Source: Lentzea tibetensis (lineage in GTDB: Bacteria; Actinomycetota; Actinomycetes; Mycobacteriales; Pseudonocardiaceae). From it: a stretch of 64,000 nucleotides of DNA. Positions 1 to 64,000 of the stretch are shown in pieces (within the stretch, counting starts at the first letter, position 1; each line of letters opens with the position of its first letter). The notes beneath the pieces are model-generated. The model was not told the origin of the DNA, did no database searches, and saw only the letters and a program-made list of their open reading frames with translations. Where the stretch lies: positions 93,114 to 157,113 of the forward strand of contig NZ_VOBR01000020.1 in the NCBI RefSeq assembly GCF_007845675.1. The letters are read 5' to 3'. A program made the translations under genes and the position numbers.

Positions 1-2
1 CT

Positions 3-554
3 CTCGCGCAGCAGATCAACCAGGGTGCGCCCGCCGACGTGTTCGCCTCGGCCGCGCCGGCGAACATGAAGCAGGTCACGGACACCGGCGCCGTCACCGC
101 CTCGCCGACGACGTTCGTGAAGAACACGCTGCAGATCGTCGTGCCCAAGGGCAACCCCGGCAAGATCAGCGGGCTGCCGGACTTCGCCCAGGCCGACAAG
201 AAGATCGCGTTGTGCGCGGAGCAGGTGCCGTGCGGTGCGGCGGCCAAGAAGGTGTTCCAGGTCGCGAAGGTCACGCCCGCGCCGGACACGCTGGAACAGG
301 ACGTGAAGGCTGTGCTCACCAAGGTGCAGCTCGGTGAGGTCGACGGCGCGCTCGTGTACCGCACGGACGTCAAGGCCGCGGGCGACAAGGTCCAGGGCAT
401 CGAGTTCGCCGAGGCCGACCAGGCGGTCAACGACTACCCGATCGCCCCGCTGGCCAAGGCGCCCAACGCCGCGGCGGCCAAGGCGTTCGTCGACTACGTC
501 CTGTCGGACAAGGGGCGCAAGGCGCTCGCCGAAGCCGGCTTCGCGGCACCGTGA
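3..554 (+). CDS. modA: Molybdate ABC transporter substrate-binding protein, C-terminal part
   Basis: The reading frame is open from the window edge, so the N-terminus, including any lipoprotein signal, lies upstream. The visible 183 residues read as the second half of a type 2 periplasmic binding protein: ADVFASAAPANM, then NTLQIVVPKGNP, then the ALVYRTDV stretch and the closing FVDYVLSDKGRKALAEAGF, all typical of ModA. The role would be to capture molybdate or tungstate outside the membrane and deliver it to ModB. It overlaps modB by four bases (GTGA), which supports one modABC transcript. Identity rests on family motifs plus the modBC neighbours. Confidence 0.9.
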   Translation, partial: LAQQINQGAPADVFASAAPANMKQVTDTGAVTASPTTFVKNTLQIVVPKGNPGKISGLPDFAQADKKIALCAEQVPCGAAAKKVFQVAKVTPAPDTLEQDVKAVLTKVQLGEVDGALVYRTDVKAAGDKVQGIEFAEADQAVNDYPIAPLAKAPNAAAAKAFVDYVLSDKGRKALAEAGFAAP

Positions 555-1354
555 CCAAGACCCGAACGGCTCGGGGACGGCGGCCTGTCGTCCTCGTGCT
601 GCCCGCGCTGATCGGGCTCGCGTTCCTGCTCGTCCCGCTGGCGGGCCTGCTCGCCAAGGCACCGTGGGCGACCCTGCCGAGCCAGCTGTTCAGCCCCGAG
701 GTCGGCCAGGCGCTCCAGCTCTCCCTGGTGTGCGCGAGCCTGGCCACCGTGATCTGCCTGCTGTTCGGCGTCCCGCTCGCGTGGCTGCTGGCCCGCGGCG
801 ACGTGCCCGGCCGCGGGTTCCTGCGCGCGCTGGTGACGGTTCCGCTCGTGCTGCCACCGGTCGTCGGAGGCGTCGCGCTGCTGCTGGTGCTCGGCAGGCG
901 CGGGCTCGTCGGCCAGTACCTCGACCAGTGGTTCGGCGTCTCGCTCCCCTTCACCACCACCGGTGTCGTGCTGGCCGAGGCGTTCGTCGCGATGCCGTTC
1001 CTCGTCATCTCCGTCGAAGGCGCGTTGCGCGCGGCGGATCCGCGGTTCGAGGAAGCCGCCGCCACGCTCGGCGCGTCGCGCTGGCTCACGTTCCGCCGGG
1101 TGACCCTGCCGTCGGTCATGCCCGGTGTCGTCGCCGGCACCGTGCTGTGCTGGGCCCGCGCGCTCGGCGAGTTCGGCGCCACCATCACCTTCGCCGGCAA
1201 CTTCCCCGGCAAGACCACCACCATGCCGCTCGCGGTCTACCTCGCGCTGGAGACCGATCCGGACGCGGCGATCGTGCTCAGCATCGTGCTGCTGCTCGTG
1301 TCCGTCGGGGTGCTGGCCGGCCTGCGCGACCGCTGGATCGGTGGCGCGACATGA
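551..1354 (+). CDS. modB: Molybdate ABC transporter permease
   Basis: A 267-residue membrane protein of the size usual for ModB, with about six hydrophobic segments beginning at VLVLPALIGLAFLLVPLAGL. Residues about 155-185 carry the EAA loop of ABC importers (EEAAATLGASRW followed by FRRVTLPSVMPG), which docks on the ATPase. The GTG start overlaps the modA stop, and the stop overlaps the modC start (ATGA), so the three genes are translationally coupled. It forms the channel for molybdate uptake. Confidence 0.92.
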   Translation: MTKTRTARGRRPVVLVLPALIGLAFLLVPLAGLLAKAPWATLPSQLFSPEVGQALQLSLVCASLATVICLLFGVPLAWLLARGDVPGRGFLRALVTVPLVLPPVVGGVALLLVLGRRGLVGQYLDQWFGVSLPFTTTGVVLAEAFVAMPFLVISVEGALRAADPRFEEAAATLGASRWLTFRRVTLPSVMPGVVAGTVLCWARALGEFGATITFAGNFPGKTTTMPLAVYLALETDPDAAIVLSIVLLLVSVGVLAGLRDRWIGGAT

Positions 1355-2382
1355 CGTTGCACGCCGCCCTGCACGTCACCCGCGAGACGTTCGCGCTCGA
1401 CGTCGACCTCACGATCGAGCCCGGCGAGGTCGTCGCACTGCTCGGCCCCAACGGCGCGGGCAAGACCACCGCGCTGCGCGCGCTCGCCGGACTCCTGGTG
1501 AGCGACAGCACGATCCGGCTCGGTGAGTCCACCTGGGACGACCTGCCCGCCGAGCGACGGCCGATCGGCGTGGTGTTCCAGGACTACCTGCTCTTCGCAC
1601 ACATGACCGCACTCGACAACGTCGCGTTCGGCCTGCGCGCCCGCGGCACCCGCAAGGCCGACGCCAACGCGGTGGCGGCGCGCTGGCTCGACCAGGTCGG
1701 CCTCGCCGAGTTCGCCGGAGCCAAGCCCCGCACCCTGTCCGGTGGCCAGGCCCAGCGCGTCGCACTCGCCCGCGCACTGGCCACCGACCCCGAACTGCTG
1801 CTGCTCGACGAACCACTCGCCGCACTGGACGCGAGCACCCGGCTCCGGGTGCGCTCCGAGCTCGGACGGCACCTGCGGGACTACCCCGGCCACACGCTGC
1901 TGGTCACCCACGACCCGCTCGACGCCATGGTGCTCGCCGACCGGCTCGTCATACTCGAGAACGGCCGCGTGGTGCAGCACGGCACACCGCGCGAGGTGGT
2001 CCGGCAGCCGCGCACCGACTACGTCGCCCACCTCGTCGGCCTCAACTTCTACCGCGGCACCGCCGACGGCACGGAGATCCACCTCGACGAGGGCGGCGCA
2101 CTCACCGTCGCCGAGCCGGTGTCCGGCCCGGTGCACGTGGTGTTCCCGCCCAGCGCGGTGAGCCTGTACCCGGAGAAACCCGTTGGCAGCCCGCGCAACA
2201 CGTGGCCCGCCACGGTCGCCGGGATCGAGCAGCACGCGCACACCACCCGCGTCGAGCTCGACGGCACGCCGACCGTGCTGGCCGACATCACCACCGCGAC
2301 CGTCGCCGAACTGCGCCTGCAGCCCGGCGACCCGCTGTGGGTCTCGTTGAAGGCGACCGAGATCCACACCTACCCGCGCTGA
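1351..2382 (+). CDS. modC: Molybdate ABC transporter ATP-binding protein
   Basis: The 343-residue product starts at the ATG overlapping the modB stop; the frame stays open far upstream but that part is only the shadow of modA and modB. Walker A is GPNGAGKT near residue 33, the Q-loop lies in GVVFQDYLLF, the signature is LSGGQ, Walker B is LLLLDEPLAALD and the switch histidine is in LLVTHDP. The last 80 or so residues look like the TOBE domain of ModC that binds molybdate. It energises import through ModB. No clear terminator was seen downstream. Confidence 0.92.
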   Translation: MTLHAALHVTRETFALDVDLTIEPGEVVALLGPNGAGKTTALRALAGLLVSDSTIRLGESTWDDLPAERRPIGVVFQDYLLFAHMTALDNVAFGLRARGTRKADANAVAARWLDQVGLAEFAGAKPRTLSGGQAQRVALARALATDPELLLLDEPLAALDASTRLRVRSELGRHLRDYPGHTLLVTHDPLDAMVLADRLVILENGRVVQHGTPREVVRQPRTDYVAHLVGLNFYRGTADGTEIHLDEGGALTVAEPVSGPVHVVFPPSAVSLYPEKPVGSPRNTWPATVAGIEQHAHTTRVELDGTPTVLADITTATVAELRLQPGDPLWVSLKATEIHTYPR

Positions 2383-2528
2383 TCAGACCTCAGCAGTCCT
2401 GCGGGCCTTCGTCGAACAGGTGGAACTTATCGAAACGTATGCACGGCACAAGGACTGCCGAACGGCGGTTCCGCCGCGGCTCGGCGCCTGGTTGAGATAG
2501 GGGTCGCCGCCGCGTGAAAGGAGCGCGC

Positions 2529-3146
2529 GTGCGTCCGTCCACATTGGTACTCGTCGTCATGGCGATGTGCCTCGGCCCGGCCCCCACCGCCGGCGCCGCC
2601 ACGACGTACACCTACAGCTACGAGAACGACTACGAGGGCTGGGTCGCCAAGACCGACCAGGACACCGGGGTCCCCGAGTGCCGCCCGCACGACTCGTCGG
2701 TGACGCGGTCGGCCCGAAGAGCCCGCGACGGCGTCCACAGCGTCGACTTCGGCACGCACGGCCGGAGCGACTGCGGTCTGCTCTGGATCGAGCGCGAGTT
2801 CGACGTCGGCACCGCGGCACCGGTCGAGGTGGACCTGTCGTTCTGGGTCTGGAGCGACGACAAGGGGGACATCGGCACCGGCGGCGTCAACCACGTGAAC
2901 GCCTCGGTGCGCGCGAGCTGCGTCACCGATCCGGGCCGCGGAACCAAGGGCGGCTGGGACGGCTTCGCCGACCTCGGCTCGCTGGGTCACCGGGACGGGC
3001 CCGGCTGGTTCCTCTACCGCCACAAGGCCAAGCTCACCCCGAGCCCCAGCGGACGCATCTGCGTCGGCCAGGCCGTGATGATCGCGTCCACGTACAGCTT
3101 CATCAAGCACTACCACCTCGACCAGACCACGATCACGATCTCCTGA
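2529..3146 (+). CDS. Secreted protein of unknown function
   Basis: I do not recognise the family. The chosen GTG at 2529 has AAAGGAG ending five bases upstream, whereas an in-frame GTG at 2514 precedes this ribosome site, so the shorter 205-residue form is preferred. The N-terminus is a Sec signal (hydrophobic core LVLVVMAMCLG, likely cleavage after AGA). The mature part is rich in aromatic residues, Asp and Gly, contains four cysteines, and has the look of a jelly-roll or carbohydrate-binding domain, which is inference only. Its last 14 bases overlap the 3' end of the convergent PucR-type gene. Confidence 0.75.
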   Translation: MRPSTLVLVVMAMCLGPAPTAGAATTYTYSYENDYEGWVAKTDQDTGVPECRPHDSSVTRSARRARDGVHSVDFGTHGRSDCGLLWIEREFDVGTAAPVEVDLSFWVWSDDKGDIGTGGVNHVNASVRASCVTDPGRGTKGGWDGFADLGSLGHRDGPGWFLYRHKAKLTPSPSGRICVGQAVMIASTYSFIKHYHLDQTTITIS

Positions 3147-4317
3147 GCGGACCTGGCTGGACCCCGCGGTCGATCCAGGTGCGCAGCGCCCACCACGTGT
3201 GGAGGGTGGTGAGCACGTGGGAACGCCGCGACCGCGGGGTCTCGCCGAGATCGATGTCCGTCAGTTCCGCCAGGCGGTCGAGCCGGTAGCGAACGGTGTT
3301 GGCGTGGATGTGCAACGCGGTCGCCGTGGCGCTGATCCTCCGGCCGTGGTCCAGGTAGCACAGCGCGGTCGCCGCTATCTCCTGGTGGAACGAGCTCTTC
3401 GGGTCGAGCAGGTGCAGGAGCTCGTCGGCCAGGGCACCGGCCATCTCCGGGTGGGCGGCCAGCGCCGTCTCCGCGGCCAGCTCGATGAGCAGGTGAACGC
3501 CGTGCGCTCCCCGTGCCGACGCCGCCGCGAGTGCCTGCGCGCAGATCGGGTACGTCCCGCGCAACGACGTCAATGCGGTGGCGGGAGAGACCACGAGCAG
3601 GGGCGCGTCGTCGTCCGGCCAGCACGGCGGGTCGTCGGTCAGGCCCGCCAGTCGTCCCTCGACCAGTCCGTACAGACCGCCGAAGGGGTGCAGGCGTTGT
3701 TCGAGTGCTCTGGCGTGGCTCGGGTCGGTCACCTCCGAGACGACGCAGTGGTAGCGGCTGCCGGGGCGCAGGCCCGCCCGGTTCAGCTCCGCCGGGTCTG
3801 GGAAGTCGTCGTCCGGCACCAGGAGGCGGCGCAGCACCTGGGTGTTCAGGTCGCGGGCCGTGCGGGCCAGTTGGAGCTCGGCGGTGTGGTAGCCGCTGAT
3901 GATGTGGCGTTCGACGGCGCCGACGTAGTGGTCCACGTCGATGATGAAGTCCAGGATCGTGGTGTCGTCGACACCGATCCCGCGGGCCAGCTCGACGCCC
4001 GCCCGGATCAGTTCGTTGCGGCCCGCGTTCAAGCCGCGCAGCAGCCCCGCGATGGAGACGCCCTGCGCCGCGCGGTCGGCCCCCAGCGCCTGTGCCGCGG
4101 AGAAGTCGCCGTCGTCGTGCTCGTCGCCGCGTTCGAGGTGGGCGACGCCCTCGGTCAGCAGGGTGGTGATGTGCCTGCGGTTCTCCGCTTCCGGCAGCCG
4201 GGCCACCTCGGGTGAGTTCTCGCGGGCGGCCTCGACGACCCTCGTCACGACCTTGTCGTCGGCGGCCATGGCCGCCATCACCTGCAGGGCGATCGCAGTC
4301 ATCCGCTGGTCCCGCAC
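3133..4317 (-). CDS. PucR/CdaR-family transcriptional regulator
   Basis: The C-terminal HTH_30 domain is clear (about residues 325-385): a TATALHIHANTVRYRLDRL helix-turn-helix typical of PucR and CdaR regulators. The middle resembles the GGDEF-like sensory region of that family, and the N-terminal 150 residues are a helical sensor. Three starts are possible: GTG 4350, GTG 4317 and ATG 4302. I chose 4317 (394 residues) because GGAGG lies just upstream. It is divergent from the Tat-exported FAD dehydrogenase with about 130 bases between them, so that gene is its likely target. The ligand is unknown. Confidence 0.82.
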   Translation of the reverse strand: MRDQRMTAIALQVMAAMAADDKVVTRVVEAARENSPEVARLPEAENRRHITTLLTEGVAHLERGDEHDDGDFSAAQALGADRAAQGVSIAGLLRGLNAGRNELIRAGVELARGIGVDDTTILDFIIDVDHYVGAVERHIISGYHTAELQLARTARDLNTQVLRRLLVPDDDFPDPAELNRAGLRPGSRYHCVVSEVTDPSHARALEQRLHPFGGLYGLVEGRLAGLTDDPPCWPDDDAPLLVVSPATALTSLRGTYPICAQALAAASARGAHGVHLLIELAAETALAAHPEMAGALADELLHLLDPKSSFHQEIAATALCYLDHGRRISATATALHIHANTVRYRLDRLAELTDIDLGETPRSRRSHVLTTLHTWWALRTWIDRGVQPGPLRRS

Positions 4318-4450
4318 AGCACCTCCGGGACGTCGTTGTGGCTGGGACACAACGGGGTCGATGGCGTTTGGTGGCGCGACCCTATCTGCGCCCGGTCTCT
4401 TCCTGGTTACGTTGTGTCAACCCGCGAGCAGATCGACGGAGGACTCAACG

Positions 4451-6238
4451 ATGAGTGCACCCCGCAGAAACATCAGCCGCCGCAACCTCTTGACGGCTGG
4501 AAGCGCTCTCGCCGCGAGCACGACCATGACCACGCTGGGCCTGGGCCGGGCCTCCGCCGCGCCGAGGGTCGACGCGGACGTGATCGTCGTCGGAAGTGGA
4601 CTCGCGGGGCTCGTCGCGACCTCCGAGCTCGCCGCCGCGGGCAGGCGGGTTCTGCTGGTGGACCAGGAGCCCGAGGCCAGCCTCGGCGGCCAGGCCTTCT
4701 GGTCGTTGGGCGGGTTGTTCTTCGTCGACTCCCACGAGCAGCGGCTGTCGGGCATCAAGGACTCGCTGGAACTGGCCCGCACCGACTGGTTCAACACGGC
4801 GGGCTTCGACCGCGGCGCCGACGACCCGATGGGCGAGGACTACTGGGCGTCGCGGTGGGCCGAGAAGTACCTGGAGTTCGCCGCGGGCGAGAAGCGCGCG
4901 TGGCTGGCGGGGCTGGGCATGCGGTGGGTGTCCATCGTCGGCTGGGCCGAACGCGGCGGGCAGCTCGCCGACGGGCCGGGCAACTCCGTGCCGCGCTTCC
5001 ACCTGACGCTGGGCACCGGCCCCGGTGTCATGGAGCCGTTCGAGAAGCTCGTGCGCGCCGCGGTGGCACGGGGCACGGTCACCTTCCGGTTCCGGCACCA
5101 GGTCGACGGGCTCATCACCACGAACGGTGCCGTCACCGGTGTGCGCGGCAGCGTCCTGCAGCCCAGCGGTGCCGCGCGCGGCACACCCAGTTCCCGCACC
5201 AAGGTCGGCGACTTCGAGCTGTACGCGCCGATGGTCGTCGTCACCTCCGGCGGTATCGGCGGCAACCAGGACCTCGTCCGGCGCAACTGGCCCGCCCGCC
5301 TCGGCACCCCGCCCGCCCGCATGATCACCGGCGTGCCCGCGCACGTCGACGGCCGCATGCTGGCGATCAGCGAGCTGGCCGGAGCCCGGCTGGTCAACCG
5401 CGACCGCATGTGGCACTACACGGAGGGGCTGGCCAACCACACGCCCATCTGGCCCGGCCACGGGATCCGCGTGCTCGCCGCGCCCTCGTCGTTGTGGTTC
5501 GACGCCGAGGGCCGCCGCTTCCCCAGCCCCGGCATGCCCAGCTACGACACGCTCGGCACGCTGGAGCTGATCCAGCGCTCCGGGCACGGCTACTCGTGGT
5601 TCGTGCTGAACAAGAAGATCATCGACAAGGAGTTCGTGCTCTCGGGTTCCGAGCAGAACCCGGAGCTCACCCGGAAGGACCTCATCGCCTACCTCGCCAG
5701 CCGGTTGCTCAACAGCACTCCCCCGCCGGTCAAGGCGTTCATGGACAAGGGCGAGGACTTCGTCATCGCGAACTCGCTGCCGGACCTCGTCACCGGCATG
5801 AACAGGCTCGCCGGCGGCAACCGGATCCGTCTCGACGACCTGCGCAGGCAGATCACCCTGCGCGACCAGCAGGTCGACAACCCCTTCACCAAGGACAGCC
5901 AGATCATGGGCGTCCGCAACTCACTCGCCTACACCGGCGACAGCCTCGCCCGCACGGCTCCGCTGCACAAGATCCTCGACCCGGCGGCGGGCCCGCTGAT
6001 CGCGATCCGGATGAACATCCTCACCCGCAAAACGCTCGGCGGCCTGCAGACCGATCTGTCCGGGCGCGTGCTCGGGTCGACGGGCCAGCCGATTCCCGGT
6101 CTCTACGCGGCGGGCGAGGTCGCGGGATTCGGCGGCGGCGGTGTGCACGGGTACCGCGCGCTGGAAGGGACGTTCCTCGGCGGCTGCTTGTTCTCCGGCA
6201 GGCAGACCGGGCGCGCCGCCGCGCAGGAAAGCGCCTGA
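4451..6238 (+). CDS. Tat-exported FAD-binding dehydrogenase (fumarate reductase/ketosteroid dehydrogenase-like)
   Basis: The ATG follows GGAGGA by seven bases. The 595-residue protein starts with a twin-arginine signal (SRRNLLTAG, then an Ala-rich core ending ASA). It then has the FAD dinucleotide-binding motif VVGSGLAGLVATSELAAAG at about residues 48-66, and a C-terminal FAD-binding GLYAAGEVAGFGGGGVHG signature. This pattern fits the actinobacterial FAD-binding dehydrogenase group related to 3-ketosteroid dehydrogenases and fumarate reductases. The cofactor is presumably loaded in the cytoplasm before Tat export. The substrate is not deducible. A terminator follows directly. Confidence 0.85.
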   Translation: MSAPRRNISRRNLLTAGSALAASTTMTTLGLGRASAAPRVDADVIVVGSGLAGLVATSELAAAGRRVLLVDQEPEASLGGQAFWSLGGLFFVDSHEQRLSGIKDSLELARTDWFNTAGFDRGADDPMGEDYWASRWAEKYLEFAAGEKRAWLAGLGMRWVSIVGWAERGGQLADGPGNSVPRFHLTLGTGPGVMEPFEKLVRAAVARGTVTFRFRHQVDGLITTNGAVTGVRGSVLQPSGAARGTPSSRTKVGDFELYAPMVVVTSGGIGGNQDLVRRNWPARLGTPPARMITGVPAHVDGRMLAISELAGARLVNRDRMWHYTEGLANHTPIWPGHGIRVLAAPSSLWFDAEGRRFPSPGMPSYDTLGTLELIQRSGHGYSWFVLNKKIIDKEFVLSGSEQNPELTRKDLIAYLASRLLNSTPPPVKAFMDKGEDFVIANSLPDLVTGMNRLAGGNRIRLDDLRRQITLRDQQVDNPFTKDSQIMGVRNSLAYTGDSLARTAPLHKILDPAAGPLIAIRMNILTRKTLGGLQTDLSGRVLGSTGQPIPGLYAAGEVAGFGGGGVHGYRALEGTFLGGCLFSGRQTGRAAAQESA

Positions 6239-6248
6239 AGCTCGAGGG

Positions 6249-6282
6249 CGGCCGCTGGGACCTCCAGGAGGTCCAGCGGCCG
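6249..6282 (+). terminator. Intrinsic terminator after the FAD dehydrogenase
   Basis: Inverted arms (about 6249-6265 and 6267-6282, centred on CCTCCAGGAGG) pair with one bulged G. A T-rich stretch (TTCTTCACTGTTTGTTTGTT) follows from 6290. It begins ten bases after the dehydrogenase stop. Confidence 0.75.
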
Positions 6283-6389
6283 TAGGCCGTTCTTCACTGT
6301 TTGTTTGTTCACCGGCGGACGTCGACCGCTAACAACCCCGCGGCACTACACATGGCGAGGCAGCGACCACGAGCCCGGAAGGGGCGCCT

Positions 6390-7856
6390 GTGCTTGCCCA
6401 CCTCGCCACCACCGCACTGCTGCTCGTCTCGACACCGCTCCCCGGCGACGCCCAGGTGGCCGGACTGATCGCCGGCCAGGGCGCGGGTGACATCAACAGC
6501 ACGGCGAGCCGGTACGCGGTGCACGCGACGGACCTCGGCGTGATGTGGCGGGACAGCCGCGGCCGGGTGGCGATCGCCTTCGGCGACACCTACGGGGCCG
6601 GGTGGGGCGGGCACGGGGCAGGCCCGGAGACCGCGGACTGGCGGTTCAACGTGCTCGCGCACTCGACCGACCGCGACCTCGCCGACGGCTTGAGCATCGA
6701 CTCGATGGTCACCGACCGGCCCGGCCACGCGAAGCAGATCCTGCCCGGCGACCCGTCGGTGCAGGAGGTGACCGTGATCCCCACCGCCGCGGTCAGCGTG
6801 GGGTCGCGGGACTACCTGCACTACATGTCGGTGCGCAGCTGGGGACCCGCCGGAACGTGGACGACCAACTACGCGGGCCTCGCCTACTCCGACGACGGCG
6901 GGCAGAACTGGGTGAAGCCCGCGAGCGCGCGCTGGGCCAACCCCGGCAGCGGTTTCCAGCTCGGCGCGATGGTGCGCAAGGGCGGCTACGTCTACCTGTT
7001 CGGCACGCCGAACGGCAGGCTCGGTGACTCGAGCGTCAGCCGGGTACCGGAGAACGCCGTGCTGAACCTCGCGGCCTACCAGTACTGGACCGGCTCGAGC
7101 TGGCGGACCGGCGCGCCCGCCAGCGCGGTCCCGGTGATGTCGGGACAGGTCGGCGAACTGTCCGTGCAGTACAACTCGGTGCTCGGCCGATGGGTCGCGC
7201 TGCACCTCGACGAGAACCGCGCGGCCATCGTGCTGCGCACCGCGCCCGATCCGACCGGGCCGTGGACCGGTGGCCAGGTGGTGGCCGACGGCGCGACTCA
7301 TCCAGGGCTCTACGGCGCGTTCCTGCACCCCGACAGCGCGACTAGCTCGGTGCTGCACTTCGCGATGTCGCGTTGGGACCCGTACCACGTCGAGTTGATG
7401 CGCTTGCCGCTCGCCGACGTGCCCGCCGACCGGAACCTGGTGCAGGAAGGCGGTTTCGAGCACCGCACCGGCGCGTGGCGGGTCACCGGGCAGGGCGGGG
7501 TGGACCAGGGGCTCGGCCAGGCGCACTCGGGCGCGAACAACGGGTGGGTCCGCAACAGCACCGGCTGGAACGACCTGTTCCAGCACGCGGTCGTCCGGCC
7601 GGGCAAGCGCTACCGGCTCAGCGGCTGGGTGCGCAGCTCCAGCACGACCAGTGACGGCTTCTTCGGAGTGCGCCGTCCCGACGGCGGCGGCGTTGTCGCC
7701 GAACAGAAGTACGGCTCGTTGCCCGCGTACCGCAGGCTCGCGGTCGAGTTCACCGCGACCGAGCCGCGGGTCGAGGTCTTCGCGGGCGTCTGGGCGCACA
7801 ACGGGCAGGACACCTGGGCGCAGGTCGACGACCTCCTGCTCGAACCGATCGATTGA
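6390..7856 (+). CDS. Secreted DUF4185 protein with C-terminal carbohydrate-binding-like domain
   Basis: A 488-residue protein starting at a GTG preceded by GGAAGGGG. The N-terminal 20 or so residues form a signal peptide. Residues about 25-340 match DUF4185, a five-bladed-propeller-like fold related to glycosidases: DLGVMWRDSRG, IAFGDTYGAGWGG and the LAYSDDGGQNW Asp-box-like segment. From about residue 345 (NLVQEGGFEHRTGAWRVTG) a CBM4/9-like beta-sandwich begins. It probably acts on an extracellular polysaccharide, but no catalytic residues can be assigned. It heads a plus-strand group with three small secreted I36-like genes spaced 16-23 bases apart. Confidence 0.82.
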   Translation: MLAHLATTALLLVSTPLPGDAQVAGLIAGQGAGDINSTASRYAVHATDLGVMWRDSRGRVAIAFGDTYGAGWGGHGAGPETADWRFNVLAHSTDRDLADGLSIDSMVTDRPGHAKQILPGDPSVQEVTVIPTAAVSVGSRDYLHYMSVRSWGPAGTWTTNYAGLAYSDDGGQNWVKPASARWANPGSGFQLGAMVRKGGYVYLFGTPNGRLGDSSVSRVPENAVLNLAAYQYWTGSSWRTGAPASAVPVMSGQVGELSVQYNSVLGRWVALHLDENRAAIVLRTAPDPTGPWTGGQVVADGATHPGLYGAFLHPDSATSSVLHFAMSRWDPYHVELMRLPLADVPADRNLVQEGGFEHRTGAWRVTGQGGVDQGLGQAHSGANNGWVRNSTGWNDLFQHAVVRPGKRYRLSGWVRSSSTTSDGFFGVRRPDGGGVVAEQKYGSLPAYRRLAVEFTATEPRVEVFAGVWAHNGQDTWAQVDDLLLEPID

Positions 7857-7872
7857 TCCTGGGGAGGAAACA

Positions 7873-8211
7873 GTGAGAAAGGCATTGCTGGTCAGCATTT
7901 CGGCCGCGGCGTTGGGGGCAGCCGCACTCGTGACCGCGGCGCCCGCGAGCGCGGCGCCGACGTGTCCGCGCGGCTTCGCGTGCTTCTACACCGGGGATGC
8001 CGGCACCGGCCGGGTCCTGATCACGCAGAGCGAGACGTGGCAGAACCTGAACGGCCTCGACGGCGTCAGGTCGATCTTCAACAACCAGGCGGCCGACGAC
8101 GACGCGTGCGTCGCGTCCGGCCTCAACGGGACCGGGCAGAGGTTCTGCGTCGACGGCGGGACCATCGCCCAGGTGCCGTCGTTCCTGACCGTCAGATCGC
8201 TCCGCGGCTGA
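7873..8211 (+). CDS. Small secreted protein, peptidase inhibitor I36-like
   Basis: The GTG at 7873 is preceded by GGGGAGG; the open frame upstream is a shadow of the DUF4185 gene. The 112-residue product has a signal peptide cleaved near ASA/APT. The mature part, about 82 residues, has CPRGFACFYTG at its start, the opening of the beta-gamma-crystallin-like I36 fold (Streptomyces SMI inhibitor family), and four cysteines. It is shorter than and only distantly similar to the next two genes. An extracellular protease inhibitor role is inferred from the family. Confidence 0.75.
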   Translation: MRKALLVSISAAALGAAALVTAAPASAAPTCPRGFACFYTGDAGTGRVLITQSETWQNLNGLDGVRSIFNNQAADDDACVASGLNGTGQRFCVDGGTIAQVPSFLTVRSLRG

Positions 8212-8234
8212 TGCGACGACCACGAGGGGGAGCA

Positions 8235-8711
8235 GTGAAAGCGATCACCAGGTTCGGTGCGGCACTGGCCGTCGCCGCCGCGGTGCTGACGTTCGGCACC
8301 GTCGGGGCGCAGGCGACGCCCGACCCCACCATCCAGACCATGCTCGACGAGGTCACCACCGCCAACCCCGGCGCGCGGCAGATCGACGCCGACACCGTGC
8401 GACTGGCCAACGGGGTCGAGGTGACCGCGTCGGCACCGACGCCCTGCCTCTACAAGCACCTGTGCATCTTCGACGGCGTGAACCTGACCGGCCGCCAGTG
8501 GTCCTTCTACAACTGCGGCTTCGTGAACATCGGTGGTGCCGGCTGGAGCGACCGCATCCAGTCGTTCGACAACAACCAGACACTCGGCACGGTCTCGATC
8601 TTCATGAACTGGAGCGGCTCCAACTGGCAGGAGCTGTACCGCTCACGGGCTCGTGAGGTCCAGATGTCGGTCAACATCGTGCACTGGACCGACGGGATCT
8701 GGGTGTGCTGA
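8235..8711 (+). CDS. Secreted peptidase inhibitor I36-family protein
   Basis: The GTG start follows GAGGGGGAG. The 158-residue protein has a signal peptide (core AALAVAAAVLTF), a pro-like segment with ANPGARQIDADTVRLANG, and then the I36 core: CLYKHLCIFDG, WSFYNCGFVNIG, GWSDRIQSFDNNQ, FMNWSGSNWQELY, with a terminal Cys at the last residue. Four cysteines suggest two disulfides. It is a close paralogue of the next gene (shared ANPGARQI, WSDRI and terminal VC), so the pair arose by tandem duplication. Target protease unknown. Confidence 0.82.
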   Translation: MKAITRFGAALAVAAAVLTFGTVGAQATPDPTIQTMLDEVTTANPGARQIDADTVRLANGVEVTASAPTPCLYKHLCIFDGVNLTGRQWSFYNCGFVNIGGAGWSDRIQSFDNNQTLGTVSIFMNWSGSNWQELYRSRAREVQMSVNIVHWTDGIWVC

Positions 8712-8728
8712 AAAATCGGGGAGGACAC

Positions 8729-9202
8729 ATGAAAATCATCAGCGCCATCGGGGCGGTGCTCGTCACGCTCTTCGCACTGACCGGGGCACCCGCGCAGGCG
8801 GCACCGCTGCCGGACAGCACGGTCAAGGCCATGGTCGAGGAGATGATCGACGCCAACCCCGGCGCGCGGCAGATCAACACCAACACCGTGCGGCTGGCCA
8901 ACGGGGTCGAGGCGAGTGCCGTGCCCGCGAGCATCTGCCCTTACTACCGCCTGTGCATCTACGACGGTGAGTACCGCAGCGGCCAGCAGTGGAACTTCCT
9001 CAAGTGCGGGTTCGTCAACATCGGCGCGAGCGGGTGGAGCGACCGGATCAGGTCGTTCTCGAACAACCAGACCCCCGGCACCGTGGCGATCTTCATGAAC
9101 TGGACCGGTTCCCAGTGGCAGGAGCTGCACCGGTCCACCGCCTACGAGCGACAGGACACGGTCGGTTCGGTGCACTGGACCGACGGACTGTGGGTGTGCT
9201 GA
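8729..9202 (+). CDS. Secreted peptidase inhibitor I36-family protein, paralogue
   Basis: The ATG has GGGGAGG a few bases upstream, so an upstream in-frame TTG at 8705 is not used. The product is 157 residues with a signal peptide ending near AQA. It has the same architecture as the preceding gene: NPGARQINTNTVRLANG, a C-x5-C pair, LKCGFVNIG, GWSDRIRSF and a last-residue cysteine. It ends just before a strong bidirectional terminator. The function is inferred from the family: a stable secreted inhibitor or crystallin-like binding domain. Confidence 0.82.
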   Translation: MKIISAIGAVLVTLFALTGAPAQAAPLPDSTVKAMVEEMIDANPGARQINTNTVRLANGVEASAVPASICPYYRLCIYDGEYRSGQQWNFLKCGFVNIGASGWSDRIRSFSNNQTPGTVAIFMNWTGSQWQELHRSTAYERQDTVGSVHWTDGLWVC

Positions 9203-9213
9203 TCGCTTGACCG

Positions 9214-9250
9214 GTGCGGCCGGGCAGCCGAGGAGGCTGCCCGGCCGCAC
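9214..9250. terminator. Bidirectional terminator between convergent genes
   Basis: A perfect 16-bp inverted repeat (arms 9214-9229 and 9235-9250) with the loop GAGGA lies between the stop of the I36 gene and the stop of the convergent WD40/STAND gene. There is no long T-tract. Confidence 0.8.
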
Positions 9251-9254
9251 GGGC

Positions 9255-12200
9255 TCACTGGCGGGCGGACGGGCACGGTGGCTGGAAGTCGACGCCGGTG
9301 AAGTGCTCGTTCCACTCCCCCTGTCCGAGCGCCTGGAAGTTGGCGCAGATCCACGCCGCCGCGCGGTCGGTGTCGCCGTCCCACAACCGGGTCGTGCGGT
9401 CTTCGCCACCGGTGGCCAGCGTGTGGCCGCCGGGCCGGAACGCCACCGCGTAGACGCGGGTCGTGTGGCCGGTGAGCACCGCCAGTTCGGCGGGCTTGCC
9501 GGGGTCCTGGACGTTCCACAGCCGAGTGGTGACGTCGGCGCCTGCGGTGGCGAGCGTGCTGCCGTCGGCGCTGAACGCGACCGAGTGGACGGTTTCGGTG
9601 TGACTGGTCAGGCTCGCGATCTCCTTGCCGCGCCGGGGATCGCCGACGTCCCACAGCCGGACCGTGTGGTCGGCGCTGCCGGTCGCCAGTGTGCGGCCGT
9701 CGCGGTGGAAGGCCACCGACTTGATGCTGTCGGTGTGCCCCTTCAGCGACAGCAGCTCGTACGGGTGGAGCCGGTCCGTGACGTCCCACAGCCGCACCAC
9801 GTGGCCGGAAGTGCCTCCGGCCACGATGCGACCGTCCGGGCTGAAGGCCACCGACTCGATGTTGTCGACGTCCGAGTCGCCCGTCAGCACGGTCAGCTGA
9901 CGTGGCTGCCGGGCGTCGGCGACGTCCCACAGGCGCAGCGAGTGGTCCGCGCTGCCGGTCGCCAACGTCCGGCCGTCCGGGCTGAACGCCACCGACTGCA
10001 CCGACTCGGCGTGACCGGTGAGAGTGGCGAGCTCACCCGGCCGCTGCGGATCGGCCAGGTCCCACAGGCGGACCGTGCGGTCGAGGCTCGCGGTGGCGAG
10101 CAACCGGCTGTCAGGGCTGAAGGTCACGGAGTTGACCGCCGCGGTGTGCGTGGTCGACAGAGCGACATGCCGGGGCCGTCGCACGTCACCGATGTCCCAC
10201 AACCGGACCGTGCCGTCGTAGCTGCCGGTGGCCGTGAAGCGGCCGTCGGGGCTGAACGCCACGGTGTAGACGGCGTCGTCGTGCCCGGTGAGCACCGGGC
10301 CGGGGATGTCCCACAACCGCACGGTGCGGTCGAACCCGGCGGTGGCCAGGGTGCGTCCGTCCGGGGTGAACCGCGCGGTCAGCACCGGACCGGTGTGGCC
10401 CTGCAGGACAGCGAGCTCTCGGGGGCGGCGCGGCGCGGTGACGTCCCAGAGCCGCACGTCGCGCCCCAGGCTGGCGGTGGCCAGGGTGTGGCCGTCCGGA
10501 CTGAACGTGACCGCGTGGATGCCGTTCATGTTGTCGGTGAAGACCGCCAGCTCCTCGGGGTGGCGCGGGTCGGTGACCTGCCAGAGGTGCACGGCGTGGT
10601 CGGAGGTGATGCTCGCCAGGGTGGTGCCGTCAGGGCTGAAGGCGACCGATCCGGGCTTGTCGGTGTGCGTCCCCACCAACGCCTGCTCCGCAGGTGCACC
10701 GGGGTTCGTGACGTCCCACAGCCGGACGGTGCGGTCCCAGCTGACCGTCGCCAGCGTGCGGCTCCTCGGACTGAACGCGACCGTGGTCACCACGTCGGTG
10801 TGACCGGTGAGAATGCCGATCTGCCTGGCGTTGCGGGGATCGGTGACGTCCCACAGGCGAACGGTGTGGTCGCTGCTCGCGGTGGCCAGCAGGGTGCCGT
10901 CCGGCGCGAACGCGGCCGACACGACGGCGTGCTCGTGCCCGGTCAGCGGGACCAACTTGGCCGGATGACGGGGATCGGCGAGGTCCCACAGCCGGACCGT
11001 CCTGTCCTCGCCCGTGGTGACCAGCACCGTGCCCGCCGGGTTGAACGCCACCGACCAGACCGTGCCGGTGTGCGCGGTGAGCACGGACAGCTCGACCGGG
11101 TGATGGGGGTCGGAGATGTCCCGCACCCGGACGGTGTGGTCGGAGCTCGCCGAGGCCAGCAGTCGCCCGTCCGGGCTGACGGCCACCGACTGGACGATCG
11201 CCTCGTGGCCGGTCAACCGGGTCGCGACCGGCGTGGCCGCCGCGCTGAGCAGGCTGCTGCGGGCCTCGAAGGTGGGCGCCACCTGGAAAGCGGCCAGGCT
11301 GAGCTGGGCGGCCAGGCCCGGATTGCTGGTGCGCGACGTGGCGGCCTGTCCGGCGACCTTCTGGGACAGCGCCGTGTTGCGCTGCCCGGCGATCGTCTGC
11401 CCGGCTTCGGCGGCGAAGATGGTGGTCGCGGTCGCGAGCACGAGCAGTGCGGTGAGCACCCCGACGAGCTGCCGCAGCCGGCGCGCCCCGCGACGAGCCG
11501 CGGCCTGTTCCTCGGTTCGCGCCGCCGCGCTCGCGGCGAGGAAGTCCTTTTCGGACGGACTGAGCGCCACGCCCGCACGGGCCCACTCCTGCGCCACGTC
11601 CAGCCGCACCCCCCGGTACAGCGAGCCAGGATCACGGCGCAGCGCCAGCCAGTCCGCGGTCGCGTCGGTGAGGCCGCGGTGGATCCGCAGCCCGTCGCGG
11701 TCCTCGGCCAGCCAGGCGCGCAGCCGCGGCCACGAGCGGATGAGGGCTTCGTGCGCGATCTCCACGCCGTCCGAGTCGAGCACGATCAGGCGCGCGGTCG
11801 CCAGCCGCTCCAGCACCTCCAGGGTGCTCCCGTCGGAACGGTCGAGCTCGTCGACGCTCACCCGGCGCTTGGTGTCCTCGGTGCCCTGCCCGAGGGCGCA
11901 CAGGCGGAGGAAGAGCTGCTTGGCGATGCGTTGCCGTTCGGCGGGCAGGTGGTTGTAGACGTCCTCCGCGGTGTGGGCGACCGCGTGCTCGATCCCGCCG
12001 GCCGCCTCGTAGCCCGCCGTGGTCAGCGTGGTGCCGCGTCGCCGCCGCCACGTCTCCATCAGCGCGTGGGACAGCAGCGGCAGCACCCCCGGCTGGCCGG
12101 AGGCTTCCGCGACGATGCGGGTCACCAGCGCGGACTCCACCGTGCACTTGGCGCGCACCGCGGGCTGGACGACGGCGAGCCTCAGCTCGTCGGCCGTCAT

Positions 12201-13046
12201 CGGCCCGACCGTGACCTGACCCGCCCGCAGCACGTCCACCAGCTCCGGGTGCGTGGTGCAGTGGGCGTAGAAGTCCGCGCGCACGCCGAGCACGACGCGG
12301 CAACGGCTGTTGTCGGTCTGCGCGGCGGTCAGCAACTGGTCGATGAACCGAACCCGCTCGTCGGCGTCACGGCACAGGGTGAAGACCTCTTCGAACTGGT
12401 CGACCACCAGCGTCAGCTCGGCGTCGTCCGGCACCACCTGCCGGACCGCGCGGTGCAGCTCCCGCCGGTCCCCACCGAGCGGTTCCACCGGCGAGCCCGC
12501 GAACCGGCCGAGGTGGATGGCGCACTCCTCGAGCGGGTGCGTCCCCGGCGTGAACAGCACCACCGGACCGGACGAGCCCGCGACCAGCCCGGCCCGCAGC
12601 AGCGACGACTTGCCCGAACCCGACGCGCCGACGACCACCACGACGCGGTGCTCCGCGAGGCGGGAGACCAGCTCCCGCACCAACGGGTCCCGCCCGAAGA
12701 ACCTCTCCGCGTCCTCCGCCTGGAACGCCGCCAGCCCCACGTAGGGCGGTGAGCCGGGCCCGTCGACGGGCTCCGGTGGTTCCATCTCGGCCGCGACCTC
12801 GCGCCAGCGCTGCTCCCACTCGTCGGCCGCTCCCCCGCAGGCGCTCACGTACGCGAGCGCGACCTGCAGGCTCGGCAACCGGCGCCCCGCGGCGGCCTGC
12901 GACAGCACCGCCTGCGAGTAATGCGTCTCCGCGCTCAGCTCCCGGTACGTCGGCGATCCAGCCTTTTCCCGCAACAACCGCAGGTCTCGGGCGAATCTGA
13001 GCAGCGCACTGTCACCCGCGTCGAGCGGGCGTTCCCCTCTTGGCAT
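9255..13046 (-). CDS. STAND NTPase with N-terminal XRE-like domain, one membrane segment and 14 WD40 repeats
   Basis: A 1263-residue protein. Residues about 10-75 look like an XRE-type helix-turn-helix (TYRELSAETHYSQAVLSQAAAG). Then comes an nSTAND1-type NTPase with Walker A GASGSGKSSLL near 138 and Walker B LVVDQFEEVF. One hydrophobic segment (LVGVLTALLVLATATTIFA, about 525-545) sits before the C-terminal repeats. From about 611 to 1225 I count 14 WD40 repeats of about 43 residues, most ending RLWDV or similar, enough for two seven-bladed propellers. STAND proteins are ligand-triggered oligomerising switches; the propeller is the likely sensor. Regulatory, stress or anti-phage roles are all possible. 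Confidence 0.88.
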   Translation of the reverse strand: MPRGERPLDAGDSALLRFARDLRLLREKAGSPTYRELSAETHYSQAVLSQAAAGRRLPSLQVALAYVSACGGAADEWEQRWREVAAEMEPPEPVDGPGSPPYVGLAAFQAEDAERFFGRDPLVRELVSRLAEHRVVVVVGASGSGKSSLLRAGLVAGSSGPVVLFTPGTHPLEECAIHLGRFAGSPVEPLGGDRRELHRAVRQVVPDDAELTLVVDQFEEVFTLCRDADERVRFIDQLLTAAQTDNSRCRVVLGVRADFYAHCTTHPELVDVLRAGQVTVGPMTADELRLAVVQPAVRAKCTVESALVTRIVAEASGQPGVLPLLSHALMETWRRRRGTTLTTAGYEAAGGIEHAVAHTAEDVYNHLPAERQRIAKQLFLRLCALGQGTEDTKRRVSVDELDRSDGSTLEVLERLATARLIVLDSDGVEIAHEALIRSWPRLRAWLAEDRDGLRIHRGLTDATADWLALRRDPGSLYRGVRLDVAQEWARAGVALSPSEKDFLAASAAARTEEQAAARRGARRLRQLVGVLTALLVLATATTIFAAEAGQTIAGQRNTALSQKVAGQAATSRTSNPGLAAQLSLAAFQVAPTFEARSSLLSAAATPVATRLTGHEAIVQSVAVSPDGRLLASASSDHTVRVRDISDPHHPVELSVLTAHTGTVWSVAFNPAGTVLVTTGEDRTVRLWDLADPRHPAKLVPLTGHEHAVVSAAFAPDGTLLATASSDHTVRLWDVTDPRNARQIGILTGHTDVVTTVAFSPRSRTLATVSWDRTVRLWDVTNPGAPAEQALVGTHTDKPGSVAFSPDGTTLASITSDHAVHLWQVTDPRHPEELAVFTDNMNGIHAVTFSPDGHTLATASLGRDVRLWDVTAPRRPRELAVLQGHTGPVLTARFTPDGRTLATAGFDRTVRLWDIPGPVLTGHDDAVYTVAFSPDGRFTATGSYDGTVRLWDIGDVRRPRHVALSTTHTAAVNSVTFSPDSRLLATASLDRTVRLWDLADPQRPGELATLTGHAESVQSVAFSPDGRTLATGSADHSLRLWDVADARQPRQLTVLTGDSDVDNIESVAFSPDGRIVAGGTSGHVVRLWDVTDRLHPYELLSLKGHTDSIKSVAFHRDGRTLATGSADHTVRLWDVGDPRRGKEIASLTSHTETVHSVAFSADGSTLATAGADVTTRLWNVQDPGKPAELAVLTGHTTRVYAVAFRPGGHTLATGGEDRTTRLWDGDTDRAAAWICANFQALGQGEWNEHFTGVDFQPPCPSARQ

Positions 13047-13113
13047 GCCACACCCCCAGATGTCGATTGTTCACGAATCCGCGGGCGCACGTCTCGCTCA
13101 ATGATCACAAATA

Positions 13114-13132
13114 CTCCATACGCAGTACGGAG
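13114..13132. promoter_or_regulatory. Imperfect palindrome in divergent intergenic region
   Basis: CTCCATAC and GTACGGAG flank GCA with one mismatch, in the 202-bp gap between the STAND gene and the fourth I36 gene. The same gap holds two copies of TTGTTCACGA (13067-13076 and 13147-13156). These are candidate operator elements only; no known regulator was matched. Confidence 0.3.
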
Positions 13133-13248
13133 AAGCCACTGTTCGGTTGTTCACGAGGTTGTTTGTTTGGCGCTCGCCACCGATCCGAATCAACGCGGCC
13201 GAGCTAGCTTGGGGCCACCTCGATCGAGCAAGAACTGGGGAGGAATAC

Positions 13249-13773
13249 GTGATCCGTACGTTGTCGAGGCCTCGCAGGGTGGTCGCCGCAGCGGCGATGG
13301 CACTGCTGGCCGTCATTTCGTTCAGCAGCCCGGCTTCTGCCGATGTGCCACCGCCGACCACGAGCAACTGGACGGTGGATGCCTGGTCCGACGGTGCGCT
13401 GGACTCCATGGTGGCCGCGAACCCCGGCGCCAGGCGAATCAGCCAGGACACCGTGATTTTCGCCGACGGGGGCGGCGTGAAAGCAGCGCCCGCGGCCGGT
13501 ACGTGCCTGTACCGGTATCTCTGCGTCTGGAAGGGATTGGGCTACAACGGGGCGAAGCTCATGTTCTGGAAGTGCGAGTTCCGGAACTTCGGCGCCGAAT
13601 ACCCCGGCTGGAGCGACGCGATTCGCTCGTACCAGAACCACCAGAGCGGAGGGGCGGTCTCCGTCTTCTACGACTGGCAGGGACGGTGGATCGAGGTCGA
13701 GCGGACGCGGGCCATCGAGGACATCCCCGTCGAGCGCGGTGCGGGCCGGGCCGACGGCGTGCAGGTGTGCTGA
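13249..13773 (+). CDS. Secreted peptidase inhibitor I36-family protein, fourth copy
   Basis: The GTG start has GGGGAGG seven bases upstream; the longer frame from 13147 would cover the promoter region and is rejected. The 174-residue product has a signal peptide (core VVAAAAMALLAVISF), the pro-like motif ANPGARRISQDTV, then CLYRYLCVWKG, FWKCEFRNFG, GWSDAIRSYQNHQ and a terminal VC. It shares the four-cysteine layout of the genes at 8235 and 8729 but lies beyond the STAND gene, divergent from it. This suggests that the STAND gene sits inside an I36 gene family locus. Confidence 0.82.
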   Translation: MIRTLSRPRRVVAAAAMALLAVISFSSPASADVPPPTTSNWTVDAWSDGALDSMVAANPGARRISQDTVIFADGGGVKAAPAAGTCLYRYLCVWKGLGYNGAKLMFWKCEFRNFGAEYPGWSDAIRSYQNHQSGGAVSVFYDWQGRWIEVERTRAIEDIPVERGAGRADGVQVC

Positions 13774-13793
13774 CCTCGTAGCTGAACGACCGT

Positions 13794-13827
13794 GCTGCGG
13801 AGAGCTCCAGCTGGAGCTCTCCGCAGC
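13794..13827. terminator. Bidirectional terminator, perfect palindrome
   Basis: A perfect 34-bp palindrome centred at 13810/13811 (arms GCTGCGGAGAGCTCCAG and its complement) lies between convergent genes. It would end both the I36 transcript and the MFS-terminated operon. Confidence 0.8.
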
Positions 13828-13854
13828 GCTGTCTCACCAGCCGATGCCGAGGGG

Positions 13855-15066
13855 TCAAAACGTGCGCGCGGAAGCGCGAGCATCCCTCGGCTTCGCCCTG
13901 CCGACCTGCACGGCCATCCCCAGCCCCGCGAGCACGAAGATGCCGGCGAGCACGAACCAGCCGGGCGGGCCGAGCTGGATGGTCAGCAGGATGAGCGCCG
14001 CGGGGGCGATCTGCTGCGCCGCGGCGGTTCCGGTGTTGAACAGCCCCAGGTACTGACCGGTGGCGTCGCGCGGCGCGAGCTCGTAGCTCACCACCCACGC
14101 TCCCGACGCCTGGAGCATCTCGCCGTGCGCGTGCACCGCCGCACCCACGACGAGCAGCAGCACGGTCACCGGCGTGGAGACGTACGAGGCCGTCGCGAAC
14201 AGCACGCAGGCCGCCGCGAGCAGCAGACCGGTCGTGCGCACCTCGCGGGCCGCCTTCGCCAGCGTGTCGACGCGCGTGCTGACCCTGATCTGGAACAGGA
14301 CGACCGCCGTCGTGTTCACCACCACCAGCACCGCGACGAGGAACCGGGGTGCGTCGGTGTACCTCGTGATCCACAGCGGCAGCACGACCTCGATCAGCGG
14401 CGCGTGCAGCAACAGCAGCATGTTCGTCGCGGCGAGTGCGACGTAGCGGCGGTCGCGCAGCACCGCGTACCAGCGCGGACGTTCGCCGGCCTCGGCATCC
14501 GCCGCCCGGTCGGGCAGTCGCAGGAACACCGCGGCGCACGCGACGAAGCTCACCGCGTCCAGCGCGAGGACCGCCAGGTACGCCTCGCGGGTGTCCACGA
14601 CCAGCGCGACCGCGGCGAATCCCGCGCCGACGGTGACCCCGATGTTGGTAACGCTGCGGAGAAAGGCCCTGGTGCGCACCAGCTTCTCGCCGTCGACGAC
14701 GGAGACGATCAGCGCCTGCCTCGCTGCGTAGGCGGCCCGGTCGCACACCGCGAACGCCACCGCGACCACGACGAACAGCCACGCGCTGCTGACGAACAGG
14801 TAGCCGGCCACGCACAGGCCGGTCAGCGCGGTGAGCACGGCGGTGGTGCGGCGAGGCCCGTGGACGTCCGCGAGGTGACCGCCGGGCACACCCGCGAACA
14901 ACCCCGCCAGCCCGGCCGCGGTCAGGCCGGCGCCCATCGTCAGCGGCGACAGGCCCGCGACACGGGTGAAGTACAGGGCGGACGCGGTGATGAACGCCCC
15001 GTTGCCCACGGTCGTCGCGAAGATCGCCGCCGCGAGCGTCCGCGCCGGACCTGGTTCGGGCAGCAG
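13855..15066 (-). CDS. MFS exporter, last gene of the ATP-grasp/radical SAM operon
   Basis: About 403 residues with some 12 hydrophobic segments and the MFS loop motif GGHLADVHGPRRT after the second helix; the overall pattern matches drug-efflux MFS proteins. The first helix begins within a few codons of the upstream PhyH stop, but no ATG, GTG or TTG occurs in frame there. The only conventional in-frame start is a GTG at 15009, which would remove half of the first helix. I give 15066 (CTG) as a working start. It probably exports the operon's product. Confidence 0.8.
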   Translation of the reverse strand: MLPEPGPARTLAAAIFATTVGNGAFITASALYFTRVAGLSPLTMGAGLTAAGLAGLFAGVPGGHLADVHGPRRTTAVLTALTGLCVAGYLFVSSAWLFVVVAVAFAVCDRAAYAARQALIVSVVDGEKLVRTRAFLRSVTNIGVTVGAGFAAVALVVDTREAYLAVLALDAVSFVACAAVFLRLPDRAADAEAGERPRWYAVLRDRRYVALAATNMLLLLHAPLIEVVLPLWITRYTDAPRFLVAVLVVVNTTAVVLFQIRVSTRVDTLAKAAREVRTTGLLLAAACVLFATASYVSTPVTVLLLVVGAAVHAHGEMLQASGAWVVSYELAPRDATGQYLGLFNTGTAAAQQIAPAALILLTIQLGPPGWFVLAGIFVLAGLGMAVQVGRAKPRDARASARTF

Positions 15067-15068
15067 GG

Positions 15069-15770
15069 CTATGACTTCACGCTCCAGCCGTCGGCGTAGG
15101 CGGGGTGGAAGCTCCGCCCGCGCACCGCGAGCCGCCGCCCGTGCGCCACCTTGCCGCCCTCGTGCACCAGATCGCTGTCGATCACCAGCAGCGTGCCCGC
15201 CGGTCCGTCGACGGGCCGGGTGTCCTGCGGAACGGAGTCGGGCAGCACCCTGGTCTCGTCCTGTCCGGGCAGCACGCCCGCCAGCCGGTTCTCCCGCTGG
15301 GCCGCCTTCGCGTAGCCGTGCGATCCGGGGACGCAGCGGAACGCGCCGGTGCTCTCGTCCACGTCCGTCAGGTACAGGAAGAACTTGAGGTTCGGCATGC
15401 GGTCGTAGTGCGGGTGGTGCGCCGCGTGCACGGTGCCGGGCAGGTCGAGCACGGCGATCACGTCGTGGTTGAACAGGTGCGGTTCGTCGCCGAAGAACGC
15501 CGCGGCCACCTCGCGCATCCACGGCCGGTCGAACACCTCGTCCAGCACCGGGAAGCCGGCGCGCACGAACTCCCGCTCGGCCCGCACACCCGCGCCGCCC
15601 GAGTAGTCCAGCCGCTTCGCCCGTTCCGGCGGAGCCTCGAGAAACCGTTCCACGTCCGCGACCAGGCGGGCGTTCTCGGCGGGCGACAGGTAGCCGGGCA
15701 CGCGCGCGATGCCGTGCTCGACCACGGCGGCCAGCACGTCGGCCTGCTCCGCTGCCACGGTGAAAGTCAT
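15069..15770 (-). CDS. Phytanoyl-CoA dioxygenase (PhyH)-family Fe(II)/2-oxoglutarate oxygenase
   Basis: The ATG at 15770 has GGAGGAC five bases upstream, so the longer frame to 15806 is not used. The 233-residue protein fits the small PhyH family. The iron ligands are visible as H-x-D in HPHYD near residue 118 and the distal His in SDLVHEGGK near 207, with an Arg-rich 2-oxoglutarate site following (RLAVRGRSFH). PhyH enzymes hydroxylate, halogenate or epoxidise small molecules or amino acid derivatives. Its place between peptide-ligase-type genes and an exporter suggests tailoring of a biosynthetic intermediate. Confidence 0.85.
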   Translation of the reverse strand: MTFTVAAEQADVLAAVVEHGIARVPGYLSPAENARLVADVERFLEAPPERAKRLDYSGGAGVRAEREFVRAGFPVLDEVFDRPWMREVAAAFFGDEPHLFNHDVIAVLDLPGTVHAAHHPHYDRMPNLKFFLYLTDVDESTGAFRCVPGSHGYAKAAQRENRLAGVLPGQDETRVLPDSVPQDTRPVDGPAGTLLVIDSDLVHEGGKVAHGRRLAVRGRSFHPAYADGWSVKS

Positions 15771-15905
15771 CGTTGTCCTCCAGTCAGCACCGGCAGGTCC
15801 ACCCACGACCTCGCCTCCCCCACCACCACGAAAGTCACCGTCGTTCCTCAGTCAGCACCAGATGTCCCGCGGGCGGCAGATCCGCCCACGGTCCGACCTC
15901 CCCCA
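15763..15905. repeat. Degenerate direct duplication of the 3' end of the histidine phosphatase gene
   Basis: Read on the minus strand, the segment 15905 to 15831 (GGGGGAGGTCGG... GGTGCTGACTGAGGAACGACGGTGACTTTC) is repeated imperfectly at about 15822 to 15763, with a roughly 12-base internal deletion and scattered substitutions. The first copy encodes the last codons of the phosphatase. The second copy forms the spacer, ribosome site and start of the PhyH gene. Confidence 0.65.
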
Positions 15906-16365
15906 ACAGCCGCCGCACCACCGCGTAGGCGGTGTTCGCGTGGGTGACCACCACCAACGGATCGCCCGCCACGTCGTCGATCGCCTCGACCGCCCGGTCG
16001 GCCACGGCGTCGAGCCCTTCGCGGTTCTCGCCGGGCGCCCACAACTCGCCTGCCCGCCACCGCGCGTACTCCGCGGGAAACCGTTGGCGCACCTCGGAGT
16101 GATCCAGCCCGCTCCACGCGCCGAGGTGCTCCTCGCGCAGCCGTGCGTCGACGGTGAACCCGAGGCCGGCCGCGGCCGCGATCTCGGCGGCGGTGGCGGT
16201 GGCCCGCGCCAGGTCGCTGCTGATCACCGCGCGCGGGCGGAGCGCGGCCACGGTCCGCGCCACCGTCTTCGCCTCGACGAGGCCCTGAGCGCTGAGCTCG
16301 ACGTCGCGGTGCCCGGTGAACCGGCCCGGCCACACCGTCGCCCCGTGCCGCACCAGCACGATCAC
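15835..16365 (-). CDS. Histidine phosphatase (phosphoglycerate mutase-like) family protein
   Basis: A 176-residue single-domain enzyme. The phosphohistidine motif VRHGATVWPG lies at residues 5-14, with the second Arg/His site in VVVTHANTAY near 140 and the E-x-H-x-G element LREEHLGAW. The start GTG overlaps the SDR stop by four bases. Members remove phosphate from sugars, nucleotides or small biosynthetic intermediates. In this operon it could dephosphorylate a phosphorylated intermediate or product, which is inference from position. Confidence 0.85.
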   Translation of the reverse strand: MIVLVRHGATVWPGRFTGHRDVELSAQGLVEAKTVARTVAALRPRAVISSDLARATATAAEIAAAAGLGFTVDARLREEHLGAWSGLDHSEVRQRFPAEYARWRAGELWAPGENREGLDAVADRAVEAIDDVAGDPLVVVTHANTAYAVVRRLLGEVGPWADLPPAGHLVLTEERR

Positions 16366-17132
16366 CCGTGCCACGCACCCAGCCCCCCGGACACGTCGAC
16401 GACGGCACCGACCACGTAGGACGACAACGGCGAGAGCAGCATCGCCACGATCGGGGCGACCTCCTCGGGCGTGCCGAACCGGCCGACCGGGATCCCGCGC
16501 CTGGCCGCCTCCCGCGCGGACCACGAGGCGAAGTCCAGGTCCGTGCCGGACCGCGCGTGCTTGGCGTGCTGCCGCTCGGTGCTGATCGCGCCGAGGTTCA
16601 CCGTGTTCACCCGGACACCGCGCGGCGTGAGCGTGCTCGCCAGCATCGTGGCCAGCGCGCCCGCGGCGGCCCGTGCGGCGCTCACCGCGGCCATGTCCGG
16701 TTCGGGGGCGCGCGCCGTGACGCCGTTCATCAGCACGACGGCGCCATCGGTCGTGAGGTGCTCGACCGCGGGCTCGACGAGGTTGAGCACGCTGGACAAC
16801 TTCACGTCGCACTGGTCGCGCCACACGTCGAGCGGCGTGTCGAGCACGCCGCCCACCGCGCCGGCGCCCGCGTTCGCGACGACGCCGTCGATCCCACCGA
16901 GCTCCGCGGCGGCCTCGGCGACGAACTCCCGCATCCGGTCCCGGTCGCGGACGTCGGCCTGCCGCGCCACCAGCCGATCAGTGTCTCCCCAGGCCTCGCG
17001 CAGGACCGACTCGTCACGCGCGCAGGTCGCCACCCGCGCGCCCTCGGCGAGCAGGGTGGCGACGACCGCCCTGCCGATCCCCCGGCTGCCGCCGGTGACC
17101 ACGTACCGGCGACCGGCCAGATCCAGGTCCAT
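16362..17132 (-). CDS. Atypical short-chain dehydrogenase/reductase lacking the catalytic Tyr and Lys
   Basis: A 256-residue Rossmann protein whose ATG follows GAGGAG. The cofactor motif TGGSRGIG (residues 13-20), the ADVRDR acid and VANAGAG are intact. At the active site, where YxxxK is expected, it reads VSAAR, so Tyr is Val and Lys is Arg. The catalytic Ser position (LMNGVTA) is also changed. The C-terminal DVSGGLGAWHG is normal. It may bind NAD(P) or substrate without ordinary ketone reduction, or use other residues. It is in the operon between an ATP-grasp gene (30 bases upstream) and the phosphatase. Confidence 0.85.
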   Translation of the reverse strand: MDLDLAGRRYVVTGGSRGIGRAVVATLLAEGARVATCARDESVLREAWGDTDRLVARQADVRDRDRMREFVAEAAAELGGIDGVVANAGAGAVGGVLDTPLDVWRDQCDVKLSSVLNLVEPAVEHLTTDGAVVLMNGVTARAPEPDMAAVSAARAAAGALATMLASTLTPRGVRVNTVNLGAISTERQHAKHARSGTDLDFASWSAREAARRGIPVGRFGTPEEVAPIVAMLLSPLSSYVVGAVVDVSGGLGAWHG

Positions 17133-17162
17133 GACATCTCCTCGCCTCGGCTCCCCGCCTGC

Positions 17163-18359
17163 TTACCGCAGGTCCCAGGCGATCTGCTCGCCGAGCCAGC
17201 GCACGACCTCGTCGTGCACCGGCACGAGCCCTGCCGGATCGTCGGCGGTGAACAGCACGTCGGCGGCCAGTGCGGACGCCTTGCGGGTGCGCTCGAGCCG
17301 TTGCCCGGCAACGACGTGCGGCCGCCAGTCGACGACACCGCTGACCGGGCAGGTCGCGGGCATCCTGGTGACCCGGCCACCGGGCGCGGGCAGGAGCACG
17401 AAACCGGCCGCGGCCTGAGCGTTCTCGCGCGGCAGGTCCGTGATGCCCGCCTGGCCGAGGCACGACCACCGCTCCAGGTCGACACCGAGCGCGATCCGGG
17501 CCTGGTCGTTGATCCGGCCGCCGCCGGTCCTGGCGGTGATCTCGCACAGGACCACGTCCTCACCCGGCACGTCGAAGAGCTCGCAGTGGAAGCTCGTCGG
17601 CTCCTGCGGGCCCGGCATGGCCTTGACCAGCCGCTCGACGTACGCGGCCGCCCGCACCGCCACCGGATCGTCGTCGTCCAGTCCCACCACCCCCAACGGC
17701 TGGAGGCCGGCGACCAGGCCGTGGCACGTGCCGACGTACCTGCTCACCATCCGCACCAGCACGTCGCCCGCCGCCATCACCCCGTCGACCAGCACCATCG
17801 GCGCGTCGACGTGCTGCTCGACCACCAGTCCGGCCGAGGAGTCCCACGGCGTGCGCCGCGCCGCCGCCCAGGCGGTCAGCTCGTCACGGCTCAGCACGGT
17901 GACGTCGAGCGCACCCGAACCGTCGACCGGCTTGACCACCACCCGGTCCCGCCCTGCGGCGAAGTCGAGCAGGTCCCACACGGTGTCCACGCGTGCGAAC
18001 TCCGGCGTCGCGAGACCGGCCTCGGCGGCGAGCCGCTTCATCACCACCTTGTCCCGGAAGGCAACCGCGGATCGAGTGTCCATTCCGGACACACCGAGCA
18101 GGTCGCGCAGCTCGCCCGCGCGCACCAGGTCGCACTCGCTCAACGCGACGATCCGGTCGAACGGCCGCCGCCGGTGCGCGGCGACCACGGCGAGGTCGAC
18201 GGCCCGGTTGGCCTTCCAGTCGTCGAACACCTCGACCGAGCCGAACCCGGCGGTGGACGGCGGCGGCTGGGCGGCGAACAGCGCCACGTCGTGCCCGGCC
18301 AGCCAGCTGCCGACCGGGTGTGCGCGCAGATCCTTCTTGCACAGCACCGCAATCCTCAT
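17163..18359 (-). CDS. ATP-grasp ligase (second of tandem pair)
   Basis: A 398-residue ATP-grasp protein; the start is the ATG overlapping the stop of the preceding ATP-grasp gene. Residues 1-95 are the pre-ATP-grasp domain. The ATP-binding lysines lie in FRDKVVMKRL and DRVVVKPVDGSGALDV. The metal/nucleotide acid residues lie in TSFHCELF and LCEITARTGGGRIN. The pattern resembles BacD/carnosine-synthase-like ligases, which activate a carboxylate as acyl phosphate and join it to an amine. The start MRIAVLCKKD is close to MSVLVLSKKP of its neighbour, so the two are paralogues. Confidence 0.87.
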   Translation of the reverse strand: MRIAVLCKKDLRAHPVGSWLAGHDVALFAAQPPPSTAGFGSVEVFDDWKANRAVDLAVVAAHRRRPFDRIVALSECDLVRAGELRDLLGVSGMDTRSAVAFRDKVVMKRLAAEAGLATPEFARVDTVWDLLDFAAGRDRVVVKPVDGSGALDVTVLSRDELTAWAAARRTPWDSSAGLVVEQHVDAPMVLVDGVMAAGDVLVRMVSRYVGTCHGLVAGLQPLGVVGLDDDDPVAVRAAAYVERLVKAMPGPQEPTSFHCELFDVPGEDVVLCEITARTGGGRINDQARIALGVDLERWSCLGQAGITDLPRENAQAAAGFVLLPAPGGRVTRMPATCPVSGVVDWRPHVVAGQRLERTRKASALAADVLFTADDPAGLVPVHDEVVRWLGEQIAWDLR

Positions 18360-19558
18360 CGCCACGGCTCCATCGCGTCCCACCAGCGCACCGCCGCGCT
18401 GATCCGCTCCCGCACCTGCGCCGCGTCGGCGCCCTCGACGACGACGGTCGCCACCGAGTCACCCGCGTGCACGGCGCCCGTGCCCCGCACGCCGGTCAAC
18501 TCCAACCGCACACCGGGCACGGGACACGGTTCCGCCGGCGGGGTGAACGTCCCCTGCCGCGGCGTGATCGCGACCCAGCCGCCGTACCGGACCGGCACGG
18601 CGGGCACGGCGGAGACCGGCAGCCCGGCCTGCCCGCGCAGGTTCTCCTTCGACAGGTGCACGCCGAACGCCGCGGCGTACACGTCCGCCACGAACGCACC
18701 GCCGGTGCGGGAAGCGGCCTCGCACAGCACCGGCGCACCTCCGTCGTGCGGCAGCCACGCCTCCAGGTGGAAGCTCGTCGGCAACGGGAAGTGCGGCAGC
18801 GCGTCGAGCACCGCGGCCGCGTGGTCGAGCAGCGGGAGGAACGACCCGTCCTGCGGAGCGAGCATGGCGCTCGTCAGCGGAACGCCGTCCCTGACCGCCT
18901 CGGCGTTGCCGCCCGAGTAGCGGCTCGGCCAGCAGTGCAGGATCCGCCCGCCGGCCGCGAGACCGTCCACGTGGCACAGCACGCCGTCCACGAACGACTC
19001 CGCCATCCACTCACCGGGCCGCGCGGGCGCCGCGGGCAGCACGCCGCAACCCAGCAGGGACACCAGGTCCGCCGCCGAGCGCAGCACGTGCACGCCCTCC
19101 GACCCGCCACCCCGGCGCGGCTTGACCACGACGGGAAACCCGTGCACCTCGGCGAACGCGACGAGGTCGCCGGGCGTCTCGACCGCGGCGAACTCCGGCA
19201 CCGCGATGCCCGCCGCCCGCGCGTACCGCTTCATCACGAGCTTGTCGCGGTAGGCGATGGCCGACGCGACGGACTGCCCGGTGAGCCCCAGCCGTTCCCG
19301 CAGCCGGGCGGCGCGGACGACGTCCACCTCGCTCGACGACGCGACGAGCTCGGCCGCACGCCGCGCGGCCAGCCGTTCGGCCTCGATCTCGACCTGCCAC
19401 GAGCCGTAGTCGTCCACCGCGACGACCTCGGCGAAGCGGTCCACAACGGACTCGTCGACCGCGCCGGTGACCGTGACGAGGCTGACCGGCGCGCCCGCCA
19501 GCCACTCGTCGACCGGCCGCTGCCGCACCGGCTTCTTGCTCAGCACCAGAACGCTCAT
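18356..19558 (-). CDS. ATP-grasp ligase (first of tandem pair)
   Basis: A 400-residue ATP-grasp protein starting at the ATG that overlaps the radical SAM stop. Layout matches its downstream paralogue: N-terminal domain, YRDKLVMKRYA, glycine-rich loop VVVKPRRGGGSEGV near residue 140, the TSFHLEAW beta strand, and the Mg-binding LCEAASRTGGAFV. Two different ligases side by side suggest two amide bonds, or an activation and a condensation step, in one small product. Substrates cannot be read from the sequence. Both genes are translationally coupled to the radical SAM gene. Confidence 0.87.
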   Translation of the reverse strand: MSVLVLSKKPVRQRPVDEWLAGAPVSLVTVTGAVDESVVDRFAEVVAVDDYGSWQVEIEAERLAARRAAELVASSSEVDVVRAARLRERLGLTGQSVASAIAYRDKLVMKRYARAAGIAVPEFAAVETPGDLVAFAEVHGFPVVVKPRRGGGSEGVHVLRSAADLVSLLGCGVLPAAPARPGEWMAESFVDGVLCHVDGLAAGGRILHCWPSRYSGGNAEAVRDGVPLTSAMLAPQDGSFLPLLDHAAAVLDALPHFPLPTSFHLEAWLPHDGGAPVLCEAASRTGGAFVADVYAAAFGVHLSKENLRGQAGLPVSAVPAVPVRYGGWVAITPRQGTFTPPAEPCPVPGVRLELTGVRGTGAVHAGDSVATVVVEGADAAQVRERISAAVRWWDAMEPWR

Positions 19559-20667
19559 GGCTTGCGCAGCAACGAGTCCGGCGCGAACACCGGCGCCTCG
19601 GCCTTCCAGTCGATCGGCGTGGGACTGACCACCGACGTCGGCGTGCTCCAGTTCATCCGCGCCGGGCACGACGCGACGCCGTGGTCGTCCATGATCTGCG
19701 AGTACATCTCGCGGCGCTTCTGGACGCACGCCAGCAGCCCGCCGTCCTCCGGGTACCAGCTGCCGAGGTACTCGTCGGAGAAGTTGCAGATCAGCGCGTG
19801 CCCGCACGGTTCGGCGTAGATCTTGGCGACGTTCGCGCAGTCCTTCACGGTGAACCCGAGCTGCCGCGCGGGCGGGTAGCACGACACCGTCAGCTCCGGC
19901 CCCTCGCCGGACTCGATGACCTCGCCCAGACCTTCGGCGATGCCCATGAACACGTCGAAGAGTCGTTGCGGTGAAAGGCAGAGCTCGGTCTGGTTCGTCG
20001 CGGCGAGCCCGGACGGGATCCACGGCTTGATCTGCACGACGTCCACGCCGATGCCGGCGAGCGTGTGGTACAGGTCGACGACCTCGTCGTGGTTGTGCCG
20101 CCCCATCCCGATCCGGACGAACACCCACAGCCCGGACTGCTTGGCCCGCTTGATGTTGTCCAGGATCCGTTGGGCGTCACCGTCGTGCGATCCCTTCATC
20201 AACGCGAGCAATCGCTGATCGTCCGCGGTGTTGAAGGTGACCTTCACGCCGGACAGCTTCATGTCCGTGAGCTTGGCGATCCGCTCCTCGGTGAGCAGTG
20301 TCCCGTTGGTCACCAGCCGGGTGGTGATGCCGCGCTCCCCCAACGGCCGGAACACGGCGTCCACGAGATCGAGCGCCATCAACGGCTCACCGCCGGTGCC
20401 GAACACCGCGGCGGGCTTCTCCGGTTCGTCCGGGTCGTCGATCCAGTCGAACAACGAGGTCACGAACTTGTCGGTGTCCAGCGGGTTGAGCCTCTTGCCG
20501 ATGTAGTCCTCGTTCACGCAGAAGATGCAGGCGCGGTTGCACCCGTCGAGGAACTTGACCTCGACCCCGTCCGTGGGGACGTAGGACGACAGGTCGGTTT
20601 GCGGGAAGTTCTCAGCGCGAAATTTGTAGTAAGGGTCAGAGGACGCGTTTGCGCGCAAATTCGACAC
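19555..20667 (-). CDS. Radical SAM protein with cysteine-rich C-terminus, first gene of the operon
   Basis: A 370-residue radical SAM enzyme. The cluster-binding CNRACIFC (C-x3-C-x2-C) is at about residues 43-50, with the SAM-binding GTGGEPL near 89. The C-terminal 120 residues hold six further cysteines (SCYPPAR, DCANV, PCGHAL, ICNFS, ACVQK, SCPAR), consistent with a SPASM or twitch auxiliary cluster. The GTG start has GGGGGA about six bases upstream. It leads an operon with overlapping genes. No short precursor peptide frame is visible upstream, so a RiPP role is not directly supported. Confidence 0.87.
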   Translation of the reverse strand: MSNLRANASSDPYYKFRAENFPQTDLSSYVPTDGVEVKFLDGCNRACIFCVNEDYIGKRLNPLDTDKFVTSLFDWIDDPDEPEKPAAVFGTGGEPLMALDLVDAVFRPLGERGITTRLVTNGTLLTEERIAKLTDMKLSGVKVTFNTADDQRLLALMKGSHDGDAQRILDNIKRAKQSGLWVFVRIGMGRHNHDEVVDLYHTLAGIGVDVVQIKPWIPSGLAATNQTELCLSPQRLFDVFMGIAEGLGEVIESGEGPELTVSCYPPARQLGFTVKDCANVAKIYAEPCGHALICNFSDEYLGSWYPEDGGLLACVQKRREMYSQIMDDHGVASCPARMNWSTPTSVVSPTPIDWKAEAPVFAPDSLLRKP

Positions 20668-20745
20668 GTTTTTCCCCCAGGTGTGTGAGCCCTAGGAGAT
20701 CGACGCTAGCCACTTCGATGTGAGCTGGCTCTCAGTTGCGCCGGG

Positions 20746-21209
20746 TTAACTCGGATGGACTAGCCGGCCCGCGTCGAGCACCGCGTCCACGAAGGCGCGC
20801 GGCGCCTCCTGCGGGACGTTGTGACCGATGCCGGGGAGGGTGCGGTGCCGAGCGCCTTGTCGATCCCGAGTGCGTCCATCAGCGCGATGACGTCCAGCGC
20901 GAACGCCGCCTGCTGGGCGTTGCGCACCGTTGCGGCGTCACGGAACCGCGTCGTCCCGTGGCCGCGCAGGTGCGGGACGATCACCCGGTGGCCCCGGCGG
21001 GCCAGCATCGGGGCGACCTCGGCGTAGCTGTGGATGTCGTAGGGCCAGCCGTGCAGCAGGATGACCGGCCTTCCCCGTGGCGGCCCGAGCTCGACGTATC
21101 CGATGTTCAGCATCCCAGCGTCGATCTGGTTGAGCGGCCCGAAGGTGGCGGGCGGCGCCCCCGCCAGTCCAGCACCCACTACCTTGCCGAAGGTTCGCCT
21201 GCTGATCAT
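20746..21209 (-). pseudogene. Alpha/beta hydrolase with Tat signal, internally deleted and out of frame
   Basis: The first 116 or so residues are a normal Tat-exported alpha/beta hydrolase: MISRRTFGKVVGAG signal, VILLHGWPYDIHSY oxyanion region, HLRGHGTTRF and ALDVIALMDALGIDKA. After GIDKA the frame continues as a basic nonsense tail. In another frame the sequence reads RTLPGIGHNVPQEAPRAF and DAVLDAGRLVHPS, which is the normal C-terminal end with the catalytic His. The nucleophile elbow and cap are missing, so roughly 400-500 bases were deleted near 20840. It lies 11 bases after the TehA-like gene. Confidence 0.8.
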
Positions 21210-21220
21210 GTGGGTCCCTC

Positions 21221-22204
21221 TCACCGAGTGATGCGACGCGCGAGGTCGCGCAAGGTGCCGGCGAGGATCGCCAGGATGGCGGCGGTGGTGATGCCGAGGA
21301 CGGTCCAGGCGACGACCTGCCAGCCGTCGAAGCGCAGTGCGGCGGACCACCGGACGCCGAGGTTGCCGACCACCGCGAGCGGGAAGGTGAAGACCCAGTG
21401 CTGGGCGCTGAACGACAGCCGCAGGTAGTCCGGAACGAAGAACAGCTGGATCAGCAGCATGAACAGGGTGATCCCGCCGACCGCGACCTGCAGCTGGTCG
21501 ATCTGCCCGTGCTGGATGGCGAACCACGCGAGGCCCGCGGTACCGGGCGGTGACAGCAGGATCGACAGGACCGGCCGGAACGGCAGTGGCAGTGGTGAGC
21601 CGAAGAACAGGCGGCTGGTGATCACGGCTCCGAGCAGCAGCCAGAAGAAGATCCCGATGCCGAAGAACGCGATCGCCACCTGGGTGTCGCCCACGCTCAT
21701 CACCCCGATGGCGGCGATGAACGGTCCCGCGGTGACCGGGAGGAAGTAGCCGGGGTGCATGGCGTTCTGCTCGAGCGGTGCTTTGAGCCAGTGCGCGACC
21801 AGTGCGGCGGCGTTGATCACCAGTGCCGCCACGGCGGCGTAGACCAGCCAGCGGGCGGCGCCGCCGAGATCGGGCGCGTAGTAGGCGACCAGCAGGATCG
21901 CGATCACCGGGATGTACGCGGTCAGCGGGCCGAGCAGCGGATGACGCAGATCGAGGTGGAAGCTGCCCGTCTTGTGCCGGATCGTGCCGACGACGTAGGC
22001 GACCGTGAAGGCCGCCCAGACGACGGTCGCTGCCGCGTAGGCGAGTCCGGCCGGTGCGGCGGTCGCGCCGAGCAGCTGCGCGGCGGCGGTCCAGGCCCCG
22101 CCGAGCCCGGCCAGGCCCAGCGGGATCGAGAAGAGGCTGATCGGCAGGGCCCACGACGAGCTGGTGGTGCTCGCCGTGGGCGCGGCGGTCGCGGTGAGAG
22201 TCAC
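21221..22204 (-). CDS. SLAC1/TehA-type (TDT family) membrane transporter
   Basis: A 327-residue integral membrane protein with about ten hydrophobic segments, as in TehA/SLAC1 anion channels and C4-dicarboxylate/tellurite-resistance TDT proteins: SLFSIPLGLAGLGGAW at the first helix, HPGYFLPVTAGPFIAAIG mid-protein and WVFTFPLAVVGN later. The GTG start overlaps the upstream epoxide hydrolase stop by four bases. It probably moves a small anion or dicarboxylate, or sulfite; the substrate is unknown. Confidence 0.82.
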   Translation of the reverse strand: MTLTATAAPTASTTSSSWALPISLFSIPLGLAGLGGAWTAAAQLLGATAAPAGLAYAAATVVWAAFTVAYVVGTIRHKTGSFHLDLRHPLLGPLTAYIPVIAILLVAYYAPDLGGAARWLVYAAVAALVINAAALVAHWLKAPLEQNAMHPGYFLPVTAGPFIAAIGVMSVGDTQVAIAFFGIGIFFWLLLGAVITSRLFFGSPLPLPFRPVLSILLSPPGTAGLAWFAIQHGQIDQLQVAVGGITLFMLLIQLFFVPDYLRLSFSAQHWVFTFPLAVVGNLGVRWSAALRFDGWQVVAWTVLGITTAAILAILAGTLRDLARRITR

Positions 22205-23151
22205 GACGCCGCCTCTGCGCGGTACGGCGCGAGGAACTCGGTCAGTGCGGCCAGCATCGCCTCGGGCGCCTGTTCGGCGACCCAGTGGCCGGCGCCGGGG
22301 ATGACCACGGTCCGCACGTCCTTCGCGGTGGCCTCCATGCCGTGCCCGACGTGGTCGCCCCAGCTCGCCTCGCCGCCGACCGCCAGCACGGGCATCGTCA
22401 GCGGCTGGTTCTTGCGCTCGCCGTTCTGCGTCTGGGTGGCGTCCCACGCGCGGTAGAACCCGAAGCTGCCGTGCAGGGAGTCCGGGTTGGACAGTCCGCT
22501 GACGTAGTAGTCGACCGCGTCGGCGGGCACGTTCCCGCCCTGGATGGCGAACTCGTAGCCGAAGAAGATGGCTTCGCGGCCGGTGACGAGCTGTTCGGTC
22601 AGGTCGTTGTCGACCCGGTTGAACGGGATGTGCCAGATCCTGTTGTTGACCGCCTCGGGGACGAACAGCGGCGGTGCCGGAACCACTCCGGGAGGACCGG
22701 GGACCTCGGCGACGACCAGGCGCTCGACCCGGTCCGGGAAGTCGGCGGCCAGCGCGTAGCTGATGATCATGCCGGTGTCGTGGCCCGCCACGGCGAACCG
22801 CTCGTGGCCGAGCTCGTCCATCAACGCGGCCAGGTCACCGGCGAGGGTGCCGGTGTCGTAGCCGTCCGCGGGCTTGTCGGTGAGTCCCATGCCCCGCTGG
22901 TCGACCGCGATGACGGTGAAGTCCTCGGCCAGCGCCGGCATCAGGAAGCGCCACGCGTACCAGGTCTCCGGCCATCCGTGCACCAGCAGCAGCGGCGGGC
23001 CGTCGCCGCCGATCACGACGTGCTGCCGCAGGCCGCCGGCCTCGACGAACCGGCTGGTGAACGTCTCGGTGAACCCGGCGGGGAGCTGGGGAGCGCCGGA
23101 GGCGGAGCCGGGGCCTTCGGCCGCGGGGTACCGGGTGAGGTCCGATCGCAT
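22201..23151 (-). CDS. Alpha/beta hydrolase, epoxide hydrolase-like
   Basis: The ATG at 23151 follows AAAGGAA. The 316-residue enzyme has the oxyanion motif LLVHGWPETWYAW near residue 55, the nucleophile Asp in VAGHDTGM near 121 and the catalytic His in IPGAGHWVAEQAP near 287. Asp rather than Ser at the elbow and the HGWPETW motif fit epoxide hydrolases or haloalkane dehalogenase relatives. It is first in an operon with a TehA-like transporter and a broken second hydrolase, and is divergent from a large LuxR regulator that may control it. Confidence 0.85.
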   Translation of the reverse strand: MRSDLTRYPAAEGPGSASGAPQLPAGFTETFTSRFVEAGGLRQHVVIGGDGPPLLLVHGWPETWYAWRFLMPALAEDFTVIAVDQRGMGLTDKPADGYDTGTLAGDLAALMDELGHERFAVAGHDTGMIISYALAADFPDRVERLVVAEVPGPPGVVPAPPLFVPEAVNNRIWHIPFNRVDNDLTEQLVTGREAIFFGYEFAIQGGNVPADAVDYYVSGLSNPDSLHGSFGFYRAWDATQTQNGERKNQPLTMPVLAVGGEASWGDHVGHGMEATAKDVRTVVIPGAGHWVAEQAPEAMLAALTEFLAPYRAEAAS

Positions 23152-23283
23152 GATGTGTTCCTTTCGGGGATTCCGGCTCCTCGCCGGCTGGATCCAAGAC
23201 TCGCCTTCTTCGGCGCGCTTCGAACCCGTGTGACCCACTGGCCGGTGCCCTGGCCCACGTGCGACGCACTAGGGTCCTGACGA

Positions 23284-26061
23284 GTGGGACCCACCTCGAG
23301 TCGTGATCCCGGACCAGGCCTGCGCGGCAGGCGCGGCGAGTGCGACACCCTCGACCGCCTGCTGGCGGACGCACGCGCGGGGCGGAGCCAGGTGCTGGTG
23401 CTGCGCGGCGAGGCGGGGATCGGCAAGACTGCGTTGCTCGACCACGTGCAGAGCCGTGCGTCGGGATGCGCGGTGACGCGGGCGACGGGTGTCGAGTCCG
23501 AGATGGAGCTCGCCTACGCCGGGCTGCACCAGCTGTGCGCCCCCTTCCTCGACCGGCTCGAGCGCCTTCCCGATCCCCAGCGCGACGCGCTCGGCACGGC
23601 GTTCGGCCTGACCGCCGGGGAGCCGACCAACCGCTTCCTGGTCGGGCTCGCGGTGCTGACCCTGCTGGCCGAGGTCGCGGAGGAGCAGCCGCTGGTGGTG
23701 CTCGTCGACGACGCCCAGTGGCTCGACCGCGTCTCCGCGAACACCCTCACGTTCGTGGCGCGGCGCCTGCTGGCGGAGCGCGTCGCACTGGTGATGGCGG
23801 TGCGCGACGGCGACGGCGAGCCGCAGCTGGCCGGGCTGCCGGACCTCGTGGTCGACGGCCTGAGCGACCTCGACGCGGGCGAGCTGCTGGACTCGGTGGT
23901 CCGGGGGCCGATCGACGGGCGCGTCCGCGACCGGATCGTCGCCGAGGCCCGCGGCAACCCGCTCGCACTGCTCGAACTGCCGCGCATGTGGACGGCGGCG
24001 GAACTGGTCGACGGGTTCGAGCAGTTCGACGCGGTCCCGCTGGCGGGCCGCATCGAGCAGTGCTTCGCCCGGCAGCTCGATCCGCTCCCCGCCGACACCC
24101 GCCTGCTGCTGCTCACCGCCGCCGCCGAGCCGCTCGGTGACGCCACGCTCCTCTGGCGGGCGGCAGGTCTGCTCGGGCTCGGCGCCGATCCCGCCGCGGC
24201 CGTCGAGGCGGCCGGACTGATCGAGTTCAGCGCCCGCGTCCGGTTCCGCCATCCGCTGGTGCGCTCAGCGGTCTACCGGGCGGCGTCGCCTCAGCAACGG
24301 CTGGAGGTGCACCGCGTCCTCGCGGAGGTCACCGACGCCGCCGTCGATCCCGACCGCCGGGCGTGGCACCGCGCACAGGCCAGTGCGGTGCCGGACGAGG
24401 ACGTCGCGCTCGATCTCGAGCGTTCGGCCGAGCGGGCGCAGGCGCGCGGCGGGCGGATGGCGACCGCCGCGTTTCTCGAACACGCGGCGATGCTGACGCC
24501 CGACCCCGCGCACCGCGCGGAACGCGAGCTCGCCGCGGCCAGGGTGAAGCGCGAGGCGGGCATGCTCGACCCGGCGCTGCGCCTGCTGGCCGCCGTCGAG
24601 GCGGGTCCGCCCGACGCGCTGCGCAGCGCGGAGGTCGAGCACCTGCGCGGGCAGATCGCGTTCGACCAGCGGCGCGGCGGTGACGCCGCGCGGATGCTGC
24701 TCAGCGCGGCCCAGCGGCTCGGCGGGCTCGACGCCGGCCTGGCGCGCGAGACGCACCTCGAAGCACTCGCCGCCGCCGTGTGGGCGACCGGAGCCGACGG
24801 GCACGACGGCGTCGCCCGAGCGGCCGAGGCCGCGCGGGCCGCTCCCCCGGCCCTCACCCCGCCGAGAGCGGTCGACCTGGTGCTGGACGCGCTCGCCGCC
24901 AGGTTCACCGATGGCTACGCGGCCGCCGCACCGATCATGAGCCGCGCGCTGGACGCCGTCCGCACGCTCGGCGTCGACCACGTCGGCCAGTTCCTCTGGC
25001 TGGCGGGCAGCAGGGCCAGCGGCGTCATCGCCACCGAGGTGTGGGATTTCGACGCGGGACGCGCGCTCGCCGCGCACCAGGTGCGGCTCGCCCGCGACAC
25101 CGGTGCGCTGGTCCAGCTGCAGGTCGCGCTCAACTTCCTCGCGACCAACGAGCTGCTCGCGGGCGAGCTGGCCGCGGCCGAGGCGCTGGTCGAGGAGGAC
25201 CGCCAGATCGCGGACGTGACCGGCAACGCGTCCAGCGCGCACACCCCGATGCTGCTCGCCGCCTTCCGCGGCCAGGAAGCGCTGGCGACCTCGCTGATCG
25301 CGGCCGCCGGGCACGAGGCGTCGGAGCAGGGGCAGGGCCGGGTCGCCGCCTTCGCCGACTACGCGAACGCGGTGCTGCACAACGGTCTCGGCCGTCACGA
25401 CCTGGCGCTCGACGCCGCTCGCCGGGTGTTCGACCGCGACGTCGTCGGCTACCAGGTCCTCGTGATGACCGAGCTGGCCGAGGCGGCGTCGCGGACCGGC
25501 GACGAGGCGGTGCTGGCGGCCGCGGTCGCGCGGATGTCGGAGCGCGCGCCGGCCGCGCCCACCGAGTGGGCGCTCGGTGTCGAGGCACGGCTGCGCGCCC
25601 TGCACGGCAAGGGCGACCTCGCGGAGGACCTGCACCGCGAGTCGATCGAGCGGCTGCGCCGCACCTCGCTGCGGGTCGAGCTGGCACGCGGGCACCTGCT
25701 GTTCGGGGAGTGGCTGCGCAGGGAAGGCCGACGCGTCGACGCGCGCGAACACCTGCGCACCGCGCACGAGATGCTGACGGCGTCCGGCCTCACCGCGTTC
25801 GCCGACCGGGCGCGTCGCGAGCTGCTCGCCACCGGTGAGACGGCGCGCAAGCGCACCGTCGAGACCAGTGACGAGCTGACCGCCCAGGAGTTCCAGATCG
25901 CGCGGCTCGCCCGCGACGGTCTGTCCAACCCGGAGATCGGGACGCAGCTGTTCATCAGCCCGCGCACCGTCGAGTGGCACCTGCGCAAGGTCTTCGCCAA
26001 GCTCGGCGTCAGCTCGCGCAGACAGCTGCGCCACGCCGAGCTGGCCGTCAGGCCGTCCTGA
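23284..26061 (+). CDS. Large ATP-binding LuxR-family (LAL) transcriptional regulator
   Basis: A 925-residue LAL regulator. An AAA/NTPase domain opens the protein with Walker A RGEAGIGKTALL near residue 40 and Walker B PLVVLVDDAQWLD near 145. A long helical, TPR-like middle follows. The C-terminal 65 residues are a LuxR HTH (LTAQEFQIARLARDGLSNPE, then the recognition helix in SPRTVEWHLRKVFAKLG). The GTG start has no clear ribosome site and a TAGGGT element lies some ten bases before it, so a leaderless mRNA is possible. It is divergent from the epoxide hydrolase operon. Confidence 0.87.
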   Translation: MGPTSSRDPGPGLRGRRGECDTLDRLLADARAGRSQVLVLRGEAGIGKTALLDHVQSRASGCAVTRATGVESEMELAYAGLHQLCAPFLDRLERLPDPQRDALGTAFGLTAGEPTNRFLVGLAVLTLLAEVAEEQPLVVLVDDAQWLDRVSANTLTFVARRLLAERVALVMAVRDGDGEPQLAGLPDLVVDGLSDLDAGELLDSVVRGPIDGRVRDRIVAEARGNPLALLELPRMWTAAELVDGFEQFDAVPLAGRIEQCFARQLDPLPADTRLLLLTAAAEPLGDATLLWRAAGLLGLGADPAAAVEAAGLIEFSARVRFRHPLVRSAVYRAASPQQRLEVHRVLAEVTDAAVDPDRRAWHRAQASAVPDEDVALDLERSAERAQARGGRMATAAFLEHAAMLTPDPAHRAERELAAARVKREAGMLDPALRLLAAVEAGPPDALRSAEVEHLRGQIAFDQRRGGDAARMLLSAAQRLGGLDAGLARETHLEALAAAVWATGADGHDGVARAAEAARAAPPALTPPRAVDLVLDALAARFTDGYAAAAPIMSRALDAVRTLGVDHVGQFLWLAGSRASGVIATEVWDFDAGRALAAHQVRLARDTGALVQLQVALNFLATNELLAGELAAAEALVEEDRQIADVTGNASSAHTPMLLAAFRGQEALATSLIAAAGHEASEQGQGRVAAFADYANAVLHNGLGRHDLALDAARRVFDRDVVGYQVLVMTELAEAASRTGDEAVLAAAVARMSERAPAAPTEWALGVEARLRALHGKGDLAEDLHRESIERLRRTSLRVELARGHLLFGEWLRREGRRVDAREHLRTAHEMLTASGLTAFADRARRELLATGETARKRTVETSDELTAQEFQIARLARDGLSNPEIGTQLFISPRTVEWHLRKVFAKLGVSSRRQLRHAELAVRPS

Positions 26062-26466
26062 CTACCGGCGACGCGCTGACCGGCCGATGCTGGGCTCCGC
26101 GGGCCGCTCCTTGAGGCGCGCCGCTTCCTTCTTGACCTCGGCCGCGGTGGCGCGCTCCTGCTGCAGCCACTCCGGGTTGGCCGTCTTCAGCTCTTCGATC
26201 TGCTCGGTGGTCAGCGACTCGGTGATGCCGCTGCGCGCCAGTCCGCTCATGGAGATGCCGAGCTTCAGCGCGATGATCTGCCGGGGATGCGGCCCGTTGC
26301 GGCGCAGGTCCCGCAGCCACTCGGGCGGGTCGGCCTGCAGGGCGTTCAGCTCGTCGCGCGAGACGACACCCTCCTGGAACTCCGCGGGGGTGGCTTCGAG
26401 GTGCACGCCCAGCTTCTTCGCCGCGGTCGCGGGCTTCATCGTCTGGGGCGTCTTCGGCGACTTCAT
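26062..26466 (-). CDS. DUF5997 family protein
   Basis: A 134-residue basic protein beginning MKSPKTPQTMKPATAAKKLG. It matches the actinobacterial DUF5997 family, with a conserved PPEWLRDLRRNGPHPRQ core. The chosen ATG at 26466 is nearest the conserved region; the frame extends nine codons further without a better start. It is divergent from, and 52 bases from, an HTH-less LysR-type sensor, an arrangement I recall as common for this family. No molecular function is known. Its stop abuts that of the convergent LuxR regulator. Confidence 0.78.
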   Translation of the reverse strand: MKSPKTPQTMKPATAAKKLGVHLEATPAEFQEGVVSRDELNALQADPPEWLRDLRRNGPHPRQIIALKLGISMSGLARSGITESLTTEQIEELKTANPEWLQQERATAAEVKKEAARLKERPAEPSIGRSARRR

Positions 26467-26518
26467 GACGAGAAGGGTAACGGGCGCCCGCACCGGTCAC
26501 GCCCGGTAGTCTGCCCTC

Positions 26519-27307
26519 GTGACCGGCTCGGACGTACCTCCCTCATTCACGCTCGCGTACGTCCCGGGGGTGACGCCCGCCAAGTGGGTCCGGATGTGGA
26601 ACGAACGGTTGCCCGACGTCGAGCTGACCCTCGTCCAGGTGCCCGCCGCGCAAGCCGCTGACCTGGTGCGCAACCGCGAGGCCGACGCGGTCCTCCTGCG
26701 GTTGCCGGTCGACCGGACAGGTCTGCACGCGATCCCCCTCTACACCGAGACGACCGTCGTCGTGCTGCCGAAGGACCACGCCGCCGCCGCGGCCGAGGAG
26801 ATGTCCACAGAGGACTTCGCCGACGCCGTGGTGCTGCACCCGCTCGACGACACGCTCGAGTGGGAGCGGCCGCCGGGTCAGCCCGCGATCGAACGCCCCG
26901 CCACGACAGCCGACGCCGTCGAGCTGGTGGCCGCTGGCATCGGGCTGCTCGTCGTCCCCCAGTCACTCGCGCGGCTGCACCACCGCAGGGACCTCACCTA
27001 CCGGCCCATGCCGGACGCCCCTGAGTCGCGCGTCGCGCTGTCGTGGCTGGAGGACGAGACCACCGACCTGATGGAGCAGATGATCGGGATCGTCCGCGGG
27101 CGGACCGTCAACAGCACCCGCGGACGTCCCGCGGAACCCGCGAAGCGCGAGCGTCCCAGCGACGGTGCGCGCAAGGCGGTGGCAGGCAAGGGCGCGGGCA
27201 ACGCTGCGGGCAAGAGCGCGGGCAAGGAGTCAGCGGGCAAGGGCACGCGGCGGGGTGCGGGTGCCCGTGACAGCGGCAAGCGCGGGAAGCCTCGCCGCCG
27301 GTCGTAG
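26519..27307 (+). CDS. LysR substrate-binding domain protein without HTH, with basic Ala/Lys/Gly tail
   Basis: Residues about 10-190 match a LysR-type effector-binding (PBP2) fold: FTLAYVPGVTPAKWVRMW, DAVLLRLPVDRTGLHAIPLY, VVLPKDH and VAAGIGLLVVPQSLARLHH. No N-terminal winged-helix is present. The last 60 residues are a low-complexity tail rich in Lys, Arg, Ala and Gly, with AGKGAGNAAGKSAGKESAGK-type repeats like histone H1. The tail may bind DNA non-specifically in place of the missing HTH. The GTG start lies in a short divergent gap shared with DUF5997. Confidence 0.82.
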   Translation: MTGSDVPPSFTLAYVPGVTPAKWVRMWNERLPDVELTLVQVPAAQAADLVRNREADAVLLRLPVDRTGLHAIPLYTETTVVVLPKDHAAAAAEEMSTEDFADAVVLHPLDDTLEWERPPGQPAIERPATTADAVELVAAGIGLLVVPQSLARLHHRRDLTYRPMPDAPESRVALSWLEDETTDLMEQMIGIVRGRTVNSTRGRPAEPAKRERPSDGARKAVAGKGAGNAAGKSAGKESAGKGTRRGAGARDSGKRGKPRRRS

Positions 27308-27312
27308 CCCGC

Positions 27313-27729
27313 TCACTCCCGGACGTAGATGATCTCCCGAGAGCCGGCGCCGTTGGCCCACACCGCTTCCAGCCGGGCGCCGCGGGTGCGGCTGTGCTTC
27401 GGTGACGGCACGGGCGACGAGAAGTTGATGACGCCGGTGTCACCTGGACAGAGTGGAGTCGACTTGTACACCGGGTCGCTCCCCAGTGTCCGGTCCACCT
27501 GCAGGTGCAGGTGCACGCACTGCTGATGAGGCCTGATCCCCAGTCTGGCGTGGAGACTCCACTCGGTGACGTCGTTGCCCACCCAGACCTGTCCCCACAC
27601 GGTGATCTGGAGGTGGGGCTTGTCGTTGTAGTCGACGAAACCCGTACCCGCGTCGGCCGTGCCCGCCAGTCCCGGTGTCATGGCCAGCGCCATGGCTCCG
27701 GCGACCAGCGCCTTGCTCCGCTGCCGCAT
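27313..27729 (-). CDS. Small secreted protein of unknown function
   Basis: A 138-residue protein with a clear signal peptide (MRQRSKALVAGAMALAMTPG, cleavage near ADA). The mature part is beta-rich with two cysteines (QQCVHLH and PLCPGDTG) and no recognised domain. It is convergent with the LysR-like gene, five bases apart, and lies 96 bases downstream of the NB-ARC/LuxR regulator on the same strand. It could be co-transcribed with that regulator, but a separate promoter is equally likely. Confidence 0.65.
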   Translation of the reverse strand: MRQRSKALVAGAMALAMTPGLAGTADAGTGFVDYNDKPHLQITVWGQVWVGNDVTEWSLHARLGIRPHQQCVHLHLQVDRTLGSDPVYKSTPLCPGDTGVINFSSPVPSPKHSRTRGARLEAVWANGAGSREIIYVRE

Positions 27730-27825
27730 CGTTCGGCTCCTTCCTGTTGCTGCGGCACATCGAACTCCTCGGCGGCTGGAGAAAAGCTGGAGAGCGGCGG
27801 GAACATCAGTCGCAGCCGGGCAACC

Positions 27826-30024
27826 TCACGAATCCAGCGACGACCTGCGTTCGACCGCCCACGTGGCGATCTGGCTGCGTGAGGTGAAAGCCAGCTTGCC
27901 CATGATCCGTCCGACGTGGCCTTCGGCGGTCCGTCTGGAGATCACCAGCCGCTTGGCGATCTCCTGGTTGGACAACCCGAGCGCGATCAGTTGCGCCACC
28001 TGCACCTCGCGGTGGGTCAGCCCGCCGGTGCCCGCGGTGCGTCGCCGGGACGTCGGTGACTCGGGCCCTTCCAGCGCGAGTGAGACGGCCTCGTCGAGCG
28101 TGCGTTCGTCACCCCGGCTGAACGCCTCGTGGAACGCCGGGTCGCCGAGCGCCCGGCTGGCGTTCGCGACGCAGTTCTCGTGCGGTGCGACGTATCCCCC
28201 GGAGATGTGCTCGGCCAGACCGAAGGTGCGCCGGATCATCTCGCCTGCGCCGAGCAGCTCGGCCGCGCGCTCCGCCTGGTTCTCGGCACCGGCGATCCAG
28301 GCCGACAGCTCGATGATGATCCGGATGCCGATGACGTCGCGGAAGGACTGCTTGATCTCCAGGCACTGTCTCGCATACCTGGTCGCCGCGCGCAGGTCGG
28401 CTCGGCCGAAGGAGATCAGGACGAGCGTGTTGAGCACGTACGACAACACCCACCGTTCGCCGCGCGCTTCGCACAGCCGCACCGTTTCCCGGCACAGCCG
28501 CGCGGCGCGGTCGGGATCGCCGAGGAACAGGTGTGCCGCGGCGAGCTCGAAGCGGGTGATCGTCGCGAAGGTGTCGACCACGCCCAGCCCGTCGAACCGG
28601 CGCAGCGCCTCCCCGAGCAGGTCGGCTGCGCGGGAGTGGTCGCCCTCCATCAACGTCGCGAGTCCCAGGACGCGGATCGCGTTGGCCTCCAACGACTCCG
28701 CACCGACCTCCGCCGCGACGGCCAGCGACTCGACGGCGTGCTCGTGGCACGCGGGCACGTCACCCCGCATCGCGGCCACCGCGCTCGCCGCCTGCAACGC
28801 CTCCGCTCGTTGCCTGCTGGGACCGGTGTCCAGCGCGAGGAACTCGTCCAGCCAGAAGCGCTGCTCGGCGGGCTGAGCGCCGCACGAGGACCAGTAGAAC
28901 CACAGCGCCGCCGCCATCCGCAGGCCCGTTCGCGCTTCACCGCGCACGGTGGCGCAGTAGTCCAGCGCGAAACGCAGGTTCGCGTGGCCGGCTCGCAGCC
29001 TCGCGCACCACACCGACTGGTCAGGCCCGAACCACTCGGCGGCGCACCGTTGCGCCAGTGCCAGGAAGTGGTCCCGGTGCCGCATCCGCAGCCGCGGCCG
29101 CTCCCCGCTCGCACCGAGCTTCAGCTGGCCGTACTGCCGAATCGTCTCCAGCATGGAGTAGCGCGACGAGTCGTCACCTCGGCGTTGCAGGACCGACTTG
29201 TCCACGAGTGCGGCGACACCGTGGGACAGGTCCACGCCGCCGCAGACCTGCTCCGCGGCGTGCAGGTCGAACCCGTCGGCGAACACGGACAGCCGCGCCC
29301 ACAACGACTTCTCCTCGTCCGAGCACAGGTCGTAGCTCCAGTCGAGCATCGCCCGCAACGTCCGATACCGCGCGGGGGCAACCCGCGAGCCGTGCGTGAG
29401 CAGCCGGAAGCGGTCGTCGAGACGCTGCAGGATCTCTTCGGGAGACAACGCGCGCAGCCACGCCGTGGCGAGCTCGATTCCCAGCGGGATGCCGTCGAGC
29501 TCACGGCAGATGTCGGCGACCACCAGCCAGTTGTCCTGGGTGACCTGGAAACCCGGCTCGGCCGCGGAAGCACGTTCGGAGAACAGCTGCATGGCCGCGG
29601 ACCGCCGCTGGACCACGCCCTCGGAACGGGGCACCGGCAAGGGCTGCACCCGCACCACGTGCTCAGCCGGAATCCGCAACGCGTGCCTGCTCGTCGTCAG
29701 CACGCGCAGACCAGGTGCGGCGCCGAGCAGTTCGTCGATCAGCGACGCGCTGGCGGCGGCCGAGGCCTGCACGAGCCCGAACGTGCTCGCGACCGTCTCC
29801 GCCAGCAGGTCGTGGCGTTTCAGAGTGCCCAGCTGCACCAGCCACGCGCCGTGCGGCAACCTCCGACGCAACTGGGTCGCGACGCGCAGCGCGAGCCGAG
29901 TCTTGCCGACACCGCCGATACCGGTCAACGTCACCAGTCTCGCGCTGGACAGCGTCGTCTTGATCTCGCTGATCTCCCGTCGCCGCCCGACGAAACTGTT
30001 GACCTCGGCGGGGAGGTTGCCCAT
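27826..30024 (-). CDS. NB-ARC/ATPase LuxR-family transcriptional regulator
   Basis: The protein has an NB-ARC-like P-loop (LTGIGGVGKTRLALRVA) near its start, LRVLTTSRHALRI (sensor Arg), GIPLGIELATAWLRAL (GLPL-like motif), a TPR-like helical middle and a C-terminal LuxR HTH (LTHREVQVAQLIALGLSNQE then SRRTAEGHVGRIMGKLAF). The open frame runs to 30117, but that would include the nrdB terminator hairpin. I therefore use the ATG at 30024 (732 residues); a GTG at 30051 is also possible. It is a signal-responsive DNA-binding regulator whose target is unknown. Confidence 0.85.
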   Translation of the reverse strand: MGNLPAEVNSFVGRRREISEIKTTLSSARLVTLTGIGGVGKTRLALRVATQLRRRLPHGAWLVQLGTLKRHDLLAETVASTFGLVQASAAASASLIDELLGAAPGLRVLTTSRHALRIPAEHVVRVQPLPVPRSEGVVQRRSAAMQLFSERASAAEPGFQVTQDNWLVVADICRELDGIPLGIELATAWLRALSPEEILQRLDDRFRLLTHGSRVAPARYRTLRAMLDWSYDLCSDEEKSLWARLSVFADGFDLHAAEQVCGGVDLSHGVAALVDKSVLQRRGDDSSRYSMLETIRQYGQLKLGASGERPRLRMRHRDHFLALAQRCAAEWFGPDQSVWCARLRAGHANLRFALDYCATVRGEARTGLRMAAALWFYWSSCGAQPAEQRFWLDEFLALDTGPSRQRAEALQAASAVAAMRGDVPACHEHAVESLAVAAEVGAESLEANAIRVLGLATLMEGDHSRAADLLGEALRRFDGLGVVDTFATITRFELAAAHLFLGDPDRAARLCRETVRLCEARGERWVLSYVLNTLVLISFGRADLRAATRYARQCLEIKQSFRDVIGIRIIIELSAWIAGAENQAERAAELLGAGEMIRRTFGLAEHISGGYVAPHENCVANASRALGDPAFHEAFSRGDERTLDEAVSLALEGPESPTSRRRTAGTGGLTHREVQVAQLIALGLSNQEIAKRLVISRRTAEGHVGRIMGKLAFTSRSQIATWAVERRSSLDS

Positions 30025-30085
30025 CTGTTCCGCTGACGCCGTTGTGACCACCGTGGCATTGCTACCAGGAATGGGTGTGAAAGGC

Positions 30086-30133
30086 GTGCGGCCGCTCGGG
30101 TTGCGCGCAACGCACAACCCCGAGCGGCCGCAC
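30086..30133 (-). terminator. Terminator of the nrdAB operon
   Basis: Long arms 30133-30115 and 30103-30086 (GTGCGGCCGCTCGGGGTTG-type) pair with one bulge around an 11-base loop, starting nine bases after the nrdB stop on the minus strand. A TTT lies just beyond. Confidence 0.78.
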
Positions 30134-30141
30134 CCGTTCTC

Positions 30142-31170
30142 CTAGAAGTCCTCGTCGAAGGCGACCGTGCCGCTCACCGCGACCTGGTAGGCCGACACGC
30201 GGCGTTCGAAGAAGTTGGACAGCTCCTGCACGTCCTGCAGCTCCATGAACGCGAACGGGTTCTTGGAGCCGTAGATCGGCTCGATGCCGAGCACCTGCAG
30301 CCGCCGGTCGGCGACGTGCTCCAGGTAGGACCGCATGTCCGCGACCGACATGCCCGCGACGCCGCCCTCGAGCAGGTCCTCCGCGAACTGGACCTCCGCG
30401 TCCACGGCCTCGCGCAGCATCTGCCGCACCTCTTCGTGCAGCTCGTCGTCGAAGAGGTCCGGCTCCTCGCGGCGCACGGTGTCGACGACGTCGAACGCGA
30501 ACGCCATGTGCATCGACTCGTCGCGGAACACCCAGTTCGTGCCCGAAGCCAGCCCGTTGAGCAGGCCGCGCGAACGCAGGAAGTACACGTAAGCGAAGGC
30601 GCCGTAGAAGAACAGGCCCTCGATGCACGCGGCGAAGCAGATCAGGTTCAGCAGGAACGACCGGCGGTCGTCCCGCGTCTCCAGCTGCGTCAGCGACGAG
30701 ATCGAGTCGATCCACTTGTAGCAGAACTCGGCCTTGGCGCGGATCGACGGGATGGTGTCGACCGCGGCGAACGCCTCGGCGCGGTCGTTCTCGTCGGGCA
30801 GGTAGGTGTCGAGCAGCGTCAGGTAGAACTGGACGTGCACGGCCTCCTCGAACAGCTGCCGCGACAGGTAGAGCCGGGCCTCCGGCGCGTTCACGTGCTC
30901 GTAGAGGTTGAGCACCAGGTTGTTCGCGACGATGGTGTCGCCGGTCGCGAAGAACGCCACGAGCCGGTTGACGAGGTGCCGCTCGGCCTCCGACAGCTTG
31001 TTCAGGTCGGCGAGGTCCGAGTGGAGGTCGACCTCCTCGACGGTCCACGTGTTCTTGATCGCGTCACGGAAGCGCTCGTAGAACAGCGGGTAGCGCATGG
31101 GCCGCAGGGTGAGGTCCATGCCGGGGTCGAGCAGGGCGTGCTTGCGGGCGGTGGACTCGAGCGTGGTCAC
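30142..31170 (-). CDS. nrdB: Class Ia ribonucleoside-diphosphate reductase, beta subunit
   Basis: 342 residues, the usual length. Di-iron ligands and the radical Tyr are visible: QLFEEAVHVQFY gives Glu, His and the Tyr at E-x2-H-x3-Y spacing; ACIEGLFF gives Glu; RDESMHMAF gives Glu and His. It supplies the tyrosyl radical to NrdA for making deoxynucleotides in the presence of oxygen. The GTG start overlaps the nrdA stop by four bases. Expression should be repressed by B12 through the leader of nrdA. Confidence 0.95.
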   Translation of the reverse strand: MTTLESTARKHALLDPGMDLTLRPMRYPLFYERFRDAIKNTWTVEEVDLHSDLADLNKLSEAERHLVNRLVAFFATGDTIVANNLVLNLYEHVNAPEARLYLSRQLFEEAVHVQFYLTLLDTYLPDENDRAEAFAAVDTIPSIRAKAEFCYKWIDSISSLTQLETRDDRRSFLLNLICFAACIEGLFFYGAFAYVYFLRSRGLLNGLASGTNWVFRDESMHMAFAFDVVDTVRREEPDLFDDELHEEVRQMLREAVDAEVQFAEDLLEGGVAGMSVADMRSYLEHVADRRLQVLGIEPIYGSKNPFAFMELQDVQELSNFFERRVSAYQVAVSGTVAFDEDF

Positions 31171-33548
31171 TGGCAGGCCTCACAGGACTCGGGGTTTTCC
31201 AGGGAGCAGGCGAGCGCGTCGGCGTCGGTGACCGGGGCGGGCGCGGCCGAGGTCGGCACGGTGGCCTGCTGGATGCGCGTCGCCGGACGGGAGCGCAGGT
31301 AGTACGTGGTCTTCAGCCCGGCTTTCCAGGCGTACAGGTACATCGACGAGAGCTTCCCGATCGTCGGCGACGCGACGAACAGGTTCAGCGACTGGCTCTG
31401 GTCGATGTACGGGCCGCGCGCGGCCGCCAGCTCGATCAGCGCCTTCTGCGGGAGCTCCCACGCCGTGCGGAACAGCTCGCGCACCTCGGCGGGCAGTTCG
31501 GTGAGGCCCTGCGCCGAGCCGTCGTCGCGCTTGAGCCGCGACCGGATCTCCTCGGTCCACAGGCCGCGCGACTTGAGCTCGCGCACCAGGTACGAGTTGA
31601 TCTGCAGGAACTCGCCGGACAGCGTCTCGCGCTTGAAGGCGTTGGACACCTGCGGCTCGATGCACTCGAAGCACCCGGCGATCGACGCGATCGTGGCGGT
31701 CGGCGCCACCGCGATCAGCAGCGAGTTGCGCAGGCCGTGCTCGGAGATCCGCTCCCGCACCGCGGCCCAGCGTTCGGTCTGCGTGGGCGTGACGCCCCAC
31801 AGGTCCGGCTGCAGATCACCGCGCGCGGCACGGGTCTGCGCGTACGCGGGGTGCGCACCCGCCGAAGCCGCGAGCTCGGCCGACGACTCCAGTGCGGTGA
31901 GGTAGATCTCCTCGGCGATCCGCGTCGACAGCTCGCGCGCCCGCTCGGAGTCGAACGGCAGGCGCAGCTTGAAGAACACGTCCTGCAGACCCATGACACC
32001 GAGCCCGACCGGGCGCCAGCGCGGGTTGCTGCGACCGGCCTGCTCGGTCGGGTAGTAGTTGATGTCGATCACGCGGTCGAGGAACACGACCGCCGTGCGC
32101 ACCGTGGACCGCAAGCGGTCCCAGTCGAGGTCGTCACCGTCGACGTGGGCGCCGAGGTTGACCGAACCGAGGTTGCAGACAGCCGTCTCGGCGTCGCTGG
32201 TGACCTCGAGGATCTCCGTGCACAGGTTGGACAGGTGCACGACGTTGCCGGGCTCGGCGGTCTGGTTGCACGTGCGGTTGGACGTGTCCTTGAACGTCAT
32301 CCAGCCGTTGCCGGTCTGCGCCAGCGTGCGGATCATCCGGCCGTACAGGTCGCGGGCCTTGACCGTGCGCACCGCGCGCCCGGCCGCCTCGGCGGCCCGG
32401 TACTCGCGGTCGAAGTCCTCGCCCCACAGGTCGGGCAGCTCCGGCACCTCGTCCGGGTTGAACAGCGACCAGTCGGCGTCCGCCTCGACGCGGCGCATGA
32501 ACTCGTCCGGGATCCAGTTGGCCAGGTTGAGGTTGTGCGTGCGCCGGGCGTCCTCACCGGTGTTGTCGCGCAGCTCGAGGAACTCCTCGACGTCCGGGTG
32601 CCACGTCTCCAGGTACACGCACGCCGCACCCTTGCGGCGGCCGCCCTGGTTGACCGCCGCGACCGACGCGTCCAGCGTCCGCAGCCACGGCACGATCCCG
32701 TTGGAGTGGCCGTTGGTGCCGCGGATCAGCGCGCCGCGCGACCGCACTCGCGACCACTGCACGCCGATGCCGCCCGCGAACTTCGACAGGTGCGCGATCT
32801 GGGAGTACCGCTCGTAGATCGACGCGAGCTCGTCGCGCGGCGAGTCGAGCAGGTAGCACGACGACATCTGGGTGTGCTGGGTGCCGGAGTTGAACAGCGT
32901 CGGCGAGCTGGGCAGGTACGCCAGCGACGACATCAGCCGGTAGAAGTCGATCGCCTCGGCCGCGGTGTGCGACAACCCGCAGGCGACCCGCAGCAGCCAG
33001 TACTGCGGCATCTCGATCACCGCGCGGGTGGACGGGTGGCGCAGCAGGTAGCGGTCGAAGACGGTGCGCAGGCCGAAGTACTCGAACCGGCGATCGGCGT
33101 CGAAGTCGATCGCGTCGTCCAGCTTGCGGGCGTTGGCCGCGACGAAGGTGGCCGTCGCGTCGCCGATGAGGCCCTCGCGGTGCCCGAGCGCGACGCTCTG
33201 GCTGAACGAGTGCACCCCCTGCCCGCGGACCTCCTTGTCGATGTACGCCGACAGCAGGCCGGCGGCGAGCTTGGAGTACGCGGGCTCCTCGGCGACCAGC
33301 TCGGCGGCGGTCTGGATGGACAGCCGGTCCAGCTCGGACGTCGTCGCGCCGTCGTACAGACCGCTGATCGTCTTCGTGGCCACCCGCAGCGGGTCGATGT
33401 CCTCCAAGCCGTCCGCGCAGCGCTGGACCGCGCGCACGATCTTGTTCACGTCGACCGGCTCGAGTGCGCCACTGCGCTTGCGCACCCGCATCGTGGTGCT
33501 CCTGCCGGTGTCGGCCACCGGTGGGGCCGACAGGTCGGAGACCGTCAC
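31167..33548 (-). CDS. nrdA: Class Ia ribonucleoside-diphosphate reductase, alpha subunit
   Basis: 793 residues. An ATP-cone (MRVRKRSGALEPVDVNKI) is at the N-terminus. Active-site residues are in SNLCTEILE (Asn, Cys, Glu), with the redox cysteines in MSSCYLLD and AVCNLGSVNL and the C-terminal shuttle CEACQ. It reduces ribonucleotides to deoxyribonucleotides in the cytoplasm with NrdB. The GTG start has GGAGAG upstream inside a short hairpin. The roughly 300-base leader contains a cobalamin riboswitch, so B12 should switch the gene off, presumably in favour of a B12-dependent class II enzyme elsewhere. Confidence 0.95.
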   Translation of the reverse strand: MTVSDLSAPPVADTGRSTTMRVRKRSGALEPVDVNKIVRAVQRCADGLEDIDPLRVATKTISGLYDGATTSELDRLSIQTAAELVAEEPAYSKLAAGLLSAYIDKEVRGQGVHSFSQSVALGHREGLIGDATATFVAANARKLDDAIDFDADRRFEYFGLRTVFDRYLLRHPSTRAVIEMPQYWLLRVACGLSHTAAEAIDFYRLMSSLAYLPSSPTLFNSGTQHTQMSSCYLLDSPRDELASIYERYSQIAHLSKFAGGIGVQWSRVRSRGALIRGTNGHSNGIVPWLRTLDASVAAVNQGGRRKGAACVYLETWHPDVEEFLELRDNTGEDARRTHNLNLANWIPDEFMRRVEADADWSLFNPDEVPELPDLWGEDFDREYRAAEAAGRAVRTVKARDLYGRMIRTLAQTGNGWMTFKDTSNRTCNQTAEPGNVVHLSNLCTEILEVTSDAETAVCNLGSVNLGAHVDGDDLDWDRLRSTVRTAVVFLDRVIDINYYPTEQAGRSNPRWRPVGLGVMGLQDVFFKLRLPFDSERARELSTRIAEEIYLTALESSAELAASAGAHPAYAQTRAARGDLQPDLWGVTPTQTERWAAVRERISEHGLRNSLLIAVAPTATIASIAGCFECIEPQVSNAFKRETLSGEFLQINSYLVRELKSRGLWTEEIRSRLKRDDGSAQGLTELPAEVRELFRTAWELPQKALIELAAARGPYIDQSQSLNLFVASPTIGKLSSMYLYAWKAGLKTTYYLRSRPATRIQQATVPTSAAPAPVTDADALACSLENPESCEACQ

Positions 33549-33566
33549 AGCTCTCTCCTCGCGAGC
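33549..33566 (-). promoter_or_regulatory. Ribosome-binding-site hairpin before nrdA, shared with metE
   Basis: GCTCGCGAGGAGAGAGCT (minus strand) ends directly at the GTG of nrdA. AGCTC and GAGCT can pair with the GAGGAG ribosome site in the loop. The identical 18 bases precede metE on the other strand. Confidence 0.55.
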
Positions 33567-33672
33567 TCGAGGCCACGAAGGGGTGCGAGGAGCAGACGGG
33601 CGCGCGCGATCGCCACGTCCTCCCGCCCTCCCTCGGGGCCGCGGACGCCCGCACGCGGTCGCGTGCGGGGCG

Positions 33673-33855
33673 CTGGCAGGTCTTCGGACTCACGGGCGTG
33701 CCTGGCAGGCGCCTACCGGCCGTCGCTTCCCGGACTCGCGTCCAGTGCTTCGTTGACGGCTTTCGTTCCCGTTCACCGCTGCGGGGCAGTCCCGGACTCG
33801 CACCGGGTTCCCTCTTGCGACGACCGATCTGGATGATCGGCCGAACCAGCTATCG
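33673..33855 (-). promoter_or_regulatory. Cobalamin riboswitch upstream of nrdAB
   Basis: On the minus strand the leader contains the cobalamin aptamer core GGGAACCCGGTGCGAGTCC, then GGACTGCCCCGCAGCGGTGA, GGGAACGAAAGCCGTC and GAAGCACTGG, ending GAGTCCGAAGACCTGCC. These are the conserved P3-P6 elements and the terminal segment of RF00174-type RNAs. Limits are approximate. It should sense adenosylcobalamin and repress the downstream class Ia reductase. The expression platform probably lies between 33672 and the nrdA start. Confidence 0.9.
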
Positions 33856-33970
33856 CGGCACAATACATGGACACCGCAGCCCCACATGCACCCCACATCT
33901 AGTGGCGTGTCGCTCAGTTGGAGTAGCGAATCCCAGTGGCCGGATGCCGTGATCGGCTTGGGCTACGCTC

Positions 33971-34155
33971 AGCGGTGCCGACGGTTCACCCGGTCCTCGA
34001 GGACCAGGTGAGGCAAGAGGGAACCCGGTGGAAATCCGGGACTGCCCCGCAGCGGTGAGTGGGAACGAAAGCCGTCAGAAGCACTGGATCTCGGGATCTG
34101 GGAAGCGACGGCCGGTAGGAGCGTGCAGCACGCCCACGAGTCCGAAGACCTGCCG
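33971..34155 (+). promoter_or_regulatory. Cobalamin riboswitch upstream of metE
   Basis: The same aptamer elements appear on the plus strand: GGGAACCCGGTGGAAATCC, GGACTGCCCCGCAGCGGTGA, GGGAACGAAAGCCGTC, GAAGCACTGG and GAGTCCGAAGACCTGCC. They match the opposite-strand nrdA element almost base for base across the core. The two aptamers are divergent with about 115 bases between them. About 120 bases separate the aptamer from the metE start. Confidence 0.92.
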
Positions 34156-34259
34156 CCGGTGCGCGCACCACCGGTGCGCGTTGCTCCGGAGCCTCTCGGG
34201 TGGGCCAGGGCGCTCGCTTCGCGCTGCGCTGCCTCGTGGGTCTCCGGTGCTGTCCGCAC

Positions 34260-34277
34260 GCTCGCGAGGAGAGAGCT
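34260..34277 (+). promoter_or_regulatory. Ribosome-binding-site hairpin before metE, shared with nrdA
   Basis: GCTCGCGAGGAGAGAGCT ends one base before the metE GTG. The GCTC/GAGC arms can place the GAGGAG ribosome site in a loop, suggesting control of translation initiation by the upstream riboswitch. Confidence 0.55.
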
Positions 34278-34278
34278 T

Positions 34279-36528
34279 GTGATCACCATCGGCAGCACCG
34301 TGCTCGGTTACCCGCGCATCGGTCCGAAGCGCGAGCTGAAGCGCGCCGTCGAGCAGTACTGGGCCGGCAAGATCGACGAGTCCGCGCTGCGGGAGGTCGC
34401 CCGGCAGCTGCGGGAGTCGACCTGGACCGAGCTGCGGGACGCGGGCCTGGACACGATTCCCGGCAACACGTTCTCGTTCTACGACCAGGTGCTCGACACG
34501 GCCGAGCTGTTCGGCGTCATCCCGCAACGGTTCCACGATCTCGGTCTGTCCCCTTTGGACACCTACTTCGCCGCGGCGCGCGGTCGCGGTGACGCGGTCG
34601 CGCTGGAACTGACGAAGTGGTTCGACACCAACTACCACTACCTGGTCCCCGAGCTCGGCCCGGACACCGCGTTCCGGCCGGCCGGCGACAAGCCGATCGC
34701 CGAGTTCCACGAGGCCCGCGAGCTCGGCATCACGACGCGGCCGGTGCTGCTCGGTCCGGTGACGTTCCTGTTGCTCGCCAAACCGACCGCGGCGGGCTTC
34801 GAGCCGCTCGCGCTGCTCGACCGGCTGCTCGACGTCTACACCGAGCTGCTGACCAGGTTGCGCGCCGAGGGCGTGGACTGGGTCCAGCTGGACGAGCCCG
34901 CGTTCGCCGCCGACCGCACACCCGCCGAACTGAGCGCGCTGCGCCGCGCGTACCAGGTGCTCGGCGGCCTGTCCGGCAGGCCGAAGGTGCTCGTCACCGG
35001 GTACTACGGAGACCTCGGCCCCGCGCTGGAGGTACTGGCGACCAGCCCCGTCGACGCACTGGCCGTCGACCTGGTCTCCGCGCCGGACAGCCAGATCGCG
35101 GCGATTCCCGCGTTGCGGGACAAGACGCTCGTCGCCGGCGTGGTCGACGGCCGCAACGTGTGGCGCACGGACCTGCACGCCGCGCTCGCCAAGGCCGCGT
35201 CCCTGCTCGGGTCCGCCGGCCACGTCGCGGTGTCGACGTCCTCCACGCTGCTGCACGTGCCATACGACCTGGACGCCGAAACCGGCCTCGACGCCGACGT
35301 CCGCGCGCGACTGGCGTTCGCCCGGCAGAAGGTCCGCGAGGTCGTCCTGCTCGGACAGGCGCTGCGCAACGGCGCGAACGGCGAGTTCGCCGACGAGGCC
35401 GCGCGGTCCCGCCCGACGCCGCGCCGCGACGACCACGTGCGGGCGCGCGTCGCGTCACTGCGACCCGAACACCGCGTCCGCGCTCCGTACGACGAACGTG
35501 CCGACGCGCAGCGGGACCGGTTGAAGCTGCCCCAGCTCGCCACCACCACGATCGGCTCGTTCCCGCAGACCGGCGACATCCGCAGGGCACGTGCGGAACT
35601 CCGCGCGGGCGCGCTCGACCAGGCGGGCTACGACCAGCGGATGCGCGACGAGATCGACCGCGTGATCGCGTTGCAGACCGACATCGGCCTGGACGTGCTC
35701 GTGCACGGCGAGCCCGAGCGCAACGACATGGTGCAGTACTTCGCCGAGCACCTGGACGGCTTCGCCTCCACCGAGTTCGGCTGGGTGCAGTCGTACGGCT
35801 CCCGTTGCGTCCGGCCACCGATCATCCACGGCGACGTGTCCCGACCGGCCCCGATCACCGTCGGCTGGTCGGCCTACGCGCAGTCGCTGACCAGCAAGCC
35901 GGTCAAGGGCATGCTCACCGGACCCGTGACGATCCTCGCCTGGTCGTTCGTCCGCGACGACCAGCCGCTCGCCGACACCGCCGCCCAGGTCGCGCTCGCG
36001 TTGCGCGACGAGATCCGCGACCTGGAGGCCGCGGGCATCCGGATCGTCCAGGTCGACGAGCCCGCGCTGCGCGAACTGCTGCCGCTGCGCGCACAGGACC
36101 AGCAGTCCTATTTGGACTGGTCGGTGGCCGCGTTCCGGCTCGCCACCTCCGGTGCGGCGCCTGCCACGCAGATCCACACCCATCTGTGCTACTCCGAGTT
36201 CGGCGAGGTGATCGACGCGATCGACGGACTGGACGCCGACGTGACGACCATCGAGGCCGCGCGTTCGAAGATGGAGGTGCTCGAGGACCTGCGCTCCGCC
36301 GGCTTCAGCCGCGGTGTCGGGCCCGGTGTGTACGACATCCACTCACCGCGAGTGCCTTCCGCGAACGAAGTCGCCGTGCTGCTGGTGGAAGCGGTGCGGG
36401 CGGTGCCGGGCGACCGGCTGTGGGTCAACCCGGACTGCGGCCTGAAGACCCGCGGCTACGCCGAGGTCGAGCCCGCACTGCGCAACCTCGTCGCGGCCAC
36501 CCTGCGCGTGCGCGCCACGCTCACATGA
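34279..36528 (+). CDS. metE: Cobalamin-independent methionine synthase
   Basis: 749 residues, the usual MetE length. The frame opens earlier, but the GTG at 34279 follows GAGGAGAG and gives the standard N-terminus [20 protein letters not shown]. The N-terminal half is the Met_synt_1 domain. The C-terminal half starts near residue 415 ([15 protein letters not shown]) and carries the zinc site in [10 protein letters not shown] (His, Cys, Glu) and [10 protein letters not shown] (Cys). It transfers methyl from 5-methyltetrahydrofolate to homocysteine without B12. The riboswitch upstream explains its regulation. Confidence 0.95.
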
Positions 36529-36635
36529 GCGGCAAGTCACCTGCCGAGTCGCGCCTGACGTTGTCGCAGATCATGGACAACAACGACACCAACCTGATGG
36601 GGACCGTGCACGGCTCCCGGATGCGGACGGCGTGA
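36525..36635 (+). pseudogene. Acyl-CoA thioesterase (hotdog) gene remnant
   Basis: An ATG overlapping the metE stop opens 36 codons reading SRLTLSQIMDNNDTNLMGTV then HG. This is the N-terminal signature of YciA-type hotdog acyl-CoA thioesterases, where the family continues into a GGVxMKLVDDAA helix. Here the frame leaves the family after TVHG and stops within seven codons. The rest of the roughly 150-residue domain is absent downstream, where a terminator starts six bases later. It is a truncated remnant with an intact start. Confidence 0.65.
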
Positions 36636-36640
36636 CGTGA

Positions 36641-36677
36641 CCGCGTCCCTCGCTTCCTCGGGGAGCGAGGGACGCGG
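36641..36677 (+). terminator. Terminator after metE and the thioesterase stump
   Basis: A perfect 14-bp stem (CCGCGTCCCTCGCT at 36641-36654 with its complement at 36664-36677) around a nine-base loop. An ATTTGT stretch follows at 36685. Confidence 0.78.
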
Positions 36678-36795
36678 TGCGCACATTTGTATGCGCCCCT
36701 CGCGTAGCCTTCCCGCCTCTTCGACGTCCCTGTCGGTCCAGACAGGACACTCCAGCAGTCGAGCGCGGGTACCAAGACTGGTGCGCGCGCAGAAG

Positions 36796-37716
36796 ATGGA
36801 AGGCTTTACTCCTTTGAGCGCAACGAGTTACACGACCCTCGCCGGACTGGTCAAGGACCCGGCCAGCAGCGGCGCCGACCTGTACGCCGCGGCCATCGGG
36901 CTGCGGGACAGCTTCGTCCGATCCGAGCACCTGATCGGCCTGCTGCCGCCGGACGCCCCCGAGGTGCTCGTCGCCGGCCTGCGGCGGGCCGGTGACGCGG
37001 GCGTCGTCGACGCGTGGCTCGAGCTCGGCCGCCTGCTCACCAAGGGCGCGGCGCCGTGGGCGCCCTATCCGGAGCGCGACGTCGACGCGGCGATCGAGGC
37101 CTACCAGGCCGCGGACCGCGCCGGATCGGCGGCAGGCGCGCTCGGGTGGATCAGGGCCGCCTACTTCGCCCGCAGCACGTCCCACGCGACGGCGGCCGCG
37201 ACCCGGCTGGCCGAGCTGCTCGCGGCGCGACCGGACGACCCGGACCTGTTGCTGCTGACCGGATACCTGACGCACCAGGGCTACGGCCACCCCGCCGACC
37301 CCGCGGCGGCCGTGCACCACCACCTCGCGGCGGCCGAACACGGCAGCGGCGACGCCGCGTTCGAGCTCAGCGTGCTGTACGGGTCCGGCAGCGGCGTGCC
37401 CGCCGACCAGGAGGAGTCGCATCGCTGGACCTTCCGGGCCGCCGAACTCGACAGCGCTCGTGGAATGGCCAACCTGGGCGGCATGTACGCGACCGGCCGC
37501 GGCGTCGAGCAGGACCCGGCCGCCGCGGTCCGGTGGTACGCGAAGGCCGCCTACCGGGGCCACGCGAAGAGTGCTTACACCGCAGGCGTGATGTACCTGG
37601 TCGGTGACGGCGGCCTGCCGGTCGACGAGGACGAGGCCGAGTCGTTCTTCGCCCGCGCCGAGGAGCTCGGGTTCAACGTCGACGACAACCTCGAGGCGAT
37701 GGGCCTCTCCCGGTAA
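36796..37716 (+). CDS. Sel1/TPR repeat protein
   Basis: 306 residues, predicted cytoplasmic, helical throughout. From about residue 85 it shows Sel1-like repeats: AIEAYQAADRAGSAAGALGW, AAVHHHLAAAEHGSGDAAFE, ESHRWTFRAAELDSARGMAN and AAVRWYAKAAYRGHAKSAYT. Such solenoids bind other proteins. The ATG at 36796 lacks a good ribosome site. A TTG at 36814 preceded by GGAAGG is an alternative, and the longer frame from 36637 is excluded because it runs through the terminator. No partner can be named from context. Confidence 0.75.
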   Translation: MEGFTPLSATSYTTLAGLVKDPASSGADLYAAAIGLRDSFVRSEHLIGLLPPDAPEVLVAGLRRAGDAGVVDAWLELGRLLTKGAAPWAPYPERDVDAAIEAYQAADRAGSAAGALGWIRAAYFARSTSHATAAATRLAELLAARPDDPDLLLLTGYLTHQGYGHPADPAAAVHHHLAAAEHGSGDAAFELSVLYGSGSGVPADQEESHRWTFRAAELDSARGMANLGGMYATGRGVEQDPAAAVRWYAKAAYRGHAKSAYTAGVMYLVGDGGLPVDEDEAESFFARAEELGFNVDDNLEAMGLSR

Positions 37717-37804
37717 CACCGGCCGCGGCACTCCCAGGGGAATCCGGCACGCAGGTGGCCGCCTGCGCCGGTGTGCCCGCGCCCGCAGGGGTGGTTCGCG
37801 GGCA

Positions 37805-38800
37805 TCAGGCGAGGTTGTCGCGGTAGTACCGGACCGCGAGCTCGGCGAGCGCGGTCAGCTTCTCGCTGCCGCCGACGGCGCGATCGACGTGGGTGATCGC
37901 CACGTCGATCCGCCGCCGGATCTCGGACTCCGCCCAGTCCCGCGCTCCCGACCGGATCACCAGCGACGCCGCGTACCGGGCCTGCTCGTCGTCCAGTTCG
38001 ACGCCGTTCGCGTAGAGCTCCGCGAGCTCGGGCTCTGACCCCAGCGCGCGCACGATCGGCAGGGTCTTCTTGAGGCGCGCCAGATCCGAGCCGGTGGGCT
38101 TGCCCGTGGCGGACTCGTCGCCCCAGATGCCGAGCAGGTCGTTGGCGAACTGGAAGGCCACGCCGATCTCCACGCCGTAGTCGTCGAGCGCGTCGACCAC
38201 CGCGGCGTCCGCGCCCGCGGTGAGCGCCGTGACCGCGCACGCACAGCCGAGCAGGACACCGGTCTTCCTGGCGGACATGAGGAGGCACTCGTCGAGGGTG
38301 ATACCCGGCCGTTGTTCGAAGGCGATGTCCATGCTCTGCCCCTCGCACAGCTCGGTCACGCACCGCGCGAGGCGGGCGACCGCGGCGCTGGGCACTTCCC
38401 CGTGCGTCGCAAGGGTTTCGAGGCCGAGCGCGAGCAATGCGTTTCCCGCGAGCAGTGCGTCGACCGTGCCGTAGACCGTCCACAGCGCGGGTTGGCCGTG
38501 GCGTCGCACGTCCTGGTCGTGGACGTCGTCGTGCACGAGCGTGAAGTTGTGCACCAGCTCGATCGCGGCGGCCACCGTCACCGCGGTGTCCGGCGAAGCC
38601 TGCAAAGCCTCGGCTGCGGCGAGAACGAGCGCGGGTCGCACGGCCTTTCCGGTGCCGCCGCGGTGCGCGTTGCCCGCGCTGTCCCACCAGCCGAAGTGGT
38701 GTCCGGCGATCAGCCGCATCCTGTCGGGCAGGGTGTCCACGCGTTGGCGCAGCACGGGTTCGACAGCGCTGCGGGCCCGTCCCAGCAGGTCGGTCGTCAC
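37805..38800 (-). CDS. Polyprenyl (geranylgeranyl-type) diphosphate synthase
   Basis: 331 residues. The GTG start overlaps the stop of the upstream prenyl synthase gene by four bases. The first Asp-rich motif is LVHDDVHDQDVRRHGQP near residue 84-97. The second reads FQFANDLLGIWGDE near 220, with Asn in place of the first Asp of DDxxD. The rest (GGTGKAVRPALV near the N-terminus, ARKTGVLL, GKPTGSDL) is typical of trans-isoprenyl synthases of about C20 product length. It would supply the substrate for the terpene cyclase nearby. Confidence 0.85.
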   Translation of the reverse strand: MTTDLLGRARSAVEPVLRQRVDTLPDRMRLIAGHHFGWWDSAGNAHRGGTGKAVRPALVLAAAEALQASPDTAVTVAAAIELVHNFTLVHDDVHDQDVRRHGQPALWTVYGTVDALLAGNALLALGLETLATHGEVPSAAVARLARCVTELCEGQSMDIAFEQRPGITLDECLLMSARKTGVLLGCACAVTALTAGADAAVVDALDDYGVEIGVAFQFANDLLGIWGDESATGKPTGSDLARLKKTLPIVRALGSEPELAELYANGVELDDEQARYAASLVIRSGARDWAESEIRRRIDVAITHVDRAVGGSEKLTALAELAVRYYRDNLA

Positions 38801-39799
38801 CACTCGCGCACACCCGGCAGCGCGAGGTCGGTGAGCGCGCGCAGGGCGTCCGCACCGGCCGGATGGAACGGCGCGTCGTCGAGCGCGTCGAGTGCCCGCC
38901 TGCGCCGGGTCACGATCATCCGGCGGACCTCGTCGACCGCACCGGTCTCGGCGATCAGCAGTTGCGCCATCCGCACTCCCGCGTCGTCGAGATCCCGGTC
39001 CCCCACCAGGTGCACGAGCTGCTCGCGTTGCGACGCGGTGGCGAGCTCGAACGCCAGCTCGAGCACCACGGTGGCCTTGCCCTCGCGCAGGTCGCCGATC
39101 GGCGCGAGCGGTCGCGCACCGTCCGGCACGACGTCCTCCAGGTCGTCGAGCAGCTGGAACGCCTCCCCCAGCGGTTCGGCGTACGCGGTGCAGGCGTCCT
39201 GAACGTCCCGGCTCGCCCCCGCCATCGCCGCACCGATCCGGAGCGGGCGGTGCACCGTGTACTGGGTCGTCTTGTAGTGGATCACCTGAAAGGGCTGCTC
39301 GGTGCCCAGCAGATCGAGCAGTTGCCCGATGAGCACGTCCTCGCGCATCCGCCGCACGCGCTCCGCCGCGGTCGTGCCCGCACCGCCGAGGAGTTCCGCC
39401 GACCACGCCTCGCACATGTCTCCCAGCAGGATCGCGGCGCTGACCGCCGACCACTCGTCCAGCGAGTCGACGACGCGGTGCAGGGTCGGCCGGCCACGCC
39501 GCGTGTGCGACCGGTCGATCACGTCGTCGTGGATCAGCACGTAGGCGTGGAAGAGCTCCAGCCCGACCGCCACGTCGAGCAGACGCGGGCTCGCGTCGTG
39601 CCGCACGGTGTGCCAGCCTGCCCAGCAGAAGCGGGCGGACTCGCTTTCCCGGCCCGTCGAGAAATGCCCCCAACCACCGCAGTGGCGCCATTGTGTGAGC
39701 ATTCGTCAATTTTCCCGCCCGATCGAGCACGAACGTCGCGAGAGCGCTGTCTATGTCCTTTCGAACCGCGGCCAGGTCAGACGTCCCATTTGGAGTCAA
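38797..39799 (-). pseudogene. Polyprenyl diphosphate synthase broken by a single-base frameshift
   Basis: Two frames together make one complete synthase. The N-terminal part (from TTG 39799: DLAAVRKDIDSALATFVLD, then LDGPGKRVRP) is in one frame. From about 39628 the other frame takes over: FCWAGWHTVRHD, then HAYVLIHDDVIDRSHTRRG (FARM) and AFQLLDDLEDVV (SARM). Removing one C near 39628-39634 would join them as VRPFCWAGW, about 334 residues. All other motifs, including both Asp-rich ones, are intact, so the lesion is recent or a sequencing error. The start is three bases from the divergent cyclase frame, leaving no room for separate promoters. Confidence 0.75.
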
Positions 39800-39829
39800 A
39801 TGATGAAGTATTCGAAGGGACAAGCAGTG

Positions 39830-40750
39830 ATGAACACACAACCGATAGAGATTCCCTTTCCGGTTCGACAACACCCCGACAGATCTCGCATTGAAACCAG
39901 TACGAGGGACTGGGCGGCCCGGTTCGGCCTCGTCGACGGTGACGACGCGAAGCGGAACCTCGCCGCGGCCCGGTTCGGGGAGTACGCCGCCTACACCCAC
40001 CCGGCCGCGCCCTGGCCGGAGGCCGGGATCACGGCCGACTGGCTGACCTGGGCATTCCTCATCGACGATCAGTACGAGGACGGCGAACTCGCCACCGCGG
40101 ACACCTGGCGCGAGATCATCGCCGCCGTCACCGACGTCCTCGCGGCCAGGCCACCGAGCGGCCCGTTCGCCGACGCGCCCCTGATCGCGGCACTCGCGGA
40201 CCTCACCACCCGGTTGTACGCACTCGCATCGCCGGCCTGGCAGAAACGTTTCACCTCCCATTTCGCCGCCATGGTCGCGGGAGCGCTGCGAGAAATCGAG
40301 CTCCGTCACGCGGGCATCGCGCCAATGCGGGCGGACTACGTCGAGCTTCGACGTGACGCGGGGGCGATGAGAGTCGTCTTCGACATCATGGAGATCTGCA
40401 TTCGTGCGGAACTGTCCGATGAGGTGTACCGGGATCCGCTGTACCAGGAAATAATCGAGTCCGGCGCCGACGTGGTGACCTGGACGAACGACCTCCACTC
40501 GGCCGCCAAGGAACTCTCCGCCGGCATGGTCACCAACATGGTGCTGGTGTTGCACCACCATGAAGGAATGGACCTGCCCCGTGCCGCCGAGGCCACTCGC
40601 AATCTCGTCGCACTACGCGTCGCCGATCTGGACATCGCGGTACGCCGGCTCGGAGACGGTCACCCGGCCCGCCGGTGCGCGGAAGCGGTCTGCGACTGGG
40701 TGGCGGGCTCCAACAGCTGGCACGCCGCCGGCACCGACCGCTATCGCTGA
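39830..40750 (+). CDS. Class I terpene synthase (cyclase)
   Basis: 306 residues of the bacterial terpene cyclase fold. The Asp-rich motif is FLIDDQYEDG near residue 75, the NSE triad is NDLHSAAKE near 222, and an RY pair is near the C-terminus (DRYR). These bind the Mg-diphosphate of the substrate. The start QPIEIPFPVRQHP matches the family's usual PxxxPF opening. The ATG at 39830 is used; an in-frame ATG at 39803 with GGAG seven bases before it is a good alternative. It is divergent from two prenyl diphosphate synthase genes, which fits a terpene locus. Product unknown. Confidence 0.87.
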   Translation: MNTQPIEIPFPVRQHPDRSRIETSTRDWAARFGLVDGDDAKRNLAAARFGEYAAYTHPAAPWPEAGITADWLTWAFLIDDQYEDGELATADTWREIIAAVTDVLAARPPSGPFADAPLIAALADLTTRLYALASPAWQKRFTSHFAAMVAGALREIELRHAGIAPMRADYVELRRDAGAMRVVFDIMEICIRAELSDEVYRDPLYQEIIESGADVVTWTNDLHSAAKELSAGMVTNMVLVLHHHEGMDLPRAAEATRNLVALRVADLDIAVRRLGDGHPARRCAEAVCDWVAGSNSWHAAGTDRYR

Positions 40751-40779
40751 CCCACCGGACGTCTAGCCATAGCCGCCGG

Positions 40780-40795
40780 TTTGGTCTATACCAAT
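40780..40795. promoter_or_regulatory. DasR-like operator (dre) before the chitinase
   Basis: TTGGTCTATACCAA at 40781-40794 matches 11 of 12 core bases of the Streptomyces dre palindrome TGGTCTAGACCA. It lies about 40 bases before the chitinase start. Established knowledge: DasR, a GntR repressor released by glucosamine phosphates, binds such sites at chitinase genes. Confidence 0.7.
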
Positions 40796-40834
40796 GATGA
40801 CCCACCTCACACCCTGCCACTGAGGAGGTTCGTC

Positions 40835-41791
40835 ATGCGGAAGCTGTTCAAGATCGGATTGATCGCCGCGCTGGCGGCGATGGCCCTGCCGGTCGGCACG
40901 AGTCAGGCGGCGACGGCCTCATCGGTCGCGCCCTACGTGGACATGGGCGCGTGGCCGACACCCGTGTTGTCCACAATGGCCGGCAAGGGAGGCGTGAAGA
41001 GCTTCACCCTCGGTTTCGTCACCTCGTACGGCTGCAAGGCCAGCTGGTTCGGCGCGTACGACCCCAGGACGGGGTGGCAGAAGGAGGAGATCGCCAAGCT
41101 CCGGGCGGCCGGCGGTGACGTGAAGATCTCCTTCGGCGGCGCGTCCGGCATCGAGCTGGCCTACTTCTGCACCACGCCGACGACGCTGGCCAACGAGTAC
41201 GACGCCGTGGTCAACGCGTACTCGCTGAAGTACGTGGACTTCGACATCGAGGGAGCCGCCGTCGCCGACCCGACGACGGTGGCGCGCCGGTCGCAGGCGC
41301 TGAAGATCCTCCAGGACCGGCACCCCGGCCTGAAGATCTCGCTGACCCTGCCGGTCCTGCCCAGCGGGCTCACCCAGGACGGCGTGAACGTGGTCCGGTC
41401 GGCCAAGAACGCCGGCGTGAACCTGGACGTGGTCAACGTCATGGCCATGGACTACTACCAGGGCCCTGCCGACCAGGGCGCCAAGGCGGTCGCCGCCGCC
41501 AAGGCCACGCAAGCCCAGGTGAAGTCGGTGTACGGACTCTCCGACGCGGCCGCCTGGAAGAAGATCGGCGTCACCCCGATGCTGGGCGTGAACGACTCGC
41601 AGAACGAGATCTTCTACCAGAAGGACGCCCGCACGCTGGTGAGCTTCGCCAGCTCGGTGCACCTGGGCATGCTCTCGTTCTGGGAGCAGGGCCGGGACGC
41701 CAACGCGTGCACCGGCGCCCTGTACCGCTGCACGAACGTCGCGCAACAGCCCTACGAGTTCGCCAGGATCTTCGCTGGCTACAACGGTTAG
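40835..41791 (+). CDS. Secreted GH18 chitinase
   Basis: The ATG follows GAGGAGG by six bases. The 318-residue protein has a signal peptide (FKIGLIAALAAMALPVGTSQA). A single GH18 barrel follows: VAPYVDMGAWPTPVLSTM at strand 1, GDVKISFGGASG at strand 3, and the catalytic YVDFDIEGAA near residue 136-145, where Glu is the acid. NVMAMDYYQ supplies the Asp and Tyr that position the acetamide. There is no separate chitin-binding domain. It would cut extracellular chitin to oligosaccharides. A DasR-like site upstream fits chitin-linked control. Confidence 0.9.
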   Translation: MRKLFKIGLIAALAAMALPVGTSQAATASSVAPYVDMGAWPTPVLSTMAGKGGVKSFTLGFVTSYGCKASWFGAYDPRTGWQKEEIAKLRAAGGDVKISFGGASGIELAYFCTTPTTLANEYDAVVNAYSLKYVDFDIEGAAVADPTTVARRSQALKILQDRHPGLKISLTLPVLPSGLTQDGVNVVRSAKNAGVNLDVVNVMAMDYYQGPADQGAKAVAAAKATQAQVKSVYGLSDAAAWKKIGVTPMLGVNDSQNEIFYQKDARTLVSFASSVHLGMLSFWEQGRDANACTGALYRCTNVAQQPYEFARIFAGYNG

Positions 41792-41807
41792 CTCGATTCG
41801 ATCTCCG

Positions 41808-41845
41808 CCCCATGAGCGTCAGCCGATACGTTGACGCTCATGGGG
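41808..41845 (+). terminator. Perfect 14-bp hairpin spanning the start codon of the next gene
   Basis: CCCCATGAGCGTCA (41808-41821) and its exact complement (41832-41845) surround a ten-base loop. It starts 17 bases after the chitinase stop and could end that transcript. The ATG of the ankyrin-like gene (41840) lies inside the right arm, so the hairpin could also hide its translation start. No T-tract follows. Confidence 0.5.
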
Positions 41846-42658
41846 TGGAGATTCAGAGGTGTGTACACCGTCGGATCGCCGGGCGGCCGGGAGTGGCTGG
41901 CGGGCGACGAGGTGGTCCGGGGTCGTTATCACCACATCACGCCCGATGACGCGCCGCGCGCACGGTTGCCGTCCACCGGTGTCGTGGTCGTGCACGGGTT
42001 CGGCCCACCGGCCACCTACGACCACGTGGACCCCGACCTGGTGTCGAGACCGTTGCCCTGGGACGCGTTCCTGCCCGCGGAGGGTGACACCGGAGGCCTC
42101 GACGCCGCGGACGCACTGACCATGCTCGGCAGGTGGCACCGTCCACCGACCGCCATGGTCGCGTGGATGCGGGAGCTCGCGCGCGCCGCCGGTGCGCCCG
42201 CGGTGCTCTACCAGTGCGAGACGTCCGGTGGTCCGCCGGACCACGAGAGCGCGCTGCTGGTGAACGAGAAGGAGATCGCCGTCGTCGTGTGCTGGGACGA
42301 GCCCGGTGGCAGGGCGGTGTGGCCGGCGGATCTCCAGGCTCCGGACCCGCTCCAGTTCCTGCTCCGGTCGCTGGGCGCGGAACCCACCGGGTGGTACTTC
42401 GAGCCGCACGCCCGTGACGACCTGACCGGTGCGCTGCCCTGGGACGATCCCGCCGCCGACCGGCTCAGCCTGTTCCGGGCGTGTGTTCGCGGCGACCTGG
42501 AGGCCGTCGACGCGGTGCTCCGGCGCGGGGCCGACCTCCACGGGTATCCGTTCGAGTCACCGCTCAGCGCGGCGTCGGACCGAGGTCATACCGCCGTGGT
42601 GGAACGGCTTCGGCAAGCCGGTGATCGCCGCCAGGAGGACGTGACGCCGGGCCAGTGA
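41840..42658 (+). CDS. Protein of unknown function with C-terminal ankyrin-like repeat
   Basis: 272 residues. I do not recognise the N-terminal 200 residues, which are predicted soluble and contain VVVVHGFGPP and a run from AVLYQCETSGGPPDHESALL. The last 70 residues read as one to two ankyrin repeats (DRLSLFRACVRGDLEAVDAV, PLSAASDRGHTAVVERL), a protein-binding module. The ATG has no clear ribosome site and sits in a hairpin; a TTG nine bases earlier is in frame. A terminator overlaps its stop. Confidence 0.65.
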   Translation: MGWRFRGVYTVGSPGGREWLAGDEVVRGRYHHITPDDAPRARLPSTGVVVVHGFGPPATYDHVDPDLVSRPLPWDAFLPAEGDTGGLDAADALTMLGRWHRPPTAMVAWMRELARAAGAPAVLYQCETSGGPPDHESALLVNEKEIAVVVCWDEPGGRAVWPADLQAPDPLQFLLRSLGAEPTGWYFEPHARDDLTGALPWDDPAADRLSLFRACVRGDLEAVDAVLRRGADLHGYPFESPLSAASDRGHTAVVERLRQAGDRRQEDVTPGQ

Positions 42659-42675
42659 GATGACCGGCCCGGCGT
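42644..42675 (+). terminator. Terminator overlapping the stop of the ankyrin-like gene
   Basis: ACGCCGGGCC (42644-42653) pairs perfectly with GGCCCGGCGT (42666-42675) around a 12-base loop that contains the TGA stop. There is no T-tract. Confidence 0.55.
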
Positions 42676-42761
42676 GACTCGTCCACTGGTCGGACCGCAT
42701 GCCGAAGAAGTTCCCCGGATCACCCGACAGAGGGAACTGACGAGGCCTCCTGGCCGACTAG

Positions 42762-43409
42762 ATGCGCGTGGAAACGACAGGGCTGCCGGTCCGCTTCGCG
42801 GGCGTGAGCTGCGCGCACGGCGGACGTGCCGTCGTGCGCGACGTCGACCTGGTGGTGGAACCTGGCGAACTGGTCGCGCTGACGGGCACGAACGGATCGG
42901 GCAAGACGACCCTGCTGCGCGCCGTCCTGGGCTTGCACCGGGCGAGCACCGGCGTCATCGAGGTCGGCGGAGCGCACGCCCGGTCCGCTGCCGACTGGGC
43001 GCAGCGCCGCCGCGAGGTCGCCTGGATCCCGCAACGCCAGGCCGCGGGCCGGTTTCCGCTGCTGACCGACGAGCTGCTCGCCAGCAGCGGAGCACCCGAG
43101 CACGCGCGCGCGGCCGCCGCCCAGCTCGGCGTCGACCACCTCCGTGACCGGCCGCTGCACACGTTGTCCGGCGGCCAGCTCCAGCGCACCTACCTCGCGC
43201 GGGCGATGGGTTGCATCGAGGCCGGAGCCGGGCTGCTGCTGGCGGACGAACCCACCGCGGCGCTCGACTTCGCCGGGCAGGCCGACGCCGCCGACCTGCT
43301 CGCGTCGTTGCCGGTGACCGTCCTCGTCGTCACGCACGACCGTGCGGTGGTCGAGCGGTGCGAACGGGTGCTGGAGATGGCCGCGGGCACGCTGCGGGAG
43401 ATCTCGTGA
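42762..43409 (+). CDS. Metal (Zn/Mn-type) ABC transporter ATP-binding protein
   Basis: 215 residues. Walker A is GTNGSGKTTLL near residue 43, the Q-loop is in VAWIPQRQ, the signature is LSGGQLQR, Walker B is GLLLADEPTAALD and the switch His is in VVTHDRAVV. Size and the two following genes (a cluster-9-type permease and a lipoprotein) point to an AztA/ZnuC-type metal importer. Its stop overlaps the permease start by four bases. No Zur-like operator was recognised in the 100 bases upstream. Confidence 0.88.
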   Translation: MRVETTGLPVRFAGVSCAHGGRAVVRDVDLVVEPGELVALTGTNGSGKTTLLRAVLGLHRASTGVIEVGGAHARSAADWAQRRREVAWIPQRQAAGRFPLLTDELLASSGAPEHARAAAAQLGVDHLRDRPLHTLSGGQLQRTYLARAMGCIEAGAGLLLADEPTAALDFAGQADAADLLASLPVTVLVVTHDRAVVERCERVLEMAAGTLREIS

Positions 43410-44248
43410 TCGAACTGCTCGAGCTCGCCTCGGTGCAGCGGGCCGCGTTCGCGCTGCTGCTCGGCGCCATCGGACTGCCGATCGTCGGCGTGGTCATCAT
43501 CGGGCTGGACATCATGCCGGTGCGGTTCGCGATGATGCACATCGCGTTGCTCGGCATAGCGATCGGCCTGTTCACCGGACTCGATCCGTTGCTGTGCGCG
43601 GTGGTCGCGTGTGGACTGTCGGGCGCCGGCCTCACGCCGCTGGCCCGCAGCTCGACCGGGTTGTCCGGGGCGATGGGGCTGTTGATGAGCCTCGCCATCG
43701 CCGCTGCGCTGCTGGTGCTGTCGATCTCCGGTGTGAACGCGTCCAGCGCGTTCGAGCTGTTGTGGGGCTCGATTCTCGCGACCCGCACCGGCGACGTCGT
43801 CCTGCTGGGTGCCCTCGCGGTGGTCGTGCCCGGCTTGTTCCTGTTGCGACGCAGGCAACTGGCGCTGTTGCTGCACGATCGCGAGCTCGCCGCGTGCTCC
43901 GGGGTGCGGGTCGAACGGCTGACGCTCGTCCTGCTCGTGCTGGTGGCGATCGCCATCGCGGGCGCGATCCGGCTGACCGGCGCGCTGCTCGTCGACGCGC
44001 TCACCCTGCTGCCCGCGCTCGCCGCCCGCAGGCTCGCCCAGTCCCTCACCGCGATGGCGTTGTGGGCGGTCGGCATCGGTGTCGGTGTGAACCTCGCCGG
44101 GTTCGCACTGGCCCTGCTGCTGGACCAGCCGCCCGGTCCCGTCCTCGTCCTGCTGGCGGGAGCTGTCGCACTCACCGTCCACCTGATTCCCGAACGGAGA
44201 ACGACCACATGGCAGTCCGCGGCATCGCCCGGATCTCTTGGGCACTGA
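43406..44248 (+). CDS. Metal ABC transporter permease (ZnuB/AztB-type)
   Basis: 280 residues, about eight hydrophobic segments, typical of ABC-3 family permeases: LGAIGLPIVGVVIIGLDIMP at the N-terminus, a mid-protein SAMGLLMSLAIA region, and the late segment AGAIRLTGALLVDALTLLPA that is characteristic of this family. The GTG start overlaps the ATPase stop. Its 3' end overlaps the next gene by 40 bases. It forms the membrane pore for zinc or manganese uptake. Confidence 0.85.
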   Translation: MIELLELASVQRAAFALLLGAIGLPIVGVVIIGLDIMPVRFAMMHIALLGIAIGLFTGLDPLLCAVVACGLSGAGLTPLARSSTGLSGAMGLLMSLAIAAALLVLSISGVNASSAFELLWGSILATRTGDVVLLGALAVVVPGLFLLRRRQLALLLHDRELAACSGVRVERLTLVLLVLVAIAIAGAIRLTGALLVDALTLLPALAARRLAQSLTAMALWAVGIGVGVNLAGFALALLLDQPPGPVLVLLAGAVALTVHLIPERRTTTWQSAASPGSLGH

Positions 44249-44988
44249 TCGCGTCAGCACTCGCGCTGACCGGATGCGGATCGAGCACGACACCCGCGTC
44301 CCAGCAGGCCGACGGCCCGAAGATCGTCGCGACGACCAGCTGGGAGGCCGGTTTCGCGAAGGCGGCCGGCGCCAGGAACGTCACGGTGATCGTGCCGAAG
44401 TCCGTGCTGCACGCGCCGGACTACGACCCGAAGCCGTCCGACCTCGCCGCGGTCGCCGACGCGGACTTCGTGCTGTACGCGCCGTTCGAGGCGTTCGCGC
44501 CCAAGATCACCGACGCGGCCGGGTCGAAGGCGAAGAAGGTCGAGGTCGCGCTGGACAACTCGCGCGACAAGGTCAAGGCCGAGGTCACCCGGCTCGGTGA
44601 GCTGTTCGGCACCGCCGACGCGGCGAGGAAGTGGAACGAGTCGTTCGACGCCGAGTACACCAAGCTCGCGGGCGACGTGAAGGCCAAGTGGCCGGCCGGG
44701 CAGCCGCCGAAGGTCGTGGCGCAGATGTTCGTCGGGTACGCCGCGGACCTCGCGGGCGCCGAGGTGCTCGGCACCTACGGCCCCGAGCCGGTGACCGCGT
44801 CGCAGGTCGCCGACCTGGTGGGCAAGGCGCCGCAGTTCGTGTTCGAGAACTCGCACATGAGCACCGGCACCGTGCTGCCCGACGCGAAGGCGAAGCAGGT
44901 CATGCTGGTGAACTACCCCGGTGACGACAACGACCTGCTCGGCGTCTACCGCACCAACGCGAAGACCATCATCGAGGCGCTGGCGTGA
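44209..44988 (+). CDS. Metal ABC transporter substrate-binding lipoprotein
   Basis: 259 residues. The signal peptide ends in a lipobox (ALALTGCGSS), so the protein is anchored outside the membrane. The fold is TroA/ZnuA-like: KIVATTSWEAGFAKAAGARN opens it, SVLHAPDYDPKPSDLAAV gives a likely His ligand, and ENSHMSTGTV and NYPGDDNDL supply further ligands. It lacks the His-rich loop of classical ZnuA, as in AztC-type proteins. The ATG has GGAGAA upstream and lies inside the end of the permease gene. A strong terminator follows. Confidence 0.85.
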   Translation: MAVRGIARISWALIASALALTGCGSSTTPASQQADGPKIVATTSWEAGFAKAAGARNVTVIVPKSVLHAPDYDPKPSDLAAVADADFVLYAPFEAFAPKITDAAGSKAKKVEVALDNSRDKVKAEVTRLGELFGTADAARKWNESFDAEYTKLAGDVKAKWPAGQPPKVVAQMFVGYAADLAGAEVLGTYGPEPVTASQVADLVGKAPQFVFENSHMSTGTVLPDAKAKQVMLVNYPGDDNDLLGVYRTNAKTIIEALA

Positions 44989-44993
44989 CGCGG

Positions 44994-45024
44994 GGTGAGG
45001 GGCGGCACGACGCCGCCCCTCACC
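44994..45024. terminator. Bidirectional terminator between convergent genes
   Basis: A perfect 13-bp stem (GGTGAGGGGCGGC at 44994-45006 with its complement at 45012-45024) and a five-base loop, between the metal-binding lipoprotein gene and the convergent acyl-CoA ligase. Confidence 0.8.
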
Positions 45025-45027
45025 GGG

Positions 45028-46551
45028 TCAGCGTGCGAGGCGGCGCAGGACTTCCTTGTCGACCTTGCCCGCCGGGCTCAGCGGCAGCTCGTCGAGCACC
45101 AGCAGCCGTTCGGGGTGCTTGAACCGCGCGATGCCCGCGGCAGCGAGGAACTCGCTCAAGCACTCGACCCCCACCTCCCCGGTCAGCACGAGACAGGCGC
45201 ACAGCCGTTCGCCCATCAGCTCGTCCGGCACGCCGACGCACGCGACGTCGCGGATCGCCGGGTGCGCCGCGATTGCCTGCTCCACCTCCGCCGGGCTGAT
45301 GTTGGCGCCACCGCGGATCACGACGTCCTTGCGTCGCCCCACCACGGTCAGGTAACCGTCCGAGTCGAACACGCCGAGGTCGCCGGTGCGCACCCAACCG
45401 TCCGGGGTGCGGTAGCGGGCGTTGAGGTCGTCGTCGCCGACGTAGCGCATCGGGCTCATCGGGCCGCGCGCGATGATTTCTCCCGCCGTGCCAACGGGAA
45501 CCGGCTGCAGCGCGTCGTCCACCAGCCGGATCTCGGCGACCGCGGGGTTGGGTCTGCCCGCGCCGGTGGTCCGCTCGGCGGGGTCGTCGAGCGCGGTGTG
45601 GCAGTTGACGCCGTCGGCTGAGCCGTAGACGTTCACGACCGTGCAGCCGAACGCGTCGCGGCAGGCCTGCGCGGTGGTGGCGTCGAGCTGCGCGCCGCCG
45701 GGAGCGATGACCCGGATCGACGAGGTGTCGCTGGTGCGCGGCTGGTCCAGCAGCATCCGGAACATCGTCGGGACGCCGAAGAGGTGCGTCGGCCGGGCGC
45801 GTTCGATCAGGTCCAGTGTGGACTCCGGCGTGAACTTCCGCTGCACCACCAGCGTCCCGCCGTGCCGGGCGAGCGTGACGGTGGTGCCGTTGCTGCCGAA
45901 CGACGACGCGAGCGGAACCAGGAACAGCGCGCGCAGCTCCTCGCCCGGCGGGATCAACCTGCCGACGAACGCCCCGCGCCCGCCCAGCAGTGCGTTGTGC
46001 GAGTACAGCACCATCTTCGGCTCGGCCTCGGAGCCCGACGACACGAGGATCCGCGCCGGGCCGTTGGGATCCGACCGCACCGGTGTGAACGCACCGGCGG
46101 GAGCGAGGAGCTCGCGGGGCGTGAGCACCGGACAGGGCACCGCGCCCGCCAGGTCCTCGTCCGCGATCACCGCCACCGCGCCGCTGCGCGTGACCAGGGA
46201 CCGCGCCTCGTGAGAACCGCGGCCGACCGGGAACGGCAGCACGACGCCACCTAACGCGGCAACGGCGAGATCGGCGGCACACGCGTGTCTGCCGTTGGCC
46301 AGCTGGGTGGCGACCACGTCGCCCGCACCGACACCGTGCCGACGCAGGTTGGCCGCCATCAGCAGGGCAAGCTCGTTGAGCTCGGCGTAGCTGACCTCGC
46401 CGTCGTCGTCGATCACGGCGGCCTGTTCCGGCCGCAGGAACACCCGCAGCGAGAACAGGTCGTAGATGTCCCGGTCCGGGTAGCGGCCCTGCTCGGCCCA
46501 GCGGTGCCGCAGCTCCGCGGGCACGAGGTCGCGCACGGTGGTGGCGGTCAA
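45028..46551 (-). CDS. AMP-dependent acyl/aryl-CoA ligase (CaiC-like)
   Basis: 507 residues of the ANL family. The P-loop-like motif is degenerate (ILVSSGSEAEPKMVLYSHNA), the adenine motif is VNVYGSADG, then GWVRTGDLGVFDSDGY (the acid that binds ribose) and a C-terminal PAGKVDKEVL with the catalytic Lys. The start is a TTG overlapping the upstream stop (TTGA) and placed six bases after GGAGG. It adenylates a carboxylic acid and passes it to CoA. It is coupled to a CaiB-type CoA transferase, and an acyl-CoA dehydrogenase is divergent, a CaiABC-like set. Confidence 0.85.
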   Translation of the reverse strand: MTATTVRDLVPAELRHRWAEQGRYPDRDIYDLFSLRVFLRPEQAAVIDDDGEVSYAELNELALLMAANLRRHGVGAGDVVATQLANGRHACAADLAVAALGGVVLPFPVGRGSHEARSLVTRSGAVAVIADEDLAGAVPCPVLTPRELLAPAGAFTPVRSDPNGPARILVSSGSEAEPKMVLYSHNALLGGRGAFVGRLIPPGEELRALFLVPLASSFGSNGTTVTLARHGGTLVVQRKFTPESTLDLIERARPTHLFGVPTMFRMLLDQPRTSDTSSIRVIAPGGAQLDATTAQACRDAFGCTVVNVYGSADGVNCHTALDDPAERTTGAGRPNPAVAEIRLVDDALQPVPVGTAGEIIARGPMSPMRYVGDDDLNARYRTPDGWVRTGDLGVFDSDGYLTVVGRRKDVVIRGGANISPAEVEQAIAAHPAIRDVACVGVPDELMGERLCACLVLTGEVGVECLSEFLAAAGIARFKHPERLLVLDELPLSPAGKVDKEVLRRLAR

Positions 46552-48179
46552 CGAAACCTCCAGGGTGTCAGCACTTCCGGGCACCGGTCGGTGTCGATCG
46601 CGACGGCATCGGCGAACCGCGGATCGGTGACGATCGCGGCCAGGTCGTCGGTCACCGGCACGCCTTCGTGGCGCCAGCCGCCGGTGCCGCGCGCGGGCCG
46701 CCGGAACCCCGGCGCGGGACGGCCTTTCGCACCGAGCTGCAGCAGGTCGGCGGCGGCCAGCAGGGACGACTCGCAGCGGATCGCCCTGCCGGTTCGCTCG
46801 CGGTGCAGCAGTGCGGCCACGGTCGCGTGGGCACCGAGCAGGCCGCCGAGCACGTCGAGCAACGTCATCAGCGACGGTGCGGGCGGCTCGTCGCTCGGGC
46901 GCAGCAACTCCCCCAGCCCGGTGCGGGCCTGCGCCATGAAGTCCGTGCCCATCGGCGCGTCCGGCAGCCGGTCCGCCCAGCCGGAGGTGTGCACGAACAC
47001 CAGCGACGGGTTCACCACGACCAGGTCGTGCGCGCCCAGCCCGAGTTGCTCGGCCTTGCCCGGCGCCCAGTTGTGCAGGAACACGTCCGCCGTCCGCACG
47101 AGCTCGCGCAGCCGGTCGCGGTCGCGCGGGTCCTTGATGTCGATCTCCACGGCGGACTTGCCGCGGTTGAGCGCGAGCCAGCGCGCGGACATCTCGCCGC
47201 ACATCGGTGGCACGCCGCGCAACGGATCCCCGCCCGGCGGCTCGATCCTGATCACGTCCGCGCCCAGCAACCGCAGCAGATGAGCCGCCAGCGGCGCCTG
47301 CACCCGGCGGCCCGCCTCCAGCACGACCAACCCGGACAACGGCAGGTCGCCGCCAGGCCGAACACGATCACTGCTCGCGTCCAACGTGGACAGCTCCCAC
47401 GCCGGCAGCGGCACGAACTCCGCCTGCCTGCGCGCGTACGGGTAGAGCTCGCAGATGCTCATGCCCGATGCGTCCGCGTGCGCGGTGAGCTCGGCGAACG
47501 TCCGGGTCGTGGTCGCCTCGTGCAGCTCCGGCGGCAGGGGCGCCGCCGCGGTGGCGTACCGGAACTGGAACGGCCGCCATCCGGCACCGATCGCCCTCGC
47601 GGGAACGTCCAGTCGCGCCCAGAACGCCTGCCACACCGCAGGATCGAGCGCCTCGATCTCGAACAGCACACCGTCCTCGCTCCGGAACGGAGGTCCGCCC
47701 GGCCCGATCGGCGCGGCCTCACCCTCAGGTGCGCCCGCCGCGGCGAGGTACTGCGACACGGTCAGCAGCGCGGCCTGCGCCACGCTCGTCGTGACCTCGG
47801 ATCGTCCGGCCAGCACCGCCGCGAGCAGCCCCGTACCGCCGACGACTCCGGCCGCGGTCGCGCAGTAGTCCAGCCCCAGCCCCGCTGGTGCGCCGGTGCT
47901 GCGCCCGTGCACGTGCATCGGCCCGCACACGGCCTGCGCGCTCGCCTCGTCCACGACCTCACCGCCGTGCAGCGGTCCGGCCCAGCTCACCGTCAGCTCG
48001 GTGCCGCCGGTGCCGACGTGCGCGGCTTCACCGTCAACACCGGGGAACCGCGAGACCGTCGCGCCCGACTGGTGCAGGAGCGCGCTGAGCACGTCGGCCG
48101 TCGCGGAGTCACCGCGGACCGTCACCTCGGTCGTGCGGGGCGGCGGGTCGGCCGACGTCCGGGCGAGGTGCAGGGTCAC
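46548..48179 (-). CDS. Double-length family III CoA transferase (CaiB/BaiF)
   Basis: 543 residues, longer than the usual 400 or so. The GTG start has GAGGAGG upstream. Residues about 285-540 are a recognisable CaiB/BaiF domain: LSGLVVLEAGRRVQAPLAAH, LLGADVIRIEPPGGDPLRG, LNRGKSAVEIDIKDP and DVLGGLLGAHATVAALLH. The first 240 residues look like a second, degenerate copy of the C-terminal part of such a domain (LDYCATAAGVVGGTGLLAAV). Such fused forms exist; whether the N-terminal half is active is unclear. It would move CoA between acids. Confidence 0.82.
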   Translation of the reverse strand: MTLHLARTSADPPPRTTEVTVRGDSATADVLSALLHQSGATVSRFPGVDGEAAHVGTGGTELTVSWAGPLHGGEVVDEASAQAVCGPMHVHGRSTGAPAGLGLDYCATAAGVVGGTGLLAAVLAGRSEVTTSVAQAALLTVSQYLAAAGAPEGEAAPIGPGGPPFRSEDGVLFEIEALDPAVWQAFWARLDVPARAIGAGWRPFQFRYATAAAPLPPELHEATTTRTFAELTAHADASGMSICELYPYARRQAEFVPLPAWELSTLDASSDRVRPGGDLPLSGLVVLEAGRRVQAPLAAHLLRLLGADVIRIEPPGGDPLRGVPPMCGEMSARWLALNRGKSAVEIDIKDPRDRDRLRELVRTADVFLHNWAPGKAEQLGLGAHDLVVVNPSLVFVHTSGWADRLPDAPMGTDFMAQARTGLGELLRPSDEPPAPSLMTLLDVLGGLLGAHATVAALLHRERTGRAIRCESSLLAAADLLQLGAKGRPAPGFRRPARGTGGWRHEGVPVTDDLAAIVTDPRFADAVAIDTDRCPEVLTPWRFR

Positions 48180-48263
48180 ACGAACCTCCTCGGAGAACAG
48201 GGACTGTCCTCCCACGAGTCGGACGACACGGCGCGCTGGTTCCCGGCGATGAGGAGACTGCTT

Positions 48264-49358
48264 GTGCTGGAACGGATCTCGGCTTTCGTGCGCGACCACG
48301 TGCAGCCTGTTGAGACGGTGCTCGACGGCGACTCCGCGCACGCCGAGCTGGCCCGATTGCGTGAGCTGGCGAAGTCGGCGGGCCTGTGGGCGTTGCCACT
48401 CCCCCGCGAGCTGGGAGGCGGTGGACTCGACCTCGCCACGTACTTCGGCCTCGCGGAAGCAGAAGGCCGCAGTGACCACGGTCCGACGGCGCTCGGGTCG
48501 GCGAGCCTGCTCGACGTCCGCATGTTCCGCGCGCACGCGAGCGAGGCGGTTCGCGAGCGCTACCTGAAGTCCTTGGTGGCCGGGGAGATCACCGGCAGCT
48601 ATGCGATGACCGAGCCCGGTGTCGCCGGTTCCGATCCCGCCGCGTCGCGAACGACCGCCGCACGGGTGGCAGGCGGTTGGGTGCTGAGCGGGCGCAAGTG
48701 GTTCACGACCGGCGCCGGAACCGCCGCCTACGTGACGGTGCTGGCCGGTGGCTCGTTGTTCGTCGTCCCCACCGGCTCGCCCGGTTTCCGCGTGGTGCGG
48801 GAGATTCCGGTGCTCGGCGCCTCAGGGCAGTTCGAGATCGAGGTGGCGGAGGTCTTCGTCCCCGCGGAGCACCTGCTCGGCGAAGGTGGTGACGGGCTGG
48901 CGATCGCGGGCACCCGGCTGGCGCTCGGCCGGACGCTGCGGTGCCTGCGCTGGATCGGCCAGGCGGAGCGCGCGTTCGAGCTGATGTGCGCCCGCGCCAC
49001 CACGAGGCAGGTCCGCGGCAGCGCGCTCGCCGACCGGCAACTGGTGCAGCAGCACGTCTTCGAAGCGCTGCTCGCCATCCGCTCGGCTCGGGCGCTCACC
49101 CGTCAGGCGGCCGAACTCGTTGCCGCGGAACAGGATGCACGCACGGAGATCGGCCTGGCCAAGGTCGCCGCCGCTCGGACGCTGCAGCAGGTCACCGACT
49201 CGGCGACCCAGGTGTTCGGCGCGGAAGGACTCGGCCCGGACACGCCGTTGCCGATGCTGTCCCGCATCGCGCGCACCGCCCGGATCCTCGACGGCGCCGA
49301 CGAGCTGCACGTCTCGGCGACCGCTCGCCGCGTGCTGGCTAGAGGTCGTGCGGACTGA
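48264..49358 (+). CDS. Acyl-CoA dehydrogenase
   Basis: Starts at GTG 48264, seven bases after GAGGAG; an in-frame ATG at 48249 overlaps that ribosome site. 364 residues with the three acyl-CoA dehydrogenase domains: GLWALPLPRELGGGGLDLAT, the FAD-binding SYAMTEPGVAGSDPAASRTTA, KWFTTGAG and a C-terminal helical domain ending near ILDGADELHVSATARRVLA. It oxidises or reduces acyl-CoA with FAD. It is divergent from the CoA transferase/ligase pair. Its last 20 bases overlap the end of the convergent GH88-like gene. Confidence 0.87.
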   Translation: MLERISAFVRDHVQPVETVLDGDSAHAELARLRELAKSAGLWALPLPRELGGGGLDLATYFGLAEAEGRSDHGPTALGSASLLDVRMFRAHASEAVRERYLKSLVAGEITGSYAMTEPGVAGSDPAASRTTAARVAGGWVLSGRKWFTTGAGTAAYVTVLAGGSLFVVPTGSPGFRVVREIPVLGASGQFEIEVAEVFVPAEHLLGEGGDGLAIAGTRLALGRTLRCLRWIGQAERAFELMCARATTRQVRGSALADRQLVQQHVFEALLAIRSARALTRQAAELVAAEQDARTEIGLAKVAAARTLQQVTDSATQVFGAEGLGPDTPLPMLSRIARTARILDGADELHVSATARRVLARGRAD

Positions 49359-50127
49359 GCCTGCCCTCCGACATGGCCAGCGCGAGCGCGAAGAAGAAGG
49401 TTCCCCACACGAGCTCGTGGTTCACGAGCTCCTCGTAGCGGCCGCCCAGCAGCCTGCCGTCGACGAAGTGGCGCTCCGCCAGGCGATCCAGCATCGGCGA
49501 GACGTCACGGCCCAGCTTCACCACGGCGACCGCGGCGATCGCCTCGGCCGAGCTGTCCTCAGACTCCAGCCACTCGTCCGCCATGGTCTCGGCCCGGTCG
49601 CGGTAGTCGTCACCGAGCCACAGCACCGCATCCGCCGCGGCGAGCAGCAACCACGCCCTCCCCCGGCTCCACCGCTCCAGCGGGTGCAGCTCGAGGTGCT
49701 GGTCGAGGTGGGACCGTGCGACGTCGTGGAAACCGGCCCAGGCCAGCAGCGGCACCACACCCGCCGCACCGTCCGCCCGGATGCCGGTGTCCTGGCCGAT
49801 CGCATCGCCCCACGGCACCAGGCCGGTTCCCGCGTCGAACCGCGAGACCAGCGACTTCGCCGCTCGCACGGCCAGGTCCGCGTCGCTCCGCCCGTACCAG
49901 AAGATCATGCCCTGCAGCACCGTGTCCGCATCGGACCAGCACTCCAGACGCGCGTTCCAGCGCGGCGTTTCCGGGTGGCCGAACAACGACAGCAGGCCCA
50001 CCCAGAACCCCGCCGTCCACGATCCGCGCGCGGTCGTGCGCCACAGTCCGCCGACCGGGTCCGCGTGGAGCGGAAACCGGTCGCCGACCTCGGCGAGCGT
50101 CTGCTCGACCCGGTCGCGCAGGTTCAC
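49339..50127 (-). CDS. GH88/GH105-like (unsaturated glucuronyl hydrolase-type) protein
   Basis: 262 residues with an alpha/alpha-barrel pattern: GSWTAGFWVGLLSLFGHPET resembles the WtrGfwpG motif of GH88, followed by YGRSDADLAVRAAKSLVSRF, GIRADGAAGVVPLLAWAG and RWSRGRAWLLLAAADAVLWLG. It is about 100 residues shorter than typical GH88 enzymes and the catalytic Asp pair cannot be assigned with certainty. No signal peptide. The GTG start overlaps the stop of the MFS gene, so the two form an operon. Confidence 0.65.
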   Translation of the reverse strand: MNLRDRVEQTLAEVGDRFPLHADPVGGLWRTTARGSWTAGFWVGLLSLFGHPETPRWNARLECWSDADTVLQGMIFWYGRSDADLAVRAAKSLVSRFDAGTGLVPWGDAIGQDTGIRADGAAGVVPLLAWAGFHDVARSHLDQHLELHPLERWSRGRAWLLLAAADAVLWLGDDYRDRAETMADEWLESEDSSAEAIAAVAVVKLGRDVSPMLDRLAERHFVDGRLLGGRYEELVNHELVWGTFFFALALAMSEGRLSPHDL

Positions 50128-51281
50128 CCCTGCGACCACTTGACCACCGCCGCGGCCGCCGCGCACTCGGCCGCTACCAACGCCCACCCGGCCGAGTAGC
50201 TCCCGGACACCTCGACGAGCAGGCCGAACAACGGTGGCCCGACGGCGAATCCGGCGAAGAACCCGGCCGCCACGAGCGCGGAGTTCCGGCCCAGCTGCGC
50301 CGGCGTCGACGCTCCGACGACGGCGAGCACCGACACCGCGTTCGCCGCCACCGCGCACGCGCCGACCACGGCGACGGCCAGCCACGCCAGCACCGCGTTG
50401 GCGGCCAGCAACAGCACCGGAGCGGCCGCGGCGACCAGTGCCAACGGCGCCAGCAGCGACATCGGTTGCCTGCCTGCGGACACGACGCGCGCCCACCAGA
50501 TCCGGCCCGCGATCCCGACGACGCCCAGCACCGCGACCAACCCCGCCGCGGCCGGCGCGGAGTACGAGAGCTCCTGCGTCGCGAACAAGGCGACGTAGGT
50601 GTTGACCGCCGCGATCCCGCAGCCCAGCAACACCGAGAAACCCGCCAGCAGCCACACCACGGGCTCGGCGGCCAGCGACACCTTGATCGTCGGCACCCGC
50701 ACCGGTGCGGTGTCGTGCGGCAACACCAGGCTCGCGACGGCCGCGAGTGCCGCGCAGCCCGCCGGCACGCCGACCGCGACCCGCCAGTCGACCGCGTCGG
50801 CCAGCCAGGCCAGCGGAAGTCCGGCGACGAACGCGCCGAGCTGCACCCCGGACTGCTTGATCCCGAGCAGCACCGGCCGTCGCGGCGGGGGCACCGCGGT
50901 CGCGATCAACTTGTTCGTCGACGGGTTCGCCAGCGCCTGCGGGACTCCGCCGATCGCGACAGCCACTACGAGCACCGCGTAGTGCGGGGCCGACGAGAAG
51001 ACCGCCAACGCGACCGCGCTCGCGGCGAACAACGCGATCACCGACCGGCGCGGCCCCACGGCGTCGACCACGGGTCCGATCATCAGAGACAGCGCGGCGG
51101 CCACGCCGAAGCCCGCGGTGACGAGCACGCCGAGCAGCGGACGGGCGATGCCGAACTCGGTCACCAACGCGGGCGCGAGCGCACCCAGCAGGAACAACGG
51201 CAGCATCGACGAGGTCATCGCCGCCGTCGTCAGCACGGGCACCGCGGCGCGGTCGCGCAGGTGAGCCTTCTCCACGCCCAC
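50124..51281 (-). CDS. MFS transporter
   Basis: 385 residues with about 12 hydrophobic segments. The loop after helix 2 reads GPVVDAVGPRRS, a variant of the MFS signature, and helix 5 has LLGIKQSGVQLGAFVAGLPL, typical of the CynX/NimT-like branch. A GTG two codons inside is an alternative start. It is coupled to the GH88-like gene, so uptake of a sugar acid or export of a product are both possible. Confidence 0.82.
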   Translation of the reverse strand: MGVEKAHLRDRAAVPVLTTAAMTSSMLPLFLLGALAPALVTEFGIARPLLGVLVTAGFGVAAALSLMIGPVVDAVGPRRSVIALFAASAVALAVFSSAPHYAVLVVAVAIGGVPQALANPSTNKLIATAVPPPRRPVLLGIKQSGVQLGAFVAGLPLAWLADAVDWRVAVGVPAGCAALAAVASLVLPHDTAPVRVPTIKVSLAAEPVVWLLAGFSVLLGCGIAAVNTYVALFATQELSYSAPAAAGLVAVLGVVGIAGRIWWARVVSAGRQPMSLLAPLALVAAAAPVLLLAANAVLAWLAVAVVGACAVAANAVSVLAVVGASTPAQLGRNSALVAAGFFAGFAVGPPLFGLLVEVSGSYSAGWALVAAECAAAAAVVKWSQG

Positions 51282-51312
51282 TAGTCGGGTGATCGGCCGT
51301 GCTGGTTCCCGG

Positions 51313-51888
51313 TCAGATCACTCCGGCGTCGGTGTGCTCCTGGCCGCTGATCAGATCTTCACGAGCACGTGCGACGCGCGACCGGACCGTGCCGATCGGG
51401 CAGCCGCTGACCTCGGCGGCCTCGGCGTAGGACAGGCCGAGCACCTGGGTCAGCAGGAGCGCTTCGCGGCGTTCCGGCGCCAGTCCGGACAGCATGACGT
51501 TGAGCTCGACGACGTCCTCGAACCCCGCGTTTCGGCCGTGCTCGGCGAACCGGTCCGCGTCCGAGGCGAGCTGGTAGTCCGCCGACCAGGCGATCGACGG
51601 CCGCGCCACCGCGGCCCGGATGTGGTCGACCACGGTTCGCCGGGCGATCGACAACAACCACGTCCGCGCCGAGGCGCGTCCCTCGAAGCCCGGCAGGCTG
51701 CGCAGTGCCCGCAGGTAGACCTCCTGCGTCAGGTCGTCCGCGACACCGACGTTGGCCAGGTGCGCGCTCAGTCGCCAGACATCACGCTGCGTAGCACGAA
51801 TGAACTGCTCAAGGGCAGTTCGGTCACCCGATCCAGCGGCCAGCGCGAGTGCTGTCACCGCTGCGTCGTCACCGCGCGAAGTCGACAC
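51313..51888 (-). CDS. ECF-type RNA polymerase sigma factor (SigC-like)
   Basis: 191 residues from the GTG at 51888; the longer frame runs back into the divergent gene and is rejected. Sigma region 2 is at about 35-100 (NVGVADDLTQEVYLRALRSL, ARTWLLSIARRTVVDHIR) and region 4 near 130-185 (LAPERREALLLTQVLGLSYA, CPIGTVRSRVARARE). It is divergent from a zf-HC2 membrane protein only 45 bases away, which is the likely anti-sigma factor or co-regulated partner. No ribosome site is visible, so the mRNA may be leaderless. Confidence 0.87.
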   Translation of the reverse strand: MSTSRGDDAAVTALALAAGSGDRTALEQFIRATQRDVWRLSAHLANVGVADDLTQEVYLRALRSLPGFEGRASARTWLLSIARRTVVDHIRAAVARPSIAWSADYQLASDADRFAEHGRNAGFEDVVELNVMLSGLAPERREALLLTQVLGLSYAEAAEVSGCPIGTVRSRVARAREDLISGQEHTDAGVI

Positions 51889-51933
51889 GGTCGGGAGAGT
51901 AACCCACCAATTGGCGGGAACTGTTAACTCCCG

Positions 51934-52692
51934 ATGTCCGACAATCTCTACGTGGACTGCGACACCTGCCGTGAAGCGCTGTCGGCCAGACTGGACGGCG
52001 AACCCGAATCGGCGCCCGCTGACCAGGTCGAAGGGCACCTGGCGGAGTGCGCGGACTGCCGTGCCTGGCAGGACCAGGCCGCGGCGCTCACCCGCACGCT
52101 GCGCCTCCGGCCCGCGACGCCCGTTCCGGACCTCACCGCCGCCATCCTCGACGCGGCGCCCGTCATCGAGCCACCCCGGCCACGGGGCTGGCTGCCGCGG
52201 ATGCTGCTCGGCGGCGTCGCCGTCGCCCAGCTGACCATCGGTCTCGCCCAGATCCTCGGCACCGGCGAGTCAGCGCACAGCGGCCACTCCACGGGCGTCG
52301 ACAGCAGCCACCTGTTCAACGAGAGCACCGCGTGGAACCTCGCGCTGGGCCTCGGACTGCTGTGGACCGCACTGCGTCCGGCCGCCGCGAGCGGCCTGCT
52401 GCCCGTCGTCGGCGCGTTCGTGGCGGTGCTGATCCCGTTCTCCGCGAGCGATCTCCTCGGTGGCGCCGCCACCGTCTCCCGCGTCACCACGCACGCCCTG
52501 CTGATACTGGGACTCGCGCTGCTCGTGATCGTGCACCGCGGCAACCGTGATCCACACGGCCGCACGCCCGTCAGCACCTCCGACTCCCCCGGCGCCGAAA
52601 CGGGGGCGGCCGACGCGCCGGAACCGGGGACGCGGACGCGGTCTCAGCGACGGGTGCGGCTGCGGCCGGTCAGCAGGCGCCGCGCGGCCTGA
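51934..52692 (+). CDS. Zinc-finger (zf-HC2) membrane protein, putative anti-sigma factor
   Basis: 252 residues. The N-terminal 45 residues carry the anti-sigma zinc finger CDTCREALSARLDGE followed by GHLAECADC (His-x3-Cys-x2-Cys). After a linker come four hydrophobic segments (from LLGGVAVAQLTIGLAQIL to ALLILGLALLVIVHRG) and a polar cytoplasmic tail rich in Arg. The pairing with the divergent sigma gene suggests it holds that sigma factor at the membrane. The 45-bp divergent gap contains near-symmetrical GGGAGAGTAAC and GTTAACTCCC elements. Confidence 0.82.
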   Translation: MSDNLYVDCDTCREALSARLDGEPESAPADQVEGHLAECADCRAWQDQAAALTRTLRLRPATPVPDLTAAILDAAPVIEPPRPRGWLPRMLLGGVAVAQLTIGLAQILGTGESAHSGHSTGVDSSHLFNESTAWNLALGLGLLWTALRPAAASGLLPVVGAFVAVLIPFSASDLLGGAATVSRVTTHALLILGLALLVIVHRGNRDPHGRTPVSTSDSPGAETGAADAPEPGTRTRSQRRVRLRPVSRRRAA

Positions 52693-52714
52693 ACCGGTAC
52701 TCGTTCCGGTCGCC

Positions 52715-52730
52715 AATGGTCTACACCACT
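52715..52730. promoter_or_regulatory. DasR-like operator (dre) before the GH3 glycosidase
   Basis: AATGGTCTACACCACT matches 14 of 16 bases of the dre consensus ACTGGTCTAGACCACT, about 75 bases upstream of the GH3 start. It is the second such site in the window. Confidence 0.68.
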
Positions 52731-52805
52731 GGGTGAACACGCGTTACGCTCGACGAAACCTGTTGTGCGGCAACGTGAACAGGACCTCACACCGGAGGTC
52801 TGCCC

Positions 52806-55028
52806 ATGCGCTCCCTCGTCGCGGCCGTGATCCTCCTGGCTGCCGCTGTCGTCGACACCGGTACCGCCTCCGCCGCCGATCCGATCTACCAGGACCCGAG
52901 CCAGCCGGTCGCCGCGCGCGTCGCCGACCTGCTCGGCCGGATGTCGCTCGACGAGAAGGTCGGGCAGATGACGCAGGCCGAGCGGAACGCGGTCAGCGCG
53001 GCCGACCTGACCACCTTCCGGATCGGCTCGCTGCTCTCCGGCGGGGGTTCCGCGCCTTCACCGAACAACGCCACGTCGTGGGCGAACATGTACGACGGGT
53101 TCCAGCGCGCGGCGACCGCCACGCCGCTGGGGATCCCGCTGATCTACGGCGTGGACGCCGTGCACGGTCACAACAACGTCGTCGGCGCCACGATCTTCCC
53201 GCACAACATCGGCCTCGGCGCGACCCGCGACCCGGCGCTGGTGCAGCGGATCGGGCGCGCCACCGCGGAGGAGGTGTCGGGCACCGGCATCGACTGGGAC
53301 TTCGCGCCGTGCCTGTGCGTCGCCCGCAACGACCGCTGGGGCCGCACCTACGAGTCGTTCGGCGAGCAGCCGGAGATCGCGTCCTCGATGACCACGCTCA
53401 TCACCGGCCTGCAGGGCGCCAAGCTGTCCGATCCCGGTTCGGTGCTGGCCACGGCCAAGCACTACATCGGCGACGGCGGCACCACCGGCGGTGACGACCA
53501 GGGCAACACCCAGATCAGCGAAGCCGAGCTGCGCGCGGTGCACCTGCCGCCGTTCCGCGAGGCCGTCGCGCGGGGCGCCGGTTCGGTGATGATCACCTAC
53601 AGCAGCTGGAACGGCACGAAGACGCACGGCCACAAGTACCTGATCACCGACGTGCTGAAGAACGAGCTGGGCTTCAGCGGCCTGGTGGTGTCGGACTGGA
53701 ACGCCATCGACCAGATCGACGGCCAGCCGGGGTTCACCGCGACCGAGGTCCGCACCGCGATCAACGCGGGCCTGGACATGATCATGGTGCCGGCCGAGTG
53801 GCGGTCGTTCATCACCCTGCTCAAGGCCGAGGTGCAGGCGGGCCGGGTGCCGATGTCGCGCATCGACGACGCCAACCGGCGCATCCTCACCAAGAAGTTC
53901 GAGCTGGGCCTGTTCGAGAAGCCGTTGACCGACCGCGCGTTCACGCCGTCGGTCGGCAGCGCCGCCCATCGGCAGATCGCGCGGGAGGCCGTGCGCAAGT
54001 CGCAGGTGCTGCTGAAGAACCAGAACGGCGTGCTGCCGCTGCCGAAGACGGCGAGCAAGGTGTTCGTGGCGGGCAAGAGCGCCGACAACATCGGCTACCA
54101 GAGCGGCGGCTGGACCTTGACCTGGCAGGGCGGCAGCGGTCCGACGCAGCCGGGAACCACGGTGCTGCAAGGCATCCGCTCCGCGGTGTCAGCCTCGACG
54201 ACGGTGACCTACAACCGCAACGGCACCGGGATCGACGGCAGCTACCAGGCCGCGATCGCCGTCGTCGGCGAGACGCCGTACGCGGAGGGCGCGGGCGACC
54301 GGACCGGCGGCATGGGCCTCGACAGCGAAGACCTGGCGACGTTGGCGACGCTTCGGGCGTCCGGTGTTCCGGTCGTGGTGGTGCTCGTGTCCGGCAGGCC
54401 GCTGGACATCGCGGCCCAGTTGTCCGGCTGGCACGCGCTGGTCGCGGCCTGGCTGCCGGGCACCGAGGGCAACGGCGTCGCGGACGTGCTGTTCGGCGAT
54501 TACCGGCCCACCGGCGCGCTGCCGTTCAGCTGGATGCAGAGCGCGAGCCAGCAGCCGATCAACGCCGGCGACGGCAAGACGCCGCTGTTCGCCTACGGCT
54601 TCGGCGACCGGTTCCCGGCGACGCAGAACGCTTACGCCCTGATCGGCGCGAGCTACTACGACGAACAGCGCGGCACGCAGGTCGAGCGCTGCACGGACTC
54701 GGGCTGCGGGCAGAACGTCGGCTACCTCACGCCGGGCGACTACGTGGCCTACGCGGACGTGGACTTCGGTGCGACTCCGCCGACCTCGGTGGTCACCCGG
54801 CTGGCGTCCGGCTCCACGGCGGGCGGAACGCTGCAGTACCGGCTGGACAGCCCGACGGGCCCGCTGGTCGCGACGGTGCCGGCGGCGAGCACCGGCGGCT
54901 GGCAGGCGTGGACGAGCCGCACCGCGACCGCGAGTGGAGCGACCGGCGTGCACCGGCTGTACCTGGTGGCGACCGGCGGGACGGGTGGCGACCTGGCGAA
55001 CGTGAACTGGTTCCAGTTCGCCCGTTAG
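52806..55028 (+). CDS. Secreted GH3 glycosidase with C-terminal CBM6-like domain
   Basis: 740 residues; signal peptide (SLVAAVILLAAAVVDTGTASA). GH3 N-terminal domain: IPLIYGVDAVHGHNNVVG, ATAKHYIGDGG (KH motif) and the nucleophile Asp in GLVVSDWNAIDQIDG near residue 298. The GH3 C-terminal domain runs to about 615 (VVVVLVSGRPLDIAAQLSGW, LPGTEGNGVADVLFGDY). A final 120 residues (SYYDEQRGTQVERC to NVNWFQFAR) look like CBM6. It lacks the KHFPG(H/T)xxxxxD(S/T)H motif of NagZ, so a beta-glucosidase specificity is more likely, although the upstream DasR-like site hints at chitin-linked control. Confidence 0.88.
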   Translation: MRSLVAAVILLAAAVVDTGTASAADPIYQDPSQPVAARVADLLGRMSLDEKVGQMTQAERNAVSAADLTTFRIGSLLSGGGSAPSPNNATSWANMYDGFQRAATATPLGIPLIYGVDAVHGHNNVVGATIFPHNIGLGATRDPALVQRIGRATAEEVSGTGIDWDFAPCLCVARNDRWGRTYESFGEQPEIASSMTTLITGLQGAKLSDPGSVLATAKHYIGDGGTTGGDDQGNTQISEAELRAVHLPPFREAVARGAGSVMITYSSWNGTKTHGHKYLITDVLKNELGFSGLVVSDWNAIDQIDGQPGFTATEVRTAINAGLDMIMVPAEWRSFITLLKAEVQAGRVPMSRIDDANRRILTKKFELGLFEKPLTDRAFTPSVGSAAHRQIAREAVRKSQVLLKNQNGVLPLPKTASKVFVAGKSADNIGYQSGGWTLTWQGGSGPTQPGTTVLQGIRSAVSASTTVTYNRNGTGIDGSYQAAIAVVGETPYAEGAGDRTGGMGLDSEDLATLATLRASGVPVVVVLVSGRPLDIAAQLSGWHALVAAWLPGTEGNGVADVLFGDYRPTGALPFSWMQSASQQPINAGDGKTPLFAYGFGDRFPATQNAYALIGASYYDEQRGTQVERCTDSGCGQNVGYLTPGDYVAYADVDFGATPPTSVVTRLASGSTAGGTLQYRLDSPTGPLVATVPAASTGGWQAWTSRTATASGATGVHRLYLVATGGTGGDLANVNWFQFAR

Positions 55029-55050
55029 TGTGCACACAGGACGATTGATG

Positions 55051-55064
55051 CGAACATGTGTTCG
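55051..55064. promoter_or_regulatory. LexA (SOS) box overlapping the dinB start
   Basis: CGAACATGTGTTCG is a perfect palindrome of the actinobacterial/Bacillus LexA type (GAAC-N4-GTTC). It ends on the first base of the chosen GTG start, so LexA binding would block transcription at the gene's 5' end. Confidence 0.8.
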
Positions 55065-56251
55065 TGAGCACGACGCCCATCCTGCACGCCGATCTGGACG
55101 CGTTCTACGCCTCCGTCGAGCAACGGGACGACCCACGTCTGCGCGGCCGGCCGGTGATCGTGGGCGGCGGCGTGGTGCTGGCCGCGAGCTACGAGGCCAA
55201 GAACCTCGGGGTGCGCACCGCGATGGGTGGCGCACGGGCGCTGCGGCTGTGCCCGCACGCGATCGTCGTGCCTCCGCGGATGTCGGCGTACTCCGCCGCG
55301 AGCAAGGCGGTCTTCGAGGTGTTCCGCGACACGACACCCCTGGTCGAGGGCCTTTCGATCGACGAGGCGTTCCTGGACGTCGGCGGCCTGCACAGGATCT
55401 CCGGTCCGCCGGAGGTGATCGCCGAGCGGTTGCGCAGGGAGGTGCTCGAGCGGGTCGGCCTGCCGATCACCGTCGGGGTGGCCAGGACGAAGTTCCTGGC
55501 CAAGGTCGCGAGCGCGGTCGCCAAGCCCGACGGCCTGCTGGTCGTGCCCGCGGACCGCGAGCTCGAGTTCCTCCACCCGTTGCCGGTCGAGCGGCTGTGG
55601 GGCGTCGGCGAGGTGACCGCGGCGAAGCTGCACGCGCGCGAGATCGACACCGTCGGCCAGGTCGCCCAGCTGGACGAGCGCACCCTGGTCACGATGCTGG
55701 GTGCGGCGGCAGGCAGGCACCTGCACGCGTTGGCGCACAACCGCGACCCGCGCCCGGTGCAGGTGGGCAGGCGCCGCCGCTCGATCGGCTCGCAACGGGC
55801 GCTGGGCCGCAGGCCGCGAACGCCGGACGATCTGGAGGCGATCCTGGCCTCGCTCATCGACCGCGTGTCGCGACGCCTGCGCACCGCCCACCGCGCGTGC
55901 CGGACGGTGGTGCTCCGCCTGCGCTTCGCCGACTTCACGCGGGCGACCCGCTCGCACACGTTGCCGCACCCGACCACGGAGACGGAGTTGCTGCTGACGA
56001 CGGCGAGGCTGCTGCTCGCCGCCGCGATGCCCACCATCACGAGCCGCGGCATCACGTTGCTGGGCGTGTCACTGGCCAACCTCCACGACGACGACGCGAT
56101 CCAGCTGATGCTGCCGTTCTCCGACCACGAGCCGGGCGCGCTCGACTCCGCGCTGGACCACGTGCGGGACCGCTTCGGCACCTCGGCGGTGACGAGGGCG
56201 GCACTGCTCGGCCGCGACACGGGCATCTCGGTGCCGCTGCTACCGGACTAA
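55064..56251 (+). CDS. dinB: DNA polymerase IV (Y family)
   Basis: 395 residues. The palm motif ILHADLDAFYASVEQ follows the start and the second acidic motif is GLSIDEAFLDVGG near residue 105; GVARTKFLAKVAS and the RLWGVGEVTAAKL helix-hairpin-helix follow, then the little-finger domain. It copies across damaged template with low fidelity. The GTG at 55064 gives the standard short N-terminus; a GTG two codons earlier lies inside the LexA box. With no ribosome site upstream, a leaderless or SOS-induced short-leader mRNA is likely. The C-terminus lacks a clear clamp-binding peptide, ending VPLLPD. Confidence 0.92.
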   Translation: MSTTPILHADLDAFYASVEQRDDPRLRGRPVIVGGGVVLAASYEAKNLGVRTAMGGARALRLCPHAIVVPPRMSAYSAASKAVFEVFRDTTPLVEGLSIDEAFLDVGGLHRISGPPEVIAERLRREVLERVGLPITVGVARTKFLAKVASAVAKPDGLLVVPADRELEFLHPLPVERLWGVGEVTAAKLHAREIDTVGQVAQLDERTLVTMLGAAAGRHLHALAHNRDPRPVQVGRRRRSIGSQRALGRRPRTPDDLEAILASLIDRVSRRLRTAHRACRTVVLRLRFADFTRATRSHTLPHPTTETELLLTTARLLLAAAMPTITSRGITLLGVSLANLHDDDAIQLMLPFSDHEPGALDSALDHVRDRFGTSAVTRAALLGRDTGISVPLLPD

Positions 56252-56372
56252 CCTCCAGCACCCGAGGGGCGTAACCGCGCATCGGCCTGACGAACAGCGG
56301 TGATAGGCGTGGCAAGGTGGACTGCAGAGCGGAACGCTCATCATTCTTGGCATTGAGAAGGCGGCGACCCCC

Positions 56373-57908
56373 GTGCTCGGGCAGCCCGACGAACGTGACG
56401 TGGCGCGGTGGCGCACCGGTGACCAGGCGACGATGCGCGCCGACCTCGACCGCGCACTCGGTGTGGACGGCGCGGAGGAGTCCGCGCACCTCTCCTCCGA
56501 CGCCGAGCTGATCGAAGCCGTGCGCGGCGGGACGATCCAGGCCTACAGCGAGCTCTACTCGCGGCACGTGCGCGCCGCCCACAACCTGGCCCTCCACCTG
56601 TCCAGGTCGCCGGTCGACGCCGACGACCTGGTGTCGGACGCCTTCGCGAAGGTGCTCACCACGCTGCGCGCGGGCGGCGGGCCCGACTCGGCGTTCCGCC
56701 CCTACCTGCTCACCGCGGTGCGCCACCTCGCCTACGACAAGTTCCGGCGGGATCGCAGGCTCGAACTGGCCGACGACGTGGCGGCCCTACCCGGCGCCGA
56801 ACGGGTCACCAGCGTGCCGTTCCACGACACGGCGGTCGCGGAGCTGGACCGGACGCTCGTCGCCAGGGCTTTCGCCACCCTTCCCGAGCGCTGGCAGAAC
56901 GTGTTGTGGCACACCGCGATCGAGGGTCAGTCACCGGGCGATGTCGCGCCGTTGTTCGGCCTGACGCCCAACGGTGTCTCCGCGATGGCCCACCGGGCCC
57001 GTGAAGGTCTGCGGAAGGCTTACCTCCAGGCGCACGTCGCGGACAGTCCCTCCGCGCGGTGCCGTGCCACGGTCGACAACCTGGGCGCGTGGACTCGCGG
57101 CGGTCTGTCCAGGCGCGAGTCCGCCCAGCTCGACGCGCATCTCGACACCTGCGGCACCTGCCGGGCTCTCGCCACCGAGCTGGCCGACGTCAACGGCGCG
57201 CTGCGCGGCGTCGTCGCGCCACTCGTGCTCGGCGCGGGCACCGCCGGCTACCTGGCCGGGACGGCCAAAGCGGGCGCGGCGGTGGCCGCCTCGACGCCCG
57301 CGCTGCTCGGTGTGGGTGCGTCGACCACAGCACTCGTGATCGCGTTCGCCGTGGGGATGATGGATGCGCCCGCTCCCACGGCCATCCCGACGACCGCCGT
57401 CGCACCACCACCGTCGGGCACCAGCGCCGGTACGACGACGCAGGTGCGGAGCGGCTCGTCCGCCCCCACCTCGACGGGCTCCGCGACGCCGACCACGACA
57501 GGCGGGTCGAACACCGTCGCACCGCGAACCACCACGCCCGCCGCCGCACCCTCGTTCGTCGCGACCGCGCCCGACGGGTTCACCACGTCCACCGGCGGAC
57601 CACCCACCGACTTCCCCGTCACCATCCGCAACACCGGTTCGGCGCCCGCGCCGCCCATCACGTTGACGCTGTCCCTGCCCGACGACGTCAAGGTGGTCGG
57701 TCCGGGCAACCCTCCTGCGGGATCCGTCGGGTGCCCGGCGGGCAAGGGCACCGTGACGTGCACCGCCGAGCAGGAGCTGGCCGCGGGCGCTTCGGTGACG
57801 TTCGTCTTCCGCCTGCTCGCAGGTCCGAAAGCGAGCAACGGCACCATCACCGCGACCACGGGCTCGACTCGGGTGGACGTGCCCGTCACGATCGTGCCGA
57901 AGAAGTAG
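56373..57908 (+). CDS. ECF sigma factor fused to anti-sigma zinc finger, membrane segment and extracellular domain
   Basis: 511 residues. Sigma region 2 is near 45-115 (AYSELYSRHVRAAHNLALHL, DADDLVSDAFAKVLTTLRAG) and region 4 near 165-215 (ATLPERWQNVLWHTAIEGQS, APLFGLTPNGVSAMAHRARE). A zf-HC2-like element follows (AHLDTCGTCRALATEL), then a hydrophobic Ala/Gly stretch (about 275-330), a Ser/Thr/Pro-rich linker and a C-terminal DUF11-like beta domain (PVTIRNTGSAPAPPITLTLS). Signal sensing and transcription would be in one chain, probably released by proteolysis. The start GTG follows GAGAAGG. Confidence 0.85.
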   Translation: MLGQPDERDVARWRTGDQATMRADLDRALGVDGAEESAHLSSDAELIEAVRGGTIQAYSELYSRHVRAAHNLALHLSRSPVDADDLVSDAFAKVLTTLRAGGGPDSAFRPYLLTAVRHLAYDKFRRDRRLELADDVAALPGAERVTSVPFHDTAVAELDRTLVARAFATLPERWQNVLWHTAIEGQSPGDVAPLFGLTPNGVSAMAHRAREGLRKAYLQAHVADSPSARCRATVDNLGAWTRGGLSRRESAQLDAHLDTCGTCRALATELADVNGALRGVVAPLVLGAGTAGYLAGTAKAGAAVAASTPALLGVGASTTALVIAFAVGMMDAPAPTAIPTTAVAPPPSGTSAGTTTQVRSGSSAPTSTGSATPTTTGGSNTVAPRTTTPAAAPSFVATAPDGFTTSTGGPPTDFPVTIRNTGSAPAPPITLTLSLPDDVKVVGPGNPPAGSVGCPAGKGTVTCTAEQELAAGASVTFVFRLLAGPKASNGTITATTGSTRVDVPVTIVPKK

Positions 57909-57931
57909 GTCGACGACAGTCCACAGTGGAT

Positions 57932-58327
57932 TCAGTCAGCGGCACCACGCGTTCTCGGTGCCGGCACGAACGCGGTGGTGGCGCCCTCGTCCTGCCGGAA
58001 GAGACTCATGACCCACCGCACGACGGTCGGGGGCGGCGGCAACCGGTCCTGCTCGAGTCGTGCGACCACGACGAGGGTGCTGCCGCCGGTGCTCTCGATC
58101 GCCGCCGCCCACCCGTTTCGCTCGTCCCAGAGCAACGCGACGTCGTGATCGGGGAAGTCGGGCAGCTGTCCGTCCAGTGCCACGTAGGCGTTGGCCGGAC
58201 GTTGCGCCTCCACGAACGAGCTGTCGCCGCGCAAGCCCAGCGCCTCGGTGACCAGCCGGACGTAGCAGCTCAGGCCGCGCGCCAAGCTGTCGTCGAAGTC
58301 GAAGTCGAGATCGAAATCCAGATCCAT
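57932..58327 (-). CDS. DUF6292 family protein
   Basis: 131 residues. It starts with an acidic repeat (DLDFDLDFDFDD) and then matches DUF6292, common in Pseudonocardiales: YVRLVTEALGL, ANAYVALDG, DVALLWDERNGWAAAIE and PTVVRWVMSLFRQ. No function is known. The ATG at 58327 is the first reasonable start; the open frame further upstream runs into the divergent phosphatase gene. Predicted soluble and cytoplasmic. Confidence 0.75.
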   Translation of the reverse strand: MDLDFDLDFDFDDSLARGLSCYVRLVTEALGLRGDSSFVEAQRPANAYVALDGQLPDFPDHDVALLWDERNGWAAAIESTGGSTLVVVARLEQDRLPPPPTVVRWVMSLFRQDEGATTAFVPAPRTRGAAD

Positions 58328-58448
58328 GCGCCATCGCCTGCTTCTACTCCGCCGTGCGCTCGACGCGCCGACTGCTTGACGCGTCGAGCGTGTACCCCGG
58401 CTGGGCTGGTCGCGAAACCCCCGGTTCGGCAGGTCTACGCTGCGAAAA

Positions 58449-59669
58449 GTGATCGAACGAGTGGAACCCTGGCACGCCCTGTTCCGCCAGATCATCAACG
58501 GCGCCCACCTGACCACCGCTGGTGACCTGGCGAAGCTGGTGGACGACGCGACCGCCCGCGTCGGCGTGGTGGTGCAGCTGTACCTCACCGACGTCGGCCA
58601 GCAGCGGTTGCAGCCGGTGCGAGCCGAAGCCGGGCCACCGCTGCTGGTGGACTCCACCACAGCCGGGCGCGCGTTCCAGCGAACCGAGATCATCGCCGTG
58701 CACGCCACGCCGGGATACCTGTGGGTGCCGGTGCTGAACGGCACCGAACGGCTGGGCGTGCTGCAGGCGACCCTGCCCACCGGAGCCGACCCGGACGACC
58801 ACTGGATTCGCGAGCAGTGCTGGGTGCTCGCCGGCCTGCTCGGGCACCTCGTCATGAGCAAGCTGCACTACAGCGACTTCCTGCACGTGGTCCGCCGCGC
58901 CACGCCGTTCTCCGTGGCGTCCGAACTGCTGTGGCAGCTGTTGCCACCACAGACCTTCGCCTGCGACGAGCTGGTGGTCACGGCCGTGATGGAGCCCTAC
59001 CACTCGGTGGGCGGCGACGGCTACGACTACTCCGTCGACAACGGCCGCGCCCGCGTCGCGATCTTCGACGCGATGGGGCACGACATGCACGCGGGCCTCA
59101 CCACCGCCGTGGCGCTGGCGGCCACCCGCAACGCCCGCCGCAACGGCCTCGGGCTGCTCGAAGGAGCCGAGCTGGCCGACGAGGCCGTGCGGCAGCAGGC
59201 GACCGCGGGCCTGAAGGCTCCGTTCGCGACGGCGGTGCTGGCCGAACTCGATCTCGCGACCGGGGTCTTGCACTACTTCGTCGCGGGACACCCGCCCGCA
59301 CTCCTGTTGCGCGGGGGCAGGATGGTGAAAGCACTGAGCGGCACGATCCACCCGCCACTCGGCCTCGGCCACCTCGCGAAGTCGAAGCCGCAGCTCGGGC
59401 GTGAACAACTCCAGGCCGATGACCGGATCCTGTTCCACAGCGATGGCGTCACCGAGGCGCGTGACCCGCGGGGCGAGCAGTTCGGCGTCGACCGCCTGGT
59501 CGATCTCACCGAACTCCACGAAGCGGCCGGGCTGTCCCCACCCGAGACGCTGCGTCGCGTGGCCCGTGCCGTCCTCGACCACCAGCGCGGGCAACTCCAG
59601 GACGACGCCACACTGCTCCTGGTCGAGTGGAGCAGGGCTGCGGCCCGGAACGTCCTGCCCGCGCCCTGA
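58449..59669 (+). CDS. PP2C-type (SpoIIE/RsbU) serine phosphatase with N-terminal GAF-like domain
   Basis: 406 residues. The first 150 resemble a GAF sensor. The SpoIIE domain follows: HSVGGDGYDYSVDNGRARVA and FDAMGHDMHAGL (metal-binding Asp residues), AGHPPALLLRGG, FHSDGVTEARDPRGEQFG and DDATLLLVEW. Such enzymes dephosphorylate anti-sigma-factor antagonists in partner-switching pathways. No kinase or antagonist gene is next to it. The GTG start lacks a ribosome site, with a TACGCT element about ten bases upstream, so the mRNA may be leaderless. Confidence 0.87.
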   Translation: MIERVEPWHALFRQIINGAHLTTAGDLAKLVDDATARVGVVVQLYLTDVGQQRLQPVRAEAGPPLLVDSTTAGRAFQRTEIIAVHATPGYLWVPVLNGTERLGVLQATLPTGADPDDHWIREQCWVLAGLLGHLVMSKLHYSDFLHVVRRATPFSVASELLWQLLPPQTFACDELVVTAVMEPYHSVGGDGYDYSVDNGRARVAIFDAMGHDMHAGLTTAVALAATRNARRNGLGLLEGAELADEAVRQQATAGLKAPFATAVLAELDLATGVLHYFVAGHPPALLLRGGRMVKALSGTIHPPLGLGHLAKSKPQLGREQLQADDRILFHSDGVTEARDPRGEQFGVDRLVDLTELHEAAGLSPPETLRRVARAVLDHQRGQLQDDATLLLVEWSRAAARNVLPAP

Positions 59670-59711
59670 GCTGCATTGCCCGTGGCGGCCTGCCTCAGTG
59701 CGATTGCCCGG

Positions 59712-60653
59712 TCATGGCGTGGTCGCCTTCAGCTTGCGCGCCAGTCGTTCCGGCCTCGGCCAGCGGACCTTGGTCGCCCAGCCCAGCAGTTCGAACACCC
59801 GGATCAGCCGTGCGGAGATGTCGATCTGGCCCCGGCGGACCCCGTGGCGCGCGCAGGTGGGGTCGGCGTGGTGGGAGTTGTGCCACGACTCCCCCATCGA
59901 CAGGATCGCGAGCGGCCAGAAGTTCGCCGACTTGTCCCTGGCCTCGAACGGCCGGTCACCGATCATGTGACAGATCGAGTTCACCGACCACGTCACGTGG
60001 TGCAGGACGGCGACCCGGACGAGGCTGGCCCAGAAGAAGGCGGTCACCGCGCCCCACCAGCTCCAGCTGATCAGGCCGCCCGCCACCGCGGGCAGCAGCA
60101 GCGTCGCGACGGTCAGCACCGGGAAGAGCCGGTCGACGCGCTGGATGTCGTTGTCGGCGAGCAGGTCGGGCGCGAACCGAACGGCGTTGGTCTTGTCCCG
60201 TCCGAACATCCAGCCCATGTGCGCGTGCCAGAACCCCTTGACGAGCGCACCGGCCGACGTGCCGTACCTCCACGGGGAATGCGGATCGCCTTCGCGGTCG
60301 GCGAAGGCGTGGTGGCGGCGGTGGTCGGCGACCCAGCCGATGATCGGCCCCTGCATCGCCATGCTGCCTGTGACCGCCAGCGCGATCCGCAGGCCCCGGT
60401 TCGCGGTGAACGCGCCGTGGGTGAAGTAGCGGTGGAATCCGACCGTCGCGCCGAGGCAGGTCAGGGTGTAGAAGAACACCGCCAGAGCGATGTCCGTCCA
60501 ACCAAGACCCCATCCCCAGGCCAACGGGACAGCGGCCACGAGTGCGAGCGCCGGCACGACGGCGAAGACCTTGACCAGCCACATCTCGGTCGCCGTCTTC
60601 TCACCGGCGAGCATCGGTTCCGGCGCGACGTCGGCGCGGACTTGCGTGTTCAA
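59712..60653 (-). CDS. Acyl-CoA/fatty acid delta-9 desaturase
   Basis: 313 residues from a TTG that lies eight bases after GGAGG; the ORF from 60758 is less likely. The three di-iron histidine boxes are present: HRYFTH near residue 75, HRRHH near 113 and HNSHH near 256, with four membrane segments between. It introduces a double bond into saturated acyl chains at the membrane using oxygen. It has no operon partner. Confidence 0.88.
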   Translation of the reverse strand: MNTQVRADVAPEPMLAGEKTATEMWLVKVFAVVPALALVAAVPLAWGWGLGWTDIALAVFFYTLTCLGATVGFHRYFTHGAFTANRGLRIALAVTGSMAMQGPIIGWVADHRRHHAFADREGDPHSPWRYGTSAGALVKGFWHAHMGWMFGRDKTNAVRFAPDLLADNDIQRVDRLFPVLTVATLLLPAVAGGLISWSWWGAVTAFFWASLVRVAVLHHVTWSVNSICHMIGDRPFEARDKSANFWPLAILSMGESWHNSHHADPTCARHGVRRGQIDISARLIRVFELLGWATKVRWPRPERLARKLKATTP

Positions 60654-60776
60654 GTGCCTACCTCCGGTATCGGAACGAATCTCCGACGCCGGGGTCCGGG
60701 GCCATCGGTGCAGTGCTGGGCATCCGCCAGCCCCGAACGGATTCCCGACCACTGGCACGGCGAAACCACACCATGA

Positions 60777-61568
60777 TCAGTTCCGCAGTCCGAAGAAGCT
60801 CAGGTAGTGGTCGATCTGCCCGCTGAGCATGTGGATGCCCTGGTGCGTCGGCAGCCCCAGTTCGGCCGCGGCGTGCAGCAGCCGGGTGATCTCCGGTTCC
60901 ATCACGATGTCCGCGACCAGCGTTCCGCCGGCCAGCTTCGCCGGATCGAACGGCAGGTCGTCGCCGGGCCGCATGCCCAGCGGAGTGGCGTTCACGGCGA
61001 CGTCGATCTGAGCGAGGTCGGCTACTCCGCCTCGCCGCACGCGACCGGGCCACCAGCGTTCAGCGCGCGTGCGCAGCTCGTCCACGCGGGCCTCGTCGGG
61101 ATCGAACACGGCGATGGACGCCGCACCGGCGTCGAGCAGCGCGGGTGCGATCGCGCGGCCCGCTCCTCCTGCTCCGAACAGCGCGACGTCGCGACCTTCG
61201 ACCCGGCGTCCTTCGTCCTGCAGACCGGTGACGAACCCGAGGCCGTCGAAGTTCTCGGCGTGCCACCTGCCGTTCGGCGCGCGCCACAACGCGTTCGCAC
61301 TGCCCGCCTGCTCCGCTGCCGCGCTCCTGCGGTCGGCGAACGCGCACGCGGCCAGTTTGTGCGGCACGGTCAGCAACACGCCGCGGAGATTCTCCACCGC
61401 ACCCAACGCGGAGAGGACGTTCTCGAGCTGGGGAGGCGCGACGTGCAGCGGGACGGTCACCCCGTCGACGCCGAGCCGGGCGAACGCCGCGTTGAGCAGC
61501 GCTGGTGCGCGCACCTGTGCGACCGGGTCTCCGATCACGACCACCAGATCCGCCGTACCGCTGATCAT
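60777..61568 (-). CDS. Shikimate dehydrogenase-like (AroE family) oxidoreductase, altered substrate site
   Basis: 263 residues. Family features are present: TVPHK with the catalytic Lys near residue 69, SANALW, NFDGLGF with the catalytic Asp, the NAD(P) motif GAGGAGRA, NATPLGM and a C-terminal HQGIHMLSGQ. The N-terminal SxS carboxylate-binding motif of true shikimate dehydrogenase is replaced (IGDPVAQVRAPALLNAAF), so the substrate may differ. It starts at an ATG overlapping the stop of the 3-hydroxyacyl-CoA dehydrogenase gene. Relatives act in secondary metabolism as well as in aromatic synthesis. Confidence 0.85.
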   Translation of the reverse strand: MISGTADLVVVIGDPVAQVRAPALLNAAFARLGVDGVTVPLHVAPPQLENVLSALGAVENLRGVLLTVPHKLAACAFADRRSAAAEQAGSANALWRAPNGRWHAENFDGLGFVTGLQDEGRRVEGRDVALFGAGGAGRAIAPALLDAGAASIAVFDPDEARVDELRTRAERWWPGRVRRGGVADLAQIDVAVNATPLGMRPGDDLPFDPAKLAGGTLVADIVMEPEITRLLHAAAELGLPTHQGIHMLSGQIDHYLSFFGLRN

Positions 61569-62674
61569 CCGACGGGCCAGTCGTAGAAGCCCGCACCGGT
61601 CTTGCGTCCCAGCCTGCCCCGAGCGACCAGGGAGACCAGTCGCTCGTGAGGTGCGTGGCCTGCGCCGGGGAACTCCTCGTCCAGCCTGGTCAGGATCGCG
61701 AGCGAGACGTCGAGGCCGATCGTGTCGAGCAGCTTGAACGGTCCCATCGGGTAGCCGAACCTGGACACGACCTCGCTGTCGACCGCATCCGGTTCGCAAC
61801 GGTCCAAAAGCCGGACCGCGTCGTTGAGGTAGGGGAACAACAGGTAGTTCACGATGAAGCCCGCGCGGTCGCCGCACACGATCGGTTCCTTGCCCATGCC
61901 GCGCACCACCGAACACGCGGTCGCCACCACATCGGCGGCCGTGCCCGCCGCGGGGACGACCTCCACCAGGCGCATGTGCGGCGCCGGGTTGAAGAAGTGC
62001 AGCCCCAGCACGTCGGCCGGGCGGCTCGTGGCGGCCGCGCACGCGGTGACGGACAGGCTCGACGTGCTGGTCGCCAGCACCGCGCCGGGCCGGGCGACGG
62101 CGTCCACCGCGGTCAGCACCGTGCGCTTGACGTCGAGGTCCTCGGCCACCGCCTCGATCAGCAGGTCGCACTCGGCCAGCTCGGCGAGGTCGGTGGTCAC
62201 GTGCACGGCGCTGATCGCGCTCTCGCGGACCTCGTCGGTGATGCGGCCGCGGCGCATTGCGCGCGCGAGCGAGCCATCGACGACGTCGAACGCACTCCTC
62301 GCGCGGGCCGGGGTGCGTGCGACGAGCGTGACGGGAAAGCCGTTGGTGGCGAAGACCTCCGTGATACCGCAGGCCATCGTTCCCGATCCCACGACACCGA
62401 CCCGAGCGACCTCACGCGTGCTGCCGCGCGCGGTCGTGGCCGACCGCACCGGTCCCCCGGTGTACCCGGCGAGCTCCAGCGGTCCCGCAGGCAGGCCGCA
62501 TCCGAGCCGCATCGCGGTGTCGATGTCGGCGCGGCTCGCGTATCCCTGTTCGCACAGGCTGATCGCGTGATCGAGGTGCGCGCGGACCAGGTCGCCGACG
62601 TGATCAGGAGCGGGCAGCACCTGAACCGCACCCTCGCCCATCGCGCCCATGCCCACAACAACGGATTCGTCCAT
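61565..62674 (-). CDS. 3-hydroxyacyl-CoA dehydrogenase with extra N-terminal fragment
   Basis: 369 residues. A normal enzyme begins near residue 90: the NAD motif GVVGSGTMACGI, EAVAEDLDVKRT, STSSLSVTACAAA, GLHFFNPAPHMRLVEVV with the catalytic His, then the C-terminal domain RFGYPMGPFKLLDTIGLDVS. In front sits about 85 residues that look like the C-terminal domain of a second copy (YASRADIDTAMRLGCGLPAG then PLEL). It would interconvert 3-hydroxyacyl-CoA and 3-ketoacyl-CoA. It is coupled to the AroE-like gene and divergent from a FabH-like gene. Confidence 0.85.
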   Translation of the reverse strand: MDESVVVGMGAMGEGAVQVLPAPDHVGDLVRAHLDHAISLCEQGYASRADIDTAMRLGCGLPAGPLELAGYTGGPVRSATTARGSTREVARVGVVGSGTMACGITEVFATNGFPVTLVARTPARARSAFDVVDGSLARAMRRGRITDEVRESAISAVHVTTDLAELAECDLLIEAVAEDLDVKRTVLTAVDAVARPGAVLATSTSSLSVTACAAATSRPADVLGLHFFNPAPHMRLVEVVPAAGTAADVVATACSVVRGMGKEPIVCGDRAGFIVNYLLFPYLNDAVRLLDRCEPDAVDSEVVSRFGYPMGPFKLLDTIGLDVSLAILTRLDEEFPGAGHAPHERLVSLVARGRLGRKTGAGFYDWPVG

Positions 62675-62814
62675 GTCCGAAAACTATTGGTGCGAAACCG
62701 CACTCGCGCACCCCTATTGCCCGGCACGCACCCCCCTCAGTTCGCTTCGCTCGCCCTGGGACGCCACCCGCGCTCACTAGCATCCGAAGGCGACCCGAAG
62801 TGGAGGAGAACGTC

Positions 62815-63855
62815 ATGACGAGCAACGACTTCTGCCCGTGTGGTTGCGCGATCGCGTCGTGGTCCATGCCGGGCCACCCACGCCGCCCGAAGGCCGTCGG
62901 CGTGCTCGGGTGCGGCCACCACCTGCCGCACGACGTCGTCTCGAACGAGCCCGTGGCGGCCGCCGCCGGCGTGCTGCCCGGCTGGATCGAGTCCCGCACG
63001 GGCATTCGGGCCAGGCGGGTGGCCGCCGAGGACGAGGCCGCGTCCGACCTCGCCGTGCTGGCGGCGGAACGGGCGCTGGCGAACGCAGGTGTGTCCGCCA
63101 GTGCACTCCGGCTCATCATCGTCGCGACGTCCACACCGGACTCACCGCAGCCGCCCACCGCGAGTCTGGTGCAGCACCGGCTCGGAGCGGCCAACGCGGC
63201 GGCGTTCGACGTCAACGCCGTGTGCAGCGGCTTCGTCTTCGGCATGGAGACGGCGCGCCGGATGATCGCCGACGGCGGGCTCGCACTCGTGATCGGGGTG
63301 GACGTCTACTCGCGCATCCTCGATCCGGCCGATCGCCGGACCGCGGTGTTGTTCGGCGACGGCGCGGGTGCGTGCGTGCTCGGCCCGGTGCCGCCGGGAC
63401 GCGGCATCGTCTCGGTGGGACTGTCCACGTACGGCGGCATGCACGACCGGATCCGCGTGCCCGCGGGCGGCAGCCGGATCCCGCCGTCCAAGGAGTCGCT
63501 GCTCGCGGGCGAGCACTACTTCACCATGGACGGGCGCGGGGTGCGGGAGTTCGTCACCGACGAGCTGCCGCGGGCGGTCCACCTGTTCTTGCGGGACAAC
63601 GGGATCGATGGTGCGGACGTGCGCCATCTCGTGCCGCACCAGGCGAACCTGCGCATGCTGGAGGAGATCGTGCCGTCGCTCGGGCTGCCGCGCGCCGATG
63701 TCCACTACACGGTGGAGGACTACGGCAACACCGGCGCGGCGTCCGTACCGGTGACGATGTCCGAGGCGGGAGAACGCTTCCGCGAGGGCGACCTGGTGCT
63801 GCTGGCCGCGTTCGGCGGTGGGATGTCCATCGGGCTCGCGCTCCTGCGCTGGTGA
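62815..63855 (+). CDS. 3-oxoacyl-ACP synthase III-like (FabH family) condensing enzyme
   Basis: The ATG follows GGAGGAG by six bases; 346 residues. The catalytic triad is visible: Cys in VNAVCSGFVFG, His in LVPHQANLRM and Asn in VEDYGNTGAAS. The closing FGGGMSIGLALLRW is typical. The N-terminal 25 residues are unusual, with a cluster of cysteines (FCPCGCA). It condenses an acyl-CoA starter with malonyl-ACP, or makes an ester or ketone in a secondary pathway. It is divergent from the 3-hydroxyacyl-CoA/AroE-like pair with 140 bases between. Confidence 0.87.
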   Translation: MTSNDFCPCGCAIASWSMPGHPRRPKAVGVLGCGHHLPHDVVSNEPVAAAAGVLPGWIESRTGIRARRVAAEDEAASDLAVLAAERALANAGVSASALRLIIVATSTPDSPQPPTASLVQHRLGAANAAAFDVNAVCSGFVFGMETARRMIADGGLALVIGVDVYSRILDPADRRTAVLFGDGAGACVLGPVPPGRGIVSVGLSTYGGMHDRIRVPAGGSRIPPSKESLLAGEHYFTMDGRGVREFVTDELPRAVHLFLRDNGIDGADVRHLVPHQANLRMLEEIVPSLGLPRADVHYTVEDYGNTGAASVPVTMSEAGERFREGDLVLLAAFGGGMSIGLALLRW

Positions 63856-63859
63856 TCGA

Positions 63860-64000
<141 letters not shown>

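Follow-up and report, generated by a model that had tools for sequence, protein, structure and literature searches.

Bacilysin and dapdiamide are the described systems that the first-pass annotation brought to mind for this locus. The bacilysin gene set includes the BacD ligase, the BacE MFS pump and prephenate-derived anticapsin genes, and the dapdiamide pathway contains an ATP-grasp ligase (DdaF) and a PhyH-type oxygenase (DdaC). According to passages of two papers, the polyoxin/nikkomycin pathway combines a radical SAM enzyme, a phosphatase and an ATP-grasp ligase (PMC5365060, PMC11641026), and passages of a third describe BtrN as a twitch enzyme whose auxiliary cluster has four Cys (PMC9012708).

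Here, we analyzed a window of 64,000 nt from Lentzea tibetensis (the whole stretch of DNA, NZ_VOBR01000020.1 positions 93,114 to 157,113), in which seven minus-strand genes form one tight run at 13855-20667, all with open frames. The operon probably represents a ligase-based natural-product pathway, free of NRPS and PKS, that makes a small amide from a radical-modified, likely phosphorylated precursor. We found no described pathway of the same composition in open-licence papers and family libraries, a scope beyond which print may hold one; the passages of one preprint from the literature search concern other clusters. The features are, from the first gene of the operon:

19555..20667, minus strand: radical SAM enzyme, first gene (Pfam PF04055, 1.4e-21)
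18356..19558, minus strand: ATP-grasp ligase AG1, predicted L-amino acid ligase type
17163..18359, minus strand: ATP-grasp ligase AG2, distant AG1 paralogue (phmmer to RizA, 3.2e-11)
16362..17132, minus strand: SDR-fold protein without the Ser-Tyr-Lys set (Pfam adh_short_C2, 3.8e-43)
15835..16374, minus strand: histidine phosphatase, branch 1 (PF00300, His_Phos_1, 1.2e-37)
15069..15770, minus strand: PhyH-type Fe(II)/2-oxoglutarate oxygenase, accessory (PF05721, 4.6e-12)
13855..15072, minus strand: MFS exporter (PF07690, MFS_1, 2.8e-30)
13794..13827, minus strand: GC-rich hairpin 3' of the operon, a 34-base perfect palindrome (folding z -4.4)

Pfam agreed with the families named earlier for all seven genes –weakly for the ATP-grasp types, with best values of 3.5e-5 (AG1) and 5.9e-5 (AG2)– and the positions and tight spacing of the run were confirmed. 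Four-base overlaps join the radical SAM gene to AG1 and AG1 to AG2, and 30 bases separate AG2 from the SDR gene. The SDR and phosphatase genes overlap by 13 bases, or by 4 with the second GTG as the start; the phosphatase-PhyH gap is 64 bases, and PhyH either overlaps or directly adjoins MFS. Between 15522 and 15009, ATG, GTG and TTG are all missing from the MFS frame, and the next common start is the GTG at 15009. Starting there would trim the first membrane segment; the coordinate 15072, where an ATA codon begins, was taken for translation only. As for the flanking terminator proposed before, the hairpin exists, but it has no T-run and is absent from the results of the intrinsic-terminator scan.

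A lack of co-occurrence of the genes in other genomes had been set beforehand as the refuting outcome, and what we found instead was a conserved, co-inherited cassette. Six genes (all but PhyH) kept an identical order in 8/8 complete loci, namely those of the window, of six Nocardia and of a single genome from another family; a MAG locus had the same order with the pump gene cut off. The pairwise identities correlated between genes across nine loci (r 0.85-0.99). Thus, conserved order and correlated divergence indicate more than a chance neighbourhood, and we ruled that explanation out.

The cassette, present in a few soil actinobacteria, appeared in 0/24 congeners and, in wide searches with up to 5-13 candidates scored per genome, in 2/397 genomes of the order and 7/148 Nocardia genomes. 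Such a scattered occurrence is typical of accessory metabolism. Among the seven loci compared, those of the window, L003 and the MAG (L008) had flanking genes common to no other locus, and the cassette was not seen to travel with a regulator, a resistance gene or an enzyme that makes amino acids. The search for an empty site in congeners gave scattered flank matches and no clear empty site. A broken hydrolase gene upstream was considered as an insertion scar and rejected: both of its ends are present and the middle is missing, so the operon did not cut it.

At the level of the ligases, AG1 appears to be an ATP-grasp protein of the L-amino-acid-ligase type, as is BacD, judging from its sequence and modelled fold; the likeness to BacD suggested before therefore held at the level of type. 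The top five fold rows by Z for AG1 were entries of three L-amino acid ligases, and RizA was the best match both by fold and by sequence. Identities to characterized ligases were 16-21% in the structural alignments, and Foldseek's own ranking placed biotin-carboxylase entries second and fourth, behind RizA, so that the AG1 substrate cannot be read from the ATP-grasp fold by itself. For AG2, the only solved-chain matches at E<=0.01 were RizA and BL00235, and the AG1 of the window shared 29-34% identity with six AG2 rows. AG1 kept K106, K146, E266, E280 and R284 in 9/9 full-length rows (the L004 row is cut off) and AG2 kept K143, E260, E273 and R277 in 9/9; presumably, from the ATP-grasp fold, these residues bind metal and nucleotide. 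RizA and BL00235 are of the same ligase type, but the cassette differs from them in that its ligases are always paired within a conserved set.

Compared with bacilysin, the cassette has two ligases, a radical SAM enzyme, a phosphatase and an apparently dead SDR. The BacD model scored only 23.2 bits against AG1 (cut-off 850), and none of the seven cassette genes belonged to the anticapsin-forming families.

ATP-grasp matches were found in 29/296 genomes of the class, the genome of the window included, and six larger regions were chosen from those 29. An MFS relative adjoins the ligase in 3/6 of them, L047 alone has a generic SDR match (31% identity), and relatives of the radical SAM enzyme or the phosphatase (E<=1e-3) are missing from all six. 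In a separate region, L043, a protein with a CX3CX2C motif is flanked by two ATP-grasp genes, which we report as a lead only. As a homologue we rejected it: no family was found in Pfam (E<=0.01) or NCBIfam (E<=1e-6), and the profile comparison gave 17% probability.

The radical SAM enzyme kept its CX3CX2C motif (C43, C47, C50) in 10/10 homologues, together with four further invariant Cys (263, 277, 294 and 334, 10/10). We take the C-terminal Cys arrangement to resemble the SPASM/twitch pattern and the G289X4C294 spacing to fit the twitch auxiliary-cluster motif, so the four extra Cys look like a twitch-type auxiliary-cluster pattern. They match in number the four-Cys cluster of BtrN, as far as the passages on that enzyme describe it. 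However, the structural model was poor (mean pLDDT 56.9) and fell below 50 at 276-309 and 321-370. BlsE and MoaA were the nearest solved relatives by sequence, through matches covering only the common radical SAM core; over that core, profile E-values were 4.1e-8 for BlsE and 3.3e-3 for BtrN. Homologues in different families shared 65-73% identity with the window's enzyme. Beyond them, a search of 197 genomes from the class (up to 10 candidates each) gave no further relative with E<=1e-15, and a plasmid search with this protein gave no match.

The SDR-fold protein was called inactive-looking from the start, and the homologues bear this out: Ser, Tyr and Lys of the catalytic set are replaced by Gly137, Val150 and Arg154 in 9/9, window included. 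The TGXXXGXG nucleotide motif is intact (T13, G14, G18 and G20 in 9/9). Thus, the protein looks catalytically dead; its score against NF005468/PRK07062 (222 bits) was under the cut-off of 266.

The phosphatase was present in 9/9 loci, that is, in all those reaching its position, which points to a phosphorylated intermediate. To our knowledge, neither bacilysin nor dapdiamide explains such an intermediate. Its RHG motif, second Arg, Glu and second His (R9, H10, R57, E81/E82 and H145) were kept in 9/9, and it is CobC-like (TIGR03162, 101.7 bits vs. a cut-off of 162.9). PhyH is an optional tailoring gene outside the core: it was found in 2/9 loci, with H121/D123/H203 and R213 kept in 2/2. This weakens the comparison with dapdiamide, which shares the ATP-grasp and PhyH families with our cassette, since PhyH is missing from 7/9 cassettes. 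Besides, the DdaF model was absent among the best 25 of 42 NCBIfam families for AG1 and among the 11 for AG2. The last cassette gene was an MFS homologue in 8/8 complete loci.

The checked active-site residues were retained in the radical SAM enzyme, AG1, AG2, the phosphatase and PhyH. For the substrate, the order of the steps, the product and any antibiotic role, we infer the following. The radical SAM enzyme would act on a small metabolite, probably phosphorylated, by hydrogen abstraction, and the putative four-Cys auxiliary cluster would accept an electron, so that the outcome would be a two-electron oxidation or a rearrangement. Next, the SDR-fold protein may bind the resulting product for a non-classical step (not hydride transfer but isomerization or dehydration) or may act as a structural partner. 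After the histidine phosphatase had taken off the phosphate, AG1 and AG2 would make two amide bonds via acyl phosphates, yielding a di- or tripeptide-like amide. PhyH could hydroxylate this amide in some lineages, and the MFS protein would pump it out.

One bolder version, which we put forward tentatively, is a new peptidyl class: a separate radical SAM family would oxidize a phosphorylated sugar, nucleotide or amino-acid precursor, the SDR, having lost the residues for hydride transfer, would perform a new non-redox step on the radical product, and the two paralogous ligases would add two amino acids, giving a Trojan-horse-like, exported compound.

The best surviving alternative, itself a special case of the ligase-based pathway and rather unlikely, is a product of the polyoxin/nikkomycin or blasticidin type, in which a nucleoside or sugar carries an aminoacyl or peptidyl group. 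The substrate of the radical SAM enzyme would be a nucleotide or a sugar phosphate, which the phosphatase would then dephosphorylate before the ligases attach amino acids. Passages on polyoxin describe the radical SAM enzyme PolH acting on a nucleotide before the phosphatase PolJ takes off the phosphate (PMC5365060), and others count NikS and PolG among the ATP-grasp enzymes that assemble aminonucleosides (PMC11641026). BlsE and MoaA as nearest solved relatives, and a viperin profile match of 9.1e-12 (PADLOC), also fit this reading, but the BlsE/MoaA matches are restricted to the common radical SAM core. Likewise, the best plasmid relatives of AG1 (36.6-37.9% identity) carry the label 'NikS protein' in 11 of the best 12 of 68, but this is a database label, and two such regions have no homologue of the cassette's radical SAM or phosphatase at E<=1e-3. 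In composition, the cassette resembles the polyoxin/nikkomycin pathway, as those passages give it, in radical SAM, phosphatase and ATP-grasp ligase, by family and not by the sequences of PolH, PolJ and PolG. However, none of its seven genes is an enolpyruvyl transferase, nucleosidase, glycosyltransferase, aminotransferase or other nucleoside-handling gene.

A RiPP-like system, in which the radical SAM enzyme and the ATP-grasp proteins would act on a ribosomal peptide from a distant gene, is improbable. The best NCBIfam match of the radical SAM enzyme was a SPASM peptide maturase (2.3e-14, 53 bits vs. a cut-off of 600), which leaves room for a peptide substrate, and the C-terminal Cys have a SPASM/twitch-like pattern. 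Against this, AG1 has the predicted fold of a free-amino-acid ligase, and a phosphatase is, as far as we know, not a usual component of RiPP pathways. Moreover, in the 1.2 kb on either side of the cassette, no small ORF was shared outside the Nocardia loci (regions compared: 10 upstream, 8 downstream; frames of at least 18 residues, blastp E<=1e-3, so that shorter or poorly conserved peptides may escape), in agreement with the earlier remark that no precursor peptide is visible. The matches found were among L004, L005 and L060, which have a neighbour gene in common, between L005 and L060 downstream, and, weakly, two downstream of the L007 and L058 cassettes (24-27 residues; E-values of 2e-4 and 8e-4).

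A role in primary metabolism, cofactor synthesis or defence, instead of a secreted natural product, is very unlikely: the strong conservation of the radical SAM enzyme across families, its viperin-like PADLOC matches and the CobC-like phosphatase speak for it, but the cassette is too rare for primary metabolism, an exporter gene ends 8/8 complete copies, and defence was rejected because, at E<=1e-5, the radical SAM core (residues 38-203, viperin profiles) is the only part of the seven proteins that matches a defence family.

A ligase-based pathway for a small amide is thus the reading that we favour for this operon. Ligase-built peptides made without NRPS or PKS may escape cluster-finding rules. 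The cassette described here spans about 6.8 kb, exporter included, and is conserved across actinobacterial families; being compact, exporter-complete and conserved, it is clonable whole. It also supplies a radical SAM family of narrow distribution and an SDR-fold protein that is conserved although it lacks the catalytic residues.

The window lies in the 9.36-Mb draft genome of Lentzea tibetensis and carries the following features:

13855-20667, minus strand: genes for, in order, a radical SAM enzyme, two ATP-grasp ligases (AG1 and AG2), an SDR-like protein, a histidine phosphatase, a PhyH oxygenase and an MFS exporter with a tentative start codon
13794-13827: GC-rich hairpin, a 34-base perfect palindrome with no T-run, after the last operon gene, MFS, where it converges on the I36-inhibitor gene

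The first-pass annotation had described seven overlapping or closely spaced minus-strand genes of these families, and this was borne out. Pfam backed each of the seven families (ATP-grasp matches were weak), radical SAM/AG1 and AG1/AG2 overlap by 4 bases, and the widest intergenic gap is 64 bases. Just upstream of the operon (20760-21209, minus strand) lies an alpha/beta hydrolase remnant that kept both ends and misses about 150 middle residues; related frames are open in two congeners (344-348 residues). Another neighbor (9255-13046, minus strand) encodes a large protein that we named, by reading its sequence, for WD40 repeats and an ATPase-like part. DNA related to 9255-13780 occurs in 25/25 genomes from the genus, counting this one, which alone holds 16 matches (the window's among them).

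The expectation that the seven genes would co-occur elsewhere held in every complete locus for six of them. With duplicates merged, we had ten loci (the window, L003, L004-L008, L058, L060, and L062), two of them truncated by contig ends (L004 inside AG1, L008 inside MFS). All eight complete loci, window included, keep radical SAM, AG1, AG2, SDR, phosphatase, and MFS in the same order, and L008 matches up to its contig end. PhyH was the exception, lying between phosphatase and MFS in 2/9 loci with a readable interval, the window and L003; in L003, from another family, the GTG start of the MFS homologue overlaps the PhyH stop by 4 bases. Across nine loci, the six genes show correlated pairwise identities (0.85-0.99, the L008 MFS being a partial sequence). 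When the window and L003-L008 were compared, L004/L005 had several flanking genes in common and L006/L007 one, and the window, L003, and L008 had none in common with any other locus. An upstream gene of L060 is also present at L004 and L005. Downstream of the L003 cassette are genes that we take, from their sequences, to be ilvC, ilvN, and ilvB.

The radical SAM enzyme is the most conserved cassette protein (65-73% identity to the window's copy; other members, 33-59%) and served as bait for relative searches. Of 61 genomes searched at E<=1e-20 (60 relatives and the own), two had the protein, the own genome and one relative of another family; 0/24 congeners did. Scoring the best 5 to 13 candidates per genome, we detected it in 1/396 genomes of a phylum draw (own), 2/397 of an order draw (own and the same relative), 1/197 of a class draw at the looser E<=1e-15 (own), and 7/148 of a draw from one genus, taken to be Nocardia since four of these seven loci match named Nocardia loci exactly over 100-base stretches. 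A contig scan, which relied on just two short peptide patterns and may miss relatives, gave five loci: four from Nocardia and one from an actinobacterial MAG.

CX3CX2C and four further cysteines (263, 277, 294, and 334) are invariant in 10/10 radical SAM sequences, and the G289X4C294 spacing is consistent with the SPASM/twitch motif. The nearest solved relatives by profile were BlsE (4.1e-8) and MoaA (3.2e-5), followed at 3.3e-3 by BtrN and pyruvate formate-lyase activating enzyme, all over the core only. BtrN is described in PMC9012708 as a twitch enzyme performing a two-electron oxidation, its auxiliary cluster held by four cysteines. The best NCBIfam match was a peptide maturase (53 bits, far under the cut-off of 600). 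The structure model was poor (mean pLDDT 56.9), with fold matches bunched closely across many families.

AG1 and AG2 retain the checked active-site residues and match RizA by sequence (9.4e-14 and 3.2e-11). Given 29-34% identity between the six AG2 sequences compared and the AG1 of the window, the ligases appear to be ancient paralogues. For the AG1 model (mean pLDDT 75.1), the top five fold matches by Z (28.3 to 25.3) were all L-amino acid ligases (RizA, BL00235, and three BacD/YwfE entries), with PurK-type enzymes next (Z 24.3); Foldseek's own ranking placed RizA first and carboxylase entries second and fourth. In two Streptomyces plasmid regions (L041, 10761-16233; L042, 7790-13233), serine acetyltransferase and cysteine synthase-like genes accompany three ATP-grasp genes, the third of which is among AG1's best plasmid relatives; about 12 kb farther along L041 is a gene annotated as an enediyne chromoprotein. 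In a separate region (L043, 9371-13467, minus strand), a CX3CX2C protein that no Pfam or NCBIfam model recognises sits between two ATP-grasp genes, possibly a second, unrelated ligase and radical-enzyme set.

The SDR-like protein has an intact TGXXXGXG, but in 9/9 sequences Gly, Val, and Arg occupy the places of the catalytic Ser, Tyr, and Lys. The closest solved structure is 3lf1 (2.6e-43), in which Ser is retained and the Tyr and Lys positions hold Thr and Arg; the Tyr and Lys loss is therefore common to the wider 3lf1 group, and the Ser loss is a further step in the cassette protein. The checked catalytic residues of the phosphatase (9/9) and the His-Asp-His and Arg of PhyH (2/2) are retained.

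We infer an order in which the radical SAM enzyme would react with a small, probably phosphorylated metabolite, followed by a non-classical step by the SDR-like protein, dephosphorylation, two ligations by AG1 and AG2, optional PhyH hydroxylation, and MFS export. A nucleoside or sugar product would be a serious rival, since in polyoxin a radical SAM enzyme works on a nucleotide with a phosphatase next (PMC5365060), and ATP-grasp enzymes including NikS and PolG are listed for coupling such nucleosides (PMC11641026). However, the cassette carries along no nucleoside-building gene. It resembles polyoxin in the radical SAM/phosphatase/ligase trio, and bacilysin in ligase and pump, and fits neither; our searches of open-licence papers found no described match. 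We rate the cassette as probably one for ligase-built small amides. Its unusual parts are a radical SAM family of narrow distribution and an SDR that lacks its catalytic Ser, Tyr, and Lys.
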